Shown: positions 1 to 64,000, counted from the stretch's first letter. The stretch: DNA of 64,000 bases from Mariprofundus sp. (GCA_021772775.1 JAJFLH010000031.1:62001-126000); one strand, 5' to 3'. The notes: generated by a model from the letters alone, not told the origin. A program made the numbers and translations.

Positions 1-1
1 C

Positions 2-430
2 GATATTTATGAACAGAACCCGGCTGAATTTGGCAAACCATTTCCCGGTGTAATGGATGTGCTGGATATATTAAAAGGTAAGGGTATTCCAATGTCATGC
101 GTGACCGCAAAACCTGCAAAAGCACGTGTGAAAGTACTCGATCAAATGGGGCTAACACCTTATTTGACTTTGGCACTTTCGCCTGAAGATGGTTTTGCCA
201 AGAAACCTGCTCCGGATATGCTATTGGAGTGCTGTAAAGCGATGGGTGTGGATGCTTCCGAAACTGTCATGGTTGGGGACACGCGTTTTGATGTTGAAGC
301 TGGTTTTAATGCTTGCTGTCAAACCGTCGCATTTGCTGAACATGGTTATCAGGATGTGCCGGCTGAATATGCTGATCGGGTGGTGTCATTGCCTAAGTTC
401 ACTGATCTGTTGGAGCTGCTGGAAATATGA
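2..430 (+). CDS. HAD-family phosphatase (phosphoglycolate phosphatase-like), 5' end outside window
   Basis: The frame is open from base 2, so this is the C-terminal 142 residues of a longer protein. It shows the later haloacid dehalogenase motifs: the Ser/Thr motif II in SCVTAKPAKAR, the Lys motif III region KKPAPDML, and the Mg-binding motif IV VGDTRFDVEAG. The motif I nucleophile Asp must lie upstream of the window. This pattern fits Gph-type phosphatases, which hydrolyse 2-phosphoglycolate or related small phosphomonoesters in the cytoplasm, but substrate cannot be read from the fragment. The TGA stop overlaps the ATG of thiE (ATGA), so the two are translationally coupled. That raises the alternative that it acts in thiamine phosphate turnover. 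Family is certain; substrate is open. Confidence 0.85.
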   Translation, partial: DIYEQNPAEFGKPFPGVMDVLDILKGKGIPMSCVTAKPAKARVKVLDQMGLTPYLTLALSPEDGFAKKPAPDMLLECCKAMGVDASETVMVGDTRFDVEAGFNACCQTVAFAEHGYQDVPAEYADRVVSLPKFTDLLELLEI

Positions 431-1071
431 GAACAGACCTCACCGGTATCTATGGTATTTTACCTGCTGACCTGGAAACTGATGAGCTGTTGGAAAAGGC
501 GGAGGCTGCTCTAAAGGGCGGTCTCCGCATTCTTCAATTTCGCGACAAGAAACAAGGTTATAAACGTCAACTCAAACGTGCCAAAGCATTGCGCCAGTTA
601 AGCCGTGATTATGGCGCTGTTTTTATCATCAACGATTCAGTCACATTGGCTCAGGATGCTGATGCGGATGGGGTGCATTTGGGCCGTGATGATGCCCCCA
701 ATTTGATTCAGTTAAGAACTCAGGTGGGCGATGACTTTATCATCGGTATTACCTGCCGGGCTGATGCCGGGTTTGCGACATCAGCACTAAGAGATGGTGC
801 CGATTATGTCTCTTTCGGTGCGGTATGGGCGACATCATCGAAGCCTGAAGTGCCGGCGATTGGTCTCAATCGTGTAATCAAAGCACGGCAAATGTTCCCG
901 GACAGTCATATCTGCGCAATTGGCGGAATCACTGCTGATAATATCGAGGCAGTCAAAGCTTCTGGAGCTGATTGTGCGGCGGTGATTTCCGGTCTGTTTG
1001 CTGCCGATGATGTTGAAAGAGAAGCGGAAAAGTTGATCGAACTGTGGGGAGTCCATGAATCCATCAACTGA
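427..1071 (+). CDS. thiE: Thiamine-phosphate synthase
   Basis: This 214-residue TIM-barrel enzyme joins HMP-pyrophosphate and the thiazole phosphate to give thiamine monophosphate. Visible motifs are QFRDKK near the N-terminus, the Mg/pyrophosphate segment INDSVTLAQDADADGVHLG, the FGAVWATSSKPE region, and the C-terminal phosphate-binding AIGGITADNI with AAVISGLF. Length is normal for ThiE. The start overlaps the upstream HAD gene by 4 nt, and the 3' end overlaps thiD by 17 nt, so the three genes form a coupled operon. No thiamine (TPP) riboswitch lies inside the visible sequence; the operon start is outside the window. The call is secure. Confidence 0.95.
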   Translation: MRTDLTGIYGILPADLETDELLEKAEAALKGGLRILQFRDKKQGYKRQLKRAKALRQLSRDYGAVFIINDSVTLAQDADADGVHLGRDDAPNLIQLRTQVGDDFIIGITCRADAGFATSALRDGADYVSFGAVWATSSKPEVPAIGLNRVIKARQMFPDSHICAIGGITADNIEAVKASGADCAAVISGLFAADDVEREAEKLIELWGVHESIN

Positions 1072-1807
1072 TTCGAATAGAGTCGTCTGTTTAACGATTG
1101 GTGGTTCAGACTCTTGCGGTGGTGCTGGTATTCAAGCTGATCTGCGTGTGTTTGAATCATTGGGAGTGCGCGGTTGCTCTGCGACAACCGCTTTAACAGC
1201 TCAAAACCCTGAGCGTATCAGTAGAATCGAAGCGGTATCTTTGGCGCAACTCGATGCCGAAATCCATGCAGTGTTTGATTATTATAATGTTGTGGCAATA
1301 AAAACAGGCATGTTGTTTGATGTTGAGCATATCTCCCTGATTTCAGCCTTGTTACACGAACGCCACACTGGCGTGCTCGTTGTTGATCCGGTCATGGTAT
1401 CCAGTAGTGGGAAACGTCTCTTGCAGAAGAGTGCCATTGATACGGTTAAACAAGCGCTGTTACCAATGACGACACTACTCACTCCCAATCTGGATGAAGC
1501 CGCTGTACTGTTAGGTGAATCTGTAACAGATGCGACTCAAGCGGCAAACAAGCTGGTTGATCAGCTCGGCTGTGCTGTACTGCTTAAGGGTGGCCATGCA
1601 GATGCAGATACTCTGGTCGATCTACTGTGCGATTCAGATGGGGTGATACATTCCTTTGAACATTCGCGCCAAGTCTGGTCGACAGATCAATTGCACGGTA
1701 CGGGCTGTCGTTTGGCATCGGCAGTCACCGCTCATTTAGCCAACAATTGCCCTCTCAAACAGGCGGTGGAAAACGCGATTGATTATTTGCAGGGTAGGGC
1801 TTCCTAA
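1055..1807 (+). CDS. thiD: Hydroxymethylpyrimidine/phosphomethylpyrimidine kinase
   Basis: This 250-residue ribokinase-fold enzyme phosphorylates HMP and HMP-phosphate to HMP-PP, the co-substrate of ThiE. The N-terminal LTIGGSDSCGGAGIQADL is the family signature; the usual SDPSGG is SDSCGG here. VVDPVMVSSSGKRLL, LLTPNLDEAA and LLKGGHAD follow in order. HGTGC near the C-terminus holds the catalytic Cys used by HMP kinases. The start ATG lies inside the thiE 3' end (17-nt overlap), which supports coupled synthesis of the two enzymes. The gene ends with TAA followed by TAG. No terminator is evident in the 111 nt before mdh. Confidence 0.94.
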   Translation: MNPSTDSNRVVCLTIGGSDSCGGAGIQADLRVFESLGVRGCSATTALTAQNPERISRIEAVSLAQLDAEIHAVFDYYNVVAIKTGMLFDVEHISLISALLHERHTGVLVVDPVMVSSSGKRLLQKSAIDTVKQALLPMTTLLTPNLDEAAVLLGESVTDATQAANKLVDQLGCAVLLKGGHADADTLVDLLCDSDGVIHSFEHSRQVWSTDQLHGTGCRLASAVTAHLANNCPLKQAVENAIDYLQGRAS

Positions 1808-1867
1808 TAGATTTTCGCTTTCATTGGACTATCATTATCAATATCGGCATGCTTTTCTCTAGTAACT

Positions 1868-1896
1868 TTAACAGGTAAGTTGTTTTATATTATATA
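1868..1896 (+). promoter_or_regulatory. Candidate sigma-70 promoter of mdh-sucCD
   Basis: TTAACA (1868-1873) and TATATA (1891-1896) are separated by 17 nt, close to a housekeeping promoter. The expected start site near 1903 would give a very short leader that begins at or inside the ribosome-binding site GGAAAGGGGA (1901-1910). This is a pattern match only; the short leader makes an upstream start equally possible. Confidence 0.35.
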
Positions 1897-1915
1897 GTAT
1901 GGAAAGGGGATATGA

Positions 1916-2899
<984 letters not shown>

Positions 2900-2944
2900 G
2901 TTGGAGTGCTTAACATTTATCGTTAAGTATATAAGGGGAACGTT

Positions 2945-4114
2945 TTGAATATTCATGAATATCAGGCCAAGGCTCTGCTAGCTGAATTCGGTGTGCCGGT
3001 TCCAAGAGGGCAGTTGGCGCTGTCTGTCTCTGATGCGGTGGCTGCGGCCAAGGCGCTCGGTGGCGATGTTTGGGTAGTTAAAGCTCAGATTCATGCTGGT
3101 GGTCGTGGTAAAGCAGGTGGTGTTCGCTTGTGCCAGTCATTGGATGAGGTGGAAATAGCGGCGACCGCTTTGTTGGGTTCGACACTGGTGACTGCGCAAA
3201 CGGGTGAGGCCGGTAAACAGGTGAACAGGCTTTATATTGAAGAGGGGCTGGATATCGCATCTGAGTTTTATCTCAGTTTGTTGGTGGATCGAGAAAATGA
3301 GTCCATTGCCTTTGTTGTGAGTCCTGACGGCGGAATGGATATTGAGAAGGTTGCAGCCGATACGCCGGATCGTATTTTAACCGTTCCGATTGCTGCTGAT
3401 GAGGTCTCTGTTCAGGAAAGTAGCAGCATGGCTGCATTACTTGGTTTGAGCGGCGATCAAGTGGACGACTTTCATCAACTGGCATGTCAGCTACATCATA
3501 TGTTCCGCCAAACAGATGGTGCGTTACTGGAGTTGAATCCCTTGATGCTTACCAGTGCTGGTAAACTAGTTGCGCTCGATGCCAAGTTTGTGGTGGATGA
3601 TAATGCGATCTATCGTCAAAAAGCGGTGGCTGATCTGCGTGACCTGGATGAAGAAGATCCTCGTGAAATTGAAGCATCACAGTTTGGTTTGAATTATATC
3701 GCGCTCGATGGGCATATCGGTTGCATGGTCAATGGTGCCGGTTTAGCGATGGCTACGATGGATATCATTCAGCTCAAAGGCGACAGACCGGCCAACTTCC
3801 TCGATGTTGGCGGTGGCGTAACTGTCGATGCGGTTTGTGAAGCGTTCAAGTTATTGTTTAGTGATGATCATGTGAAAGCGGTTCTGGTAAATATATTCGG
3901 TGGCATAGTTCGCTGTGATATTATTGCCAATGGTCTGATAGAAGCGATTAAGACACATCCGATGCGGGTGCCTGTGGTGATGCGTTTGGTGGGTACCAAT
4001 GAAGAAGAGGGCAGGGCTATCGTGAAAGATGCAGGACTGGATGTACGTTGGGCAGATGATCTGGACCAGGCCGCCGAATTTGCCGTAACAGCATCTCGGG
4101 GGGTAGGGCAGTGA
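2945..4114 (+). CDS. sucC: Succinate-CoA ligase (ADP-forming), beta subunit
   Basis: This ATP-grasp subunit makes ATP (or GTP) from succinyl-CoA together with SucD. The 389 residues match the family length (about 388). Motifs: [11 protein letters not shown] at the N-terminus, [15 protein letters not shown] in the ATP-grasp fold, LELNPLM, and the C-terminal ligase-CoA segment with [11 protein letters not shown] and [11 protein letters not shown]. The start is TTG (2945), chosen because NIHEYQ is the family N-terminus and AAGGGGAA lies about 5-8 nt upstream. The stop overlaps the GTG start of sucD (GTGA), so the two subunits are translated in a coupled way. Confidence 0.95.
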
Positions 4115-4980
4115 GTGTATTATTAGATCGCCATACACGTGTCATTTGCCAGGGTTTTACCGGCAAACAGGGGACTTTTCATAGTGAACAGATGATTGCT
4201 TACGGTACCAGCTTTGTCGGTGGCGTCACCCCCGGCAAAGGCGGACAGACGCATTTAAATCGTCCTGTCTTCAACGCTGTTGCCGATGCGGTGGAGCAGG
4301 AGGGGGCAGAAGCCACGGTGATTTTTGTACCACCTCGCTTTGCTGCGGACGCCATTATTGAAGCTGCTGTTGCCGGTATCCAACTGATCTGCTGTATTAC
4401 TGAAGGTATTCCGGTACAGGATATGTTGCGCGTAAAACAGCAGATTGCTGATATTGATTGCAGACTTATTGGCCCCAATTGTCCGGGCATTATCACGCCG
4501 GGTGAAGCTAAAATTGGTATCATGCCTGGTCATATTCATTTGCCCGGTCGTGTCGGAGTGATCTCCCGTTCAGGTACCTTAACCTATGAAGCGGTAGCTC
4601 AGCTGACGAGCACCGGTTTAGGTCAGAGCACCTGCATTGGTATGGGCGGTGACCCCATTCATGGTATGGATTTCATTGATGCACTCAAACTGTTTGAAGC
4701 CGATGATCAGACCGAAGGCGTAGTGATGATTGGTGAGATCGGAGGTGCAGATGAAGAAAATGCAGCTGAATATATTCGTGATCATGCCTGCAAACCTGTC
4801 GTAGCATTTATCGCAGGAGCGACTGCGCCCAAAGGTAAACGCATGGGCCATGCCGGAGCTATTATCTCAGGCGGAAAAGGTACGGCAGAAGCAAAATTCA
4901 TGGCTCTGGAATCAGCCGGTGTTGCCATTGAGCATAATCCAACCCTGTTGGGGCAACGTATGCTTGAGTTATTGAAATAA
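4111..4980 (+). CDS. sucD: Succinate-CoA ligase, alpha subunit
   Basis: This 289-residue subunit binds CoA and carries the phospho-histidine intermediate. Motifs are [50 protein letters not shown] and the active-site His in [18 protein letters not shown]. It begins with GTG overlapping the sucC stop by 4 nt. Length and motif order are normal. It is the last gene of the mdh-sucCD block; 68 nt separate it from pqiA, with no clear terminator. Confidence 0.95.
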
Positions 4981-5048
4981 TGGTTATGTGAGCACTGATG
5001 CGGAGTATTGATGGTCTCTTATATGCAGTCACAGGTGTTTTTTAGCTT

Positions 5049-6401
5049 GTGATTGCATGTCATGAGTGTGATGCGTTGCATCAGCTGAAAGCTCTTCCTG
5101 AACATGGCAGGGCACATTGCTTATGTTGTGATGCAGTTTTGTATAAACATATCTCATCACAAGCCGTTCATCATAGTCTGGCCCTACATCTAACTGCTCT
5201 GTTGTTGTTTATCATCGCCAACTCTTTCCCCTTCTTGTCATTGAAGCTGGCCGGACGAGTGGAGACAGATATGTTATTATCGGGGCCATTGGCACTGATT
5301 GAGATTGGCATGCATGATATTGGTTTGTTGGTATTGTTAACCAGTATTGTGTTTCCACTGATCACTATGCTTGCTTCGTTATATCTGCTTATTCCGGCAT
5401 ATCTGGGTTTTCGTGCTATTGGTCTGACCGCCGTTTTCAGGCTCGTGCAACGCCTGATGCTGTGGAGTTTGTTTGGCGTTTTTATGTTGGCAGTATTGAT
5501 CGCGATAGTAAAACTGTTGGATCTGGCTGAGATCGAAGTGGGCATATCATTGATCGCATTTGCAGCTCTACTGCCGGTGAGTGTAATGGCTCTGCATAGT
5601 ATGGATGCTCAGCTATTTTGGCCGCATCGCTTTCATAATTGTGATGCAGAGGATCAGATGGTAACCGCGAAGCTTCCGTTGGTAACCGCTCTCAAATCAG
5701 GGCTATTGCATTGCCATACATGCTCATTGCCAGTACAGGCTAGATCACAAGCTTTGCAGCAGAATCAAGTCGAAACTCTGCACTGTCCACGTTGTCATAG
5801 CCTGTTACATACCCGAAAACCTAATAGTATAAACCGAACTTGGGCCTTACTGATCGCTGCGATCATGCTGCTTTTTCCAGCCAACCTTTTACCGATCATG
5901 ACTGTGACCCGATTCGGACAGGGGGATCCGAGCACCATTTTATCCGGTGTTGAACACCTGATCTCTGCAGGCATGTGGCATCTTGGTCTGATTGTATTTT
6001 TTGCCAGTATCATGGTACCTGTGAGTAAGCTACTGACGTTAATGTTTTTATTGCTATCGGTGCATTTCAGATCTTTTTGGCGACCTTATGACCGCACCCG
6101 ACTATACCGAATGACAGAAATGATTGGTTCCTGGTCTATGGTTGATATCTTTATCATTGGTATTTTGACCTCTCTGGTCAGCCTCGATGTGTTAGCTACC
6201 ATTGAGCCGGGGCCTGCTGCCAGTTATTTTGCTGCTTCAGTGGTGTTGACGATGCTGGCTGCTCAAAGCTTTGATCCGCGTCTGATTTGGGATGGAATTG
6301 CTGCTGAGACGATAGATGAGAAAGCTGTAAAAGAAGATTCTGGGATGAGTGAGAGGGTATTCATGCAACAGAGTAAAGCAGTAGGCCAGTCGGATGGGTG
6401 A
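5049..6401 (+). CDS. pqiA: PqiA-like membrane protein, two PqiA domains
   Basis: This is an inner-membrane protein of the paraquat-inducible family, which works with MCE proteins (PqiB) in transport of lipids across the envelope. The 450 residues hold two repeats, each opening with a rubredoxin-like zinc site: CHEC...CLCC at the N-terminus and CHTC...CPRC near residues 225-255. Each is followed by about four hydrophobic segments. The start is GTG 5049; an in-frame TAG sits 6 nt upstream, so no earlier start exists, and no strong ribosome-binding site is seen. The 3' end overlaps the next gene by 8 nt. This is the first gene of a five-gene operon running to 12432. Confidence 0.88.
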   Translation: MIACHECDALHQLKALPEHGRAHCLCCDAVLYKHISSQAVHHSLALHLTALLLFIIANSFPFLSLKLAGRVETDMLLSGPLALIEIGMHDIGLLVLLTSIVFPLITMLASLYLLIPAYLGFRAIGLTAVFRLVQRLMLWSLFGVFMLAVLIAIVKLLDLAEIEVGISLIAFAALLPVSVMALHSMDAQLFWPHRFHNCDAEDQMVTAKLPLVTALKSGLLHCHTCSLPVQARSQALQQNQVETLHCPRCHSLLHTRKPNSINRTWALLIAAIMLLFPANLLPIMTVTRFGQGDPSTILSGVEHLISAGMWHLGLIVFFASIMVPVSKLLTLMFLLLSVHFRSFWRPYDRTRLYRMTEMIGSWSMVDIFIIGILTSLVSLDVLATIEPGPAASYFAASVVLTMLAAQSFDPRLIWDGIAAETIDEKAVKEDSGMSERVFMQQSKAVGQSDG

Positions 6402-8085
6402 ACAACAGATTGATACAGCCAGTACAGGGCAGCCCGTTGTAAAAATGGCCAGCAAGTTTTCAATCATCTGGTTGATTCCTCTACTCACCTTGTGCGTTGG
6501 CCTGTGGTTAATTGTCAAAACTATTCAAGAACAAGGGCCAGAAATCACCATTACCCTGCAAACAGCTGAGGGTATTGAAGCCGGGAAAACGCCGATCAAA
6601 TATAAAGATGTACAAATTGGTATGGTGGAGGAGATAAAGTTTACCAAAGGTTTCAAACATGTAGTGCTGAAAGCGCGTTTAAAACCTGAAGCTGAATCAT
6701 TTTTGCATCGTGATACGCGGTTTTGGGTAGTGCGTCCGCAACTTAGTCTGCGCGGTGTGTCCGGTTTAGGTACGCTGGTCAGTGGTTCCTATATTGAAAT
6801 TGATCCCGGCCTTGGGGCTCGCCAATATCATTTTAAGGGTTTGGATGAAGCTCCCATTGTGAAGTCAGATGTAGATGGTCTGCGTGTGACGTTGATTTCA
6901 AAGAAGCTGGGCTCTTTGGATATTGGTTCACCGGTCTATTATCAGGGTATTCAAGCTGGTGAAGTACTTGGTTATGAACTCTCCAATGATAAACACAGCA
7001 TATTTGTACATGCTTTTGTGCGAGCTCCCTACGATGAACTGGTGCATGGCAATAGCCATTTCTGGAATGTCAGCGGTATCAATCTGTCGATGGGAGCCGA
7101 TGGATTTCAATTACAGACCAGCTCGCTACAGTCGATGCTATACGGTGGCATCTCATTTGATTCACAAAATAGGCCAGATAGCCCGAATGAAGATGCGGAA
7201 CAGCTCGTTTTTACCCTGTTTGAAAATTACGATGATATTATTGCAAAAACCTATACCAGAAAATTCCGTTTTATTGTCTTCTTCGATGGTTCCGTACGTG
7301 GTTTAAGTGTTGGGGCTCCAGTTGAGTTTAAGGGGATCCAGGTAGGTCTGGTGACCGATGTGCGTTTGGAGTTTGACAGCTCAGATGCCAGTTTTCAAAT
7401 TCCGGTGATGCTCGAAATCGAGCCGGAACGCATTGTAGAGAGCAATGCGGAGAGTGAGATATCATCGGTCGAAGTGCTGGCGAGTTTGGTGGCACGCGGG
7501 CTTCGTGCACAGCTTCAAACCGGTAATTTACTGACCGGAAAACTGTATGTCGCACTGGATATGCATCCTGATACACCGATTCGTTTTCTGGCGAATAAAG
7601 GCAGCCAATTGCCGGAAATCCCTTCTATTCCAGGTGGCTTTGATCAAATCACCACATCGTTGCAAAGCATATTAGCCAAACTCGACAGAGTTCAGACCGA
7701 TAAAATTGGTAATGATTTGGCAGCACTGGTGCATAGCAGTAATAATTTAATCAATGGCCCTGCAACAGCGCAATCCATTGGTGATCTACGTGCTTCATTG
7801 AAATCATTCAGACACGTTATTGAATCATTGGATCAACATGCAGAACCGATGGCAGAGAATCTTCACCAGGCGCTTAATTCAGGGCGCACTACCCTGGAGG
7901 AGGCAGAAAAAACCCTGCACAACATCAACAACTCTTTAGATCCTGCTTCGCCATTACAATATCGTGTTAATCAATTGAGTCAGGATCTGTCGGATATGGC
8001 GCGGGCCATTCGCTCCTTTGTCGACTTGCTTGAGCGCCATCCTAATGCAGTCATCTTTGGCAGCCCCAAATCAGGAGAACAATAA
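6394..8085 (+). CDS. pqiB: PqiB-like MCE protein with three MCE domains
   Basis: This protein is anchored in the inner membrane and spans the periplasm as part of a lipid-transport channel. After a short cytoplasmic tail, one membrane segment (about residues 24-42, FSIIWLIPLLTLCVGLWLIV) leads to three MCE domains. Their hallmark blocks are EAGKTPIKYKDVQIG, DIGSPVYYQGIQAG and SVGAPVEFKGIQVG. The C-terminal part (about 420-563) is helical, with heptad-like leucines, as expected for the PqiB needle. Length (563) is close to E. coli PqiB. It overlaps pqiA by 8 nt, and its TAA shares a base with the pqiC ATG (TAATG). Confidence 0.92.
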   Translation: MGEQQIDTASTGQPVVKMASKFSIIWLIPLLTLCVGLWLIVKTIQEQGPEITITLQTAEGIEAGKTPIKYKDVQIGMVEEIKFTKGFKHVVLKARLKPEAESFLHRDTRFWVVRPQLSLRGVSGLGTLVSGSYIEIDPGLGARQYHFKGLDEAPIVKSDVDGLRVTLISKKLGSLDIGSPVYYQGIQAGEVLGYELSNDKHSIFVHAFVRAPYDELVHGNSHFWNVSGINLSMGADGFQLQTSSLQSMLYGGISFDSQNRPDSPNEDAEQLVFTLFENYDDIIAKTYTRKFRFIVFFDGSVRGLSVGAPVEFKGIQVGLVTDVRLEFDSSDASFQIPVMLEIEPERIVESNAESEISSVEVLASLVARGLRAQLQTGNLLTGKLYVALDMHPDTPIRFLANKGSQLPEIPSIPGGFDQITTSLQSILAKLDRVQTDKIGNDLAALVHSSNNLINGPATAQSIGDLRASLKSFRHVIESLDQHAEPMAENLHQALNSGRTTLEEAEKTLHNINNSLDPASPLQYRVNQLSQDLSDMARAIRSFVDLLERHPNAVIFGSPKSGEQ

Positions 8086-8735
8086 TGTATACGGTTTGTC
8101 GTAAGTTATATTTTCTACTGCTCTTATCGTTGCCGATATTTGCCAGCGGATGTGGCGGCAGTGCTGTCACGCAGTATTATCTGTTGAATACCGTACCACC
8201 CGAAAAAACTGCAGTAGCTGTTGCTCCAAAGGATGAAGATGTGAATGCAATCGAAGATCGTTCCATTCAAAGGGTCGCAATCCGTCAGCTTGAAATTCCG
8301 CGTTATCTTGATCGACCTCGCATTGTCAGTCGAGATGCAGATAACCATCTGCGTATTGCTGAATCGCATCAGTGGGGCGGGCGTTTGCGTGAAGATATTG
8401 CGCGCACCTTAAGTGATGATATTGCCGAGCGCCTGCCTTCGGTTGATCTGCGCACAGCACCATTTCCGGGTTCCATGCATGCTGATGCATCATTGCTGAT
8501 TGATATTCGACAGTTTGAATTGCTGGCCGATGGATACATGCATATGAAAGTGCGCTGGCATGTGCAATTAAAGGGTAAAGCTTCACAGAGTTATTTTAAT
8601 CACCTGACCAGTGATAGCCCTATTGGTGAACGGGATTATGCTGCTATGGCTGCATCAATGTCCAGGTTATTGGCACGGCTGGCAGATCAAATGGCGTCTG
8701 AAATAATCAAGTTGCCGATGCAGGAGCAGCCCTAA
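8085..8735 (+). CDS. pqiC: PqiC-type outer-membrane lipoprotein
   Basis: This 216-residue protein starts with a lipoprotein signal peptide whose lipobox FASGC places the lipidated Cys near residue 23. The mature start (TQYYLLNTV) and the later IAIRQLEIPRYLDRPRIVSR-like segment match the PqiC/YmbA (ABC-type transport auxiliary) family. That family caps the PqiB needle at the outer membrane. The gene is coupled to pqiB by a 1-nt stop/start overlap. Its position as third gene in a pqiA-pqiB-pqiC order is the family standard and makes the call firm. Confidence 0.88.
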   Translation: MYTVCRKLYFLLLLSLPIFASGCGGSAVTQYYLLNTVPPEKTAVAVAPKDEDVNAIEDRSIQRVAIRQLEIPRYLDRPRIVSRDADNHLRIAESHQWGGRLREDIARTLSDDIAERLPSVDLRTAPFPGSMHADASLLIDIRQFELLADGYMHMKVRWHVQLKGKASQSYFNHLTSDSPIGERDYAAMAASMSRLLARLADQMASEIIKLPMQEQP

Positions 8736-8737
8736 GG

Positions 8738-9715
8738 GTGTTTCAGCCATCGGTGATTAAACGCTCTGCAGTAGTATCTATGCTACTCGTTTATGTCGCT
8801 GTTCTATTATTCGTTTCAATCGGCATGTTTAGTACACCCTTATATGCAACTGCTGTAACGATAAAACATGATGAGCAATCCATGCGTTTGGCAGAGCTGA
8901 CAGGTCAAGAGATTATCATGGAGTCACTTCGTAGACATGAGCTATATCCCTATGTTTATGAAGAGCAGACCCTGATACTGATGGATGAGAAACAGCATAG
9001 GGATGTGCGTCGCATTCAGCGTTATTCGAGACTAGAGAAGAGTGGTTCACTCAAAGCGATGATTAAATTTATCTATCCAGAGTCGATTGCCGGGGCTTCG
9101 TTGCTTTTTATGCGTAAGCAGAATGGATTACGAAATAGTCGTTTTTACTTGCCTGCACTTGCTATGAAGCCAATCAATTACAGTGGTAGCGTGCTGGGTA
9201 GTCAGATGTTGGGCAGTGAATTTTCATTGGAAGATCTCATGCCCGAAAATATCCACGCGTTTGTTTATCATCGTATTGCAGATGTGATGGATAATGACAG
9301 GCGTTATTTTGTGGTGCAGGCGGTCGCGACTGCCAGTGAGGATATTCACCGCACATACGTCAAACGCATCTTACTTATTCGGCAGGATAACTTTTTTGTC
9401 ACTCATATTGATTACCTAGATGAGGAGAGCCAACTGCTAAAAAGGCAGACACGGCATGATATCAGGCAGGTAAATGGGGAAATGTGGCGTGCAGATATGG
9501 TGATGGTGGAAAACTTTGTGAATCATCATCGTTCAATTTTGAAGATCGACCGCCGTGTATACTCGATCGATTATGTACCTGCTTCGATGTTTGAAATAGC
9601 CAATCATTTAGATGGCACAGCAGGTCCTCTTGATAACGCCCGCGCTTCTGAACAAGCAGAGAGAGCGAAATCAACAGCGGCAATGAATATAAGCGAAGCA
9701 GGAGAGATACGATGA
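8738..9715 (+). CDS. LolA-like outer-membrane lipoprotein-sorting protein
   Basis: This periplasmic protein has a signal peptide (hydrophobic stretch about residues 14-37, likely cleavage after YATA). It resembles the LolA/LolB-fold 'outer membrane lipoprotein-sorting' proteins that partner MMPL/RND lipid exporters: a repeated-strand region with RRIQRYSRLEKSG, MIKFIYPESIAGASLL and a FYLPAL segment. Known members bind acyl chains and pass lipids to or from the RND pump. GTG 8738 is only 3 nt past the pqiC stop; ATG 8780 (residue 15) is a possible alternative start. The stop overlaps the ATG of the RND gene (ATGA). The family assignment is by motif pattern and context. Confidence 0.7.
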   Translation: MFQPSVIKRSAVVSMLLVYVAVLLFVSIGMFSTPLYATAVTIKHDEQSMRLAELTGQEIIMESLRRHELYPYVYEEQTLILMDEKQHRDVRRIQRYSRLEKSGSLKAMIKFIYPESIAGASLLFMRKQNGLRNSRFYLPALAMKPINYSGSVLGSQMLGSEFSLEDLMPENIHAFVYHRIADVMDNDRRYFVVQAVATASEDIHRTYVKRILLIRQDNFFVTHIDYLDEESQLLKRQTRHDIRQVNGEMWRADMVMVENFVNHHRSILKIDRRVYSIDYVPASMFEIANHLDGTAGPLDNARASEQAERAKSTAAMNISEAGEIR

Positions 9716-12432
9716 ATCGAATCATCATGCTCGGATTACGGCATCGTCTGTTATTGCTATTAACCATAACTGCTTTGACTGTGTTGGCTGCCGTCGGTAT
9801 GCAAGGCTTACACATTGATACAGGCACAGAGAGCATGATTGCAAAAGGCTCTGCCAGCCACCTGCGTTATGAGGCTGTGGTGGAAGAGTTTGGGTCGGAT
9901 AAGCAAACGCTCATCTTTGTGCGCGACAAAGCATTGTGGAGTACAGAAAAACTTACATATTTAAAAGCTTTGCATACACGTCTGGCTGCATTGGAAATAG
10001 TAGAGAGTGTCGAGGATCTTTTCACACTTCGCAGTTTGCGTGGTGAAGAGGGGCGTATCAGTTCAACGCTGTTGATGGATTATATTCCACAGAGTCCTGC
10101 AGATGTCGATCAGCTAAAAAAAGATATTTTATATAACCCTTTGGTGAAGGGAAATCTCATTTCAGCCGGTGGTGAAGCGCTGGCATTGATGGTGACGATT
10201 AGGCCTTCTGCCATGCAACAACTGGGGCATGCTAAAGTATATGAAATGATGCAACAGGAGATCAATCCATCTTCCATGCATTTTGAGCGTTTGTTTCAAA
10301 TTGGTGCAGCACGCATTCAGACGGAGATGGAAGAGACGCTATTTTTGGATATGCGGAACTTAGCTCCGCTATCTGCAGGCCTTATTTTATTGGTGATTTT
10401 GCTATTCATGCGCAGCGTCACTGCCGCTTTTATACCACTGCTGACCGCTGGTATAAGTTTAGTATGGACACTGGGCATGATGGGGTGGGCCGGTATTCCG
10501 GTAAATATTTTAAGTGCGATGCTACCGACATTGATTATTGTCATTGGATCGACAGAAGATACCCATTTGATCGCATCCTTTTTGGCCACACGTAGGCAGT
10601 ACCCTGATCGGGAGCCTGAATTCTGTGTGCGACGGATGCTGAATAAAATGGGTTTACCGCTGCTGTTAACCATACTCACCACCGTTCTCGGTTTTGCCGG
10701 CAATATTTTCAGTAATATGGAGTTGATTCGTGATTTTGCACTGGCATCCAGTTTTGCCATGTTAGCTAATGGTTTGATTACCCTCATGTTGGTGCCTGTC
10801 ATGCTTATTATGATGGCTGCCCCTAAAACATCTGGAAACAGAGCGAGCGGTGAGGGGTGGTTATCCAGAGGAATACTTCAACTCAATAATCAATCCAATC
10901 TCAGCCTGCAACGTCTGCTACTTGGTGGGACTCTGTTGTTGTGTGCCTTTTTCCTTTATCAGGCATCCAAGCTCTATGTAACCAATGATCCGATGTCCTA
11001 TTTCAAACAGGATCGGGCTTTGATCACGGATGCCAACGAAGTGCACCTACACCTGGCTGGCATCAAAACATTCTTTATCACCGTTCAATCCGATGAGGAG
11101 CAGGCTTTCTTACAACCCAAACAACTGCGTAAGCTGGAGGTGATTGAGAGCTTTATTCATACGCAGAATGTGTTTGACCGCAGCATATCGCTGGTCGATT
11201 ATATGAAGTTATTGAATCGTGAATTTCATGCGGGTGACGAACAGTGGTATGAGCTGCCAAACAACAAAGAGATGGCATCACAATATCTGTTATTTATGCA
11301 TCGGCAGGAGTTAAAGCGTTATGTAAGCCATGATTATCGGCGAGCCATGATCGTAGTTCGCCATCATATTAGCGATTCCAATCTGTTGAATCGCAGCGTT
11401 GATGAATTAAGAGAAGTAGCAGCAGAGATCGTTGGCGCTGATATGCAGGTATATATTGTCGGCGAAAACCTCATGATCAATGAAGAAGCTGATTCACTTT
11501 TACATGCTCAGGTTGAATCATTGATGATATTTCTAGGCATTATTTTCTTGCTGATGTCAGCCATGTTTACATCCTTTAAGGGTGGTTTGATTGCCATGGT
11601 TCCGAGTCTTATCCCGATCATTTTGATGTTTGGGGTCATGGGGTTACTGGGCATACCACTTAATCCAGGTACTGCGATGGTGGCCGTGATTGCTATTGGT
11701 ATAGCAATTGATAGCACGATTCATATGCTTTCCAGTTATAATAAACATAGCCGGGATATGGGCAATGCAGCGCTAGCCGTTCAGAAAACGGTATATGAAG
11801 AAGCACTTCCGATGATCACAACCACCGTCGCATTGGCATTGGGTTTTGGCATTTTACTGGCCTCTGACTTTGCCATTATTGGCCAGTTTGGTGCATTGGC
11901 TGCCGCCACGATGCTGTTTGCCCTGTTCGCTAATTTGATTGTGACGCCATTAATTATGTCGCGCATGCGATTGGTTAGCCTGTATGATATTTTAGCTCTG
12001 TCCATGGACAAACAAGCGCTGCGATCATCTCAGCTGTTCAATGACATGTCTGATTATCAGATCCGTAAAGCGATGCTGATTTCTGAAATGAAAAACTTTC
12101 AAAAAGGTGCCCGGATTATTGAGCAGGGTTGCCTCGACCGTAGTATGTATCTGTTGATTCGTGGTGAAGTCGATGTGGTGCATCATGCCAAAGACGGCGA
12201 CGATATGCTGCTGGCCCGATTGAAACCCGGTGACTTGTTCGGTGAGATTGCATTTGTCGGAGAGATACGGCGCACCGCTGATGTTATTGCAATAGGAGCT
12301 GTCTCTGTCGTGAAATTTGATTATGAACGTTTAAAACATGATCTGCGCTATTTCCCCCGTATTGTGGCGAAGTTAAACTTCAACATCAGCTATATACTTG
12401 GCAAACGATTAGCCGGCACATTAAAGGATTAA
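9712..12432 (+). CDS. RND/MMPL-family exporter with C-terminal cyclic-nucleotide-binding domain
   Basis: This 906-residue inner-membrane protein has the RND layout: one N-terminal membrane helix, a periplasmic loop, five or six helices (about 215-370), a second helix and loop, then a second helix bundle (about 600-760). Tell-tale segments are VIGSTEDTHLIASF and IAIGIAIDSTIHML, the charged helix-4-type motifs of proton-driven lipid or hopanoid exporters. From about residue 775 a cNMP-binding domain follows, with its phosphate-binding cassette at about 841-862: DLFGEIAFVGEIRRTADV keeps the Gly-Glu pair and the Arg that bind the cyclic phosphate. The domain would sit in the cytoplasm. The gene overlaps the LolA-like gene by 4 nt. 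A cNMP-gated lipid exporter is the natural inference; the ligand is not known. Confidence 0.88.
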   Translation: MNRIIMLGLRHRLLLLLTITALTVLAAVGMQGLHIDTGTESMIAKGSASHLRYEAVVEEFGSDKQTLIFVRDKALWSTEKLTYLKALHTRLAALEIVESVEDLFTLRSLRGEEGRISSTLLMDYIPQSPADVDQLKKDILYNPLVKGNLISAGGEALALMVTIRPSAMQQLGHAKVYEMMQQEINPSSMHFERLFQIGAARIQTEMEETLFLDMRNLAPLSAGLILLVILLFMRSVTAAFIPLLTAGISLVWTLGMMGWAGIPVNILSAMLPTLIIVIGSTEDTHLIASFLATRRQYPDREPEFCVRRMLNKMGLPLLLTILTTVLGFAGNIFSNMELIRDFALASSFAMLANGLITLMLVPVMLIMMAAPKTSGNRASGEGWLSRGILQLNNQSNLSLQRLLLGGTLLLCAFFLYQASKLYVTNDPMSYFKQDRALITDANEVHLHLAGIKTFFITVQSDEEQAFLQPKQLRKLEVIESFIHTQNVFDRSISLVDYMKLLNREFHAGDEQWYELPNNKEMASQYLLFMHRQELKRYVSHDYRRAMIVVRHHISDSNLLNRSVDELREVAAEIVGADMQVYIVGENLMINEEADSLLHAQVESLMIFLGIIFLLMSAMFTSFKGGLIAMVPSLIPIILMFGVMGLLGIPLNPGTAMVAVIAIGIAIDSTIHMLSSYNKHSRDMGNAALAVQKTVYEEALPMITTTVALALGFGILLASDFAIIGQFGALAAATMLFALFANLIVTPLIMSRMRLVSLYDILALSMDKQALRSSQLFNDMSDYQIRKAMLISEMKNFQKGARIIEQGCLDRSMYLLIRGEVDVVHHAKDGDDMLLARLKPGDLFGEIAFVGEIRRTADVIAIGAVSVVKFDYERLKHDLRYFPRIVAKLNFNISYILGKRLAGTLKD

Positions 12433-12822
12433 ATTATGATCTGATGTATGATTGTCTAAAATATTGTTCTAAAACATATAGCGCGTCGTTCTGATCAGCA
12501 TATCAATGTTGACAGAGGCCAGGGAAACCGCATTAAAATATCCTCAGTTTACGATCATGACTCAGCATGTTTCACCGGCCGATGCTGCGCATCACAGGGG
12601 GGGGCCATAGTGCACGCATAGTAAAAACAACAAGAGATGCAATCCTCATCTCTGGCTCTCCGGTTAGGATTGTTTTTTGATTATTGTATTGATTTATCTG
12701 CGTCCTTTGCGGTAAATGCTTTTGAACTATTCTAATGAGATCGCTTTGTGGAAGTAGCCCGCTTTATTGCTTAGAGTTCTCTTGATAAGTATGGTATAAC
12801 TCGATCTTCTCTAAGGGAGAAA
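12433..12822. other. Intergenic region with no gene seen
   Basis: These 390 nt between the RND exporter and the response regulator contain no plausible ORF. They hold a G8 tract (12597-12604) and the paired inverted repeats at 12633-12678. The promoter of the response regulator must lie in the AT-rich second half. Confidence 0.6.
12633..12678 (+). terminator. Interleaved inverted repeats ending in T6: terminator or pseudoknot
   Basis: AGAGATG (12633-12639) pairs perfectly with CATCTCT (12647-12653). The 7-nt loop between them, CAATCCT (12640-12646), pairs perfectly with AGGATTG (12666-12672), which is followed at once by TTTTTT (12673-12678). The outer pair with the T-run looks like an intrinsic terminator. 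The two stems overlap in the manner of an H-type pseudoknot or two exclusive states. It lies 200 nt after the RND stop and 145 nt before the leader peptide. Confidence 0.5.
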
Positions 12823-12870
12823 ATGATGAAAGGTAGATATCTATATCCTATTTATGCAAAACAGCAGTGA
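12823..12870 (+). CDS. Candidate 15-residue leader peptide
   Basis: The ORF ATG ATG AAA ... TGA encodes MMKGRYLYPIYAKQQ. It has a good ribosome-binding site, AAGGGAGA (12813-12820), which the response-regulator ATG at 12854 lacks. Its stop lies 17 nt inside the regulator gene in another frame, so translation of the peptide could feed translation of the regulator. It is rich in Tyr (3 of 15). No homologue is claimed. Confidence 0.4.
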   Translation: MMKGRYLYPIYAKQQ

Positions 12871-13672
12871 TTTATCTATGAATCAATGCAATACGAACTC
12901 AGGTTTGTCACCATTAAAACCCACCGTATTGATTATTGATGACAATCAAATTTCCCTGACATATTTGACCATCATGTTGGATGATAATGTTAATATACTC
13001 ACAGCCACAAATGCGAGTGCAGGTTTAGAGGTACTGCAGGAGGGGCATCATATATCCGTTGTACTACTGGATCTCATGCTGCCTGATCTCAATGGCCTCG
13101 AGGTATTGAGAAAAATCAGAAACAATGAAAAAACGTCTGATATGAATGTTATTATTATCACCGGATCGATGAATAATGAGTGGATGCTTCGCTCAGCTAA
13201 TATGAATATTCAGGGCTATTTTAAGAAACCATTTGATGGCGCAAGCCTGATTGATCGTATTATGGAATTAAGTGGTAATGTGAAGGCATTGGACCACATG
13301 GCTTTAAGAGATTTGTGGGGGGAGGATTTTGAAACCCGCATGCAAGCTATTGGATCTATTGTGAAACCTGCCCTTATCTATATCAATGAGAATTTTCATA
13401 GAACATGCCGTAGGGATAATTTAGCGAATCAGCTGGGGATTTCTCCTGATTATCTGAGTCGCATCTTTAAAAAAGAGGTTGGCATCTGTCTGAATGAATA
13501 TATCTCGCATTGTAGAGTACATCTGAGTCGAGATCTGCTTATTAACCAGCCCGAAATGAAAGTGAAAAGTATTGCCCGATACGCTGGGATTCCTGATGTA
13601 GATTACTTTTGCAAAGTGTTTAAAAAACACACCGGTTATACGCCGAATGAATATCGACAAAAGTCGATATAG
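12854..13672 (+). CDS. Response regulator with AraC-type DNA-binding domain
   Basis: The 272-residue protein has an N-terminal receiver domain with acidic pair Asp29-Asp30, phospho-acceptor Asp73 (VVLLDLMLPD), Thr103 and Lys124/125 (GYFKKPF). A linker leads to an AraC/XylS double helix-turn-helix (about 175-270), with LANQLGISPDYLSRIFKKEVG and FCKVFKKHTGYTPNEYRQ. It should be a phosphorylation-controlled transcription factor. No sensor kinase is adjacent, so its partner is elsewhere. The start ATG 12854 has no ribosome-binding site of its own but overlaps a well-placed leader ORF; ATG 12878 is a second candidate. The closest known architecture is the YesN-like REC-AraC family. Confidence 0.88.
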   Translation: MQNSSDLSMNQCNTNSGLSPLKPTVLIIDDNQISLTYLTIMLDDNVNILTATNASAGLEVLQEGHHISVVLLDLMLPDLNGLEVLRKIRNNEKTSDMNVIIITGSMNNEWMLRSANMNIQGYFKKPFDGASLIDRIMELSGNVKALDHMALRDLWGEDFETRMQAIGSIVKPALIYINENFHRTCRRDNLANQLGISPDYLSRIFKKEVGICLNEYISHCRVHLSRDLLINQPEMKVKSIARYAGIPDVDYFCKVFKKHTGYTPNEYRQKSI

Positions 13673-14041
13673 CTAAAATAACTCTATTTTTATATCCGGC
13701 GACTTTGCTAAAGGTCGCATTATTACAGCTAAAGACAGAAATCCACAGTAAAAAGCAGATTTTTCCGGCTGGGGAACATTGGGGTTTGTGACTATGATTG
13801 CCGAAATTCTGTATTTATGAAAAACAACGCAGAAAGAAGGCAGAGTTTTTTTAAGTCTGTATAAAATCAGGGATGCCAACAATAGATGTGAAGTGCGTTT
13901 TATCATCAATATTGATGATGAATGTCCTTTTTACTGATGGTATATGACCTGAGGCTTGAGGCTCAACCTATCCAATATATAGCGTTATATGAGCAATCAA
14001 AGTGCTTATGTAAACGTTACTTTAGATTAACAGGGGGAAAT
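13673..14041. other. Intergenic region, no gene seen
   Basis: This 369-nt stretch contains a weak hairpin near 13699-13719 just after the regulator stop, and the perfect palindrome at 13902-13919. A 78-codon minus-strand ORF in it has no recognisable features and is left out. The upstream 120 nt of the longer DUF2726 reading frame fall here and are judged untranslated. Confidence 0.5.
13896..13930. repeat. Dispersed palindromic repeat, copy 1
   Basis: GCGTTTT is followed by the perfect 18-nt palindrome ATCATCAATATTGATGAT (13902-13919), then GAATGTCCTTTT. The same arrangement recurs at 17946-17980 with the two central bases changed, so the arms are conserved and the centre is not. A protein operator or a small REP-like element would both fit. 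Confidence 0.6.
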
Positions 14042-14626
14042 ATGACTTTGATATACATGGGGCTGGTAGCAGTCTTATTAGTAATAGCGGTGATTTTTAA
14101 ATCAATGAAAATGAAAGGGGCAGGGGAAAGTAGTTTTCCTTATAGAAAACAGCGCGCGATTTTCACAGCACCTGAAAGTTCATACTATAATTTACTTCGT
14201 CAGGCAGCAGGCGCTAATATACTTATTTTTGGCAAGGTACGTGTAGCTAATATTATTGCCCCAAATAAAGGTATGACAGATAGGCAGTGGAAGAATGCAT
14301 TCGGTAAAATCACTGCTGAACATTTTGACTTTGTACTGTGTGATATAAAAACACATGCTGTCTTATGTGTGATTGATTTTAATGGTCATCCATCTGAATC
14401 GAAAAAGAGAAAAGAGCATGACGCATTTTTAAAAGGGGCTTGCGAGTCGGTTCAAATCCCTCTGATTCAGGTTAAAGTAGGTGTGAACTACACCGTTGAT
14501 GATATCCAAAAAACTTTAATTTCTCATTTACCAAACTTAAAAAACACTCTACTGCAGTCTAGAAAGGCTATGAATCAAGACGTACTCAAAAAAACTGAAA
14601 CATTACTGGTCTCAAACGCTTCTTAG
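14042..14626 (+). CDS. Membrane-anchored DUF2726 protein
   Basis: The 194-residue protein has one N-terminal membrane helix (about residues 2-20, LIYMGLVAVLLVIAVIF) and a cytoplasmic DUF2726 domain. The domain is recognisable from APESSYYNLLRQA, GKVRVANI, HFDFVLCDIKTHAVLCVIDF and a final KVGVNYTVDDI. DUF2726 has a nuclease-like core, with a possible acidic/ELN-type site at VLCVIDFNG, but its function is not established. The longer frame opens at 13922. I chose ATG 14042 because AGGGGGAAAT stands just upstream and the protein then begins with its membrane anchor. It is a single-gene unit between two regions with hairpins. Confidence 0.75.
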   Translation: MTLIYMGLVAVLLVIAVIFKSMKMKGAGESSFPYRKQRAIFTAPESSYYNLLRQAAGANILIFGKVRVANIIAPNKGMTDRQWKNAFGKITAEHFDFVLCDIKTHAVLCVIDFNGHPSESKKRKEHDAFLKGACESVQIPLIQVKVGVNYTVDDIQKTLISHLPNLKNTLLQSRKAMNQDVLKKTETLLVSNAS

Positions 14627-14687
14627 GATTCGTTTTATATCTCTGAAAATATCGATTGTATAAAATTAGTGGGAATAGGTGAAAAAA

Positions 14688-16166
14688 ATGAATGATACTA
14701 TGAAAGCGGTTATCCTGGCTGGGGGGTCAGGTAGTCGTTTGTGGCCGTTGTCACGTCAACAATTACCCAAGCAGTTCCTAACTTTGACGGGTGATGAAAG
14801 CATGCTGGGTGCGACTATTACACGTTTGTCACCATTGATTGATAAGGATGATATCTGGGTTGTGACTGGAGAAAAACATGCAACAGGAGAGGCCTTCTCA
14901 GAGCTTAATGGCCTGAATCAGATTTTGGAGCCATCTGGTCGCAATACCGCACCAGCTGTCGCCTTAAGTGCAGCTTTGATGCAGGACTTGAGTAATGATG
15001 ACCCTGTGATGGTGGTGTTACCTGCTGATCATATTGTGGCAGATAAAGAAGCCTTCCAACACAGTCTGAAGCGGGCGGTGATTGCAGCCAATTCAGGCCA
15101 GTTGGTTACCTTCGGTATTGTCCCCGATCAGCCTGAAACCGGTTTTGGTTATGTCCAGGCCGACACAGAAGGTATGGGCATTCATCGGGTAATTCGCTTT
15201 GTTGAAAAGCCAGATAGAGAAGCAGCCCAGAAGATGCTTGATGAGGGTGGCTACTTCTGGAATTCAGGCATGTTTGTTTGGAAAGCTTCGGTGATTCTGG
15301 CTGAAATAGAGAAACACCTTCCGGAAGTTTGGTCGCTGTTGCAAGGCATGAGAGCGCGCTGGAACAGTGGTGAGAATTGGCAGGAAGTGATTCGCGAAAA
15401 CTTTGATAAGATGCCGGATATCTCTATTGATTACGGTGTGATGGAGAGATCTGATAATGTATCACTTGTCTCAATTGATATCGGTTGGTCTGATGTTGGT
15501 AGCTGGGATGCTGTGCATGATATTGCCGCCCAGGATGACGATGGCAATGAGATCAGCGGCAATGTATTGGCGATTGATTGTAAGGGTTCGTTATTGAGAA
15601 GTGAATCACGATTGATTGCCGCAGTAGGCTTGGAAGATTTGATCGTAGTGGAGACTCCGGATGCGATTCTGGTCGCTAAAGCCGGTGAGAGTCAGCGTGT
15701 ACGTGAGCTGGTTGATTCATTGAAGAAGGGTAGTGATAAGTATCATATCGAACATGTAACTGTGCGTCGTCCATGGGGCAGTTACACCGTGTTGGAATCA
15801 AGCGGTGAAGGTTACCAATTGAAACGAATTGATGTATTGCCTGGGGCCAAGCTGAGCCTGCAATCGCATCAACATCGTTCAGAGCACTGGATCGTGGTGG
15901 CAGGTACAGCAACGATCACCTGTGGCGACATGGTCAAAATTGTAGCTAGAAACGGCAGTGCATATATCCCTATTGGTGAAACGCATCGTTTAGAGAATCG
16001 CGGTAAAGTTCCTGTTCAGTTGATTGAAGTTCAGGTCGGTGATTATCTCGGAGAAGATGATATTGAACGCTTCGAAGATGATTACGGCAGAGTGCCTGAA
16101 CTTCAGATAAATGATTTACTGAAAAAAGATGATGTTGAGCGCTTTGATGCGCTTCCAGTAGCCTGA
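14688..16166 (+). CDS. Mannose-1-phosphate guanylyltransferase / mannose-6-phosphate isomerase
   Basis: This bifunctional enzyme (ManC/AlgA/CpsB type, 492 residues) makes GDP-mannose for surface polysaccharides. The N-terminal nucleotidyltransferase shows AGGSGSRLWPLSRQQLPKQF, RNTAPAVALSA, FVEKPD and IDYGVMERS. The C-terminal type II phosphomannose isomerase cupin shows RPWGSYTVLE, LKRIDVLPGAKLSLQ and HQHRSEHWIVV. Three in-frame starts exist (GTG 14679, ATG 14688, ATG 14700). ATG 14688 is preferred because AGGTGA sits 6 nt before it. No other polysaccharide gene is adjacent. A strong hairpin (16200-16261) follows and may end the transcript. Confidence 0.92.
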   Translation: MNDTMKAVILAGGSGSRLWPLSRQQLPKQFLTLTGDESMLGATITRLSPLIDKDDIWVVTGEKHATGEAFSELNGLNQILEPSGRNTAPAVALSAALMQDLSNDDPVMVVLPADHIVADKEAFQHSLKRAVIAANSGQLVTFGIVPDQPETGFGYVQADTEGMGIHRVIRFVEKPDREAAQKMLDEGGYFWNSGMFVWKASVILAEIEKHLPEVWSLLQGMRARWNSGENWQEVIRENFDKMPDISIDYGVMERSDNVSLVSIDIGWSDVGSWDAVHDIAAQDDDGNEISGNVLAIDCKGSLLRSESRLIAAVGLEDLIVVETPDAILVAKAGESQRVRELVDSLKKGSDKYHIEHVTVRRPWGSYTVLESSGEGYQLKRIDVLPGAKLSLQSHQHRSEHWIVVAGTATITCGDMVKIVARNGSAYIPIGETHRLENRGKVPVQLIEVQVGDYLGEDDIERFEDDYGRVPELQINDLLKKDDVERFDALPVA

Positions 16167-16199
16167 CCTCATCAGCTTTGATGTTTAATAAGTAATAAC

Positions 16200-16261
16200 A
16201 ATCGGCAGCGGTGTGTTTCTTAATCACTTGTAGTGGATAAATAAACACACTGTTGCCGATT
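16200..16261. terminator. Long stem-loop after the GDP-mannose gene
   Basis: A 19-nt arm (16200-16218, starting AATCGGCAGCGG) pairs with 16243-16261 (ending TGTTGCCGATT). All positions match except two, and these become G-U pairs in RNA. The loop is 24 nt. No T-run follows, so it may act as an RNA-stabilising or Rho-related 3' structure, or as a factor-independent terminator of weak type. It lies 34 nt past the stop codon. Confidence 0.55.
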
Positions 16262-16455
16262 ATTTCATGCATGTTCCTTTGAGAACAACATCCATACAGA
16301 TAAAACTCATACCATTCTATTTGCATGTTCATATGACAACAACGGCAATTTGGAACGCAGACATTCGTCTTTTTTCAATACTATCTTCTTCCGAGCATTG
16401 GCCATTCAATCGTTATGATTTTGCAATAGTTTATAGTGGCTTGATCATAGGCACC

Positions 16456-16617
16456 TTAGCACAGCATCGGGGCCAAACTATGATCCATCGAATATACGCA
16501 AGGGTTTGCTTGCAGTAAGCTGCGAATCGCCAGCCACACTTCAGCTTGGGTTTCACTGTATATATAACGAGCAAATCGCTCACTAAAACCATCAACACTA
16601 CAATCAGAGTGATGCAT
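16456..16617 (-). CDS. Hypothetical small protein or gene fragment
   Basis: This 53-codon minus-strand ORF has protein-like composition (SERFARYIYSETQAEVWLAI, then SLLQANPCVYSMDHSLAP). It has no ribosome-binding site before its ATG, and a TAG stop lies 8 codons upstream. It may be the remainder of a decayed gene. No family is recognised, and the call rests on amino-acid texture only. Confidence 0.25.
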   Translation of the reverse strand: MHHSDCSVDGFSERFARYIYSETQAEVWLAIRSLLQANPCVYSMDHSLAPMLC

Positions 16618-16768
16618 TTGCGCTTGGCTTAAATCAATCTAAAAATGCAATAGCGATAAATGGCTTGTGGATGTAGTTTTAATGCTTCTAATGATCATAC
16701 TCGAAAGCAATAATCGTAAGTATGGCTGCTTTATAGATCGCACAAATGGGCAGTGACACGGAGAAAAC

Positions 16769-16882
16769 ATGAAGCTATCAACAAAAATCATTATCGGCAT
16801 AGTAGTCGCCCTGGCCATGATTTTGGCTTTAGAGGTGCTTGTCAGCAGCTATTTTATGGATCAATTCGGGCATCACAAATAA
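16769..16882 (+). CDS. 37-residue single-pass membrane protein
   Basis: This ORF is too short for normal gene finders but looks real. ACGGAGAAAAC gives a GGAG ribosome-binding site 5-6 nt before the ATG. The product has a basic N-terminus (MKLSTK), one membrane helix (about residues 7-29, with IIIGIVVALAMILALEVLV), and a short tail ending in FGHHK. It stops 3 nt before the thpR ATG, which itself has no clear ribosome-binding site, so the two are probably co-translated. The role is unknown. The HH tail and leaderless membrane anchor offer no further clue. Confidence 0.6.
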   Translation: MKLSTKIIIGIVVALAMILALEVLVSSYFMDQFGHHK

Positions 16883-16885
16883 ACC

Positions 16886-17500
16886 ATGCGCCTGTTTGCC
16901 GCTATTGAAATCCCTCAGCCAGTTCAAGATCAGATAGAGCTCTGGTGGCAAGAGGCACGTGGGCATCTCGATCCTGATCTATGGCGTGAAGTTCCTCCGC
17001 ATCTTTGGCATCTGACTGTCGCTTTCTATGGCGATGTTTCTGGTGATGAAACAGATGACCTTGCAGAAGAGCTGGCCGAATATGCGTCTCAAAGCTCTGA
17101 AATTCACTTGCAACTTAAGAACTATGGCGTGTTTCCAAATGCTTCAAAAGCGAATGTGTTCTGGGTGGGCGTTCAGGAGAAGCCCGATGTAAACCATCTC
17201 AAACATCTTACACGTTGTTGCAGACGAGCAGGGCACATGGCAGTTCATAAACGCACAGCCAAAGAGACCTCTTTTCAAGCCCATATCACTGTCGCCAGAT
17301 CTAAGGCGCATAACCAGCTCATGGATATGCAACGTATGCAGATGATAGCGGCTCTACCAGAGATTGATTGGATGGTAGGGAGGATACATCTGTATCACTC
17401 TATTTTAAGGCCGGAAGGGCCACAATACCGACGACTGGAAACATTTGATTTGAACACTGCAGGTCAGCGGATGAGTAGAAAAAGCCTTTCGCCAGACTGA
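16886..17500 (+). CDS. thpR: RNA 2',3'-cyclic phosphodiesterase (2H family)
   Basis: This 204-residue enzyme (also called 2'-5' RNA ligase, LigT) opens 2',3'-cyclic phosphates on RNA. It has the two HxTx motifs that define the 2H phosphoesterase superfamily: His42-Leu-Thr44 in HLWHLTVAFYGD, and His133-Ile-Thr135 in HITVARSK. It begins MRLFAAIEIP, typical of the family. It follows the 37-residue membrane protein by 3 nt. Its 3' end runs straight into the remains of a ParE-type toxin in another frame, suggesting a past rearrangement at this spot. Confidence 0.9.
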   Translation: MRLFAAIEIPQPVQDQIELWWQEARGHLDPDLWREVPPHLWHLTVAFYGDVSGDETDDLAEELAEYASQSSEIHLQLKNYGVFPNASKANVFWVGVQEKPDVNHLKHLTRCCRRAGHMAVHKRTAKETSFQAHITVARSKAHNQLMDMQRMQMIAALPEIDWMVGRIHLYHSILRPEGPQYRRLETFDLNTAGQRMSRKSLSPD

Positions 17501-17690
17501 GTGAAATGCCCGAACGCGGTAGCTATCCAAAAGTGTTGCAAGCAGTGGTTATCCATGAATATCGGGAGGTTTTCTTTAAAGCCTATCGCATCATCTATCA
17601 TGTGAGTGGTGAGCGTGTTTACGTTCTTATGAAGTGAGATGCGGTCCCTGTTGGAGCTCCGCCTGATGAGCTCAGTGATGAAGTACAAAA
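17497..17690 (+). pseudogene. Remnant of a RelE/ParE-type toxin
   Basis: The frame from 17497 reads LSEMPERGSYPKVLQAVVIH, then EYREVFFKAYRIIYHVSGER and VYVLMK before a stop at 17635. This is the central and C-terminal core of ParE toxins, whose usual pattern is EYREIF..YRIIY...VYVL. The typical C-terminal tail (R-D-M-x-S-L-L) continues in another frame from 17639 as MRSLLELRLMSS, so a small deletion has caused a frameshift. The N-terminal half and any antitoxin gene are missing; the frame upstream is closed by TAG at 17476 inside thpR. The toxin is broken at both ends and should be inactive. Confidence 0.7.
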
Positions 17691-18131
17691 AAATGATGAA
17701 ATTAATATGTTCTTCGCTGTTAATAACGCCACAGATCCTAATGGTGGTACAGATGAAAGGCCGGTTGGCACACCGTATAGGTTGCGATTGCTCAGAATGG
17801 CCAAAGTACCCTGAGCCGTTGTTTACAATTCAAAGGAGCACGCCACCAAATTCTAAAACTGATCTTATCTGTTCGCTCTCTCATCAATTTCACTAAATTA
17901 TTTATCCAAAAGAGAAGATTGATCCCGATTTCCCGAAAATAAATGCGTTTTATCATCAACCTTGATGATGAATCCTTCTTTTCTGGCTGTAGGCTCTCTG
18001 CCTTGATGTGCGGCGCTTCTTCATTCACGAACTGTGAAAAATGGTCTATGCTAGCGAAGTCATTCTGTGGGAGAGGGCAATCAGTTTTTTATTTCACAAT
18101 CTTAATAATTATGAATATTGGATAATAATCA
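17691..18131. other. Gap before the restriction operon
   Basis: No gene is seen. The stretch contains the second copy of the dispersed palindrome (17952-17969) and an AT-rich 60 nt before hsdM that probably holds the operon promoter. The exact elements cannot be fixed by eye. Confidence 0.5.
17946..17980. repeat. Dispersed palindromic repeat, copy 2
   Basis: GCGTTTT, then arms ATCATCAA and TTGATGAT around a CC centre (17952-17969), then GAATCCTTCTTTT. It matches copy 1 at 13896-13930 almost base for base outside the centre and short 3' tail. The two copies bracket a 4-kb block from DUF2726 through thpR. Confidence 0.6.
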
Positions 18132-20531
18132 ATGAGTGAAACACCGAAAAATTTAGCCGCATATATCTGGTCACTGGCTGACCTTCTGCGTGGTGATTTT
18201 AAGCAGAGCCAATATGGGCGGGTGATCCTGCCGTTTACGCTGTTGCGCCGCCTTGAGGGTGTGCTTGCTGAGAGTAAAGAGGCTGTGCTGGCCGAATATG
18301 AGCGAGTCCAAGGGATGGAGCTGCCAGAAGAGGCGCAGGAGAAGTTTCTGCTCAAGGCCGCTGATCTTACCTTTTTTAACACCTCCAGAATGGATCTCTC
18401 CAAGCTGGGTGAAGCTGGCATCAAAGATAATCTGGAATCCTATATTCAGGGTTTCTCCAGAGATGCGCGGGAGATATTTGAATACTTCAATTTCTCTGAA
18501 TTCATCGGCCAGCTCAATGATGCTAATCTCTTATATAAAATCGTGCAGAAGGTGCGCCTTACCGATCTAAGCCCTAAAGCCATATCCAACCATGATATGG
18601 GCAAGGTATTTGAAGAGTTGATCCGCCGCTTTGCTGAGTCTTCGAACGAAACTGCCGGTGAACACTTCACCCCGCGTGACATTGTACATCTGACCACCTC
18701 GTTAGTGTTTATGGAAGATGATGATGCCTTCACCAAGCCGGGCATTATTCGCACCATTTATGACCCGACAGCAGGCACAGGCGGCTTTCTCTCCGAAGGC
18801 ATGGAGTATGTAGAAGCTTTAAACCCACAAGCCGTTATGCGTGCTTATGGTCAGGAACTAAATCCAGAATCCTACGCAATATGTAAGGCGGATATGCTGA
18901 TCAAAGGTCAGCCGGTCGATAGAATCAAACTGGGGAACACGCTTTCCAATGATCAGCTCTATGCCGATAAGTTTGATTACATGCTTTCCAACCCTCCCTT
19001 TGGTGTGGACTGGAAGAAGATCGAAAAAGAGATCAAAGACGAAAACACATTGAAAGGTTTTGATGGTCGTTTTGGCCCCGGTCTTCCGAGGGTGTCAGAT
19101 GGTTCGCTACTCTTTCTTATGCATCTGATTAGCAAGCTCAGGCCAAATGAGTCAGAGCGCGTAAACGCAGCTGGACGTAAAGAAACTGGTTCTCAGGGCG
19201 GGCGCATTGGAATTATCCTCAATGGGTCACCGCTATTTACCGGCGGGGCAGGTTCCGGCGAATCGGAGATCCGCCGCTATATTCTGGAAGCCGATCTACT
19301 CGAAGCGATTATCGCCCTGCCTACCGATATGTTTTATAACACCGGTATTGCCACCTATGTCTGGGTACTCTCCAATAAAAAAGCGGATGAACGAAAAGGT
19401 AAGGTTCAACTGATTAACGGGGTGAATCTATGCAGTAAAATGCGTAAGTCGCTTGGCTCTAAACGTAATGTTATGAGCGAAAATGATATTCGCACCATTA
19501 CTCGAAGTTTTGGTGAATTCGAGGTTATTGATAATCAGGTATTGGATAAAGCTCCCGAACAGAAGAGTAATCGAGGCAGGCAGTCGGAGAATCCAAAAAC
19601 AGAAGCTGTGAAGACCTTTTCCAGTAAGATATTTGATAGCCATGAATTCGGTTATCGCCGGATTACCATTGAGCGCCCCTTGCGTGAATCCTATCAATTC
19701 AGTGACGAACGCATTGCAAGCTTAAGATTTGCTCCTAAGCCGTTGAATGCAGTGATGCAGTGGGTCTATGCTGAATATGGTGGGGATTGGTCAGACCATG
19801 AAGGCTGTGCAAGCTACGGCGTGTTGGCCGAGTTCGAGGACGATATTCGCCTGCATATCAAAACCCATTTTAAAGAGCTGAAAGAGAAACAGATCAAGGA
19901 TCTTCTTGATAGCAAAACGTGGCTGAATCAGAAACAGGTATTGCTCAAAGCCAGAGCACTGCAACAGATTATCGGCAGTGAACAGCATGATGATATGAAT
20001 GGTTATGAGGCGGTGCTTAAAGCAACAGGTGTGAAGCTTGAAGCCAAAGAGAAGAAACAGATCACTGCTGCAGTAAGTTGGAAAAACCCTGAGGCGGAAA
20101 AAGTAATCCGCAAAGTCCACAAGGGCGTGACCGCCATGGACGGTGGAAATGCAGGGAATGCAGGACGCAATCCCCTGCCAAAGCCGAATCCAATCTATGG
20201 CTTGTTTGAAGTGAATGGACAAATCATTGAGTACAAACCCGATAGTGATCTGCGCGACAATGAAAATGTGCCACTTGATCCCACACGCTCAGTGAATGAA
20301 ATCAATGAGGCTTATTTCGCCAAAGAAGTGCAGCCGCACGTGCCTGATGCATGGATCGATGCAAACAAGCGGGATGCACAGGATGGCGAGATCGGTATTG
20401 TCGGTTATGAGATCCCGTTTAACCGCCATTTCTATCAATACCAACCACCAAGAGACTTGGCAGAGATTGATGCCGACCTTGATGCCGTGAGCGCAGAGAT
20501 TATGAAGCTACTACAAGAGGTTCATTCATGA
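18132..20531 (+). CDS. hsdM: Type I restriction-modification, DNA methyltransferase subunit
   Basis: This subunit methylates adenine in the target of the type I system. Motif I is DPTAGTGGF (Asp211-Phe219), and the N6-adenine motif IV is NPPF (Asn287-Phe290). An N-terminal HsdM helical domain ([20 protein letters not shown]) and [12 protein letters not shown] are also present. At 799 residues it belongs to the long HsdM class with a C-terminal extension (about 520-799) that lacks a clear domain. The last base pairs overlap an ATGA that would start the next gene, but that start is now cut off by an inserted repeat cassette. It is the first gene of the island. Confidence 0.95.
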
Positions 20532-20576
20532 GTACCAATTACGAAGCAACTTGCTTCGCAATTGGTACAGGTTTTT
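20532..20576 (+). terminator. Hairpin with T-run directly after hsdM
   Basis: GTACCAATT (20532-20540) pairs with AATTGGTAC (20560-20568), and CGAAGC (20542-20547) with GCTTCG (20553-20558), with one A-C mismatch. A T5 run follows (20572-20576). The shape is that of an intrinsic terminator inside the operon. It could lower transcription of the downstream hsdS and hsdR relative to hsdM. Confidence 0.5.
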
Positions 20577-20578
20577 CT

Positions 20579-20606
20579 CGTCATTCCCACGAAGGTGGGA
20601 ATCCAG
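20579..20606 (+). repeat. dRS3-like palindromic repeat, left copy
   Basis: CGTCATTCCCACGAAGGTGG and the following GAATCCAG form a classic ATTCCC(N)GGGAAT element: arms 20583-20590 (ATTCCCAC) and 20595-20602 (GTGGGAAT) match perfectly. Such repeats are widespread in proteobacterial genomes. It stands 17 nt before the ATG of the GIY-YIG gene. Confidence 0.75.
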
Positions 20607-20622
20607 CCTTGGCCTTCTACAC

Positions 20623-20913
20623 ATGAATAAAAATCCCAGCGTTTACATTCTGGCCAGCAAAAAGAATGGTACGCTTTATATTGGTGTTACAAGCAGCCTG
20701 ATTCAGCGCGTCTGGCAACATAAAAACAAACAGGTCGCGGGATTTACAGAAAAGTATAACGTCAGTACATTGGTCTATTTTGAACAGCACGAAACGATGG
20801 GAACGGCCATTACACGAGAGAAACAGTTGAAGAAATGGAACCGAGATTGGAAGATCAATCTCATCGAAGAAAATAATCCACAGTGGGAGGACCTATGGGA
20901 ACAGATTCAATAA
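20623..20913 (+). CDS. Single-domain GIY-YIG nuclease-like protein
   Basis: The 96-residue protein is one GIY-YIG domain: VYILASKKNGTLYIGVT holds the GIY and YIG-type strands, followed by the conserved Arg (QRVWQHK) and the Glu region (YFEQHETMGTAITREKQLKKW). This small family (YhbQ/UPF0213-like) is very common next to ATTCCC...GGGAAT repeats. The start is ATG 20623; the longer frame from 20551 only translates the repeat. It lies between two inverted copies of the repeat (20579-20606 and 20916-20950). It separates hsdM from a truncated DUF1016 gene, so it looks like an inserted cassette rather than a native part of the RM operon. Confidence 0.8.
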   Translation: MNKNPSVYILASKKNGTLYIGVTSSLIQRVWQHKNKQVAGFTEKYNVSTLVYFEQHETMGTAITREKQLKKWNRDWKINLIEENNPQWEDLWEQIQ

Positions 20914-21809
20914 ACATGGATTTCCGCCCCACGCTTTCGCGGGGGGATGGTTTTTTAAAGCAGTTAAGTATGGACTTGAGGGCAGAGTTCCCTGAAATAA
21001 AAGGTTTTTCTTCTAGTAATATCAAATACATACGTCAGTGGTTTCTATTCTATACAAGTGATGAACCAATTGGCCAACAGGCTGTTGGCCAATTGACTCA
21101 GATCCCCTGGGGCCACAATCTCAAAATCATCGCCAAGTCAAAAAGCATAAAAGAGGCGTTGTATTATGTGCAACAAACCCAAGCCCATGGCTGGAGCCGC
21201 AATGTTTTAACCCATCAGATAGAAAGCGGTTTATGGCAGCGTGAAGGCAAAGCGATTACCAATTTTGAATCCACCTTACCCGCCATGCAATCCGATCTGG
21301 CCAAACAGACCCTGAAAGATCCTTATCTGTTTGATTTTCTGAGCCTCAGCAAAGAGCACAGTGAACGAGAGTTAGAGCAAGCATTAACAGAGCATATCAC
21401 CCATTTCTTATTGGAGCTTGGTGCTGGTTTTGCTTATATGGGTAAACAGTTTGCACTACAGGTAGGCGAGCGGGAATTCTTTATCGACTTGCTATTTTAT
21501 CATACACAATTGCGTTGCCATGTGGTCATTGAACTGAAAATTGGAGATTTTGAACCCGAACACGCTGGCAAACTGAACTTCTACATCAAAGCGGTGGATG
21601 AGCAGTTACGTCATGCATCTGATCAGCCCACCATTGGCATTCTTCTCTGTAAAAACAAAGATCGCCTTGTCGCCGAATATGCTTTGAGCGATATCCAGAA
21701 ACCGATGGGTGTATCGGAATACCAACTCACCCAATCACTACCGGAAAACCTGCAATCCAAACTGCCAAGCATTGAAGCGATAGAACAAGAATTGGCTGGC
21801 GATCTATGA
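20883..21809 (+). CDS. DUF1016 (YhcG-type) PD-(D/E)XK nuclease, N-terminally truncated
   Basis: The body is the DUF1016 family: LKQLSMDLRAEFPEIKGFSS, PWGHNLKII, WSRNVLTHQIES, FESTLPAMQSDLAKQTLKDP, then the nuclease core FFIDLLFYHTQLRCHVVIEL and K, with Asp and Glu-x-Lys in place. Full-length members start 45-60 residues earlier, with a helical segment that ends just where LKQLS begins here. The first ~25 codons (GTG 20883 onward) translate the GIY-YIG gene end and the right-hand repeat, so the true N-terminus was replaced by the inserted cassette. Genes of this family often sit inside type I RM operons. The stop overlaps the hsdS ATG (ATGA). The nuclease core is intact, so activity is possible. 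Confidence 0.85.
   Translation: MGGPMGTDSINMDFRPTLSRGDGFLKQLSMDLRAEFPEIKGFSSSNIKYIRQWFLFYTSDEPIGQQAVGQLTQIPWGHNLKIIAKSKSIKEALYYVQQTQAHGWSRNVLTHQIESGLWQREGKAITNFESTLPAMQSDLAKQTLKDPYLFDFLSLSKEHSERELEQALTEHITHFLLELGAGFAYMGKQFALQVGEREFFIDLLFYHTQLRCHVVIELKIGDFEPEHAGKLNFYIKAVDEQLRHASDQPTIGILLCKNKDRLVAEYALSDIQKPMGVSEYQLTQSLPENLQSKLPSIEAIEQELAGDL
20916..20950 (-). repeat. dRS3-like palindromic repeat, right copy (inverted)
   Basis: Read on the minus strand this is CCATCCCCCCGCGAAAGCGT followed by GGGGCGGAAATCCAT, an imperfect member of the same ATTCCC...GGGAAT class as 20579-20606 but in the opposite direction. It begins 3 nt after the GIY-YIG stop codon and ends where DUF1016 homology resumes. Confidence 0.6.
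21067..21095. repeat. 29-nt perfect palindrome inside the DUF1016 gene
   Basis: CAATTGGCCAACAG (21067-21080) and CTGTTGGCCAATTG (21082-21095) are exact inverted repeats with a single G between. It codes for the segment PIGQQAVGQLTQ just before the conserved PWGHN. Confidence 0.8.
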
Positions 21810-23152
21810 AGTATCAGGCTTATCCTGAGTATAAGGGTTCAGGTGTTGAGTGGTTTGACTCTGCTCCCAAACATTGGGAAATAAAGAAAATAAGTTATTT
21901 TGCTCTCTTAAGAAGTGGAGATGCAATCACTTCTGAACAAATCAATACCCAAGGTGAATACCCTGTTTACGGCGGCAATGGACTAAGAGGATACACATCT
22001 AATTATAACCATGATGGTGACTACATTCTGATAGGAAGGCAGGGCGCATTGTGTGGGAATATTAATTATGCACATGGTGAATTCTGGGCATCTGAACACG
22101 CTGTAGTTGTACATCCTTCTATGCCAATAAATTTCAAATGGTTCGGCGAAACACTGAGGTCAATGGATTTAAATCAATATAACCTTTCAGCAGCACAGCC
22201 AGGGTTAGCCGTAGCAAATATAACTTGCTTAAAAGTTCCATTCCCTCCGCTAGAAGAACAGACACATATCGCCAACTTTCTCGACCACGAAACCACCAAA
22301 ATCGACACCCTGATCGAAAAACAACAACAGCTTATCAAACTGCTCAAAGAAAAACGTCAGGCCGTCATCAGCCATGCCGTCACCAAAGGTTTGACAAATT
22401 TGCCCGGAACAAATTTAAACAGCGGCTCTGCCGCTGGCCCGAAGGGTGAGGGCACGGACAGCCCGAGTAATCCCAACGCCCCCATGCGCGACTCAGGTAT
22501 CGAATGGTTAGGCGAAGTGCCGGAGCATTGGGATGTAAATCGTTTCAAATTCCTGTGTGACCGAATAATTGCGGGCCCATTTGGATCAAGTATCACTAAG
22601 GACATGTACGTTAAGCGTGGGTATAAAGTATATGGCCAAGAGCAAGTAATCCCAAATGACTTTTCGATTGGGGATTATTATATAGAAGAAAAGCATTATT
22701 TAGAGTTATCTCGATACATTACATCTTCTGGCGATATTCTAATTAGCTGTGTGGGTACCTTTGGGAAGATTGCAGTCTTTCCTGAAGACGCAGAGCCAGG
22801 AATCATTAATCCCCGATTGATCAAGGCAGAGATTAATGAGAACTGTGATCCTTTCTATGTTAGAGAATTACTGAAAAGTGAAATGGTGTTTAAGCAATTT
22901 GAACTCTTGAGCAGAGGTGGAACTATGGGGGTGATTAACATAGGCATTCTTAGTGACATTCTTGCTGCCGTTCCGCCATTAAATGAACAAGGTGAAATTG
23001 TAGCTTATATCAATGAACAAAAGTCTAAATTTAGAAATCTAATAGAACAGGTAAACAATGCGGTTCTCTTGCTAAAAGAACGCCGTGCGGCTCTGATCTC
23101 TGCTGCAGTTACCGGAAAAATAGATATTAGAGATAGACAAGAATATGTCTGA
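21806..23152 (+). CDS. hsdS: Type I restriction-modification, specificity subunit
   Basis: HsdS chooses the DNA target. The 448 residues have two target-recognition domains, each opening with GVEWFDSAPKHWEIKK or GIEWLGEVPEHWDVNR. Each is followed by a conserved helical spacer: PPLEEQTHIANFLDHETTKI and PPLNEQGEIVAYINEQ, with LLKEKRQAVISHAVTKG and LLKERRAALISAAVTGKIDI. The stretch between the halves (about residues 195-230, with LNSGSAAGPKGEGTDSPS) is longer and more Gly/Ser-rich than usual. It begins in the DUF1016 stop (4-nt overlap) and ends with an 8-nt overlap into the CHAT-like gene, so all three are coupled. Confidence 0.93.
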   Translation: MKYQAYPEYKGSGVEWFDSAPKHWEIKKISYFALLRSGDAITSEQINTQGEYPVYGGNGLRGYTSNYNHDGDYILIGRQGALCGNINYAHGEFWASEHAVVVHPSMPINFKWFGETLRSMDLNQYNLSAAQPGLAVANITCLKVPFPPLEEQTHIANFLDHETTKIDTLIEKQQQLIKLLKEKRQAVISHAVTKGLTNLPGTNLNSGSAAGPKGEGTDSPSNPNAPMRDSGIEWLGEVPEHWDVNRFKFLCDRIIAGPFGSSITKDMYVKRGYKVYGQEQVIPNDFSIGDYYIEEKHYLELSRYITSSGDILISCVGTFGKIAVFPEDAEPGIINPRLIKAEINENCDPFYVRELLKSEMVFKQFELLSRGGTMGVINIGILSDILAAVPPLNEQGEIVAYINEQKSKFRNLIEQVNNAVLLLKERRAALISAAVTGKIDIRDRQEYV

Positions 23153-24020
23153 TTTATCTTTTTACTGTAACGGTTTTGTCATCATTGATTTGGTGCCAGA
23201 TGGTGAGTTGCAGACAGGACGAAAACTCGAAGAACAGATCCAAGATATAGTTCTTTATGAGAAAAAAACGGGTCTCTTTTGTCATCGGTATAGATGTCAT
23301 ACTAAACAGGAGCTGAATGAAGTTTTTGAAGATGTAAAAAAACATCTACAGCGCACCGGTGAAGTGCCGTTGATACACGTAGATGGTCATGCATCAAAAG
23401 AAAGTTTGAAACTATTAGATGGTACGTCTGTTTCTTGGAAGGAGGTGTTCAGTTCTTTCAAAGAGATTAACATATTATGTGCTAATAATTTATTTTTCAC
23501 ATGTGGTGCTTGTGACTCTGCTTTTGCATTACAGAGTATAGCCTCAATAACTGAGCCATGCCCTGTATATGGATTATTAGCACCTGAGGTGGAAGTCAGC
23601 GCAGGTGATATGTCAGATGCGTTTATTGAATTCTATAAGCATTTCATTCGCACTGAAGATATCGGACATGCACTGGATGAGTTTGCTACTAAAACTAATC
23701 CAAAACAATATGCACTAATATTTTCACCGATGTTGTTTCAGAAAGTGGCCTATGTGCATATAAAAGAAAACTCTATAGGGACATCCCGAAGGCAACGAAT
23801 AGAAGATTTGGTTTCTGAAGTGGTAAATACATGCGGAGTCCCCCTAAAAGAAGCGAGGAAGGCTGTTAAAGATGCACTTTCAAGAGAACCCGAAATCCTT
23901 AATAAGCTACATTCTAAATTTATGCTGATTGATCATCACCCACAAAATGGAGCTCGCTTCACTTTTGATGCCGTTGAATTTGTAAAACAGGTCAGGCAAG
24001 GAGAAGTTCATTTTGACTGA
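23145..24020 (+). CDS. Probable CHAT/caspase-like protease in the RM operon
   Basis: This 291-residue protein is not a standard RM component. It has the layout of the caspase fold (CHAT group): a strand ending in a candidate catalytic His (PLIHVDGHASKE, His82), a second strand ending in a candidate nucleophile (NNLFFTCGACDS, Cys120; Cys123 is an alternative), then PVYGLLAPEVEVSAGDMSDA and FIEFYKHFIRTEDIGHALDEF. The last part resembles the CHAT C-terminal block in which a strand is followed by an FY..L helix and an Ala-Leu helix. Residues 215-291 form a helical tail of unknown role. The ATG lies 8 nt inside hsdS, so it is made together with the specificity subunit. The family is inferred from pattern, not from a database match. 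Confidence 0.55.
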   Translation: MSDLSFYCNGFVIIDLVPDGELQTGRKLEEQIQDIVLYEKKTGLFCHRYRCHTKQELNEVFEDVKKHLQRTGEVPLIHVDGHASKESLKLLDGTSVSWKEVFSSFKEINILCANNLFFTCGACDSAFALQSIASITEPCPVYGLLAPEVEVSAGDMSDAFIEFYKHFIRTEDIGHALDEFATKTNPKQYALIFSPMLFQKVAYVHIKENSIGTSRRQRIEDLVSEVVNTCGVPLKEARKAVKDALSREPEILNKLHSKFMLIDHHPQNGARFTFDAVEFVKQVRQGEVHFD

Positions 24021-24033
24021 GTGTTTAGTAGGT

Positions 24034-24064
24034 AACGGTGCCAGGCTTCGGTATTGTTGTTATT
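24034..24064 (+). repeat. Dispersed repeat AACGGTGCC..TTCGGTATTG, copy 1
   Basis: AACGGTGCCAGGCTTCGGTA followed by TTGTTGTTATT starts 14 nt after the CHAT-like stop. Related copies in the same orientation stand at 33167-33189 and 37708-37739, each 14-18 nt after a plus-strand stop codon. Confidence 0.6.
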
Positions 24065-24111
24065 GAGTTGCTTTTTGGAAATCGAGGCAATGTCGCAGTG
24101 ATTTGGGCAAT

Positions 24112-24151
24112 AAAAAACCCGCGCTTACATCCTAAGATGAAGGGGCGCGGG
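24112..24151 (-). terminator. Strong intrinsic terminator on the minus strand
   Basis: CCCGCGC (24118-24124) pairs with GCGCGGG (24145-24151). Inside, CTT-CATC pairs with GATG-AAG around a CTAA loop. On the minus strand the stem is followed by T6 (A6 at 24112-24117 on the plus strand). No minus-strand protein gene lies upstream of it. Confidence 0.75.
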
Positions 24152-24246
24152 CCGTGTTGCGACATATTTTATGGGGGTAAGTGCTAAAAGCAATCTTTTC
24201 GGCATTTCTAGAATAAAGATGGAGTTGTACGGTTTTGTCGGAAAGT
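24112..24246 (-). ncRNA. Candidate small RNA between the CHAT-like and KAP genes
   Basis: A minus-strand TATAAT lies at 24253-24258 and the strong terminator above ends at 24112, which would define an RNA of about 135 nt. No matching -35 box is convincing, and there is no ORF of note inside. It would be divergent from the hsdR-stub/KAP transcript. The terminator is seen; the RNA is inferred. Confidence 0.35.
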
Positions 24247-24281
24247 TGCGGTAACAGGGTATTATAGAGGGTGGGGCAATC

Positions 24282-24446
24282 ATGACGAATAAAGCGAATG
24301 AACTGACATTTCAAAACGACATGATCAGGCAATTGGTCGCCAATGGTTGGTTACTGGGAAAACCGGAGAACTACAACCGTGAACTGGCTCTGTATGAAGA
24401 GAACCTTCTGGGCCTTGCTCTAGATGATATACAGGAGAAGCTATGA
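24282..24446 (+). pseudogene. Duplicated first 45 codons of hsdR, as a 54-residue ORF
   Basis: This ORF encodes the N-terminus of HsdR (MTNKANELTFQNDMIRQLVA and onward) and then diverges into LGLALDDIQEKL before its stop. Over 45 codons it differs from hsdR (28204 onward) at 19 of 135 bases, but only 3 residues change; 14 of the 17 altered codons are silent. Its TGA overlaps the ATG of the KAP gene (ATGA), so the stub may serve as a translated leader for that gene. It is either a recombination scar from a related hsdR or a conserved coupling peptide. It cannot form a nuclease, since the PD-ExK site of HsdR begins near residue 160. Confidence 0.75.
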
Positions 24447-27400
24447 ATCAGCTGTTTAGTCTTAGCCCAAAAGACTTGGATGAACTTCCCGTTGAATTTC
24501 AAGGTATTTTGTTAGCCAGATGCTTTTGGAGGACAATGCTAACTGGTGATATCGACACGATGCTTCGCTTTGGTGAAAAAGCGAAAAGCCATGTGTTGGA
24601 TATCGAAGCTATATTGTGTGCAGTGCCGTTCTTTTATGAGTGGAAGGATGCTCATAAGAGGTTAATAGCAAGAACTTTGGAAAAAAGATTGGACCCAAGA
24701 GTGCCATCAGCAAAATTTATCGCTGATGGCCTCAGGGCTTTAATTGATGGTGAACCCTCTTTAGCTATTGATTCAGCTGTTCATGCATTAGATCAAGAAG
24801 CATTTCTAGCCGGGCGAGAAGTTGAACTAGACTATAGCTCTTTATCCAATTACCCAGGGGAGCGTTTACGTTCAGAATATAATTACTTATGGCGGGAAGA
24901 GGAACCTACAACGTTTATAGATGATTTAGATCAATGGGGACAAGCCTTTGATTCCTTGGGTCTGTCAGATGTTCATGAACGTTACCAGTCGATTGTAGAA
25001 GGAAGTATTCGCCTTGATTCATATTTAGAACTCTCTAACTCTTGGTTTAGGAACAACGGTGTAGAAGGACTTATGCAAGATGGTAACGATTCAAGCAGAG
25101 AGGTCACTTCAGAAGATTCAAGCAATGCCTATCAGAAATCCCCACATAAAGGCAAAGCTATTTCTAAAAAAACAGCTAATCTTAAAGACAATGTTACTCC
25201 CCCCGATTCAACTTCTTCCTCAGAAAGTCTCACCAGTAAAACTTATCTATTCACTTGGAATCCTAAGCTTCATGAAGTTTCAGCTATTGCTTCAACCATA
25301 AAAAAATTGAAAGAGCAAGAAAATGTCATCCTTGGTTGGAGTACTGGAAACAGGAAATCCGTCTCAGTCGGAGAGAGGGTGTTTCTTATGAGACAAGGGG
25401 ACAATAATCCTGGAATTATTGGGTCTGGTAGAATTCATGGTGAAATCAAAACAAGATCACATTGGGATAAGGACAAAGCAAGCTTAGGAAAAACATTTAA
25501 TCAAGTTGATGTTCTCTGGGACTCTCTACAGGAGACCCCTCTCATTTCACTTGCTACTTTGAGGGAAAAAACCAAAGACGAATCAATATGGGTGAGCCAA
25601 TCGAGTGGAGTTGAAATCCCACTCGCGGTGGCGATACAGCTCGAAGAGATATGGGAAGCTGCGAAAAAAGGTTTGATGGAAAAAGATGATAAGTCGATTC
25701 CCTCTGGCCCCGTATCTCCTAGTGCCTATTTGGGCAACGATGCTATTCAGGGTATGGGAAGGGATGGGACCTATAAGCCGAGTGAACACGATAGTCTTGA
25801 TTTAAAAGAGCAGGCAAAGATATTTTCTTCTCTCATGGTTGCAGAAAATATTAAACCGCCTTTTGCTATTGGCCTACTTGGTGACTGGGGGGTTGGCAAA
25901 AGCTTTTTCATGCGGCTTATGCAGGAAAATGTAACGCTGGCTGCAGGTAAGGATGTTAATCTCAAACCTAGCGTTGGTGCTGTGTCACGTGTTGCACAGA
26001 TCGAGTTTAACGCATGGCATTATGTGGACTCAGACCTTTGGGCGAGTCTCGCTTCACATATTTTTGACAGCTTGTCTGAGGAGTTAAGCGCAAAGACAGA
26101 TGAGGTTGAGGAAACCCGTCGTAAGCTTCGTCAAAATATCAGCTCTAGCCAAAAGGAACAAAAGGAAGCAAACATAGCTAAAAATACAGCTATGAAACAA
26201 CTGCATAAGGCAGGGAGAAAACTTGAAGATAAACAAAGAGAGCGGGAGAAACTAATTGAAAAGGGAGAGTCTCTCCGCCTTCAAGAGGTATGGGATCATG
26301 TAGTGAAGGATTCAGATGTATTAAATTTTAAAAAAGAAATAGAACAGGTTTCGAAAACGCTGGGTATCGAGAGTGTTATGAAGGGTGCAGAGGATTTGGA
26401 GCGCATCTACCATTCGATGACTGAGGTCTATAGTAGAGGGGCTGGTCTTTCCGCTTCTTTAGCTACAGCTTTTACAGGGGATCGTGCTCGCGATTCTGCA
26501 CTGCTGGTGGCTGGCGTTATATTAGTATGTGTATGTGGGCCCATGGTTCTGAACTATATGGCTAGCTATCTTGCTCCAATAGGTGGCCCTCTTATTCAGC
26601 TTGGGGCTGTGATTGGTACAGCAGTGGCGTGGGCAGGGAAAAATATTAATCGAGTTACATCAGCCTTGGGCTATCTGGAAAAAATACGAGACAAAATTCA
26701 CAAGTCAGATGTTGGAGAAGTTCCACTTTCGGATGATGAGAAAGCCCTGAAGAATAAACTGGATAACTGTAATTTTGAGATTGCTAAAGCAGAACAAAAT
26801 ATAAGAAGTGCTGATTTAAAAATCTCTGAGGCTGAAGCAGAGATACAACGAATAAATGAGGGTGGGCTTGTTTATGATTTCCTTAGTGGCCGAGTTAAAG
26901 ACTCACGCTATTTGGATAGACTAGGGTTGATCTCCGTTATTCGGCAAGACTTTGAGCAATTGGGGGTATTGCTTCGTGATTGGCAAAAAAACGGTCGTAT
27001 GGATAAAAAAGCGGACACGGACTCTAATGAGTCAGTAAAAAAGGCACCTATTGAGCGAATCGTTCTCTATATCGATGACCTTGATCGGTGTCCGCCTGAG
27101 AGAGTTGTGGAGGTGCTGCAAGCTGTACACCTGCTACTGGCCTTCGATCTGTTTGTTGTCGTGGTCGCAGTTGATGCGCGATGGCTAGAGAGGGCTTTAA
27201 ATGAAGCTTACAATCCACTTACCGAAACTCTGGAGGGTACTTCACAAGCGGAACACCGATTTAACGCTCATAATTATCTGGAAAAAATATTTCAAATCCC
27301 ATTTTCTTTGCCAAGAATGCAGGAAGCTGGTTATCGAGATTTGGTTGGTAAGATGATCGCAGAGCCAAGAGTACTGGCTGAGAATGTGCCAGACGTTCCT

Positions 27401-28174
27401 GTGGCTGATATTCCTGTGGCTGATATTCCTGTGGCTGACGCTCCTGTGGCTGACGCTCCTGTGCCTGAAGTTGATGTTTCCGAGGAGGAGGGCAAAAAAA
27501 CTGCGGATGAAGCAGGAAAACTCAGGGAAAAGGAGCAGAAAGAGGAAGCTGAGCGTAGAGAAAAGGAAGAGGAGGATCGTGTTAAGAAGCAACAGCTAGA
27601 AACTGCCGAACGAATTGATTCAATGCTTCTCACCGATAGTGAAGAGCAATTTATTTCGGGATTATATTGCTTCATTGATACGCCAAGGCTCGCCAAGCGT
27701 TTAGTAAATATATATCGCCTGATCCGTGTGCGCGCGGCCTCAATTGAAGAGGATTTTTCGACCTTTACAGATAGGGATAACGGCAGCTACCGCGCCGTGT
27801 TACTACTTTTGGCGATAAGTGTCGGACGCGCTGACTCTGCCCCGGAAATCCTGGATGATTTATACAGAGCTGAAGGAGATTCGTTCAAACAATGGTTACA
27901 GAGATTGTCTGATCGTTATGAAGAAAATCGTACCAATTTGCTTGCGAATAGGGATGCTGGATCGAAAAAATCAATTCCTTTACTAGACCGCGAATGTCGA
28001 CTTGAAGAGTTGCGAGAGGCTTCATTAATTATGGTTGCTGACATGAAAGTGGCTTCAGACTCGCTTAGCAAGTTAAAAGCACCGCGACTTGAGGACGACC
28101 TTATGGTTTACGCTAAGTGGGCTCGTGAAGTGGGGCGATATTCATTCCGCTGGCACCTAAAGCCAAAAGCTTAA
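24443..28174 (+). CDS. EVE-like domain fused to KAP-family P-loop NTPase
   Basis: This 1243-residue protein has four parts. Residues 1-210 are helical and unrecognised. Residues about 266-405 form an EVE-like PUA domain (KTYLFTWNPK, SVGERVFLMRQG, GIIGSGRI, WVSQSSGVEIP), a fold that reads modified bases such as methylcytosine in other proteins. Residues about 450-960 are a KAP NTPase: Walker A GDWGVGKS with Lys486, FNAWHYVDSDLWASL, a two-helix membrane insert (about 686-735) between coiled coils, and Walker B LYIDDLDRCPPERV (Asp878-Asp879). A five-unit VPVAD repeat and a Lys/Glu coiled coil (985-1055) precede a helical C-terminus. It lies between an hsdR stub and hsdR. Role in phage defence is inferred from domains and context. 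Confidence 0.75.
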   Translation: MNQLFSLSPKDLDELPVEFQGILLARCFWRTMLTGDIDTMLRFGEKAKSHVLDIEAILCAVPFFYEWKDAHKRLIARTLEKRLDPRVPSAKFIADGLRALIDGEPSLAIDSAVHALDQEAFLAGREVELDYSSLSNYPGERLRSEYNYLWREEEPTTFIDDLDQWGQAFDSLGLSDVHERYQSIVEGSIRLDSYLELSNSWFRNNGVEGLMQDGNDSSREVTSEDSSNAYQKSPHKGKAISKKTANLKDNVTPPDSTSSSESLTSKTYLFTWNPKLHEVSAIASTIKKLKEQENVILGWSTGNRKSVSVGERVFLMRQGDNNPGIIGSGRIHGEIKTRSHWDKDKASLGKTFNQVDVLWDSLQETPLISLATLREKTKDESIWVSQSSGVEIPLAVAIQLEEIWEAAKKGLMEKDDKSIPSGPVSPSAYLGNDAIQGMGRDGTYKPSEHDSLDLKEQAKIFSSLMVAENIKPPFAIGLLGDWGVGKSFFMRLMQENVTLAAGKDVNLKPSVGAVSRVAQIEFNAWHYVDSDLWASLASHIFDSLSEELSAKTDEVEETRRKLRQNISSSQKEQKEANIAKNTAMKQLHKAGRKLEDKQREREKLIEKGESLRLQEVWDHVVKDSDVLNFKKEIEQVSKTLGIESVMKGAEDLERIYHSMTEVYSRGAGLSASLATAFTGDRARDSALLVAGVILVCVCGPMVLNYMASYLAPIGGPLIQLGAVIGTAVAWAGKNINRVTSALGYLEKIRDKIHKSDVGEVPLSDDEKALKNKLDNCNFEIAKAEQNIRSADLKISEAEAEIQRINEGGLVYDFLSGRVKDSRYLDRLGLISVIRQDFEQLGVLLRDWQKNGRMDKKADTDSNESVKKAPIERIVLYIDDLDRCPPERVVEVLQAVHLLLAFDLFVVVVAVDARWLERALNEAYNPLTETLEGTSQAEHRFNAHNYLEKIFQIPFSLPRMQEAGYRDLVGKMIAEPRVLAENVPDVPVADIPVADIPVADAPVADAPVPEVDVSEEEGKKTADEAGKLREKEQKEEAERREKEEEDRVKKQQLETAERIDSMLLTDSEEQFISGLYCFIDTPRLAKRLVNIYRLIRVRAASIEEDFSTFTDRDNGSYRAVLLLLAISVGRADSAPEILDDLYRAEGDSFKQWLQRLSDRYEENRTNLLANRDAGSKKSIPLLDRECRLEELREASLIMVADMKVASDSLSKLKAPRLEDDLMVYAKWAREVGRYSFRWHLKPKA
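27395..27469 (+). repeat. Five tandem 15-nt units in the KAP gene
   Basis: Units of the form (G/A)(T/C)TCCTGTGGCTGA(T/C) repeat five times in frame, coding VPVAD-IPVAD-IPVAD-APVAD-APVPE. Copy-number change would lengthen or shorten the linker by 5 residues without a frameshift. Confidence 0.85.
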
Positions 28175-28203
28175 TATGAATTGTTTAAAATGGGCGGGGC
28201 CGA

Positions 28204-31200
28204 ATGACAAATAAAGCGAATGAATTAACATTTCAGAATGACATGATCAGGCAGTTGGTCGCTAATGGTTGGTTGCTGGGAAACCCTGAGAACTACAACC
28301 GCGAGCTGGCACTCTATGAAGAGGATCTGCTGGGTTTTGTGCAGGATACCCAAGACGGCCAGTGGCAGAAGTTCTGTAAGCTTTACCCCAATAACCCTGA
28401 ACAGAAGTTTTTGGAGCGTGTCGCTTCGCAACTGAATAAGGCCGATCCCAATGCAGCCAATAAAGAGATGCGCACCTTTGGTATGCTCGGCGTGCTTCGT
28501 CATCAGATCAAAGATCGGGGCACTCGCTTTAGCCTCTGTCAGTTTAAACCTGAACACGACCTGAACCCGGACACATTGGCACGCTATGAGAAAAACCGCC
28601 TGCGCGTGGTGCCTGAGCTGGTCTATAGCCCTTGGGCAACGGATGAACACGAAGCGGAAACTGGAGTTCGTGCAAAGAAGTGGCGCATTGATCTGGTGTT
28701 GTTTGTGAATGGTTTGCCAGTCGCGACACTGGAGCTTAAATCAGAATTTAAGCAGTCGGTAGAGAATGCTATCAAGCAGTACAAAACCACCCGTTTTGCT
28801 ATTGACCCGGCCACCAAGAATCCTGAGCCACTGCTTAGCTTTAAGCGCGGGGCACTGGTTCATTTCGCGGTCAGCCAGTATGAGGTTTATATGACAACCC
28901 GGCTGGAGGGGGATGACACCTTCTTTCTGCCGTTCAACAAAGGAACAGAGGGCGGTGGTGCCGGTAACGATGTGCCGGAGGATGTGAACCAGTACGCCAC
29001 CGACTATTTGTGGAATGAGGTGCTGCTGCCAGAAAATCTACTCAATATCCTTGCCCGCTTTGTGCATCTTCAGATTGAAGAGAAAGAGGATTGGCAGGGT
29101 AAGAAGTACAAGAAAGAGACGATGATATTCCCGCGTTATCACCAGTGGGATGTGGTCAATAAGCTGGTAAGTGATGCGGCTTGTGAAGGGCCGGGGCATA
29201 AATATCTGATTCAACATAGTGCAGGCTCGGGCAAATCAAACTCCATTGCCTGGACAGCACATCAGCTCTCGTCACTCTATAATGATTTGGGCAATAAGCA
29301 GTTTGATTCGGTGATTATTGTGACGGATCGAACTGTGCTTGATGATCAGCTGCAGGAGACCATCTACCAATTTGAACATGTGGATGGGGTAGTAGGGCGC
29401 ATTAATCGCAAAGAGGGAGATGGCTCGAAATCTGAGAAGTTGGCCGCAGCATTGGAAGGCTCGCAGCCGATTATTATCGTGACCATTCAAACCTTCCCTT
29501 ACGTGTTAAAAGCGATTGAGAACAGTACCAGCCTGAAGGAACGTCATTACGCCATTATTGCCGATGAGGCGCACAGTTCGCAATCAGGCTCAACAGCACG
29601 CCAGTTGAAAGAAGTGCTGATGATGGGCGGTAAGGAGAATGCTCCGGCAGACAGTGATGAGGAGCTGACCAGCGAGGATATTCTTGATGCGGCAGTGGCT
29701 TCACGTCGTCAATCAGCCAACCTGAGTTATTTTGCTTTTACCGCGACACCAAAGACCAAAACTCTCGAACTGTTTGGCCGCCTGCCAAATCCTGATGAAG
29801 CACCGTCCAAAACCAACAGACCCGAGGCCTATCATGTCTACAGCATGCGGCAGGCGATTGAAGAGGGTTTTATTCTCGACGTGTTGAAGAACTACACCAA
29901 CTACCGGGTGGCCTATAAGATGGCTATGTCCATTCAGGGCGCAGATGAAGAGGTGGAGAGTAAAAGGGCCAAGGTGAAACTCAATCAGTGGGTACGCCTG
30001 CATGACTACAACATCGCCCAGAAGGTGCAGGTAATTGTCGAGCACTTTAAAGATAACGTGATGGGATTACTGGGCGGTCAGGCCAAAGCGATGGTGGTGA
30101 CCAGTTCGCGCAAAGAGGCGGTGCGCTTCAAAATCGGTTTTGATAAATATATCTCTCAACAAGTTGGTAAGCGCGGTTATGAAGAGATTCGTGCGATGGT
30201 GGCCTTCTCTGGTGAGGTCGAGTTCAACGAGAAAGATGCCGTACATGGAAGTACCAATACCCAAGGCATTCGCTCTGCTCATGGGGCAGTCTCTGTCGCG
30301 GGAGGCACGAAGCCGGGAGCGCCCCCAAGTGCAGCGGGGCTACAGGAAGTAAAATTTACCGAGAGTAGTATGAGTCCGAATCTGAAAGGGCGTGATATGC
30401 GCAAGGCTTTTGATTCTGATGATTATCAGGTGATGATCGTTGCCAACAAGTTTCAGACCGGTTTTGATCAGCCAAAGCTCTGTGCCATGTATGTAGATAA
30501 GAAACTGGGTGGGGTGGAGTGTGTGCAGACCCTGTCACGTTTGAACCGCACCTATCCCGGCAAAGCGGAGAGTGGCACCTTTGTGCTCGATTTCTTTAAC
30601 GAACCGCAAGATATCCTTGAATCATTTCAACCCTATTATCAAACAGCTGAGCTGGCTGATGTCTCCGACCCTGATCTGATCTTTGATCTGTTCGATAAGT
30701 TGCGCGCAGCTGGAATCTTCACTTGGCAGGAAGTTGAGCAGTTCTGCAAAGCCTTCTTTGTGAAGAACAAAAGCAATGCTGCGATATCCAATATCTGTAA
30801 ACCTGCGGTAGAGCGTTGGAAGATTCGTTACAGTTCCGCTATTGAGGCATTCAAGCAGGCCAAAGAGATGTTTGAACGCAGCAAGAAAACCGGTGATGCT
30901 GTATTGATAGCCAATGCAGAGAAGAGCTTTAAAGAGTGTAAAGAGGAGAAGGATGCGCTGGAGATCTTTAAGAAGGATCTGGGAACCTTCGTACGCTTCT
31001 ACGAGTTTATGTCTCAGATTGTGGATTACAATGATAAGGATCTGGAAAAGCTGAGCCTCTACGCCCGTAACCTGCGGCCAATGCTGCGTGAATCGATCAT
31101 AGAAGAAGATGATATTGATCTGCATTCCCTGGTGCTCAGTCACTACCGACTTTCTGAGATACGAAAGCAAGATTTAGTTATGGAGCCGGATTCCCCAGAT

Positions 31201-31563
31201 TATACGCTTACACCCGGTGAAGGTCTGGGCAGTGCCAAACCGAAAGAGAAAGAAGAGGAGTTGCTCTCACAGATTATTCTGCGTCTTAATGAGCTGTTTA
31301 TTACCGATCATCTTACTGAAAAAGACTTGGTCAACTACGCTTATACGATTAGAGATAAGGTCAGTGAGAATGCACTGGTGATGAGTCAGATCGCCAACAA
31401 CACACCTGAGCAGGCGATGCTGGGTGATTTTACAAAAGCTATTGATGATGCGGTGATGGATAGCAGCGATGCACATCAAAATCAGATGTTGCAGATTCTT
31501 TCTGATCCAGCGAAGGCAGCTTCCTTTGCGCGTGTTGTGTTTGACCTGTTGAAGGCAGGGTAA
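28204..31563 (+). CDS. hsdR: Type I restriction-modification, restriction/translocase subunit
   Basis: HsdR translocates DNA and cleaves it. The N-terminal nuclease has Asp163 (WRIDLVLF) and Glu177-x-Lys179 (TLELKSEF). The SF2 motor shows Walker A HSAGSGKS (Lys344), DEAH (Asp454-His457), FTATPK and the C-terminal helicase segment with FQTGFDQPKL and LSRLNRTYPGK. At 1119 residues it is full length. An unusual Gly/Ala/Ser-rich stretch (about residues 680-718, HGSTNTQGIRSAHGAVSV and following) interrupts the normally short link between EVEFNEKDA and FTESSMSPNLKGRDMRKAF. It follows the KAP gene by 29 nt and has GGGCGGGGCC just before the ATG. It is the last gene of the RM operon. Confidence 0.95.
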   Translation: MTNKANELTFQNDMIRQLVANGWLLGNPENYNRELALYEEDLLGFVQDTQDGQWQKFCKLYPNNPEQKFLERVASQLNKADPNAANKEMRTFGMLGVLRHQIKDRGTRFSLCQFKPEHDLNPDTLARYEKNRLRVVPELVYSPWATDEHEAETGVRAKKWRIDLVLFVNGLPVATLELKSEFKQSVENAIKQYKTTRFAIDPATKNPEPLLSFKRGALVHFAVSQYEVYMTTRLEGDDTFFLPFNKGTEGGGAGNDVPEDVNQYATDYLWNEVLLPENLLNILARFVHLQIEEKEDWQGKKYKKETMIFPRYHQWDVVNKLVSDAACEGPGHKYLIQHSAGSGKSNSIAWTAHQLSSLYNDLGNKQFDSVIIVTDRTVLDDQLQETIYQFEHVDGVVGRINRKEGDGSKSEKLAAALEGSQPIIIVTIQTFPYVLKAIENSTSLKERHYAIIADEAHSSQSGSTARQLKEVLMMGGKENAPADSDEELTSEDILDAAVASRRQSANLSYFAFTATPKTKTLELFGRLPNPDEAPSKTNRPEAYHVYSMRQAIEEGFILDVLKNYTNYRVAYKMAMSIQGADEEVESKRAKVKLNQWVRLHDYNIAQKVQVIVEHFKDNVMGLLGGQAKAMVVTSSRKEAVRFKIGFDKYISQQVGKRGYEEIRAMVAFSGEVEFNEKDAVHGSTNTQGIRSAHGAVSVAGGTKPGAPPSAAGLQEVKFTESSMSPNLKGRDMRKAFDSDDYQVMIVANKFQTGFDQPKLCAMYVDKKLGGVECVQTLSRLNRTYPGKAESGTFVLDFFNEPQDILESFQPYYQTAELADVSDPDLIFDLFDKLRAAGIFTWQEVEQFCKAFFVKNKSNAAISNICKPAVERWKIRYSSAIEAFKQAKEMFERSKKTGDAVLIANAEKSFKECKEEKDALEIFKKDLGTFVRFYEFMSQIVDYNDKDLEKLSLYARNLRPMLRESIIEEDDIDLHSLVLSHYRLSEIRKQDLVMEPDSPDYTLTPGEGLGSAKPKEKEEELLSQIILRLNELFITDHLTEKDLVNYAYTIRDKVSENALVMSQIANNTPEQAMLGDFTKAIDDAVMDSSDAHQNQMLQILSDPAKAASFARVVFDLLKAG

Positions 31564-31683
31564 GAGATATTCGATGAGGTGAATCATCCATTGCGCAACA
31601 TGGGGAAGGTCTTGCATCGTGCATCCAGTTGTTTCGCTTGCGGGTGAGCGGGTAGAGTTACATTGATAATGCGGAGTCAGAAG

Positions 31684-31866
31684 ATGCCAGAGAACAGACC
31701 AATCTATTCCTTATACTGTGAAGCGTGTGACTTCTCCCAAGACGCCGCGAAGATATTGCCTAGAACGCCATTCAATACGATTGATGAGTTGCGCAAAGAG
31801 GTTCATCGATTCCATTGCTCCGTTTGCAAAGCTAAACATGTCACCATCAAAGAAGAGATGGTCTAG
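31684..31866 (+). CDS. Small zinc-ribbon protein
   Basis: This 60-residue protein has two Cys pairs, CEAC near residue 12 and CSVC near residue 46, spaced as in a zinc ribbon. A helical stretch (TPFNTIDELRKEVHRF) lies between and a Lys-rich tail follows. The ORF extends up to TTG 31663, but ATG 31684 has GGAG 7 nt before it and is preferred. It stands alone, 120 nt after hsdR on the same strand. It could bind nucleic acid or another RM component, but no family is recognised and no function is claimed. Confidence 0.6.
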   Translation: MPENRPIYSLYCEACDFSQDAAKILPRTPFNTIDELRKEVHRFHCSVCKAKHVTIKEEMV

Positions 31867-32538
31867 CTTCTATCACACGTTTTTTTCTGTTGAATAGGGG
31901 AAGTGGGTGTGGGAAACAGCACGCAATAACTTCAAATACCTACCTTTTAGCTTTGATCCTGAAGAGACATGCCAGCCTCGAAAAAATGCAGGGCTTGAGT
32001 AACATTGCTTAGATGCCGTTTCAACTTAAATATTTTTAAATACAGTGATTGTTTTTGTATCCACAGACGTTGTGGATAACATTGTGGATAGAATCCAAAA
32101 CCGTATATAAATCAATAGATACTACTCACTCAGTAACTTTTGCCTAAAATTTAGGCGTCTTAATTAAGCCCTATAAAACAATAACTTAAGAATACTTTAC
32201 TTCACTCTTTTGAACTGTTAACTAAGACAAAGGCATTTATTGAAGCGATGATGCAAAAAGTGGATAAATCACAAGAATTCCTGCTCCTACTTGTCATTAG
32301 GGCCATATTATCACTACCTTACAGTGATTACTTTATGGTAGTTCGTAAACTAAAAAGATCGCCTGGAAAGTGCTTATACGCATGAATCTAGCTCGGTTAA
32401 AAGAGCTAAATAGGTGCAGATACAGTGACCTCACATACCTCCAAAGACCTTTCTCATTTCCATCACCCATGATCCAAATCATTTTATATTACTAAATGAG
32501 AGTGAAACTTTATCTCCTAAGCTTATAGCAGATGAAGT
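31867..32538. other. AT-rich non-coding stretch with DnaA-box cluster
   Basis: No gene is seen in 670 nt. The region holds three DnaA-box-like 9-mers in 35 nt (32057-32091), a fourth at 32259-32267, a 15-nt palindrome GCCTAAAATTTAGGC (32142-32156) and several AT-rich runs. Confidence 0.55.
32057..32091. promoter_or_regulatory. Cluster of DnaA-box-like 9-mers
   Basis: GTATCCACA (32057-32065, plus), TGTGGATAA (32071-32079, an exact TTATCCACA on the minus strand) and TGTGGATAG (32083-32091, one mismatch) are spaced 5 and 3 nt apart. AGTGGATAA (32259-32267) is a further near match. They lie in AT-rich non-coding DNA. A DnaA-binding site is suggested; an origin is not shown. Confidence 0.4.
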
Positions 32539-33152
32539 ATGCCCAATGTGATTGTGTTCATGATTGTATTATTAGTTTCATCCTGTGGTAGCGAAGATGA
32601 AAGCTCTCCGGTTACAGGCAATAGTGTACCAAGTGCCTGCTCAGGACAGCAGTTAGCGGTAGTGCTGGTCTGATCATCGTTGTAAATAATGCGATGAATC
32701 AGGTAGAGAAGAATCACTTTATTACCCAGATCAATGATGTGCGCCAACAGTGCAACTTCAGCTGTCGGGCAACCGCAACGCATTACTAACTTCTCATGGC
32801 CCTGTAGCCCCCCTCAACTGGAATAATGCTCTTGAAGTGATGGCCAGCAATCACTCCGAAGATATGATGATCAATAATTATTTAAGTCATACGGGGTTTA
32901 ATGGCTCAAGCATGGCACAGCGGGTTATGCATTAGTGCTCTGGCTGAAAATATCGCGGCTGGGCAGGTGAATGTCACCGATGTCATCAACAGCTGGTTAA
33001 ATAGTGGCGGTCACTGTCGAAATATCATGGCTTCGGGCATGCAGAGCCTGGGGGCGGGCATGGCCAGAAATAATGGTACTGCAACTTACTCCACTTACTG
33101 GACCATGGTGGCAGGGACTCCTTTCGGCCCCCGAGTTCCTATACAGTCATAG
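32539..33152 (+). pseudogene. Decayed CAP-domain (SCP/PR-1) lipoprotein gene
   Basis: The start ATG 32539 gives a lipoprotein signal (VLLVSSCGSEDE, lipobox VSSC). The reading then passes through at least three frames: SACSGQQLAV ends at a stop near 32670; FITQINDVRQQCN appears in another frame; PLNWNNALEVMASNHSEDMM with YLSHTGFNGSSMAQRV in a third; and AENIAAGQVNVTDVINSWLN with GGHCRNIMA and YWTMVAGTPFG in a fourth segment. Together they spell a complete CAP domain, which in bacteria is a secreted or lipid-bound protein of mostly unknown function. The multiple frameshifts mean it is not expressed as a whole. Confidence 0.8.
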
Positions 33153-33535
33153 CATTAATGTAACTAACGGTACAAGGTTTCGGTATTGCAAAAAGTTATC
33201 CATTCAGGAGTTGATAGCTACACATATATGGGACAAAAAATCGGGAGACTCTAAGAGTAAGCATATTGAAATTACGCCAACGGTGGATCATACTGGGTAA
33301 TTGGTGGTCGTTCTGGAGGATTACATCCCTGTGACTCAGGCTAATGTGATAATCTATGTCACTGTCACCTATGTTAGTGGAGAAGTCCATAATAAACGTT
33401 TTGGTTTGCTTGGCCCTAGGCAGTCAAAGACAATGAGGTTTTAGTAAGCAGTAGTAAGGCCGGCAGCCGGGAGGCAGCGCAAATGCCTAAATTAAAATTT
33501 ATAAGTTCACTACATGATAATCTCCGAGGTGTCAG
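33153..33535. other. Gap with dispersed repeat copy 2
   Basis: The dispersed AACGG repeat occurs at 33167. A 98-codon frame running over it has no recognisable family. No clear gene is seen; the promoter of the secreted module probably lies near 33480-33530. Confidence 0.5.
33167..33189 (+). repeat. Dispersed repeat AACGG..TTCGGTATTG, copy 2
   Basis: AACGGTACAAGGTTTCGGTA followed by TTG stands 15 nt after the end of the CAP pseudogene. It is the most diverged of the three copies and loses similarity after GTATTG. Confidence 0.5.
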
Positions 33536-35680
33536 ATGAGAAAAAAACATCGCCTCATTTTTGCTCTGTCTCTTTTTGGATCTATTTTTCTTTCGTCTTC
33601 CCTATGTTTAGCAGATCAAAAATGTCCGTACGCTTATGATGAGCAAAAAGTTATTTGGCAGGCAGTGCAGGACAATGCTGCCTATGCTACTTGTCGCAGA
33701 GATAGTCTCGGCTATTGGCCTGCATCTGAGGTAGAAAAAACAGCTAGCGGTGAAGTACTTGTTAAAGCAGGAACAACAGTGAAGCTCTATACCCCATCTG
33801 AAATGAACCAATCGAGGTATGGGGCAGAGTGTCGCTATGAATTTTATGATAAGTTTACCCGTCGCCCTGTATTGAAGCAGGAGTATGGACATGTAACTGA
33901 ATATGGCCCGGTACCGGCAGAATCAAAAGAGTACATTGAGAATGGCGCTCTTTGGTTTGAAGAATATCATGGAGTAGAGGGGAAAAAATATTTAGGTCGA
34001 ATAAAGGTCGTAACAGTCAATAACCCAAATACGACAGATGCACCACAGCCCTATTCGTCTTCAACGGCTTATGCCGTTGCCTTTGAGATTAATGGCCATA
34101 AAGACAAGGATTACAATATCAAAGAGATGGCCCAGAAAATTTTGCAGCAACTTATTGACGCTGGATACGCAGTAGACATCTATAGACCGGCGCACTGTTA
34201 TAATGGCTTGACGGATATTGACTCGGGCGAGCTAGATACTGACAAGGGCGGGGTATGTGATGCTGTAGCCGAAAAGCCTGTGGAGGGCTTGGGGGGGGCT
34301 GATGGTCGTGAAGTAGAACAGGTGGATGCCTGTTATAACAGGAAGAAAGACAACAACGAAGAGGGTGTGGATTGCGGTGGTTCCTGTGACCCTTGCTCCA
34401 TTGAGATCGAGCTCGAGAAAAATGAGTTTGCCGGCAACTTCAATGGCAAGGAGAGCATTGTTATATCAGGAACCGTTAACAAGATTCTTCATCCCACTAA
34501 AAAACAATTGAATAGAGGCGTTGCCGGAGAGAAGATCACCATCGACGGTTGGGGCAGAGCCGGTAATCTGATTAAGCCCCGCTCAATCAAGACCGATGCC
34601 CAGGGGCGCTTTAGTCTGAAGCTTGTTCTTCCCGAGTATAAGGAACGTCATCTGCTTAAGGGGAAGAGGGTGGGGCTCAATGTTTCCACCAAGTATGCAA
34701 ATGCTCTTGTCTATATCAATCAGAGTCAATCCAAGCCCCAGATTATTAACCTGAAAAAAAATGATCCAAAGCCAGTTGGAAATGAGGCATGGGGGACATT
34801 TTCCTTTCAGATAATTGATAAAGAAAACGATGTGGAAGAGATTATTCTCTTTGCCCCCAACGGCAAAATTCAATGGGCCAACAATAAGCGGCATAGGGGA
34901 ACCCTCACAGAGGGGGCGGATAAAAACACCAGTCCGGTCACCCTGAAGGGCCTTTACCCCGGTGGAGAGATCAAGTTCGGCTGGAGGTCGCCGCCGATGG
35001 GAATTGATTTTGACGTGAGTCTCTGGGACAAGCAGAAGGCAGCATTCTTCGGTTCCGACTCAGTTACTGTTGGTGGGCTGAAGATGGGCAACGATGAGAT
35101 GATGGCATATGCCTCTGGCAAGATGAAGCTTCTGTCGAACAATATGAAAGGGCTTATTAAAAATTACCAGGATCGGGGCTTTTTGGTAAGTAATGCTGAC
35201 CTGAAGAAGCTTAAAGGTGTAAAGAGTATACGCAACACCGCAGCCCTGGGAATGTTTGGTCGAGTGATGAACGGTTATAAGATCTATGACAGCGGCAAGA
35301 CCACAATGAAGACCATGGCCGAACATAGCAGGGTGCTGGTGCGGGAGGCTGAAACAGGCAGCGAGGGCATGGTTCGCGGCATGTTGGTGGCCATTGAAGG
35401 GATAGGGTTAATCGAGGCTGGGGTTGCTGCGATTTTGCCTGATGGTTTACTCGGAAAGGAGATCTCCCAAATCGAAAAGATCGCTGTTGGTAGTGTGATA
35501 AAGAGTATGAAGGGCACATTGGAGTATGCTGCGGATACCTTTCGGGCTGGCCGGGCCAAGGTGCATACCCGTAAGGTGACCTTGCTCGTGCAGGCAGTTG
35601 ATAAGGCAGGTAACAGAAGTGATATCGAGCCTCTGTTGGTTGACGTTCTCTATTACTCTAGCGATCCGGAGGGCAAATAA
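33536..35680 (+). CDS. Secreted multidomain protein of unknown function
   Basis: The 714-residue product has a Sec signal peptide (RLIFALSLFGSIFLSSSLCLA, cleavage near residue 26). At about 262-286 lies a Cys-rich motif CYNRKKDNNEEGVDCGGSC followed by DPC, a pattern found in many secreted bacterial proteins. A beta-rich region with TDAQGRFSLKLVLPEYKERH follows and resembles a carboxypeptidase-regulatory or Ig-type fold. No enzyme motif is visible. A G8 tract at 34291-34298 codes for the EGLGGADG stretch, so slippage there would shift the frame. Its TAA shares a base with the ATG of the next gene, so the two are a coupled secreted pair. Function unknown. Confidence 0.7.
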   Translation: MRKKHRLIFALSLFGSIFLSSSLCLADQKCPYAYDEQKVIWQAVQDNAAYATCRRDSLGYWPASEVEKTASGEVLVKAGTTVKLYTPSEMNQSRYGAECRYEFYDKFTRRPVLKQEYGHVTEYGPVPAESKEYIENGALWFEEYHGVEGKKYLGRIKVVTVNNPNTTDAPQPYSSSTAYAVAFEINGHKDKDYNIKEMAQKILQQLIDAGYAVDIYRPAHCYNGLTDIDSGELDTDKGGVCDAVAEKPVEGLGGADGREVEQVDACYNRKKDNNEEGVDCGGSCDPCSIEIELEKNEFAGNFNGKESIVISGTVNKILHPTKKQLNRGVAGEKITIDGWGRAGNLIKPRSIKTDAQGRFSLKLVLPEYKERHLLKGKRVGLNVSTKYANALVYINQSQSKPQIINLKKNDPKPVGNEAWGTFSFQIIDKENDVEEIILFAPNGKIQWANNKRHRGTLTEGADKNTSPVTLKGLYPGGEIKFGWRSPPMGIDFDVSLWDKQKAAFFGSDSVTVGGLKMGNDEMMAYASGKMKLLSNNMKGLIKNYQDRGFLVSNADLKKLKGVKSIRNTAALGMFGRVMNGYKIYDSGKTTMKTMAEHSRVLVREAETGSEGMVRGMLVAIEGIGLIEAGVAAILPDGLLGKEISQIEKIAVGSVIKSMKGTLEYAADTFRAGRAKVHTRKVTLLVQAVDKAGNRSDIEPLLVDVLYYSSDPEGK

Positions 35681-37689
35681 TGAAAGGCGTAACAAGAGTC
35701 CTTGGATTATTGAGTATTTTCTTTTTTCTGCTCCCCATGGGGCAGGCCTATGAATTGAGCAGCGGCAGTAAAAAGGATGCAAATGAGTTGGTAAAAATCA
35801 TTAACCTTTATTACCAGGCTAGTCAGGAGCAGGATCCCAAGGGATATGCTGATCTGTTTCTCTTTGCCAGCAGAGAAAGTATGGCAGAGCGGATCGGTAC
35901 GGCCATTGAGCTTTGGAAGATGTATGACCTCAAAGATTATAAAGTAGTGGTGCAGGAGATCTCCATTTCTCCCAGCGGAATAACTGGCCTTGTGCGATAT
36001 CAGGCCAAAACAACCATGGCGAATAATAGGGGAGATAAGAAGGCTAGCGACAACGAATTTATGGCCCTGTTCTTTAAGCAGGATGGGGTATGGTTGCTTG
36101 GTGATATCAACTTTGCCGATCAGTTTCAAGCCGTCATGGATCAACTCCATATGGTGCAGACCTATGCTGATCTCGCTGAAAGCCTTCAGAAAGAACCGGA
36201 ACTTAGCAAGTCTCCCAGCCTGGAAAAAAAGGAGCCTGCCCAAGCCAAAGTTACTAAGCTCAAGAAGGAAAAGAAACAGTTTAATCTGAGCGGTATGAAA
36301 AGGTATGAAGATAAAAAGCATAAGATTAGTTTTAAATACCCTGAAGAGATGAGCATCACTAAAAAAGGAGAGAAAACTAAATTCATAAGCAATAGTGGCG
36401 CTCTAAACATCACATATGAGCCAATGGCGTATGGGAAAGATGGTGGGAAATATAAAAATAGTGAAGAGATGATTAAATATCTTTCTCAACAGATGCAGAA
36501 ACGTTTTGATGCGAAGATTAAAAATATTTCTGCTGTGCAGGTCGACAATGTCAGAGGTAAGGGACTACGATTTTCCTGGTTCATGGATGGACAAAAGCTT
36601 GAGCAGGTGGAGGTTGTATTTGACGGGCCTGATAGAATGTACTCATTTGGAATGATTGGTACGCCTGGCAAATTTAAAAGTTATGCAGCCGGTTATGAGT
36701 CCATGTTGAAGAGTTTTCGTTTAGCGGAGAAGACAAATAAATTCCATATGCTTACTCATGAGGGTGCTCCTGAGGCAAACGGTGACGGAACGAAGGGAAG
36801 TCCGAATGTTGGAGTAGCCTCACTGGGGAGTTCCGAGGCTACTAAAGTGAGTGGGGATGTTGAAATAGTTAACCTTTCTAAAGGTAAAATGGCTCGACAA
36901 TCAACAAATGGATTTGGCTCATCTGCCAAGTGGGCGGTTGATGGTAATATAGATGGAAATTGGGGCAATAATTCAGTCACACATACTGATGCAGAGCCGG
37001 GGGCATGGTGGGAAGTTGATTTGGGAAGTGTAAAAACAGTCAGGACGGTCAATGTCTATAATCGGACAGATTGTTGTGGTGACAGGCTGAATAATTTTAA
37101 CGTGATCCTTTCTACCAAGCCGATTGGCTCCCATGCAATAGAGATGGCTAAATTGGTTGAGGTGGCGAAACAAAAAAACATTGTTGGATTTGACGATGTT
37201 CAAGCACGCTATGTTCGTATCCAATTGAAAGGAATAAACTATCTTTCTCTAGCAGAAGTTGAAGTTTTCGGGCCGAAAGGTAGTGATATGATGACGGCAA
37301 ACAGCTCTGCGACAAAAGAGGAGGGCGAGTCCAAACACGCTGCAAAGCCAAAGATGAAAAATAAGGAGAAGAAAGCAGATATTCCGGCCCAGAAAAAGGC
37401 TACTTCAGCAAGAAGATCACTGTCAGGAGTCTGGAATGAAGATGATCCTATGGCGGGGCGTGGTGGATCAAGTGCTCAATTTCGCTTTGATACAGATGGT
37501 TCAACTTTAATGAATTGGGATGGCTCATGGAATAAAAGTGGAACCTGGTCATTTGAAAAAGGTGTCCTTGTTATCAAGGGTGGCTCGTTTAGCGGCAGAT
37601 GGATAGCTGAGAGCGATACCGTATACCGTAAGGAAGAGGGCTTTGGGCCTCCTGAACGAAAATGGTATGTAAGGCTTAGGAAAAAATAA
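35680..37689 (+). CDS. Secreted protein with F5/8 type C domain
   Basis: The 669 residues start with a signal peptide (TRVLGLLSIFFFLLPMGQAY). Residues about 30-160 resemble an NTF2-like or DUF4878-type fold. About 200-350 form a PsbP/DcrB-like domain (YEDKKHKISFKYPEEMSI, then SMLKSFRL). About 400-530 form an F5/8 type C (discoidin) domain: KMARQSTNGFGSSAKWAVDG, WWEVDLGSVKTVRTVNVYNR and ARYVRIQLKG, with a CC pair in the loop. A C-terminal beta domain ends the protein (LSGVWNEDDPM...). Such domains bind carbohydrates or surfaces. The ATG shares one base with the upstream TAA. Binding to a cell surface or exopolymer is inferred. Confidence 0.75.
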   Translation: MKGVTRVLGLLSIFFFLLPMGQAYELSSGSKKDANELVKIINLYYQASQEQDPKGYADLFLFASRESMAERIGTAIELWKMYDLKDYKVVVQEISISPSGITGLVRYQAKTTMANNRGDKKASDNEFMALFFKQDGVWLLGDINFADQFQAVMDQLHMVQTYADLAESLQKEPELSKSPSLEKKEPAQAKVTKLKKEKKQFNLSGMKRYEDKKHKISFKYPEEMSITKKGEKTKFISNSGALNITYEPMAYGKDGGKYKNSEEMIKYLSQQMQKRFDAKIKNISAVQVDNVRGKGLRFSWFMDGQKLEQVEVVFDGPDRMYSFGMIGTPGKFKSYAAGYESMLKSFRLAEKTNKFHMLTHEGAPEANGDGTKGSPNVGVASLGSSEATKVSGDVEIVNLSKGKMARQSTNGFGSSAKWAVDGNIDGNWGNNSVTHTDAEPGAWWEVDLGSVKTVRTVNVYNRTDCCGDRLNNFNVILSTKPIGSHAIEMAKLVEVAKQKNIVGFDDVQARYVRIQLKGINYLSLAEVEVFGPKGSDMMTANSSATKEEGESKHAAKPKMKNKEKKADIPAQKKATSARRSLSGVWNEDDPMAGRGGSSAQFRFDTDGSTLMNWDGSWNKSGTWSFEKGVLVIKGGSFSGRWIAESDTVYRKEEGFGPPERKWYVRLRKK

Positions 37690-37707
37690 TAACTGTATTA
37701 CAAAAGA

Positions 37708-37739
37708 AACGGCGCCACGCTTCGGTATTGTTGTTCATT
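37708..37739 (+). repeat. Dispersed repeat AACGGCGCC..TTCGGTATTG, copy 3
   Basis: AACGGCGCCACGCTTCGGTA followed by TTGTTGTTCATT starts 18 nt after the F5/8C gene. GCTTCG (37719-37724) can pair with CGAAGC (37744-37749). It lies between convergent genes. Confidence 0.6.
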
Positions 37740-37783
37740 ATATCGAAGCATGATACCTAACACTTAATACTAAAGTGCCACAC

Positions 37784-38563
37784 TTAACGGAACTTAAGCT
37801 CTAGCATTCTACCACCTGATATTTCAGCAATTTTCTCAAAAGACACTCTTGTGCTGGTATCGCTACTGCCAAGCGGCAGGGTGAATACTGGCGCTGAAAT
37901 GGCGTGATAATGAACCGTATCCGTTGGAGCTTCATCACCGATGAGAAGATAAGCACCGGGAATAGGGGAGCTCTTGGTCACAGTATCAAAGGCGTGGCCG
38001 ACCGTCTCTTTGCCACCAATAAATGGTGCCTCTTGCATCAGTTGATCAAACATCGCACCCATTGTGCCGGTGAACGTATCTGTTTTCATATCGGCATACC
38101 AACTCACAGCACTTAAGTGTTTACCTGATCGTATTGCAATCACTCGGAGTACAGGAATCAAAAAGGAGGTCACGCCATGCATGGAGCCTGTCGCATCAAT
38201 CATCAGATGCAGATCTTTACCTGGTAAAGCACGTAAGCCCTGCACCATCAGCTCAAAGTCTTTGCGACCCTTTCCACTAAAACCTGCCGCAGTCAGCACT
38301 TTCTCCATTTGTGCTGAACTATCACTGCCGGCCAAGGTGTTCATCTCTTCCAAAAGCTCAATATTACGCGCATTCGATTTTGCCAATGCCGATTCAAGCC
38401 TGGCGATTTCAGCTTTACTCAGCTCTGACTCACCACTGCCTTGCATCTTCGATACGAGAAGAATCATCGCCAATAGAAATATAAATGCTGCGAGCATTAA
38501 CAGCGCCATATCGGAAAAAACCTCGTAAATTGAAGCGGTATCCTGACTCTTACGTGAACGCAT
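37784..38563 (-). CDS. MotB/ExbD-like membrane protein carrying a von Willebrand A domain
   Basis: The 259-residue protein opens with EVFSDMALLMLAAFIFLLAM, one membrane helix with an Asp (residue 18) placed like the proton-carrying Asp of MotB. A coiled coil follows (about 45-80). A vWA domain with a MIDAS site DATGS (Asp123, Thr125, Ser127) replaces the peptidoglycan-binding OmpA domain of MotB. It stops just before the vWA C-terminal strands (GGRMLELKFR). The gene follows the MotA-like gene by 2 nt on the minus strand. The pair should form an ion-driven complex whose output is a metal-dependent adhesion domain. This is inferred from domain order, with no named homologue. Confidence 0.8.
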   Translation of the reverse strand: MRSRKSQDTASIYEVFSDMALLMLAAFIFLLAMILLVSKMQGSGESELSKAEIARLESALAKSNARNIELLEEMNTLAGSDSSAQMEKVLTAAGFSGKGRKDFELMVQGLRALPGKDLHLMIDATGSMHGVTSFLIPVLRVIAIRSGKHLSAVSWYADMKTDTFTGTMGAMFDQLMQEAPFIGGKETVGHAFDTVTKSSPIPGAYLLIGDEAPTDTVHYHAISAPVFTLPLGSSDTSTRVSFEKIAEISGGRMLELKFR

Positions 38564-38565
38564 AA

Positions 38566-39657
38566 TTAGCTCTCAGCTTTATCGTTTGTTGTTGAAGAAG
38601 CGTGCGATGTTTGAAATCCCATAGCGCTAAGCAGGCGCTGTTTAAAGCCGGCCAGCTGTTTTTGTAGACTCAATTCATAACGCAACACTTTGGCATAATG
38701 GCGATGGACGGCAATGGCTTTAAACACCTCATCATCGGCTTCATCTAATCGTGTGGCGTCTTTCATTGCAGACATCTCTTCTGAAAATTCCGCCATGGCT
38801 TTTTTACTCGACGTTAATGAGTGCCCCAGCATGGATAGACGTTGATCCATGCCTTCAAGTACCTCATCCAAGATAAGAAAATCACGCTGCACTGAAGCTG
38901 TTAGCTGAACCGAGGCATACACCATGCAGCTGCGCACCAATAGATCTTGCAGGGCTTCAATGGAGTTATCAGTGATATAGGCAAAGACACGCAACAGTAC
39001 GCCGCCCATAATGGCACCGAGCAGGGTAGTATAAAATGCTAACCCCATACCAGATAGAGCTTCGCTCAAGCTATTCAGCATGGTCTCAGTGTCTGCACCG
39101 ACATTGTTCAGAGCACCATTTAGGCCGGTTAAGGTTACAGTTAAGCCCATCACTGTACCGATCAAACCAATGGTAATAAGCAGACTCCCCAACAAACCGA
39201 CAAAACGACTGGAGCGGATATGAGAAGCAAATTCTACGGTGCTCAGATCCGTTAATACGACCTGACCACCACTTTTATCGATATGCTGCAGGGCTTCAAA
39301 AAAACGACTTGATGCACTCGATACGCGACGCATGGGTAAACGGGCTGCGTGCAGGCCACCATGTTTAAGCTTCGCTTCCATGCGATAGGCAAAGTACCAT
39401 TCACGCGTCAATAACAAAACATGCAAAAAACTGACAAATACGCCGAGAGCAAAAGCATTGATAATCACCCATGTCACACGTGAAGTGTCATGACGAATAA
39501 ACTCCCACAGATCTGCCTGCTGATAGAGTTGCATAAATACAACCGCGCTTATCGTTGCCCAAACAACCCAGAACATCAACGTCTTTAATCCACGTTGATC
39601 CATTGCTTTTTGTTGGTTACGAGCTCTAGCCGGGGGGGATGATGGTGTGGAAGTCAT
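38566..39657 (-). CDS. MotA/TolQ/ExbB-family proton-channel protein
   Basis: The 363-residue protein has four membrane helices: LMFWVVWATISAVVFMQLY, VIINAFALGVFVSFLHVLLL, then the MotA-type pair with GLLGSLLITIGLIGTVMGLT and LAFYTTLLGAIMGGVLLR. A long cytoplasmic segment lies between helices 2 and 3, and a helical C-terminus follows. The start was set at ATG 39657 because AGAGGAGAAACA stands just before it; the longer frame would begin at 39738 inside the ccoG end. A G7 tract (39632-39638) falls in codons 7-9. It is the partner of the MotB-vWA gene, 2 nt downstream. Confidence 0.85.
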   Translation of the reverse strand: MTSTPSSPPARARNQQKAMDQRGLKTLMFWVVWATISAVVFMQLYQQADLWEFIRHDTSRVTWVIINAFALGVFVSFLHVLLLTREWYFAYRMEAKLKHGGLHAARLPMRRVSSASSRFFEALQHIDKSGGQVVLTDLSTVEFASHIRSSRFVGLLGSLLITIGLIGTVMGLTVTLTGLNGALNNVGADTETMLNSLSEALSGMGLAFYTTLLGAIMGGVLLRVFAYITDNSIEALQDLLVRSCMVYASVQLTASVQRDFLILDEVLEGMDQRLSMLGHSLTSSKKAMAEFSEEMSAMKDATRLDEADDEVFKAIAVHRHYAKVLRYELSLQKQLAGFKQRLLSAMGFQTSHASSTTNDKAES

Positions 39658-39706
39658 TGTTTCTCCTCTTTGCTTGAAATGAAGCCAAACTGTTTGTGAA
39701 TTGTTT

Positions 39707-41083
39707 TCATAAGTTCGATGTGCTGCCAGTTTTCTCACTCTTTACGAAATGGGTCACATGAAACCTGTCCGACCAGCCATTATCCGCACTGACCACCACA
39801 CGAAAGCGGTGCAGCCCTGCAGGCAGAGTGTCTGATACATGCAGGATGACACTCTTACGGCCGGCCGTTTCAAAATGAATCTGCTGTTTATCCAATAAAA
39901 ACGAATCATTAAGGCCTTCAACCTGAATTGTAACATTAGCAGGTGAGAACAGTTTATGTGCAATATTGATATTGTAATCAAGCACCTTACCGGCACTATT
40001 TTCTGCCATTTGAGAAACAGAGAACTCCTCACTCTGGTAAGCGGTAATACCCATGCCTAACAGTAAGGCGCCGGCCAGCGTGGACAGTAGGGGGGGGCTT
40101 GAGCGCATCAGAAAAAGAGCGGCAGGGTTTAGTTTTTTTGAGGTACTATTTTTTTCACCGATTACAAAGCTTAATAGGCCGGGTTCATTCCCCTTTTTGC
40201 GTTTGCTATTGAGCTCATCACAGGCCGTTACACATGCTCCACAATTGATACAGTTATCAATCTGGCCGGTAGTGCGTGGATCGAGATCAAGCACACATGC
40301 ATCCACGCAGTAATGACATTGCGTGCAGCGCTCCGCTCGTTGATCATCATAGCGAAGGCGCAGCGAGTAAGTCGATTTGAAAGACTCCTGCCAGACGCGA
40401 TAGAAACACATGTATTTGCACCACAAATGTTTCACTGCTGCTATATCAAATAGAAACAGACCGGTGAAAATCAGATATATCCAGTAGAGACTGCCATTAT
40501 TCATAGCTTCTTCCGATAGCGTCATGTAAGACCAGATAACCGATGGCGGGTTAAAGTAGAGCAGGGGAATCAGGGCATAAAGCATGGCCGGTAATAGCAA
40601 GCCGATCGCTAGCAGAAGATAGTTCAGCATGGACTGTTTGCGCACAGCCACCTTCATTTGTTCACCACTAATATCCAACATGTCCGCACTACGCCCAAGC
40701 AACTTACGTGTCAGCATGTCTGCAAATTCTGCAGCCGTATTCTGCGGACACATCCAGCCACAAAAAGCTGACCCCACCAATGAATAGCTCATCACCAGCA
40801 GACTGGCGACAAATAGCCATAGACCAAATATAAGCAGAAAGTCCGAAAACCAGACCTGTCTTTCAAGCAGAATAAAATTGGCAGATTCCAGGTCGATACG
40901 AAATAGACCACTCACCGGGATTATAATCAGGATGAATAGCGTTAGATATTGCAGGAGACGCCGTGACGGATGTAACACATTGGCTCCAGGCACATGCTCC
41001 TGACGTACCGGTATCTGTTTGAGGGCTTCTGAGGCGGACTTCGACGGACTTGGTCTCACTTTACTCTCATTCGCATCGCGCAC
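39707..41083 (-). CDS. ccoG: Cytochrome cbb3 oxidase assembly ferredoxin-type protein
   Basis: CcoG (FixG/RdxA, 458 residues) reduces copper during assembly of cbb3-type oxidase. It has four or five membrane helices, the CGWMCPQN motif, and two 4Fe-4S sites, CTQCHYCVDAC (with Cys further on) and CINCGACVTAC. A periplasmic FixG-type Ig domain closes the protein. The only in-frame start with the expected N-terminus is GTG 41083, and no ribosome-binding site is seen. The ccoNOP oxidase genes are not in the window. A C8 tract in the coding strand (40090-40097 on the plus strand) reads SSPPLL. The MotA-like gene begins 49 nt downstream. Confidence 0.92.
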   Translation of the reverse strand: MRDANESKVRPSPSKSASEALKQIPVRQEHVPGANVLHPSRRLLQYLTLFILIIIPVSGLFRIDLESANFILLERQVWFSDFLLIFGLWLFVASLLVMSYSLVGSAFCGWMCPQNTAAEFADMLTRKLLGRSADMLDISGEQMKVAVRKQSMLNYLLLAIGLLLPAMLYALIPLLYFNPPSVIWSYMTLSEEAMNNGSLYWIYLIFTGLFLFDIAAVKHLWCKYMCFYRVWQESFKSTYSLRLRYDDQRAERCTQCHYCVDACVLDLDPRTTGQIDNCINCGACVTACDELNSKRKKGNEPGLLSFVIGEKNSTSKKLNPAALFLMRSSPPLLSTLAGALLLGMGITAYQSEEFSVSQMAENSAGKVLDYNINIAHKLFSPANVTIQVEGLNDSFLLDKQQIHFETAGRKSVILHVSDTLPAGLHRFRVVVSADNGWSDRFHVTHFVKSEKTGSTSNL

Positions 41084-41285
41084 TGTGACCCAAAGAGATC
41101 AATGCGATTCGGCTCGATACTGTTCGACAAAATTGGCTTTGCTCCAGTAGCATAAATTCTCCGGATATCCGTAGTAGATGAAGTGCGCCTACTTTCGGAA
41201 GTGAGCGGAGGATAGTTGTCGTGCTTTTATCTATCAATTCCCTAAAATAAGAATTAAGATGTGCAAAAATGCACAGGGAGTACTG

Positions 41286-42167
41286 ATGAATTGGGATGAT
41301 CTCAGACTGTTTCTGGCTGTAGCGCGTGAAGGCTCTATCAGTGGAGGTGCCCGTAAACTGGGTGTGCAGCACTCCACGGTATCTAGGCGTATTCGGGCGC
41401 TGGAGAAAACGATGGGTGTGCGCTTGATTGAACGCAAGAAGAGTGGTTATGAGCTCACACCTGCTGGTGAAAGCCTGAAACTAGCGGCCTGTAAAATGGA
41501 GCATGAGGTGTTGGAAGTCGATGGCTCTCTGGGCGGCTGGGACACCCACCTGACCGGTGAATTACGCGTCACTGCCACCAATATGATGGCGTCAGGCATT
41601 CTTATGCCCATGTTCGCACGTTTTAGCTTGAATTATCCAGATGTGGATCTGCACCTGCTGGCCTCCAACAAAAACAGTAGTCTGGTTGAACGTGATGCTG
41701 ATGTGGCGATTCGTATGACCAATACACCGAACGATGCATTGATTGGTAAACAGCTGGGTACGGTTGCAACCACGGTGTATGCCAGCCACGAGTATTTGAA
41801 ACAAATGCAGGAGGAGGGCACTAAACCGGTATGGCTGGGGGTGAACTGCTGTGCATTTCATAAAAGTTGGACCGGAAAAAAAGCCGCCGGTCAACGCCAA
41901 AATATCTATGTGGATGATACGTTATTAACAGCTGCAGCTCTCAAACAACATATTGGAGTGGCCTATCTTCCCTGTTTTATGGGGGATACAGATCAGGAAC
42001 TGGTGCGAGTTTGCCCACCCGATCCGCAGATGAAGCTAGGTGTCTGGTTACTGTTTCACCAAGACCTCAAACGCACGGCCAGAGTATTGGCATTTCGTGA
42101 TCACATGATCGAAGAGATGAAACAGCAAGCCCATCTGCTTGAAGGTCTACTAGCCAAAGAAAACTGA
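41286..42167 (+). CDS. LysR-family transcriptional regulator
   Basis: The 293-residue protein starts MNWDDLRLFLAVAREGSISG, then has the helix-turn-helix ARKLGVQHSTVSRRIRALEK, and a LysR substrate domain (ELRVTATNMMASGIL, DVAIRMTNTPNDALI, GVAYLPCFM). The ORF extends to 41259, but ATG 41286 carries GGGAG at the right distance and matches the family N-terminus. It is divergent from ccoG, with about 200 nt of shared upstream DNA, the classic place for LysR control, so ccoG may be its target. An 11-G run follows the stop codon at once. Confidence 0.9.
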   Translation: MNWDDLRLFLAVAREGSISGGARKLGVQHSTVSRRIRALEKTMGVRLIERKKSGYELTPAGESLKLAACKMEHEVLEVDGSLGGWDTHLTGELRVTATNMMASGILMPMFARFSLNYPDVDLHLLASNKNSSLVERDADVAIRMTNTPNDALIGKQLGTVATTVYASHEYLKQMQEEGTKPVWLGVNCCAFHKSWTGKKAAGQRQNIYVDDTLLTAAALKQHIGVAYLPCFMGDTDQELVRVCPPDPQMKLGVWLLFHQDLKRTARVLAFRDHMIEEMKQQAHLLEGLLAKEN

Positions 42168-42178
42168 GGGGGGGGGGG
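42168..42178 (+). repeat. Poly-G tract, G11
   Basis: Eleven consecutive G follow the LysR TGA directly. It is the longest homopolymer in the window and is in non-coding DNA between convergent genes. Confidence 0.9.
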
Positions 42179-42209
42179 AGATGGGCACAGACTCTTGCTG
42201 GAGCCTCAA

Positions 42210-42683
42210 CTATTGGCGATAACTAGCATGGCAACTTACACAGTAATTCATGGTTGTATGCAGTGCGCGCAGGGATTCTTTGATATTTCCTGTTTTTAAG
42301 ACATCGCCTAAATCATCACCGCTTTGATGAAATGCCAAGCCCTTTTGTTTGAAATCCTCATTCTCGAACATATTGCACATCTTCTGCATTGCCGGTGTTG
42401 CTCCCAGTTTGTTGTGCGCAACGTCAGATGCTTCGTCAAATTTCTCTTCGGCCAAAAGGCCTATAATGGATTGCAATGCTTCCACATGTGAACGCATATT
42501 GGATAACTGATGCTGTTTCATTGCAGGCGGTAGATTGAGAGAGATGCGCTCATCCAGGCCTGCAGCCATATGTTGTTGGTGCATCGTCATACCATGTTTT
42601 GCAGGATCATGATCTGCAGCATAGGCGTAGATGGAGAAGCCCATCAATATTATTGCGCTTGTGGTCAGTATTGCTTTTTTCAT
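42210..42683 (-). CDS. Small periplasmic c-type cytochrome
   Basis: The 157-residue protein has a signal peptide (KKAILTTSAIILMGFSIYAY, cleavage after AYA) and one haem motif CVSCH eight residues from the C-terminus (NYCVSCHASYRQ). A single haem at the very end of a helical protein with MRSHVEALQSIIGLLAEEKF fits the cytochrome c'/four-helix class. The start ATG 42683 is chosen by AAGGAG 7 nt upstream. A Tyr/His-rich N-terminal segment (HGMTMHQQHM) precedes the helices. The promoter region contains an Fnr-type box at 42781-42796. Confidence 0.8.
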   Translation of the reverse strand: MKKAILTTSAIILMGFSIYAYAADHDPAKHGMTMHQQHMAAGLDERISLNLPPAMKQHQLSNMRSHVEALQSIIGLLAEEKFDEASDVAHNKLGATPAMQKMCNMFENEDFKQKGLAFHQSGDDLGDVLKTGNIKESLRALHTTMNYCVSCHASYRQ

Positions 42684-42780
42684 CTTCATGCTCCTTATTT
42701 GCAAATGGCGTCATGTGTGCTGGACTATGTGAAGAGCAGCAGTAAGGAGGAAAATACTGCCAGCTCAGTATTTATCTCTG

Positions 42781-42796
42781 TATGATTTGGATCATA
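42781..42796. promoter_or_regulatory. Fnr-type operator TATGAT-N4-ATCATA
   Basis: TATGAT TTGG ATCATA is a perfect 6-4-6 palindrome carrying the TGAT-N4-ATCA core of Fnr/Anr boxes (consensus TTGAT-N4-ATCAA). It stands 98 nt upstream of the small cytochrome gene and next to the 3' end of a Crp/Fnr regulator gene (42803). Confidence 0.5.
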
Positions 42797-42802
42797 TAGC
42801 CA

Positions 42803-43390
42803 TTAAAGCAATTGAATCGATGATGCCTTTCTTATCAACTTCCCTTCGTTCTCAAGGCATTTTAAGTTGCGGTAAAATGTTTCATGCGCCAAGCCCAACT
42901 GATAAGCCATATCCTTGTAAGATAGTTGTAGATGTACCTCATGACCGCCATCTGCTTCAAGTTGGAAGTAGCAGTACATGCGCTGTTTGGCAGAGCGAAT
43001 ATTCTTGATCTCGAGCAGCGCGCGCAGATGGCGTATCCTGCGGGCAAACAGCTCTACTAGCTCCATCATGGTGTCAGGCTCACGTTTAAGGGCAATAAGC
43101 AGACTTTTCCTATCAAAACAGGATAGTTCTGCGGATTGGCTCTGTACAATGGCTGAACAGTGATATCTATCCGAAAATAGAGAGGCTTCGGCTATCATAT
43201 CTTTAGAAACGGCGAGCTGCAAAATGATGTCATTGCCATCGATAGAGTGGCGAACCAATTTGACCACACCTTGGCGTACGACATACATATACTCAACATG
43301 ATCGCCTTGATGAAACAGGTAATCACCCTTCTGAAGAAGACGCTTTTTGTCCGGCATGAGGCGCTGAAGAATGGCTGCTGAATCATCCAT
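42803..43390 (-). CDS. Crp/Fnr-family transcriptional regulator
   Basis: This 195-residue regulator has an N-terminal cNMP-like sensor fold (LFHQGDHVEYMYVVRQGVVK, then AEASLFSDRYHCSAIV) and a C-terminal winged helix (LSYKDMAYQLGLAHETFYRN). It lacks the N-terminal Cys set of oxygen-sensing Fnr, and the sensor cassette is not a clear cAMP site, so it is more like the Dnr/NO or redox-responding group. It is flanked by a cytochrome gene and a truncated haemoglobin gene, all on the minus strand. A palindrome near 43445-43459 (TGATT-TGCCC-AATCA) lies upstream of its start and may be an autoregulatory site. Confidence 0.88.
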   Translation of the reverse strand: MDDSAAILQRLMPDKKRLLQKGDYLFHQGDHVEYMYVVRQGVVKLVRHSIDGNDIILQLAVSKDMIAEASLFSDRYHCSAIVQSQSAELSCFDRKSLLIALKREPDTMMELVELFARRIRHLRALLEIKNIRSAKQRMYCYFQLEADGGHEVHLQLSYKDMAYQLGLAHETFYRNLKCLENEGKLIRKASSIQLL

Positions 43391-43488
43391 CTATGAACAA
43401 TCTCCTAATGTTAATTTGTAGACTATTCAATGCTTAACTCCTACTGATTTGCCCAATCAAGCAAAGGAGTAATAATAGCCCTGTGCTG

Positions 43489-43887
43489 TTATTCTGATTG
43501 GTTGCGCATGAAATCGGCGACGGCGTAAAGAGAGGCATACAAATCATCTCGCAGGGTTTTATCGTCGATTGTCTCATTAAGGGCGTGGCGCATGCAGAGC
43601 ATCCACTGATCACGTTCGGCATCACCGATTTTGAAGGTGATATGACGTTGGCGCAGGCGCGGGTGACCGAACTTCTCTATGAACAGTGATGGGCCACCCA
43701 TCCAGCCAGAGAGAAACATGAATAGTTTATCTTCAGCTGATTGCAGGTTATCGGCATGCATCCAGCGGATTGTTTGTATCTCCTGCAACTCATCCAGATG
43801 TTTGTAAAAGGATTGAACCAGTGGGCGTAGTTTGGCTTCGCCACCGATGCGTTCGTAGAGGGGGCGGGTATCGCTTTGGATTTGCAT
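43489..43887 (-). CDS. Truncated haemoglobin, group II
   Basis: The 132-residue protein is a 2-on-2 globin: PLYERIGGEAKLRPLVQSFY at the N-terminus, FLSGWMGGPSLFIEKFG, the proximal His in RQRHITF, and the group II Trp in DQWMLCM. Such proteins bind O2 or NO and can detoxify NO or peroxide. It lies 98 nt upstream of the Crp/Fnr regulator on the same strand, which suggests a shared control of oxygen or NO stress. Length is normal. Confidence 0.9.
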   Translation of the reverse strand: MQIQSDTRPLYERIGGEAKLRPLVQSFYKHLDELQEIQTIRWMHADNLQSAEDKLFMFLSGWMGGPSLFIEKFGHPRLRQRHITFKIGDAERDQWMLCMRHALNETIDDKTLRDDLYASLYAVADFMRNQSE

Positions 43888-43920
43888 GGCATATCTCCTT
43901 TATCGGGGGAATGAGGCATA

Positions 43921-43950
43921 AAAAAGGCCAGGCATATAGCCCGGCCTTTT
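43921..43950. terminator. Bidirectional intrinsic terminator after hemN
   Basis: AAAAGGCCAGG and CCCGGCCTTTT form a GC-rich stem with one mismatch and A/T runs on both sides. It lies 15 nt after the hemN stop on the minus strand and ends that operon before the globin gene. Confidence 0.8.
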
Positions 43951-43964
43951 CGAATGAAACGAAT

Positions 43965-45404
43965 TCAGATCACTTTCGAGAAGTTACTGCCTTCTTTTTT
44001 CTTTTGCAGGTATTCATCGAATACCATGGCGATATTACGAATCAACAGACGACCAGCTGGCAATACCGTTAAACCATCTTCACGCAGTTCAACGAGCTTG
44101 TCTTCAACCATCTCCTGCAGATCTGCTAGGCCATCGGCAAAGTGCTCTTTGAAATTGATGTTAAACTCAGTTTCAAAGGGTGCATAAGTCAGAGCGAAGT
44201 CACACATCAAACGCATGATCACCTGACGACGCAGATGATCTTCATCGGAGAGGATATAACCTCTGAATACAGGATGGTTATTTTGATCGACACATTCAGT
44301 GTATTGGTCCATCTCTTTCTCATTTTGGAAGAAACCACCACCGATATAACCAATGGAGGTGAGACCTAAACCAATCAGATCACACTCAGCCTGAGTACTA
44401 TAGCCCTGGAAGTTGCGGTATAACTTACCTTCACGCTGAGCTACAGTAAGTTCATCCTCCGGTTTGGCAAAATGATCCATACCAATAAACACATAACCAG
44501 CATCTAGCAATGTGTTGATGCTGTGCTCAAGGATGTTCAGTTTTTCCTGTGGCGTAGGGATAGCTGCTTCATCAATGCGGCGTTGTGGCATGAACATATG
44601 TGGCATATGGGCATAATTGAACAGCGCAATACGATCAGGACTAAAATCAATAATGGTCTTCAAGGTTGCATCAAAGGTCTCTACTGTCTGATGTGGCAGG
44701 CCATACATCAAATCGATATTCATTGATTCAAAACCGTGTTCACGCGCTTCTGTGAGCACACGCATGGTCTCTTCTTTAGACTGAATGCGATTGACTGCTT
44801 TTTGAACGATTGGATCAAAATCCTGTACACCCATGCTCATTCGATTCAGACCGATCTCTTCTAAAACACTAACGGTATCTTCATCACATTCACGCGGATC
44901 GATTTCAATACTGAACTCGCCATCATCTTTGGCAACGAACTGAAAGCGTGAACGCAGTTTGTTCATGATCGCACGCATCTGATCGTTGTTCATGAAAGTA
45001 GGGGTGCCACCACCAAAATGCAGCTGAGTCACAGGGCGCTGGCAATCATTGCCATTATCATCAGTCATGCTATCAGCTACACGGTCAATCTCTTTAAGCA
45101 AAAGCTCCAGATAGGGCTCTGCACGATGGTACTGTTTGGTAACAATCTTATTGCAGCCACAGTAATAACAGATGGTATTACAGAATGGGATGTGAATATA
45201 AAGCGACAGTGGCGCATCATCAGCAGCAACACGCTGCAGAGTCTTGTCATAATCTTTAGCACCAATGCCTGTATGGAACATCGGAGCGGTCGGATATGAG
45301 GTATAACGTGGACCTGCTTTATCGTATTTTTTGATAATCTCTAGGTTGAAAAGATTAGCGCCCCCCAATTGGGAGGCGCTTTGATCAGAACTGCTGCTAG
45401 TCAT
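43965..45404 (-). CDS. hemN: Oxygen-independent coproporphyrinogen III oxidase
   Basis: HemN (479 residues) is a radical-SAM enzyme of haem synthesis that works without O2. The iron-sulfur motif is CNTICYYC (Cys-x3-Cys-x2-Cys) in YIHIPFCNTICYYCGCNK. HFGGGTPTF, IEIDPREC and GLTSIGYIGGG are also typical. The TAA of the triheme cytochrome shares a base with its ATG, so the two are translated together. That coupling ties haem supply to cytochrome production. No HemF-type gene is in the window. Confidence 0.94.
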   Translation of the reverse strand: MTSSSSDQSASQLGGANLFNLEIIKKYDKAGPRYTSYPTAPMFHTGIGAKDYDKTLQRVAADDAPLSLYIHIPFCNTICYYCGCNKIVTKQYHRAEPYLELLLKEIDRVADSMTDDNGNDCQRPVTQLHFGGGTPTFMNNDQMRAIMNKLRSRFQFVAKDDGEFSIEIDPRECDEDTVSVLEEIGLNRMSMGVQDFDPIVQKAVNRIQSKEETMRVLTEAREHGFESMNIDLMYGLPHQTVETFDATLKTIIDFSPDRIALFNYAHMPHMFMPQRRIDEAAIPTPQEKLNILEHSINTLLDAGYVFIGMDHFAKPEDELTVAQREGKLYRNFQGYSTQAECDLIGLGLTSIGYIGGGFFQNEKEMDQYTECVDQNNHPVFRGYILSDEDHLRRQVIMRLMCDFALTYAPFETEFNINFKEHFADGLADLQEMVEDKLVELREDGLTVLPAGRLLIRNIAMVFDEYLQKKKEGSNFSKVI

Positions 45405-46225
45405 TATTTTGTGTTGTTCCTTATATATACGATGAGGTCTTGAACTTCATCTGAGGTAAGTTTTTCAATATGTTTACCAGCGCGATTGACATGACGACCA
45501 TGGCGAATACGAAGATCCAATAGGCGATCATCCAAATCAGCAACAACACGTGTTGCAGCCGCGTTACCAATCAGCTTGATAGCACGAGGTGTGGCATGGC
45601 AAGTTGTGCAATTACTGGCAAATAGCTTCTTACCATTAGATGAATTGGACATATAACGCAGTGAATAGACATAGTTGGCAACATCGGAAAGGTCTTTGTT
45701 GTTTAATTGATGACGTTTGCTGGTCATCAATGTGCCAGGGCGTCCATAACGCATAGTATGCATAATTTCATCAAAGTTTTGTTTGGAATAGACCAAGTTT
45801 TTAGCGCCCATGCCTGTTTGAGCACGTCCATCAGAACCATGACACTTGATACAGACTGCACCAAAGCGTTTCTTGCCGTTGGCAATATTAGGTGTGTAGC
45901 TAAATGTTTTGATGTAATCAATGACGGCTTCGATCTCCAGCGCATCCAGGCTGTATTTCTTTGGCGTCATCGCAGTGCCATTTACACCATAAGTGATAAT
46001 ACGGCGAAATTCATCCCTGCTTACGTGTTCGGCAATGGCTCTGAGGTTTCTAGCTGGAAAAGGTTTTAAAGTTTTACCCAGTTTGCTTACTTCACCTGTA
46101 GCACCATGGCAGGATGCACAACTGGCATCGTATAGAGCCTTCCCATCCAAGTTGTCAGCTGCTGAGGCAACCAAGGGTGACATAAATAAAGCCGCTGCCA
46201 CTCCAATCCATAGTTTAATTCGCAT
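45404..46225 (-). CDS. Periplasmic triheme c-type cytochrome
   Basis: The 273-residue protein has a signal peptide (RIKLWIGVAAALFMSPLVASA) and three cytochrome c modules, each with a CxxCH motif: CASCH, CIKCH and CTTCH. Modules are separated by LEIEAVIDYIKTF- and LSDVANYVYSL-type helices. ATG 46225 is the preferred start, since AAGGAG lies 6 nt upstream; the frame extends to 46243 without one. It is followed by hemN with a 1-nt overlap. It could carry electrons in the periplasm between a quinol-dependent donor and a terminal oxidase; the partner is not shown. Confidence 0.88.
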   Translation of the reverse strand: MRIKLWIGVAAALFMSPLVASAADNLDGKALYDASCASCHGATGEVSKLGKTLKPFPARNLRAIAEHVSRDEFRRIITYGVNGTAMTPKKYSLDALEIEAVIDYIKTFSYTPNIANGKKRFGAVCIKCHGSDGRAQTGMGAKNLVYSKQNFDEIMHTMRYGRPGTLMTSKRHQLNNKDLSDVANYVYSLRYMSNSSNGKKLFASNCTTCHATPRAIKLIGNAAATRVVADLDDRLLDLRIRHGRHVNRAGKHIEKLTSDEVQDLIVYIRNNTK

Positions 46226-46300
46226 AAATCTCTCCTTCCCCATTAGAATTGATGGGCTTAACTATTTACCACATGAGTTCTGAGTGCAAGGTTTGTTGCG

Positions 46301-46588
46301 TTATTGCGTGCTAATAATCAGTGCAACCAGTGCGTCAATCTGTTCTTCGTTAAACTTTTTGTTGAATTTAGGCATTCTTTTCTTGCCGTTGGTAATAATC
46401 TCTTTCAATACAGCAGGATCATTACTCATCTGTTTAAAACCAGGACCCATTTTTTTGCCGTCAAGTTTGTGGCACATTTTGCATTTTTTGCTGTAAAGTT
46501 TTTCAGCATTGATTCCGTCAGCCATTGCGACCTGTGAGCTTAGTCCAAAGCAAGCTGCTGCCGCCAAGATAAGATATGTTTTTTTCAT
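46301..46588 (-). CDS. Small soluble monoheme cytochrome c
   Basis: The 95-residue product has a signal peptide (KKTYLILAAAACFGLSSQVAMA) and one haem site CKMCH. The axial Met is probably in KKRMPKF, and a C-terminal helix EEQIDALVALIIST follows. This is the class I cytochrome c pattern. ATG 46588 follows GGAGAACGAC, and the 28 codons upstream in the frame are judged untranslated. It is transcribed toward the triheme cytochrome gene. Confidence 0.88.
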   Translation of the reverse strand: MKKTYLILAAAACFGLSSQVAMADGINAEKLYSKKCKMCHKLDGKKMGPGFKQMSNDPAVLKEIITNGKKRMPKFNKKFNEEQIDALVALIISTQ

Positions 46589-46702
46589 GTCGTTCTCCTT
46601 TGTAATGCCCCATATAAACGATGAAGCAATGATAAACTTTGTGAGATCAAACCTGTAGTGGAATGAATGCACTTAAGGGTTAAATGATTTCGCTGATGTG
46701 AA

Positions 46703-47464
46703 TTATTGATGCATTTTGTCTTCTGAAAGAGTGTGTGCATCAGTTTTAGGTTTATAAATCCACATTTGGTACATTGAAACCAGAATCTGCATGGCAAGCG
46801 ATATCCCCATTAATCCACCGGCTAGAACCACAACATAAGAGAAACCGGGGATGATTTTGGTGATATACCAAGAAGTGATGTCGATCAGGATGGCGATAAA
46901 TGGAATAACAACAGTAACACGTTTAAGCATTGGATTCATCTCACATAAGATAAAGATACGGCCAACAAAGAATAGTATGAAGGCAATACCGAAGAGATGG
47001 ATATGACTAACTCTGACCAGGCTTTGTACAGAGGCACCTGTATCAGTGTGTGTTAACTTCATGACATCAGGATAACTGGTGAGAGGAGGTAGTCCCATCT
47101 CAGCTTCAACCGAGTGACACATAATGCAATTGTTATTGAGGATTGGAGCGATTCTCTCATTAAATGCTGCTTCATCAGTACCGGCATCAATCCACTCTAG
47201 AATAACATCCTTCTGTTCCGGTTTCTCCAGATTGCCTGACATTGGGCCATTTAGCGCTGCGCCAAGGCGAGTCTGATGACTTTCACCAAAGTAAGCGATC
47301 TCAACATCTTTGACAGATAAGCCTGCTTCTCCATCACGCCCGGCGTGTGAATAGAAGACGTGGGTCAGCGCGAACAGATAACCCAGACCAATAGTAATGA
47401 GAAACATGGAATCCAGCATTTTTTCACTGACTGAGGCATCGGAAAATCGACGATAGTGGGGCAT
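46703..47464 (-). CDS. Membrane-bound cytochrome c-type protein
   Basis: The 253-residue protein has an N-terminal membrane helix (LDSMFLITIGLGYLFALTHVFY), a periplasmic loop with one haem motif CIMCH (NNNCIMCHSVE), and four further helices (HIHLFGIAFILFFVGRIFIL, VTVVIPFIAILIDITSWYI, GFSYVVVLAGGLMGISLAMQ and the end). His residues in VRVSHIHLFG could bind a second haem. No family name is claimed. ATG 47464 is chosen because of GGAGCCTGTA before it. It heads the run of cytochrome and haem genes that ends with hemN. Confidence 0.75.
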   Translation of the reverse strand: MPHYRRFSDASVSEKMLDSMFLITIGLGYLFALTHVFYSHAGRDGEAGLSVKDVEIAYFGESHQTRLGAALNGPMSGNLEKPEQKDVILEWIDAGTDEAAFNERIAPILNNNCIMCHSVEAEMGLPPLTSYPDVMKLTHTDTGASVQSLVRVSHIHLFGIAFILFFVGRIFILCEMNPMLKRVTVVIPFIAILIDITSWYITKIIPGFSYVVVLAGGLMGISLAMQILVSMYQMWIYKPKTDAHTLSEDKMHQ

Positions 47465-47534
47465 TACAGGCTCCTTTTTGAAAGCTGCGGCATAATAAAG
47501 CTTCAGCATAAAAAGAACAACAATATTAAATGCT

Positions 47535-47549
47535 TGAGTATTCTACTCA
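47535..47549. promoter_or_regulatory. Candidate operator TGAGTA-N3-TACTCA
   Basis: TGAGTATTCTACTCA is a perfect 6-3-6 palindrome about 70 nt upstream of the membrane-cytochrome start. No regulator is assigned. Confidence 0.3.
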
Positions 47550-47560
47550 GTTAATAATAT

Positions 47561-48935
47561 TTACCACTCTTGAGGGAGCCAGTCAATGGCTGATTGTTTA
47601 TCATAAAACAGACCATCCAATTGAGCTTGATAGGCTTTTTCAAGCATTACCCCCATCTTTGGGCCAGGTGCAAAACCTATATGTATGAGCATCTTGCCGT
47701 TTAAAATGGGGGCTGGTTTGTTTTGGTGGTGTTGAAGCGATGTGGCCACTTGAAGCCAGGCAAAAGCAGGGCGCGATGGCGGGGCAGGAGTGCGACCTGA
47801 AGCATCTGCTTCAACCAGCATTTCCCAAAGTTCTATATTTGCAGGTTCAAGCCGATGCGCCAAACGCCGTACAGCACGTTCCGTGGGCTGGCCACTCAAG
47901 TGAGTAATGTGCTCAGAAACTAAAGCCGTCATGTATGGAGATAATCGCTTGGGGGCTCCAATAGATTGTAAAAACTGCTTAGTAATAGATAGCCCCGCCT
48001 GACTATGATCCGGTGAACGAATGTTGCCGGCCTCGTCACTACATGTTGTCACAGGCTTACCAAGGTCATGACACAGGGCTGCAAAGCTTAGATATTCTGC
48101 TGTCTCTATATCTATATCATTCCGGCTAGCTATCGCCGCAGCCTGATCACAAACCTGTAACGTGTGTCTCCAGACATCACCTTCCGGATGCCAGCGTGGG
48201 CTCTGTGGGCAGTTGAGCATAGCTTCGAGGCCTGGGTAAAGTTGTAACCAGCCACTATCTTTCAGTACCTGTAGTCCATATGATGGGTGGGGCGCATGAC
48301 TCCATTTTTGCCATTCAGCCCAAACACGTTCTTTAGGTAGAGTGGTAGCTTCTGACAGGAGTCTCTTGCACAAGAGTGCAGTTTCAGGATGTAGAGTGAG
48401 TTGAAAGCGTGCTGCAAACTGCATGGCTCGCAGTGGTCTGAGTGGGTCTTCTGCAAAAGCAGGGCTGACATGGCGCAGTATTTTGTTCTCAAGGTCTTTT
48501 CTACCATTATGCTTATCAATGAATCGACCGGTGAGCGGATCTAACATCATCGCATTGATGGAAAAGTCTCGCCTTAAACAGGCTTTCTGTTTTGAAATAA
48601 ACGGATCTGGTTTAACATCAAAGCCCCTATGGCCAAAACCAGACTTGATTTCTGAGCGTGGTAAGGCCACATCGAATTCAAAAGCGTCCATCCGTAGTTT
48701 ATATACACCGAATTGCTGACCAACATGTTCTGTACGACCAAGCTGTTTAAGTATGACTTGCAGCTCTGTTGATTCAATACCATACACTTCAACATCAAAA
48801 TCCTTCGGTGAAACGTCTAACATCAAATCACGAACACATCCACCTACAAGCCAGGCTTTGCCATTAAAATCAGCTAGATAGCGGCAAATCTTTATTAAAG
48901 GGGGGGGGTAAGCGATTTAGATCGGGGGTGAACAT
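47561..48935 (-). CDS. cca: CCA-adding tRNA nucleotidyltransferase, frame broken at a C9 tract
   Basis: This enzyme adds CCA to tRNA 3' ends. The main frame (47561 to about 48916) has GGCVRD, the nucleotidyltransferase pair DFDVEVYG, RRDFSINAM, a C-terminal HD domain (LCHDLGKP) and the tRNA-binding helices. It has no ATG, GTG or TTG before GGCVRD. An ATG at 48935 starts MFTPDLNRLPPP in a second frame that meets the first at a run of nine C (48900-48908). With C8 or C11 the two would join into one protein of normal layout. The ORF as it stands could only start at TTG 48826, which removes GGCVRD. Either the tract is variable or the count is a sequencing error. Confidence 0.85.
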
Positions 48936-49129
48936 CGCCTTATTCCACGTGGCAATGCGGTGAATGGCAAGTTGATGATGTCATGCCGATGAAATAAACA
49001 GCCAAATCACCTTGGCCATTGTTGCCGATAGGTAGGGCATGCTACCGTTCGCAAACACAATTAATGTCAGTGATGGTCATACGCCATTTCTATTCAAATA
49101 CGGCGCACACGGAACGAGGGATAATTACT

Positions 49130-50137
49130 ATGTCAGATAAAACGAAAGCACTGGATACCGCTTTAAGTCAGATCGAACGACAATTTGGTAAGGGTACGGT
49201 AATGCGTCTTGGAGATCAGGCCAGAGTACCTGTTGAAGTGATTCCCAGTGGTTCGTTAGCGTTGGATGCAGCATTGGGTGTCGGTGGTTATCCGCGCGGT
49301 CGTGTGATTGAAATTTATGGGCCTGAATCATCTGGTAAAACCACCATGGCACTGCATGCGATTGCCGAAGCTCAAAAACTCGGCGGCCAGGCTGCTTTTG
49401 TCGATGCTGAGCATGCGCTCGATCCGATTTATGCTGAAAACCTGGGGGTTGATGTTGATAATCTACTGGTTTCACAGCCTGATTGTGGTGAGCAGGCTTT
49501 AGAAGTCGTTGATATGCTTACCCGTTCCGGCGCACTGGACATTATTGTTGTCGATTCCGTAGCTGCTCTGACGCCAAAATCAGAGCTTGAAGGCAATATG
49601 GGCGATTCGCATATGGGGCTGCATGCACGTTTGATGTCTCAGGCTTTGCGTAAACTGACCGGTTCGATTGCACGTTCACACACCACTATTATATTTATTA
49701 ACCAGATTCGCATGAAAATCGGTGTGATGTTCGGTAATCCGGAGACCACGACTGGTGGTAATGCGTTGAAATTTTATGCTTCTATTCGCTTGGATGTACG
49801 CCGTACCGGCGCTATCAAGAAGGGTGATGAAGTGCTTGGTAATGATACGCGTGTAAAAGTGGTGAAGAACAAAGTAGCCCCACCGTTCAAACAGGCACAG
49901 TTCTCCATTATGTATGGTGAGGGTGTGTCGCATGCCGGTGAAGTGCTCGATATGGGGGTACTGTATGGCTTCGTGAACAAGAGCGGTGCTTGGTATGCCA
50001 AGGACAATGAAAAGATTGGCCAAGGTCGTGATAACGCCATCAAGTTCTTGAAAGATCATCCTGAAATGTTGGCTGAAGTAGAAGCCAAGGTTCGGAATGA
50101 ATTAGGTGTCGGTGATGATGTTGAGGTCGCTGAATAA
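49130..50137 (+). CDS. recA: Recombinase RecA
   Basis: RecA (335 residues) promotes strand exchange and SOS induction. Walker A is GPESSGKTT, followed by [40 protein letters not shown] and [11 protein letters not shown], all family hallmarks. The frame opens at 49019, but ATG 49130 gives the standard N-terminus [16 protein letters not shown] and follows a GAGGG ribosome-binding site. No obvious LexA box was recognised by eye upstream. It is followed by recX and alaS, a usual neighbourhood. Confidence 0.96.
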
Positions 50138-50175
50138 AACGTCTGAATAAGAACTTCATTATAAAGAGTAGTGAG

Positions 50176-50646
50176 ATGAATAAAGAACAGCTGGAAGCTT
50201 ATAGCTATTGTGCCCGTCTGTTGGCCAGACGTGAATACTGCACAGCTCAAATCCAGCAAAAACTTATCGGCCGCGAGCTTGATGATGATATGATTAGCTT
50301 CGTTGTAGCACAGCTTAAACATGATGGTTATCTCAATGATCTGCGTTATGCCGAAGCTTATGTGAGATCACGTATAGAAAAAGGTGAAACACCCTGGTTG
50401 GCGGCAAAACGAGCTCAACAAAAAGGTGCTGATGCAGTCTCGGTGCAAGCAGCTCTGGACGAGCTGACGGAAGATTACGACGCTGAACAGACAGCACGTG
50501 AGTTATTGTTAATGCGGGATCCAACCGGATTTCGCTTTGAAGATGAACGAGTTTGGCAACGTCAGGCTCGTTTTTTGCAGAATAAAGGATTTGGAACTGA
50601 TATTGTTCTGCGCGTATTGAAAGAAAGAACGGAGGATTCCCGGTGA
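50176..50646 (+). CDS. recX: RecA regulator RecX
   Basis: RecX (156 residues) binds and limits RecA filaments. It is a string of three-helix repeats, with YCARLLARREYCTAQIQQKL, LKHDGYLNDLRYAEAYVRSR and RQARFLQNKGFGTDIVLRVL. It lies 38 nt after recA. Its stop overlaps the GTG start of alaS (GTGA). The order recA-recX-alaS is common in proteobacteria. Confidence 0.9.
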   Translation: MNKEQLEAYSYCARLLARREYCTAQIQQKLIGRELDDDMISFVVAQLKHDGYLNDLRYAEAYVRSRIEKGETPWLAAKRAQQKGADAVSVQAALDELTEDYDAEQTARELLLMRDPTGFRFEDERVWQRQARFLQNKGFGTDIVLRVLKERTEDSR

Positions 50647-53258
50647 AAACATCCGAGATTCGGCAAAAATTTCTCAACTATTTTGCATCAAAAGGTCATG
50701 CTCTGGTGGACTCAAGTTCGTTGGTGCCACATGGTGATCCAACGCTGATGTTTACCAACGCTGGTATGGTGCAGTTTAAACATACTTTTTTAGGTAATGA
50801 GACACGAGCTTATAGTACTGCAACGACCAGTCAGAAATGTGTACGTGCCGGTGGCAAGCATAATGATCTGGAAAATGTCGGGCATACCGCACGCCATCAC
50901 ACCTTCTTTGAAATGCTGGGTAATTTTTCCTTTGGTGATTATTTTAAAAAAGAAGCCATTGCTTATGCTTGGGAATTTTTAACCGTTGAGCTGGCACTCG
51001 ATAAAGATCGACTTTTTGTCACGGTCTTTGAAGAAGATGATGAAGCTTATGATTTGTGGACCAAGGGTATCGGTATCAGCGAAGAAAAAATCGCTCGTAT
51101 TGGTGCAAAAGATAATTTTTGGAGCATGGGAGACACTGGTCCTTGCGGCCCCTGTTCGGAAATATTTTTTGACCATGGTGCTGATGTCTGGGGTGGCCCT
51201 CCGGGCACACCGGAAGAAGAGGGTGACCGCTTTGTAGAGATCTGGAACCTAGTCTTCATGCAGTTTGATCGTGATGCAGATGGTACACTGAACCCATTAC
51301 CAAAACCGAGTGTTGATACAGGCATGGGCCTGGAGCGTGTGGCTGCGGTGATGCAGGGTACACATGACAACTACAGTAGTGATCTATTCCAACAGCTGAT
51401 TCAATCGGCTTGTACTGTGACTGGTATCAAGCAGGGTGAAAACAAAGCGCATGATGTATCGCTGCGTGTGCTAGCCGACCATCTGCGTTCAGTTGCCTTC
51501 TTGATGGCTGATGGTGTTCTGCCATCCAATGAAGGGCGTGGTTTCGTACTACGCCGAATTTTACGCCGCGCTTGTCGTCATGGGCGCCTGTTGGGTATGA
51601 ATGAGGCATTCCTGTATAAACTTGTGCCGACTTTGGTCGCCGAGATGGGTAGTCACTTTGCTGAACTGGTAGAAGCCGCGAGCAAAATTGCACAGCTTAT
51701 TCGTATTGAAGAAGAGCGTTTTATCAAAACGCTCGATAAAGGACTGAAACTGGTTGAGCAGGCCGTCAGAGATGCAGGAGCTGCAGGAACTATTCCCGGC
51801 AAGACACTCTTTACACTTTATGATACCTATGGTTTTCCGACCGATTTAACGGCTGACATTCTTAAAGGTCAAAACATTTATCTGGATATGGATGGTTTTG
51901 AAGTCTGCATGGAAGAGCAACGTACACGTGCTCGTGCTGCCTGGGGTGGAAGCGGAGAATCGGCTCTGCCAAAGGCGGTGTTTGAATTGCATGAACAACA
52001 TGGTGCAAGCGAATTTCTGGGCTACAGCACGCTACAAGCTGAAGCTGTCATCACAGGCCTGATTATTGGTGGAAGTTGTGTTGAACTGTTGAATGAGGGT
52101 GATGAAGCGTGGTTGATATCCAATCAAACACCTTTTTATGCTGAATCAGGCGGCCAGGCTGGAGATACCGGCTTGATCACAGCAGCAGGCTCTGTATTTA
52201 AAGTTTCCGATACCAAAAAAGTGCTTTCTGATCTATTTCTACATGTCGGTGAAGTTGTTCGGGGCTCTTTTAAGCTCGGTAGCAGTGCAAACTTTGAAGT
52301 TGGCGGCGTTCGCCGAGATGCTATTCGCCGCAATCACACGGCGACGCATTTGATGCATGCAGTGCTGCGAGATCTCTTGGGTGATCACGTTAAACAGGCT
52401 GGTTCTTTGGTCAATGCAGAGCGTTTACGTTTTGACTTTAGTCATCATCAGTCCGTTTCAGATAGCGAAAGAGCTGAGATTGAAGCTAGCGTTAATGCTG
52501 CCATTTGGGCTAATGATGAGGTTAAAACCAATTTGATGACTCAAGATGAAGCGGTTGCTTCAGGTGCAATGGCGCTGTTTGGTGAAAAATATGGTGATGA
52601 AGTACGTGTGGTTTCTGCCGGTTTCTCCACTGAGCTTTGTGGTGGCACACATGTATCCCGCACTGGTGATATTGGTCTGTTCCGAATCATTTCAGAAACA
52701 GGCATTGCTGCTGGAGTTCGTCGTATTGAGGCTGTGACTGGTCAGGCTGCTTATCAGACATATGTGACTGATGCAGAGGCATTGAATGCGGTTGCAGGTA
52801 AAATGAAAGTACGCACATTTGAAGCCGTTGATGGTGTGACAAGCTTACAAACGAAGCTCAAAGAGGTTGAGAAATCATTACAATCACTCAAATCCAAGGC
52901 GGCAACGGGTGTACTCGATGAGTTGATCGGCTCAGCTGTCGAGATCAATGGTGTTAAGTTGCTCACAGCTGAAGTAAAAGACGTTGCTGACATGCGTGAT
53001 TTCATGGATAAAGCTAAAGGGAAACTGAAATCGGGTATCATAATTTTTGGCCAGGTAAAAGGTGAAAAAGTTCAATTAGTAGCAGGTGTTACCTCAGACC
53101 TCCTCAAGCAGTTTCACGCTGGGAATATTGTTCGTGAGGTAGCAATTATCTGTGGCGGAAAAGGTGGCGGAAAACCCGATATGGCAATGGCAGGTGGCAC
53201 AGAGCCAGCTAAATTGAAAGCAGCTTTGGCATCTGTCTCTGAACTTTTAAAAGCTTAA
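50643..53258 (+). CDS. alaS: Alanine-tRNA ligase
   Basis: AlaRS (871 residues) charges tRNA-Ala and has its own editing site. The N-terminal class II core shows SSSLVPHGDPTLMFTNAGMV and GMGLERVAAV. The editing domain has the metal-binding NHTATHLMHA and ELCGGTHVSRTG. A C-terminal Ala-rich domain (GGKGGGKPDMAMAGG) closes the protein. The start is GTG with GGAGG before it, and overlaps the recX stop by 4 nt. Length is normal. Confidence 0.96.
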   Translation: MKTSEIRQKFLNYFASKGHALVDSSSLVPHGDPTLMFTNAGMVQFKHTFLGNETRAYSTATTSQKCVRAGGKHNDLENVGHTARHHTFFEMLGNFSFGDYFKKEAIAYAWEFLTVELALDKDRLFVTVFEEDDEAYDLWTKGIGISEEKIARIGAKDNFWSMGDTGPCGPCSEIFFDHGADVWGGPPGTPEEEGDRFVEIWNLVFMQFDRDADGTLNPLPKPSVDTGMGLERVAAVMQGTHDNYSSDLFQQLIQSACTVTGIKQGENKAHDVSLRVLADHLRSVAFLMADGVLPSNEGRGFVLRRILRRACRHGRLLGMNEAFLYKLVPTLVAEMGSHFAELVEAASKIAQLIRIEEERFIKTLDKGLKLVEQAVRDAGAAGTIPGKTLFTLYDTYGFPTDLTADILKGQNIYLDMDGFEVCMEEQRTRARAAWGGSGESALPKAVFELHEQHGASEFLGYSTLQAEAVITGLIIGGSCVELLNEGDEAWLISNQTPFYAESGGQAGDTGLITAAGSVFKVSDTKKVLSDLFLHVGEVVRGSFKLGSSANFEVGGVRRDAIRRNHTATHLMHAVLRDLLGDHVKQAGSLVNAERLRFDFSHHQSVSDSERAEIEASVNAAIWANDEVKTNLMTQDEAVASGAMALFGEKYGDEVRVVSAGFSTELCGGTHVSRTGDIGLFRIISETGIAAGVRRIEAVTGQAAYQTYVTDAEALNAVAGKMKVRTFEAVDGVTSLQTKLKEVEKSLQSLKSKAATGVLDELIGSAVEINGVKLLTAEVKDVADMRDFMDKAKGKLKSGIIIFGQVKGEKVQLVAGVTSDLLKQFHAGNIVREVAIICGGKGGGKPDMAMAGGTEPAKLKAALASVSELLKA

Positions 53259-53266
53259 TTGCATCA

Positions 53267-53298
53267 CTGTTTCTCTCCTCTCATAAGGAGCGAAACAG
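53267..53298 (+). terminator. Stem-loop after alaS
   Basis: CTGTTTC (53267-53273) pairs with GAAACAG (53292-53298), with an inner CCT/AGG pair. No T-run follows, so termination strength is uncertain. Confidence 0.35.
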
Positions 53299-53433
53299 CC
53301 CTGTAGAGCTTCCAGTTAATTGCATGGCTACGGTTCAGTGAACTCATTTGTTTTCACTGGATCGAACAGTCGGCTGGAGTAGCGTCACGACAGTTATGCA
53401 AGCGCTGTGCTTATGCGGATTCGGGGAGAGAGA

Positions 53434-55437
53434 ATGAACCAACCAGGTAGTGAAGAAATTCCCCCAGACTTTTTATCTGCATTGAATTTGCAGGGGCCGG
53501 ACTCAGATCCCTGTCTGTTAGTGATCTTTGGTGCCTCGGGTGATTTGACCAAGCGTTTGCTTATTCCATCGTTGTTTAATCTGCATTGCGATGGCCTGTT
53601 GCCTGAACGTTTTGCGATTTTGGGCATGGCTATGGATGATTTCACAACAGAGTCCTTTCGCGAAAAGATGAGTGTGGATGTTCATGAGTTTTCTCGCCGC
53701 GAAGACTTTGATGATGCGCTCTGGTCAGAGTTTTGCGCTAAAATTCATTACCTCAGCGGACGTTTTGATGACACTAAAGCCTTTCAGGAACTGAACTTAT
53801 CTTTGCATCACCTTCATGATCAATACGATACCGACGGCAATGTGTTGTTTTATATGGCCACACCACCATCCGTATTTGGCATGATCTCTTCGAGTTTAGA
53901 GGCTGTTGCTTTAAATAGAGAAGAGGGCGTCTGGCGACGGATTATTGTTGAAAAACCGTTTGGTACGGATCTGGCATCGGCACAGGCATTGAATCGTGAA
54001 ATTCTTAACTATTGGCATGAACGTCAGGTCTATCGCATCGATCATTATCTGGGCAAAGAGACTGTTCAGAATCTGCTCGCATTCCGTTTTGCCAATGGCA
54101 TGTTTGAGCCACTGTGGAATCATACCCATATCGATCATATCCAGATTACAGCCGGTGAACAGGTGGGTGTGGAGTGGCGCGGTGGTTATTATGATAAATC
54201 CGGCGTGATTCGCGATATGATTCAAAATCATCTGTTTCAGATCATGGCTTATCTCTGCATGGAGCCACCGACATCATTCGATGCTGAAGCGATTCGCAAT
54301 GAGAAGTATAAACTGTTGAGTGCAGTACGTATTATGAAACATGAAGAGGTGAATGATCATGCCGTTCGTGGTCAATATGATGTTGGTACGCTGCCTGATG
54401 GTTCAGAGGCCAAAGGCTACCGACAGGAACACATGGTTGATCCGGACTCCAATACCGAGACCTATGCCGCACTGAAATTACACATTGATAACTGGCGTTG
54501 GCATGGCGTGCCTGTCTACATCCGTTCCGGTAAGGCATTAAAAAACAAATCGACTGAAATAGCCGTACAGTTTCATCGTGCCCCCGAATTCACCTTTAGA
54601 GGTACCCCCGCCGCTTCACAGCTGGAAGCCAATCAGCTTGTTTTTCATGTGCAGCCGAGTGAAGGGATTGAACTGCGCTTCCTGGCTAAGCGTCCTGGCC
54701 CGGCCATGCAGATGCGCAAGGTCAATATGCATTTTGAGTATGATGAAGCATTTATCTCAAATCCAGGCACGGGTTATGAAACCATGTTGCATGATTGTAT
54801 GCATGGCGATGCATCACTATTTTCCCGTTCAGACTTGGTGGAGATGGCCTGGAAGATAGTACAACCAATTCAGGAGGTTTGGAGCAGGGAAAAAGCGGAT
54901 CATTTCCCTAACTATCCCTTTGGATCATGGGGCCCTAAAGCAGCATTTGAGCTGTTGAAACCGGGCCATCGCCGCTGGTTGGCTCGTGCGCCGAGGGCGG
55001 CTTTAGAACGTGTACCAATGTTTGAAGGCAGTGGTGAAACGATGTTGCAAGCCTTTGCGATGATGCTCAAACCCGTGGTGTTCAATGCCGGCGATGAAAT
55101 TATCACTTATGGCTCTGAAGGCAGCGAATTTTTTATTATTCAAAGTGGTAGTGTCGAAATTATTACGCGTAAAGGTGAACTGATATCCACGCTGGAAGAT
55201 GGTCAGGTGTTTGGTGAATTGAGTCTGTTAATCTCGAAAACGCGTAGAGCAACGGTGCGGGCCAAGACATATTGTGCTCTTTATATCATGGAGAAGAGTG
55301 ATTTCTGTAAAGTGCTGATAGATCGGCCAGAGTTTGCTTCTCGACTGATGAAAACCGCTCGTGAACGTTATAATGTTATTGTTGATGCGCAGGAGTTGCT
55401 GGCATCGGAAATAGCCGATTTAAAGGATGCAACTTAA
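53434..55437 (+). CDS. zwf: Glucose-6-phosphate dehydrogenase fused to a cyclic-nucleotide-binding domain
   Basis: The first ~515 residues are a complete G6PDH: coenzyme motif GASGDLTKRL (from Gly33), EKPFGTD, the active-site RIDHYLGKE (Arg201 to Lys208) with IQNHLFQ, and RSGKALKNK. It oxidises glucose-6-phosphate to 6-phosphogluconolactone. A cNMP-binding domain follows from about 529, with FNAGDEIITYGSEGSEFFII and the phosphate-binding cassette VFGELSLLISKTRRATVR (Gly594, Glu595, then the Arg-Arg-Ala-Thr block), a complete ligand site. G6PDH is normally about 490-510 residues and ends before this domain. The start ATG 53434 follows GGGGAGAGAG. Cyclic-nucleotide control of the pentose phosphate entry step is the direct inference. 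Confidence 0.92.
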   Translation: MNQPGSEEIPPDFLSALNLQGPDSDPCLLVIFGASGDLTKRLLIPSLFNLHCDGLLPERFAILGMAMDDFTTESFREKMSVDVHEFSRREDFDDALWSEFCAKIHYLSGRFDDTKAFQELNLSLHHLHDQYDTDGNVLFYMATPPSVFGMISSSLEAVALNREEGVWRRIIVEKPFGTDLASAQALNREILNYWHERQVYRIDHYLGKETVQNLLAFRFANGMFEPLWNHTHIDHIQITAGEQVGVEWRGGYYDKSGVIRDMIQNHLFQIMAYLCMEPPTSFDAEAIRNEKYKLLSAVRIMKHEEVNDHAVRGQYDVGTLPDGSEAKGYRQEHMVDPDSNTETYAALKLHIDNWRWHGVPVYIRSGKALKNKSTEIAVQFHRAPEFTFRGTPAASQLEANQLVFHVQPSEGIELRFLAKRPGPAMQMRKVNMHFEYDEAFISNPGTGYETMLHDCMHGDASLFSRSDLVEMAWKIVQPIQEVWSREKADHFPNYPFGSWGPKAAFELLKPGHRRWLARAPRAALERVPMFEGSGETMLQAFAMMLKPVVFNAGDEIITYGSEGSEFFIIQSGSVEIITRKGELISTLEDGQVFGELSLLISKTRRATVRAKTYCALYIMEKSDFCKVLIDRPEFASRLMKTARERYNVIVDAQELLASEIADLKDAT

Positions 55438-55461
55438 GCTGTATGGATCGGGGTAATTGAA

Positions 55462-56880
55462 ATGCTGGAAACAGTTCTTATTGGCGTTATAGCTCTGATT
55501 TTAGGTTTATGGTTTCTGCATGAACGTAATCAAAAAAAAGCGGCTACACTTTTACATGCCTCAATCGAAACGCTGCAAGGTGACATTGAATCGCAGAGGA
55601 GTCTGATTGAGAGGCAGACAGAGAATATAACCACGCAGAAAGTTTCCAATGCATCCTTGGGTGAGCGTGTTCAGCAGGCTGAAAAACAAACCGATGAGCT
55701 CAAACAGAGTTTAGCGGCTAAAGAGGCTAGCCTGAATAGTTTGAATCGAGAGATTGGTGATTTTAAATCTACAATAAGTGAGCTGGAAACACGCTTATCT
55801 GAAGAGCGTAAAGCGGCCATAGATAAGTTGGCCTTACTGGAAGAGGCCAAAGTGAAGTTGGGTAATGAATTTAAGCTGCTGGCCAATCAAATTTTTGAAG
55901 AGAAGGGCAAATCACTATCTCAACAAAGCCGTCTGAGCCTGGATGAAGTATTGAAACCGATGCGAGAACAGTTGGGGGATTTTCGCAAACGCGTCGATGA
56001 GATCCATACCGATGACAGCAAAGAGCGTGCATCGCTCAAAGAGCATTTAAATCAACTTAAAGAACTGAATCAGCAAATGAGCAGTGATGCGTTAAATCTG
56101 ACACAAGCACTTAAAGGTGAGAGCAAATCACAAGGCAATTGGGGTGAAATGATTCTTGAACGCATTCTTGAAACGTCAGGCTTGCGTGAAGGTGAGGAGT
56201 TCGCTCGCGAGCAATCCTTTACAGGTGAGGATGGAAGGCGTTTACGTCCAGATGTGGTTATTTATATGCCGGGCGATAAACAGGTGATCATTGATTCAAA
56301 AGTCTCCCTTACCGATTATGAGCGAGCTGTTTCAGCTAGTGAAGAGGCAGAACGTAAAGTGGCGTTAACGGCACATTTGCGTAGTCTGAAAGGTCATATC
56401 CATAGTTTGTCGAGTAAGAGGTATGATCACCTTCCGAATGTGCACTCTCCTGACTATGTATTGATGTTTATGCCTATTGAGGGGGCTTATTTGATGGCGA
56501 TTGAAGCCGATTCCACTATTTTTGAATCTGCCTTTGAGCAGCGGGTAGCTGTTGTCACGCCTTCGACCCTTTATGCAACGTTAAAATTGATCGAACAACT
56601 CTGGCGCTATGAGCGCCAAAGTGAGAACGTCGTCAAATTGATTGATCGATCCAGTAAACTGCATGATAAAATGGTCTCATTTATTGAATCGTTTGAAGAG
56701 ATTGGCAACAGGCTTGAACAGGCGCGAAATGCATATGACATGTCTCTAAACAGGATTAAATCAGGCCCGGGCAATGTTATCAATCAAATTGCGACACTGG
56801 GTGTTTTGGCTGGAAAGACCAAAAAAGAGTTGCCGCATCATTTGATTGAAACTGCAGAATATCAAAATAAATTAGAATAA
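55462..56880 (+). CDS. rmuC: RmuC-family DNA recombination protein
   Basis: The 472-residue protein has one N-terminal membrane helix (ETVLIGVIALILGLWFLH), a long coiled coil (about 40-220), and the RmuC domain with GNWGEMILERILETSGLREG, RLRPDVVIYMPGDKQVIID, SKVSLTDYERAV and PIEGAYLMAIEAD. The DUF/RmuC core resembles a PD-(D/E)XK nuclease and limits inversions at short repeats. It follows zwf by 24 nt. Length and order are typical. Confidence 0.9.
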   Translation: MLETVLIGVIALILGLWFLHERNQKKAATLLHASIETLQGDIESQRSLIERQTENITTQKVSNASLGERVQQAEKQTDELKQSLAAKEASLNSLNREIGDFKSTISELETRLSEERKAAIDKLALLEEAKVKLGNEFKLLANQIFEEKGKSLSQQSRLSLDEVLKPMREQLGDFRKRVDEIHTDDSKERASLKEHLNQLKELNQQMSSDALNLTQALKGESKSQGNWGEMILERILETSGLREGEEFAREQSFTGEDGRRLRPDVVIYMPGDKQVIIDSKVSLTDYERAVSASEEAERKVALTAHLRSLKGHIHSLSSKRYDHLPNVHSPDYVLMFMPIEGAYLMAIEADSTIFESAFEQRVAVVTPSTLYATLKLIEQLWRYERQSENVVKLIDRSSKLHDKMVSFIESFEEIGNRLEQARNAYDMSLNRIKSGPGNVINQIATLGVLAGKTKKELPHHLIETAEYQNKLE

Positions 56881-56945
56881 GGTGCTTTAACTGATGGTTA
56901 TCCCTGCTATTTTTCTTCACATGGATTGTGAATATTGGGTTGAAT

Positions 56946-57395
56946 ATGTTTAATCGTATATTGGTGTTATGTATTGGTAATATCTGCCGTTCTCCACTGG
57001 CCGAGGCATTGCTCTCCAGAGCCTTGCCAGGGGTCGAAGTTGACTCGGCAGGTTTAGGTGCGTTAGTTGATTATCCGGCGGCACCAGAGATGCAAAAAAT
57101 TGCACAAGATGATTATGAGTTAGATTTAAGCGGCCATCGTGCAAAACAGATGTCTAAACAACTTGTGCAGTCTGCGGATGTCGTCTTTGTGATGAGTGAT
57201 GGGCAGAAACAGCATGTGAAAGAGAAGTTTCCTCATCTTGGTGGACGCGTGTTATTGCTTAGTCATTTTTCATCCGCTAATATGAAAGGAATAAATGTTG
57301 CAGATCCATACAAAAAAAGTGAAGAGGCTTTTATTGTATGTGCGCAACAAATTTCAATACATGTCGATGCGATTAGCAAAGCACTGAAACGATAG
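56946..57395 (+). CDS. Low-molecular-weight protein-tyrosine phosphatase
   Basis: The 149-residue enzyme has the P-loop CIGNICRS (Cys-x5-Arg) at the N-terminus and the acid loop DPYKKSEEAF near the C-terminus. These two features define the LMW phosphatase family (Wzb/Etp type), which acts on capsule-linked tyrosine kinases or as arsenate-like relatives; here Wzb-like is more likely. The frame opens at GTG 56928. ATG 56946 gives the family N-terminus (MFNRILVLC) but has only a weak ribosome-binding site. No tyrosine kinase is adjacent. Confidence 0.88.
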   Translation: MFNRILVLCIGNICRSPLAEALLSRALPGVEVDSAGLGALVDYPAAPEMQKIAQDDYELDLSGHRAKQMSKQLVQSADVVFVMSDGQKQHVKEKFPHLGGRVLLLSHFSSANMKGINVADPYKKSEEAFIVCAQQISIHVDAISKALKR

Positions 57396-57400
57396 AGCGA

Positions 57401-57442
57401 TGTTTAAGGCCACTTCTAAATATTTAGAAGTGGCCTTAAACA
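57401..57442. terminator. Perfect 42-nt palindrome between convergent genes
   Basis: The sequence TGTTTAAGGCCACTTCTAAA runs into its exact complement (TATTTAGAAGTGGCCTTAAA, then CA); every one of 42 bases matches. It lies between the phosphatase (ends 57395) and metH (minus strand, ends 57469). It has TTTAA/TTAAA at its edges, so it can serve as a terminator for both strands. Confidence 0.85.
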
Positions 57443-57468
57443 AAGACTTTATCGGCATTAAAGCTTAA

Positions 57469-60400
57469 TCAATAACCTAACACAGGCGCCAGCCACTTTT
57501 CAGCCTCGTCCATGCTCATGCCTTTACGTTTAGCATAATCTGCCACCTGATCTTTGTTGATTTTTCCAACGGTGAAGTAGTGGGCTTCAGGATTAGCAAA
57601 ATAGAGACCGGAGACTGCAGCAGCAGGCAACATGGCGAAGGACTCAGTCAGTTCCATACCAATGTTCGCTTCAACATTGAGCAGACTCCATAACGTAGCT
57701 TTCTCCGTATGTTCCGGGCAGGCAGGATAACCGGCAGCGGGGCGGATACCCTGATACTTTTCGCGTACGATCTCCTCAACGCTAAGTGATTCATCTGCAG
57801 CGTATGCCCAGTGCTTCGTACGTACATCCTTATGCAACATTTCAGCCAGTGCTTCAGCCAAACGATCAGCCAGTACCTTAATCATAATGGCAGCGTAATC
57901 ATCGTTGTCGGCTTCATAAGCTTTCGCTTTTTCTTCAGCTCCGAAGATACCGATGGTAAATGCACCAATATGATCGTTCTCTTTGGCCACAAAATCAGAC
58001 AGACAGAGGTTGGCACGGGAATCCTTTTTATCCTGTTGCTGACGCACAAAATGGAACCTGCTTGTTTCTTTACCCGTTGCGTCGTAAACAATGACGCTGT
58101 CATCATCTGTGGATGCAGCAGGGAAGAGGCCGAATACAGCTTTGGCGGTGAACCACTCTTCTGCAATGATTGTATCGAGCCACACCTGAGCTTCATTGAA
58201 CACTTTCTGCGCTTCTTTACCCTTATGAGGATCGTTGAGGATGCGTGGATAAGCACCGTTTAATTCCCAGGCAGAGAAGAATGGTGTCCAGTCGATATAA
58301 TCACGAATATCACTAATGGAGATATTATCTAATACCTGTACACCCAGTGTTGCCGGTGCAGCAGCAATATTTCTGCTATTCAATGCAGTTATATTGGCAC
58401 GAGCATCGGCAAGCGAGAGCCAATCTGTCTGACTCTGTCGACCCAGGTAACGATCACGTACCGCCTCATACTCTGCACGGGTTTTGCTAACAAAATCAGT
58501 GCGATTGGCTGCGGAGATCAGGTTCTGAGCTACACCAACTGCGCGTGAAGCGTCTTTCACCCAGATTACCGGTTCATCATATTCGTGCATGATCTTTACA
58601 GCAGTATGAGCTTTCGATGTCGTAGCACCACCAAGCATGACAGGCGTGGTAAAACCAAGACGCTTCATCTCTTTGGCCAGATGTACCATCTCATCCAGAG
58701 ATGGTGTAATCAGACCGGATAGGCCGATGATGTCAACATTATGCTTCTTGGCTTCGTCCAGAATTTTTGCAGCAGGCACCATCACACCGAGATCAATCAC
58801 TTCGAAGTTATTGCACTGCAACACCACGCCCACGATGTTTTTACCGATATCGTGCACATCACCTTTTACAGTTGCCATCAACACTTTACCGTTCGAGGAG
58901 GAGGCGCCTTCAGCTTTTTCTTCTTCAATGTATGGCATTAGCCAAGCCACGGCTTTTTTCATCACACGGGCTGATTTCACCACCTGCGGCAGAAACATTT
59001 TGCCATCACCAAACAGATCGCCAACCACGTTCATGCCATCCATCAATGGGCCTTCGATCACTTCAATCGGACGATTGAACAGCTGGCGCGCTTCTTCAGT
59101 ATCTTCGTCGACAAATGCATCAATGCCTTTGACCAGAGCATGCTCAAGACGTTTGTCTACCGGTAACTTACGCCACTCTTCGTCAGCCTTTTTGGCCACG
59201 GTACCATCGCCACGATAGTTATCGGCAATAGAGAGCAGGTGATCGGTTGCATTGTCATTACGGTTAAGCACGACATCTTCCACTGCATCACGCAGCTCTT
59301 TGGGTAGCTCTTCATAAATTTCCAGCATACCTGCATTGACGATGCCCATATCCATGCCCTGTTTGATGGCGTAGTAGAGGAATACCGAATGAATGGCTTC
59401 ACGAACCGGATTGTTACCACGGAAAGAGAAGGATACGTTAGATACGCCACCGGAGATCATCGCATGTGGCAGGTTCTGTTTGATCCAGCCGGTTGCTTCA
59501 ATGAAATCAACAGCATAGTTGTTGTGCTCTTCAATACCGGTTGCGATAGCGAATATATTCGGGTCGAAGATAATATCCTGCGGTGGAATACCACACTCAT
59601 CGACCAGAATACGATAAGATTTTTCACAGATTTCAATTTTACGTTCAAAGGTGTCGGCCTGACCCTCTTCGTCAAAAGCCATAACCACAACTGCAGCACC
59701 ATATTTTGCTAATAGTTTGGCGTGATGTACAAAGGCTTCTTTGCCCTCTTTCATAGAGATGGAGTTGACCACACCTTTACCTTGAAAACATTTCAGACCT
59801 GCCTCGATAATCTCCCATTTTGATGAGTCGATCATGACAGGTACACGCGAGATATCTGGTTCAGAAGCGATCAGGTTGAGGAAAGTAACCATCGCCTTTT
59901 TACCATCGAGCATTGCTTCGTCCATATTGATATCGATGATCTGAGCACCGTTCTCAACCTGGTCGCGACATACATCGAGTGCTTTATTATAGTTACCTTC
60001 CAGAATCAGGCGTTTGAACATAGCTGACCCGGTCACATTGGCACGTTCTCCAACGTTCACAAACAGAGAGTTGTTATCGATATGCAGTGGTTCAAGGCCG
60101 GAGAGGCGACATATCACAGGTTGATTAGGGGCAGGGCGGGGCGCAATGCCTTCAACAGCCTTGGCCATAGCACGAATATGATCTGGGCCCGTACCACAGC
60201 AGCCCCCAATAACATTGAGGAAGCCGGATTCAGCCCACTCTTTGATCTCGGCCGCCATCTCTTCCGCTGTTTCATCATAACCACCCATGGCATTCGGTAG
60301 GCCGGCATTCGGGTGGGCATTGATAGCACAGGAAACTGTATTAGAAAGCTCTTCAATATATTGACGTAACTCACCGGCACCTAAGGCACAATTCAAGCCA

Positions 60401-61119
60401 ATAGAGATCGGATTAGCATGTGCTAAGGAGTTGTAAAAGGCGGTAGCTGTTTGACCGGATAGGGTGCGTCCAGATGCATCTGTGATGGTGCCAGAGATCA
60501 TGATCGGCAGCTCTACATCGGTATCTTCGAAGTATTGTTTCACAGCAAATACAGCCGCTTTCGCGTTGAGCACATCAAAAACTGTTTCAATCAAGATGAT
60601 ATCTGCACCACCATCAATCAGGCCACGTGTGGCTTCGATATAGGTTTCAACCAGCTCATCAAAGGTAACATTGCGAAAACCAGGATCATTCACATCGGGT
60701 GAGATCGAAGCGGTACGAGATGTGGGGCCTAATACACCTGCAACAAAACGCGGTTTGTCTGGTGTTGCGATTGCATCACAAGCTTCTCTGGCCAGTTTAG
60801 CACCGGCGACATTTAACTCATAAACCAGCTCCTCCATGCCATAATCTGCCATGGAGGCGGCGTTGGCGTTAAATGTATTGGTTTCGATGATATCGGAACC
60901 AGCTTGCAGATAATCACTGTGAATATCACGAATAATATGTGGCTGAGTTAATGATAAGAGATCATTATTACCTTTCAGTTCAGATGCCCAGTCGGCAAAA
61001 CGTTCACCACGATAATCGGCTTCTTCAAGCTTGTGACGCTGGATCATAGTGCCCATGGCACCATCCAGTATCAGGATACGTTTCTGCATATGTGTGAGTA
61101 AAAGGTTAGATTCATTCAT
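57469..61119 (-). CDS. metH: Cobalamin-dependent methionine synthase
   Basis: MetH (about 1216 residues) transfers a methyl group from methyl-tetrahydrofolate to homocysteine via cobalamin. All four modules are present: homocysteine ([13 protein letters not shown]; zinc Cys in [11 protein letters not shown]), folate ([18 protein letters not shown]), cobalamin ([14 protein letters not shown], His about 756) and SAM-dependent reactivation ([15 protein letters not shown]). ATG 61119 is preferred over the TTG at 61128; no clear ribosome-binding site is visible. No cobalamin or SAM riboswitch was recognised in the 270 nt upstream, which it shares with the divergent mazG. Confidence 0.96.
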
Positions 61120-61390
61120 GGCGTGCAAGCTAACAGCACTGTGACATGGTAGAAATAATTAAATAGTCCTGTACTTTGTATTATATATATTCAAAGAGGA
61201 TTGAATGCGTTGTTTTCAGAATTTCAGAATAAGGGAGTTTGTAGAGGTGGTGAAAAAAGATATGATGTTTCTGGCAAACAGGTAATAAGGAAATAGCTGG
61301 TATCACGCCAGAGGAATTAAGAAGGACTTTAAACGTCGCATAATGGATATTATGTAAAGTTATAAAAGCAGACGATAACGGAGAGGTCAT

Positions 61391-62203
61391 TTGCCAGATA
61401 GAATAAACAAGCAACAGACATATTACGACAAATTACAAACACTTATGAAAGTCTTACGCCAAGAGTGCCCTTGGGATCGTGAACAGACCTTGCTTTCACT
61501 GCGACAATATACGCTTGAAGAAGTTCACGAAGTGATCGAAGCTGTTGAGTTGGCTGATGCCAGTGATGAATGGGAGCCTCTTAAAAAAGAGTTAGGAGAT
61601 CTTCTCATCCAAATTCTGTTCTATTCTCGTTTGGCTGAGGAAGCCAAACAATTTGATCTGGCTGATGTCATTGATACATTGATAGATAAAATGATTTATC
61701 GTCACCCCCATGTCTTTGACGATGCTAAGCCAATAGATGTAAACGATCAGTGGGATCGCCTAAAAGATCTCGAGCGTTTAAATGATTCAAATCAAACGAA
61801 ACGCAGTAGCTTGATGGATGATATCTCACCATTACCCGCACTAAAATATGCTCAAAAGCAGCAGCAGCGTGCTGCACGTGTTGGATTTGACTGGTCCGAA
61901 GCATCCGATGTGATGATAAAAATGCGTGAAGAGTTGGATGAACTAGAGCGTGAAGTGATCAATCAACATGATAAACGTAGAGTTGAGGATGAATTTGGTG
62001 ATGTTTTGTTTACGCTTGCAAACTTGGCACGCAAATTGGATCTTGATGCAGAGTTATGCTTGATGCAAACCAATCGCAAGTTTGCGTCTCGCTTTCGAGG
62101 TATGGAAAAAACAGCTTCAGATCGTGGGGATTCCCTGGCTGATATGGATCTTGATACGATGGAATCACTTTATCAGGAAGTAAAAGAAAGAATGAGATCA
62201 TAA
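61391..62203 (+). CDS. mazG: Nucleoside triphosphate pyrophosphohydrolase MazG
   Basis: MazG (270 residues) hydrolyses NTPs and dNTPs to monophosphates. It contains two all-alpha NTP-PPase repeats: the first with CPWDREQTLLSLRQYTLEEV, LKKELGDLL and DKMIYRHPHVF, the second with WSEASDVMIKMREELDELE and VEDEFGDVLFTLANLAR. The acidic E..E/D..D metal sites are in place in both. The start is TTG with GGAGAGG 5 nt before it; no ATG fits. The upstream DNA is shared with the divergent metH. Confidence 0.92.
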   Translation: MPDRINKQQTYYDKLQTLMKVLRQECPWDREQTLLSLRQYTLEEVHEVIEAVELADASDEWEPLKKELGDLLIQILFYSRLAEEAKQFDLADVIDTLIDKMIYRHPHVFDDAKPIDVNDQWDRLKDLERLNDSNQTKRSSLMDDISPLPALKYAQKQQQRAARVGFDWSEASDVMIKMREELDELEREVINQHDKRRVEDEFGDVLFTLANLARKLDLDAELCLMQTNRKFASRFRGMEKTASDRGDSLADMDLDTMESLYQEVKERMRS

Positions 62204-62262
62204 TGCCTATGGCATTCATTAAATGACTAATAATATTAAACAGTTAATAAGGATCTATAATC

Positions 62263-62571
62263 ATGGCCAGTAAAGATGAAACTAAAGTGGAAAATACTCA
62301 GGAACTACAAATTCAGGTACCTGAAGCTGTACAGCGAGGTAATTATGCCAATCAATTTATTTCCAGCCACACTTCTGAGGAGTTCATTCTCGACTTTATT
62401 CTTGCTAGCCCCCCTGCCGGCGTTGTGAATGCCCGTGTTGTAGTTTCTCCTGGTCATGCCAAACGTATTGCAGCTGCTTTACTTGAAAATGTAACGCGTT
62501 ATGAGGCTATTTTTGGTGAAATAACTTCTATCACCCCAATTGATAGAGAAGAGCATAGTATAACGCATTGA
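62263..62571 (+). CDS. DUF3467 protein
   Basis: The 102-residue protein has the DUF3467 core: GNYANQFISSHTSEEFILDF, VVNARVVVSPGHAKRIAAAL and NVTRYEAIFG. The domain's function is not known; it is small, soluble and usually stands alone. It lies 60 nt after mazG. The start is ATG 62263 with AAGGAT nearby. Confidence 0.85.
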   Translation: MASKDETKVENTQELQIQVPEAVQRGNYANQFISSHTSEEFILDFILASPPAGVVNARVVVSPGHAKRIAAALLENVTRYEAIFGEITSITPIDREEHSITH

Positions 62572-62643
62572 ATAAGCGCCATTAGATCATAAAAACTAGA
62601 TTTCTCCTTTACCTACGCCTGCCATCGGTGATACTTGTGACAT

Positions 62644-63198
62644 ATGCTATGGACTATTTCTAATCAGTTAACTCTGGGACGTGTGATTCTAATTCCAATC
62701 TTGATGGCCGTATTTTATTTGCCAACCCCATTGAGCTACTGGCTGGCAGCTACGATATTTTCATTGGCAGCCTTTACAGATTGGTTGGATGGTTATTTGG
62801 CACGCACACGCGGCGAAGAGACTGCTTTTGGCCGCTTTCTTGATCCCGTAGCAGATAAACTTCTGGTTGCGACAGCACTGGTACTGCTTGTCTCTGCCGA
62901 TATGGCTCCCGCTCTCCTGGCTGTCATTATCATCGGTCGTGAAATAACCATAGGCGCTCTGCGTGAATGGTTGGCGCAAAGGGCGGCGGTAATTGTACAT
63001 GTATCTCAAATGGCAAAGTGGAAAACAGCTATTCAAATGATAGCTATTGTACTGCTGCTGCTTCACATCGATATTCTGGGTTACTCCATGCATGAAACTG
63101 GCCTAGTACTCCTCTGGCTCGCTGCAGCGCTTACACTATGGTCAGGTTATGAATATATCCGCGATGCTTGGCCTGAATTAAAAGATGTTTCCAAGTGA
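62644..63198 (+). CDS. pgsA: CDP-diacylglycerol-glycerol-3-phosphate 3-phosphatidyltransferase
   Basis: PgsA (184 residues) makes phosphatidylglycerol phosphate for membrane lipids. The CDP-alcohol phosphotransferase signature DWLDGYLARTRGEETAFGRF with LDPVADK (DxxDGxxAR...GxxxDxxxD) is complete. About five hydrophobic helices follow. The start ATG 62644 (MLWTISNQLTLGR) has only a weak upstream site. It converges with the partial dehydrogenase gene (16-nt gap). Confidence 0.93.
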   Translation: MLWTISNQLTLGRVILIPILMAVFYLPTPLSYWLAATIFSLAAFTDWLDGYLARTRGEETAFGRFLDPVADKLLVATALVLLVSADMAPALLAVIIIGREITIGALREWLAQRAAVIVHVSQMAKWKTAIQMIAIVLLLLHIDILGYSMHETGLVLLWLAAALTLWSGYEYIRDAWPELKDVSK

Positions 63199-63214
63199 TC
63201 GTGCTCAAGTAATC

Positions 63215-64000
63215 TCATAAACGCGATTGAATCAGTGCCTCAAGCTCAGCTTTAGTCAATTCGATTGGGTTTGTAGCCATACTTCCACCACTGATATTGG
63301 CAATGATATTGGCAATATCTTCCGTAACAACACCATAGTTTGAAAGCTTTGGCATGTTTAACTTCTCACTCCATTGCTTGAGTAAAGCAAGTAGCGCTTG
63401 ATGCGCAGTCGTATCATCCAAGTTTGGCTGAAGTGTCATAAGCCGCCCTATTTGGGCATATTTTTTTAAACTCAAACTATCAGGTTTGCGCTCTATCAAT
63501 GCAGTGATATTGGTACGTGTGGCTTCATACAATAGCGTTCCGCACACTACGCCATGCGGGATAGGAAAATAGGCGCCCAACGGTGAAGCAAGCCCATGCA
63601 CTGAGCCCAAGCCTGCATTCGCCAGTGTTATGCCCGACATGGAAGATGCATAAAGCATCGCAGCACGGGCTTCTATATTGTCACCCTGATCAAATGCTAC
63701 AGGTAATGCTGCTCGGACTTTTTCTAATCCACTCAAAGCCAACGCATCAGTGACTGGGTTGGCACGCGTGGAGACAAATGATTCAAGTAACTGTGTAAAG
63801 GCATCCATGCCGCAGGCTGCAGTGACCGCAGCTGAACAGTTAATCGTCAATTCAGGGTCAAGAATAATATGTTTGGGAACCAGTTCTTCATGACGAAATG
63901 ACTTTTTAAACCCATCCTTACTGATGACAGATAAAACAGCATTTTTACTTGTTTCACCTCCAGTTCCTGCTGTTGTTGGAATTGCAATAAAAGGAGTCGA
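63215..64000 (-). CDS. Iron-type alcohol dehydrogenase, N-terminus outside window
   Basis: The frame is open from 64000 down to 63215, giving the C-terminal 261 residues. It has the NAD-binding end AIPTTAGTGGETSKNAV, the metal-site region GMDAFTQLLESFVS, then SVHGLASPLGAYFPIPHGVV with two His ligands. In many members the first metal His stands where Gln is found here (DAFTQ for DALTH); a subfamily with Gln is known to me, so this need not mean loss of function. It would reduce aldehydes or oxidise alcohols with NAD. The 5' part lies beyond the right edge. Confidence 0.88.
   Translation of the reverse strand, partial: STPFIAIPTTAGTGGETSKNAVLSVISKDGFKKSFRHEELVPKHIILDPELTINCSAAVTAACGMDAFTQLLESFVSTRANPVTDALALSGLEKVRAALPVAFDQGDNIEARAAMLYASSMSGITLANAGLGSVHGLASPLGAYFPIPHGVVCGTLLYEATRTNITALIERKPDSLSLKKYAQIGRLMTLQPNLDDTTAHQALLALLKQWSEKLNMPKLSNYGVVTEDIANIIANISGGSMATNPIELTKAELEALIQSRL

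Follow-up and report, generated by a model that had tools for sequence, protein, structure and literature searches.

What does an RND transporter that ends in a cyclic-nucleotide-binding domain (cNBD) do at the end of a pqiABC operon? The question is raised by a stretch of 64,000 nucleotides of DNA from the iron-oxidising bacterium Mariprofundus sp. (GCA_021772775.1, JAJFLH010000031.1:62001-126000; hereafter the window), which comes from a genome of 3.12 Mb in 40 contigs. The named relatives of the RND gene are from Mariprofundus and other Zetaproteobacteria. On balance we favour the reading that the protein is a proton-driven RND lipid transporter, which would work with a LolA-like partner in the Pqi pathway and be gated by cAMP or cGMP.

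The operon and its transporter

Five open reading frames on the + strand, between positions 5049 and 12432, encode PqiA, PqiB, PqiC, a LolA-like protein and the RND protein (Table 1). The junctions are, in order, an 8-nucleotide overlap, a 1-nucleotide overlap, a 2-nucleotide gap and a 4-nucleotide overlap. The initial annotation of this DNA had described a pqiABC, LolA-like and RND operon, and the reading frames, their Pfam matches and their overlapping or narrowly separated ends agree with that description. The Pfam scores of all five proteins are far above cut-off. PqiA matches PF04403 (294.6 bits) and exceeds the cut-off for the PqiA/YebS subfamily (TIGR00155; 294.7, cut-off 260.35), and PqiB matches PF02470 in three stretches (132.5 bits) and just misses the cut-off of the PqiB model NF008070 (471.5 versus 525). 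PqiA, a three-MCE PqiB and a PqiC lipoprotein are encoded together and in order, as expected of PqiABC. The LolA-like protein has 3bk5 and 9tp6 among its relatives of solved structure (E about 1e-11).

The arrangement is not due to chance, since the same five-gene order recurs among relatives with RND identities as low as about 48%; pqiA is likewise syntenic in relatives. A search for an operon-specific promoter gave promoter-like sites no more often than chance would, and the gap at 12433-12853 showed no terminator-like site on the + strand. The gene beyond this 421-nucleotide gap, which encodes a response regulator/AraC protein (12854-13672), was considered as part of the system and rejected, as none of the eight Mariprofundaceae homologues has a match to it alongside.

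Table 1. Genes of the operon and parts of the RND-cNBD protein; positions are counted from the first nucleotide of the window.
Feature	Residues	Position	Strand	Remarks
pqiA		5049..6401	+	450 aa; inner-membrane protein, PqiA/LetA family
pqiB		6394..8085	+	563 aa; three MCE/MlaD domains; periplasm-spanning tunnel protein
pqiC		8085..8735	+	216 aa; predicted outer-membrane lipoprotein; PF03886 (ABC_trans_aux) 109.7 bits
LolA-like periplasmic lipid/lipoprotein carrier		8738..9715	+	325 aa; GTG start; PF17131 (LolA_like) 86.0 bits
RND-cNBD gene		9712..12432	+	906 aa; MMPL (PF03176) and cNMP_binding (PF00027)
RND/MMPL transporter body	1-752	9712..11967	+	12 predicted TM helices, two periplasmic domains
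Linker and N-terminal helical part of cNBD	753-790	11968..12081	+	mean pairwise identity 0.49, 18 homologues
Cyclic-nucleotide-binding domain	794-875	12091..12336	+	PF00027 64.5 bits, cut-off 27.5
Phosphate-binding cassette FGEIAFVGEIRRTAD	843-857	12238..12282	+	G844, E845, R854 invariant
C-terminal helix FPRIVAKLNFNISYILGKRL	881-900	12352..12411	+	mean pairwise identity 0.69

The RND protein matches PF03176 in two stretches, one in each half (103.3 bits), which makes it a member of the MMPL-type RND proteins. Its scores fall below the cut-offs for the HAE3 (TIGR00921; 172.9 versus 351.9) and HpnN (TIGR03480; 81.3 versus 751.85) families. The RND motifs read GSTEDTH in TM4 and GIAIDSTIH in TM10; among 18 fused homologues, E282 of TM4 and D667 of TM10 are invariant and D283 of TM4 is kept in 17. 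This conservation of acidic residues in TM4 and TM10 is consistent with proton coupling. An AlphaFold model built from the 18 sequences (pLDDT 84.9, pTM 0.78) replaced an earlier one built from eight (pLDDT 68). Among solved structures, Foldseek ranks MmpL4 and MmpL5 first (TM-score, by target length, 0.75-0.77) and NPC1L1, Patched, MmpL3 and HpnN next; the cargo of this group comprises lipids, sterols and lipid-like siderophores.

Origin of the fusion and its linkage to pqi genes

Of 74 Mariprofundaceae genomes, nine have the fusion at full length, and in one more (G055) a fragment of it lies at a contig end. Among 398 sampled Pseudomonadota, the fusion was also found in another family of the order to which the Mariprofundaceae belong and in five further families, together with a contig-end fragment in G160, and nowhere else in that sample. 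The five further families all fall in one class of 48 genomes, probably the Magnetococcia, since all 10 members tested for MamK scored above its cut-off. Extending the search around G101 and G144 yielded that class of 48 again, with no further fused members. RND proteins with the fusion (18) and without it (12) were placed on a tree that was built with the cNBD columns left out. The 18 fused proteins, from Zetaproteobacteria and the second class, form one clade (support 100/100, 100% of bootstrap trees), which shows a single origin of the fusion; convergent fusion is unsupported by the sampled proteins.

Twenty-one fused loci were collected, two of which could not be judged because they lie at contig ends (G004 and G160). 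pqi genes lie beside the RND-cNBD gene in 16 of the 19 judgeable loci, in two classes and in at least three gene orders. The initial annotation would have been refuted had this association never recurred in other genomes; it does recur, a second class included. Nine Mariprofundaceae loci have the order pqiABC-lolA-RND as far as their contigs extend, and three loci of the sister family (G134, G159 and G190) have it too. The gene orders differ in the four linked loci of the second class: RND-cNBD and pqiA are divergent in G144; lolA-RND is divergent from pqiABC, with one gene between, in G101; RND-cNBD and pqiC are tail to tail in G203; and in G181 RND-cNBD and pqiA are separated by a Ser/Thr kinase gene (L083, 8138-9784, - strand), with no LolA-like gene found adjacent to RND-cNBD. 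The pqiA gene itself varies in form, being split into two adjacent reading frames of about 210-330 aa each in several of the putative Magnetococcia (L087, L092, L106, L107 and L108) and forming one reading frame of 420-450 aa in Zetaproteobacteria and G181.

A PqiB-type gene is present in 10 of 10 fused genomes of the family versus 20 of 74 overall, and in 20 of 20 fused genomes of the phylum sample versus 184 of 398 overall; the hypergeometric values for this co-occurrence, near 1e-7, ignore relatedness. PqiB is nearly universal in the second class, so only adjacency is informative there. The RND-cNBD gene is unlinked to pqi in G156, G166 and G084, the last of which still keeps a LolA-like gene, and 10 pqi-bearing genomes of the family have no RND-cNBD gene, which is also lacking from about half of the pqi-bearing Zetaproteobacteria. 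Neither RND-cNBD nor pqi therefore strictly needs the other. It had been suggested that the five genes encode one machine for moving lipids between membranes; what stands of this is the conserved genetic linkage, and the three unlinked loci count against the rest.

Co-transcription of RND-cNBD with pqi may mean shared regulation only. In a less likely reading, PqiABC and the RND-cNBD/LolA-like pair would be two separate envelope systems that share only their regulation, under membrane stress for example; they would carry different cargo and make no contact, and the cNBD would still gate the RND protein. RND-LolA pairs without pqi are common (L095 in the window genome; L099, L100 and L102), and the three unlinked loci, G084 with its LolA-like gene among them, agree with this reading. 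That the linkage persists in two classes and under at least three arrangements of the genes, however, is more than one would expect from unrelated genes that are simply co-transcribed. Moreover, no pqi genes were found near seven unfused RND paralogue loci (L096-L102), and none were found near L095. We therefore retain a role for the RND-LolA-like pair in the Pqi pathway as the preferred reading.

The cyclic-nucleotide-binding domain and its proposed ligand

That the RND protein ends in a cyclic-nucleotide-binding domain was correctly noted in the initial annotation, and the cassette motif quoted there is exact (residues 843-857). The nearest solved relatives of the domain are the regulatory domains of PKG and PKA, and in the model it has the beta-roll strand pattern and a cassette helix at residues 845-849. 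Gly844, Glu845 and Arg854 are kept in all 18 fused homologues, which are 32-77% identical to the window protein; by homology to PKA and CRP, these residues presumably grip the ribose 2'-OH and the cyclic phosphate. The cassette Gly-Glu and Arg by which a cAMP or cGMP receptor is recognized in sequence are thus present. The residue following R854 is mostly Thr and sometimes Ser or Val, and because of this variation a preference for cAMP or cGMP is unreadable. Mean pairwise identity across the 18 proteins is 0.69 in the C-terminal helix, 0.61 in TM8-12, 0.60 in the cassette and 0.39 in cNBD strands 1-5. The helix is the most conserved stretch of the fused family, above any TM block, as expected if it contacts a conserved surface. 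In CRP and PKA, the corresponding helix relays ligand binding.

Cyclases, whose absence the initial annotation had named as fatal to its proposal, are present in the window genome: nine class III cyclase domains (PF00211) were found, and no class I adenylate cyclase. By reading, about six of the nine domains keep the usual catalytic Lys, Thr, Asn and Arg; an automatic motif read-out caught only five of the nine. Given these class III cyclases, cAMP or cGMP, the proposed ligand, is plausibly made in this organism. One cyclase (L016; GAF-GAF-PAS sensors) adjoins a gene for a stand-alone cNBD with an intact cassette (L004) on the same strand (G000:C1:3600-4918), and the two are likely a sensor-cyclase/effector pair.

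A genome-wide profile search found 14 cNBDs in 11 proteins, three with a Crp-type HTH and eight with no DNA-binding domain. The eight are the RND protein, a glucose-6-phosphate dehydrogenase (G6PDH), a Na+/H+ exchanger (L011), two stand-alone cNBDs and three proteins with paired cNBDs: one of metallo-beta-lactamase fold, one TPR protein and one whose cNBDs are degenerate. By motif reading, four of them have the full Gly-Glu...Arg (the RND protein, the G6PDH, the TPR protein and the stand-alone cNBD beside the cyclase), and the other four look degenerate. Wide post-translational use of cyclic nucleotides, as had been proposed for this organism, is thus in keeping with the number of proteins that have no DNA-binding domain, but is narrowed by the four that alone are motif-intact.

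The G6PDH, a central-metabolism enzyme with a C-terminal cNBD and an intact cassette (FGELSLLISKTRRATV), is encoded within the window (53407-55437, + strand) and is indeed a second such fusion in 64 kb. The third cNBD in the window (42803-43390, - strand) belongs to an ordinary Crp-type HTH protein. Elsewhere in the genome, the metallo-beta-lactamase fold protein (L012; G000:C20:98829-99422), in which both cNBDs are C-terminal, has a weak, sub-cut-off match to the anti-Pycsar Apyc1 family, and the double-cNBD protein L009 (G000:C5:31276-31926) has lost Gly-Glu...Arg from both cassettes.

Some cNBD-fold domains serve as dimerisation or docking modules or bind other ligands. We regard it as rather unlikely that the RND cNBD is of this kind, blind to cAMP and cGMP and serving as such a module or as a receptor for something else (c-di-GMP or a nucleoside). 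The greater conservation of the C-terminal helix than of the cassette would fit such a role, as would the loss of the motif from several other cNBDs of the genome. An intact motif is also no proof of cyclic-nucleotide binding, as a trypanosomatid PKA has kept the cNBD fold but takes nucleosides as its ligands (abstract of PMC10959531). Mere docking, however, would have no need of G844, E845 and R854, which do not change across 18 divergent proteins in which the surrounding strands vary, and cyclases are plentiful in the genome. A cAMP- or cGMP-binding domain is therefore kept in the reading that we prefer.

Proposed function and comparison with known systems

In the preferred reading, the MMPL-type RND protein would be proton-driven and would move its cargo, a lipid or a molecule resembling one, on the inner membrane's outer face. 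The product of the gene immediately upstream, the LolA-like periplasmic carrier, would be its partner in exchanging this cargo. The pair would act in the outer-membrane lipid-maintenance pathway of PqiABC. The cytoplasmic C-terminal cNBD would bind cAMP or cGMP from the cell's class III cyclases, and binding would shift the conserved C-terminal helix and thereby activate or shut off the transmembrane part. We infer the binding of the ligand, the gating, the coupling to protons, the substrate, the direction of transport (called export in the initial annotation) and the functional or physical coupling to Pqi. The long association of this probable lipid pump and its built-in cyclic-nucleotide sensor with pqi points to cAMP or cGMP as a likely switch for the movement of lipids in the cell envelope of these bacteria.

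A closer union, in which RND-cNBD would power, from the inner membrane, one Pqi machine that spans the envelope, feeding lipid into the PqiB tunnel directly or via the LolA-like carrier and supplying the drive that PqiA may lack, seems to us unlikely. Pqi lacks an ATPase, and how it is powered is open (PMC10897342), Pqi-like outer parts team with an Mla-type ABC transporter in Brucella (PMC12436622), and the genetic linkage points the same way; about half of the pqi-bearing relatives, however, do without RND-cNBD, and E. coli PqiABC comprises three genes only (PMC10897342). Equally doubtful is the fullest version, a cyclic-nucleotide-gated trans-envelope lipid machine in which RND-cNBD would give proton-motive drive to the Pqi tunnel via a LolA-like shuttle, and cAMP or cGMP would set lipid flow between inner and outer membrane at the protein level, without transcription.

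On the preferred reading, RND-cNBD is a concrete candidate partner for Pqi, the energising and regulation of which are open (PMC10897342). The locus presents what appears to be a second-messenger sensor built into a conserved transporter, and in two bacterial classes this transporter has stayed beside pqiABC. Should the ligand be confirmed, cyclic nucleotides would directly control envelope lipid transport and an RND protein.

Transporters with a fused cNBD are already known; an RND/MMPL-cNBD fusion was not found described in the open-licence literature. Both an MFS transporter (PMC10710835, in the part available) and the Na+/H+ exchanger L011 resemble the window protein in having a cytoplasmic cNBD appended to a secondary transporter, and differ from it in belonging to superfamilies other than RND/MMPL. 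The available part of PMC10710835 covers RND regulators such as AcrZ and names cNBD fusions for MFS only. The MMPL/HAE3 lipid transporters (MmpL3/4/5 and HpnN) share with the window protein the RND fold, two periplasmic domains and acidic residues in TM4 and TM10; unlike them, it has a cytoplasmic cNBD, sub-cut-off HAE3 and HpnN scores, and LolA-like and pqiABC partners. The RND-LolA-like pairs L095, L099, L100 and L102 also set an MMPL-type RND gene beside a LolA-like gene, but have no cNBD and no pqi genes nearby. E. coli PqiABC has the same three overlapping genes in the same order, whereas the window operon continues with the LolA-like and RND-cNBD genes, and its PqiB and PqiC score under the NCBIfam equivalog or exception cut-offs. 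Finally, the Mla-Pqi chimera Mpc of Brucella likewise combines Pqi-type parts with a different inner-membrane transporter (PMC12436622); its inner-membrane part is an Mla-type ABC transporter, whereas the window operon keeps pqiA and adds RND-cNBD.
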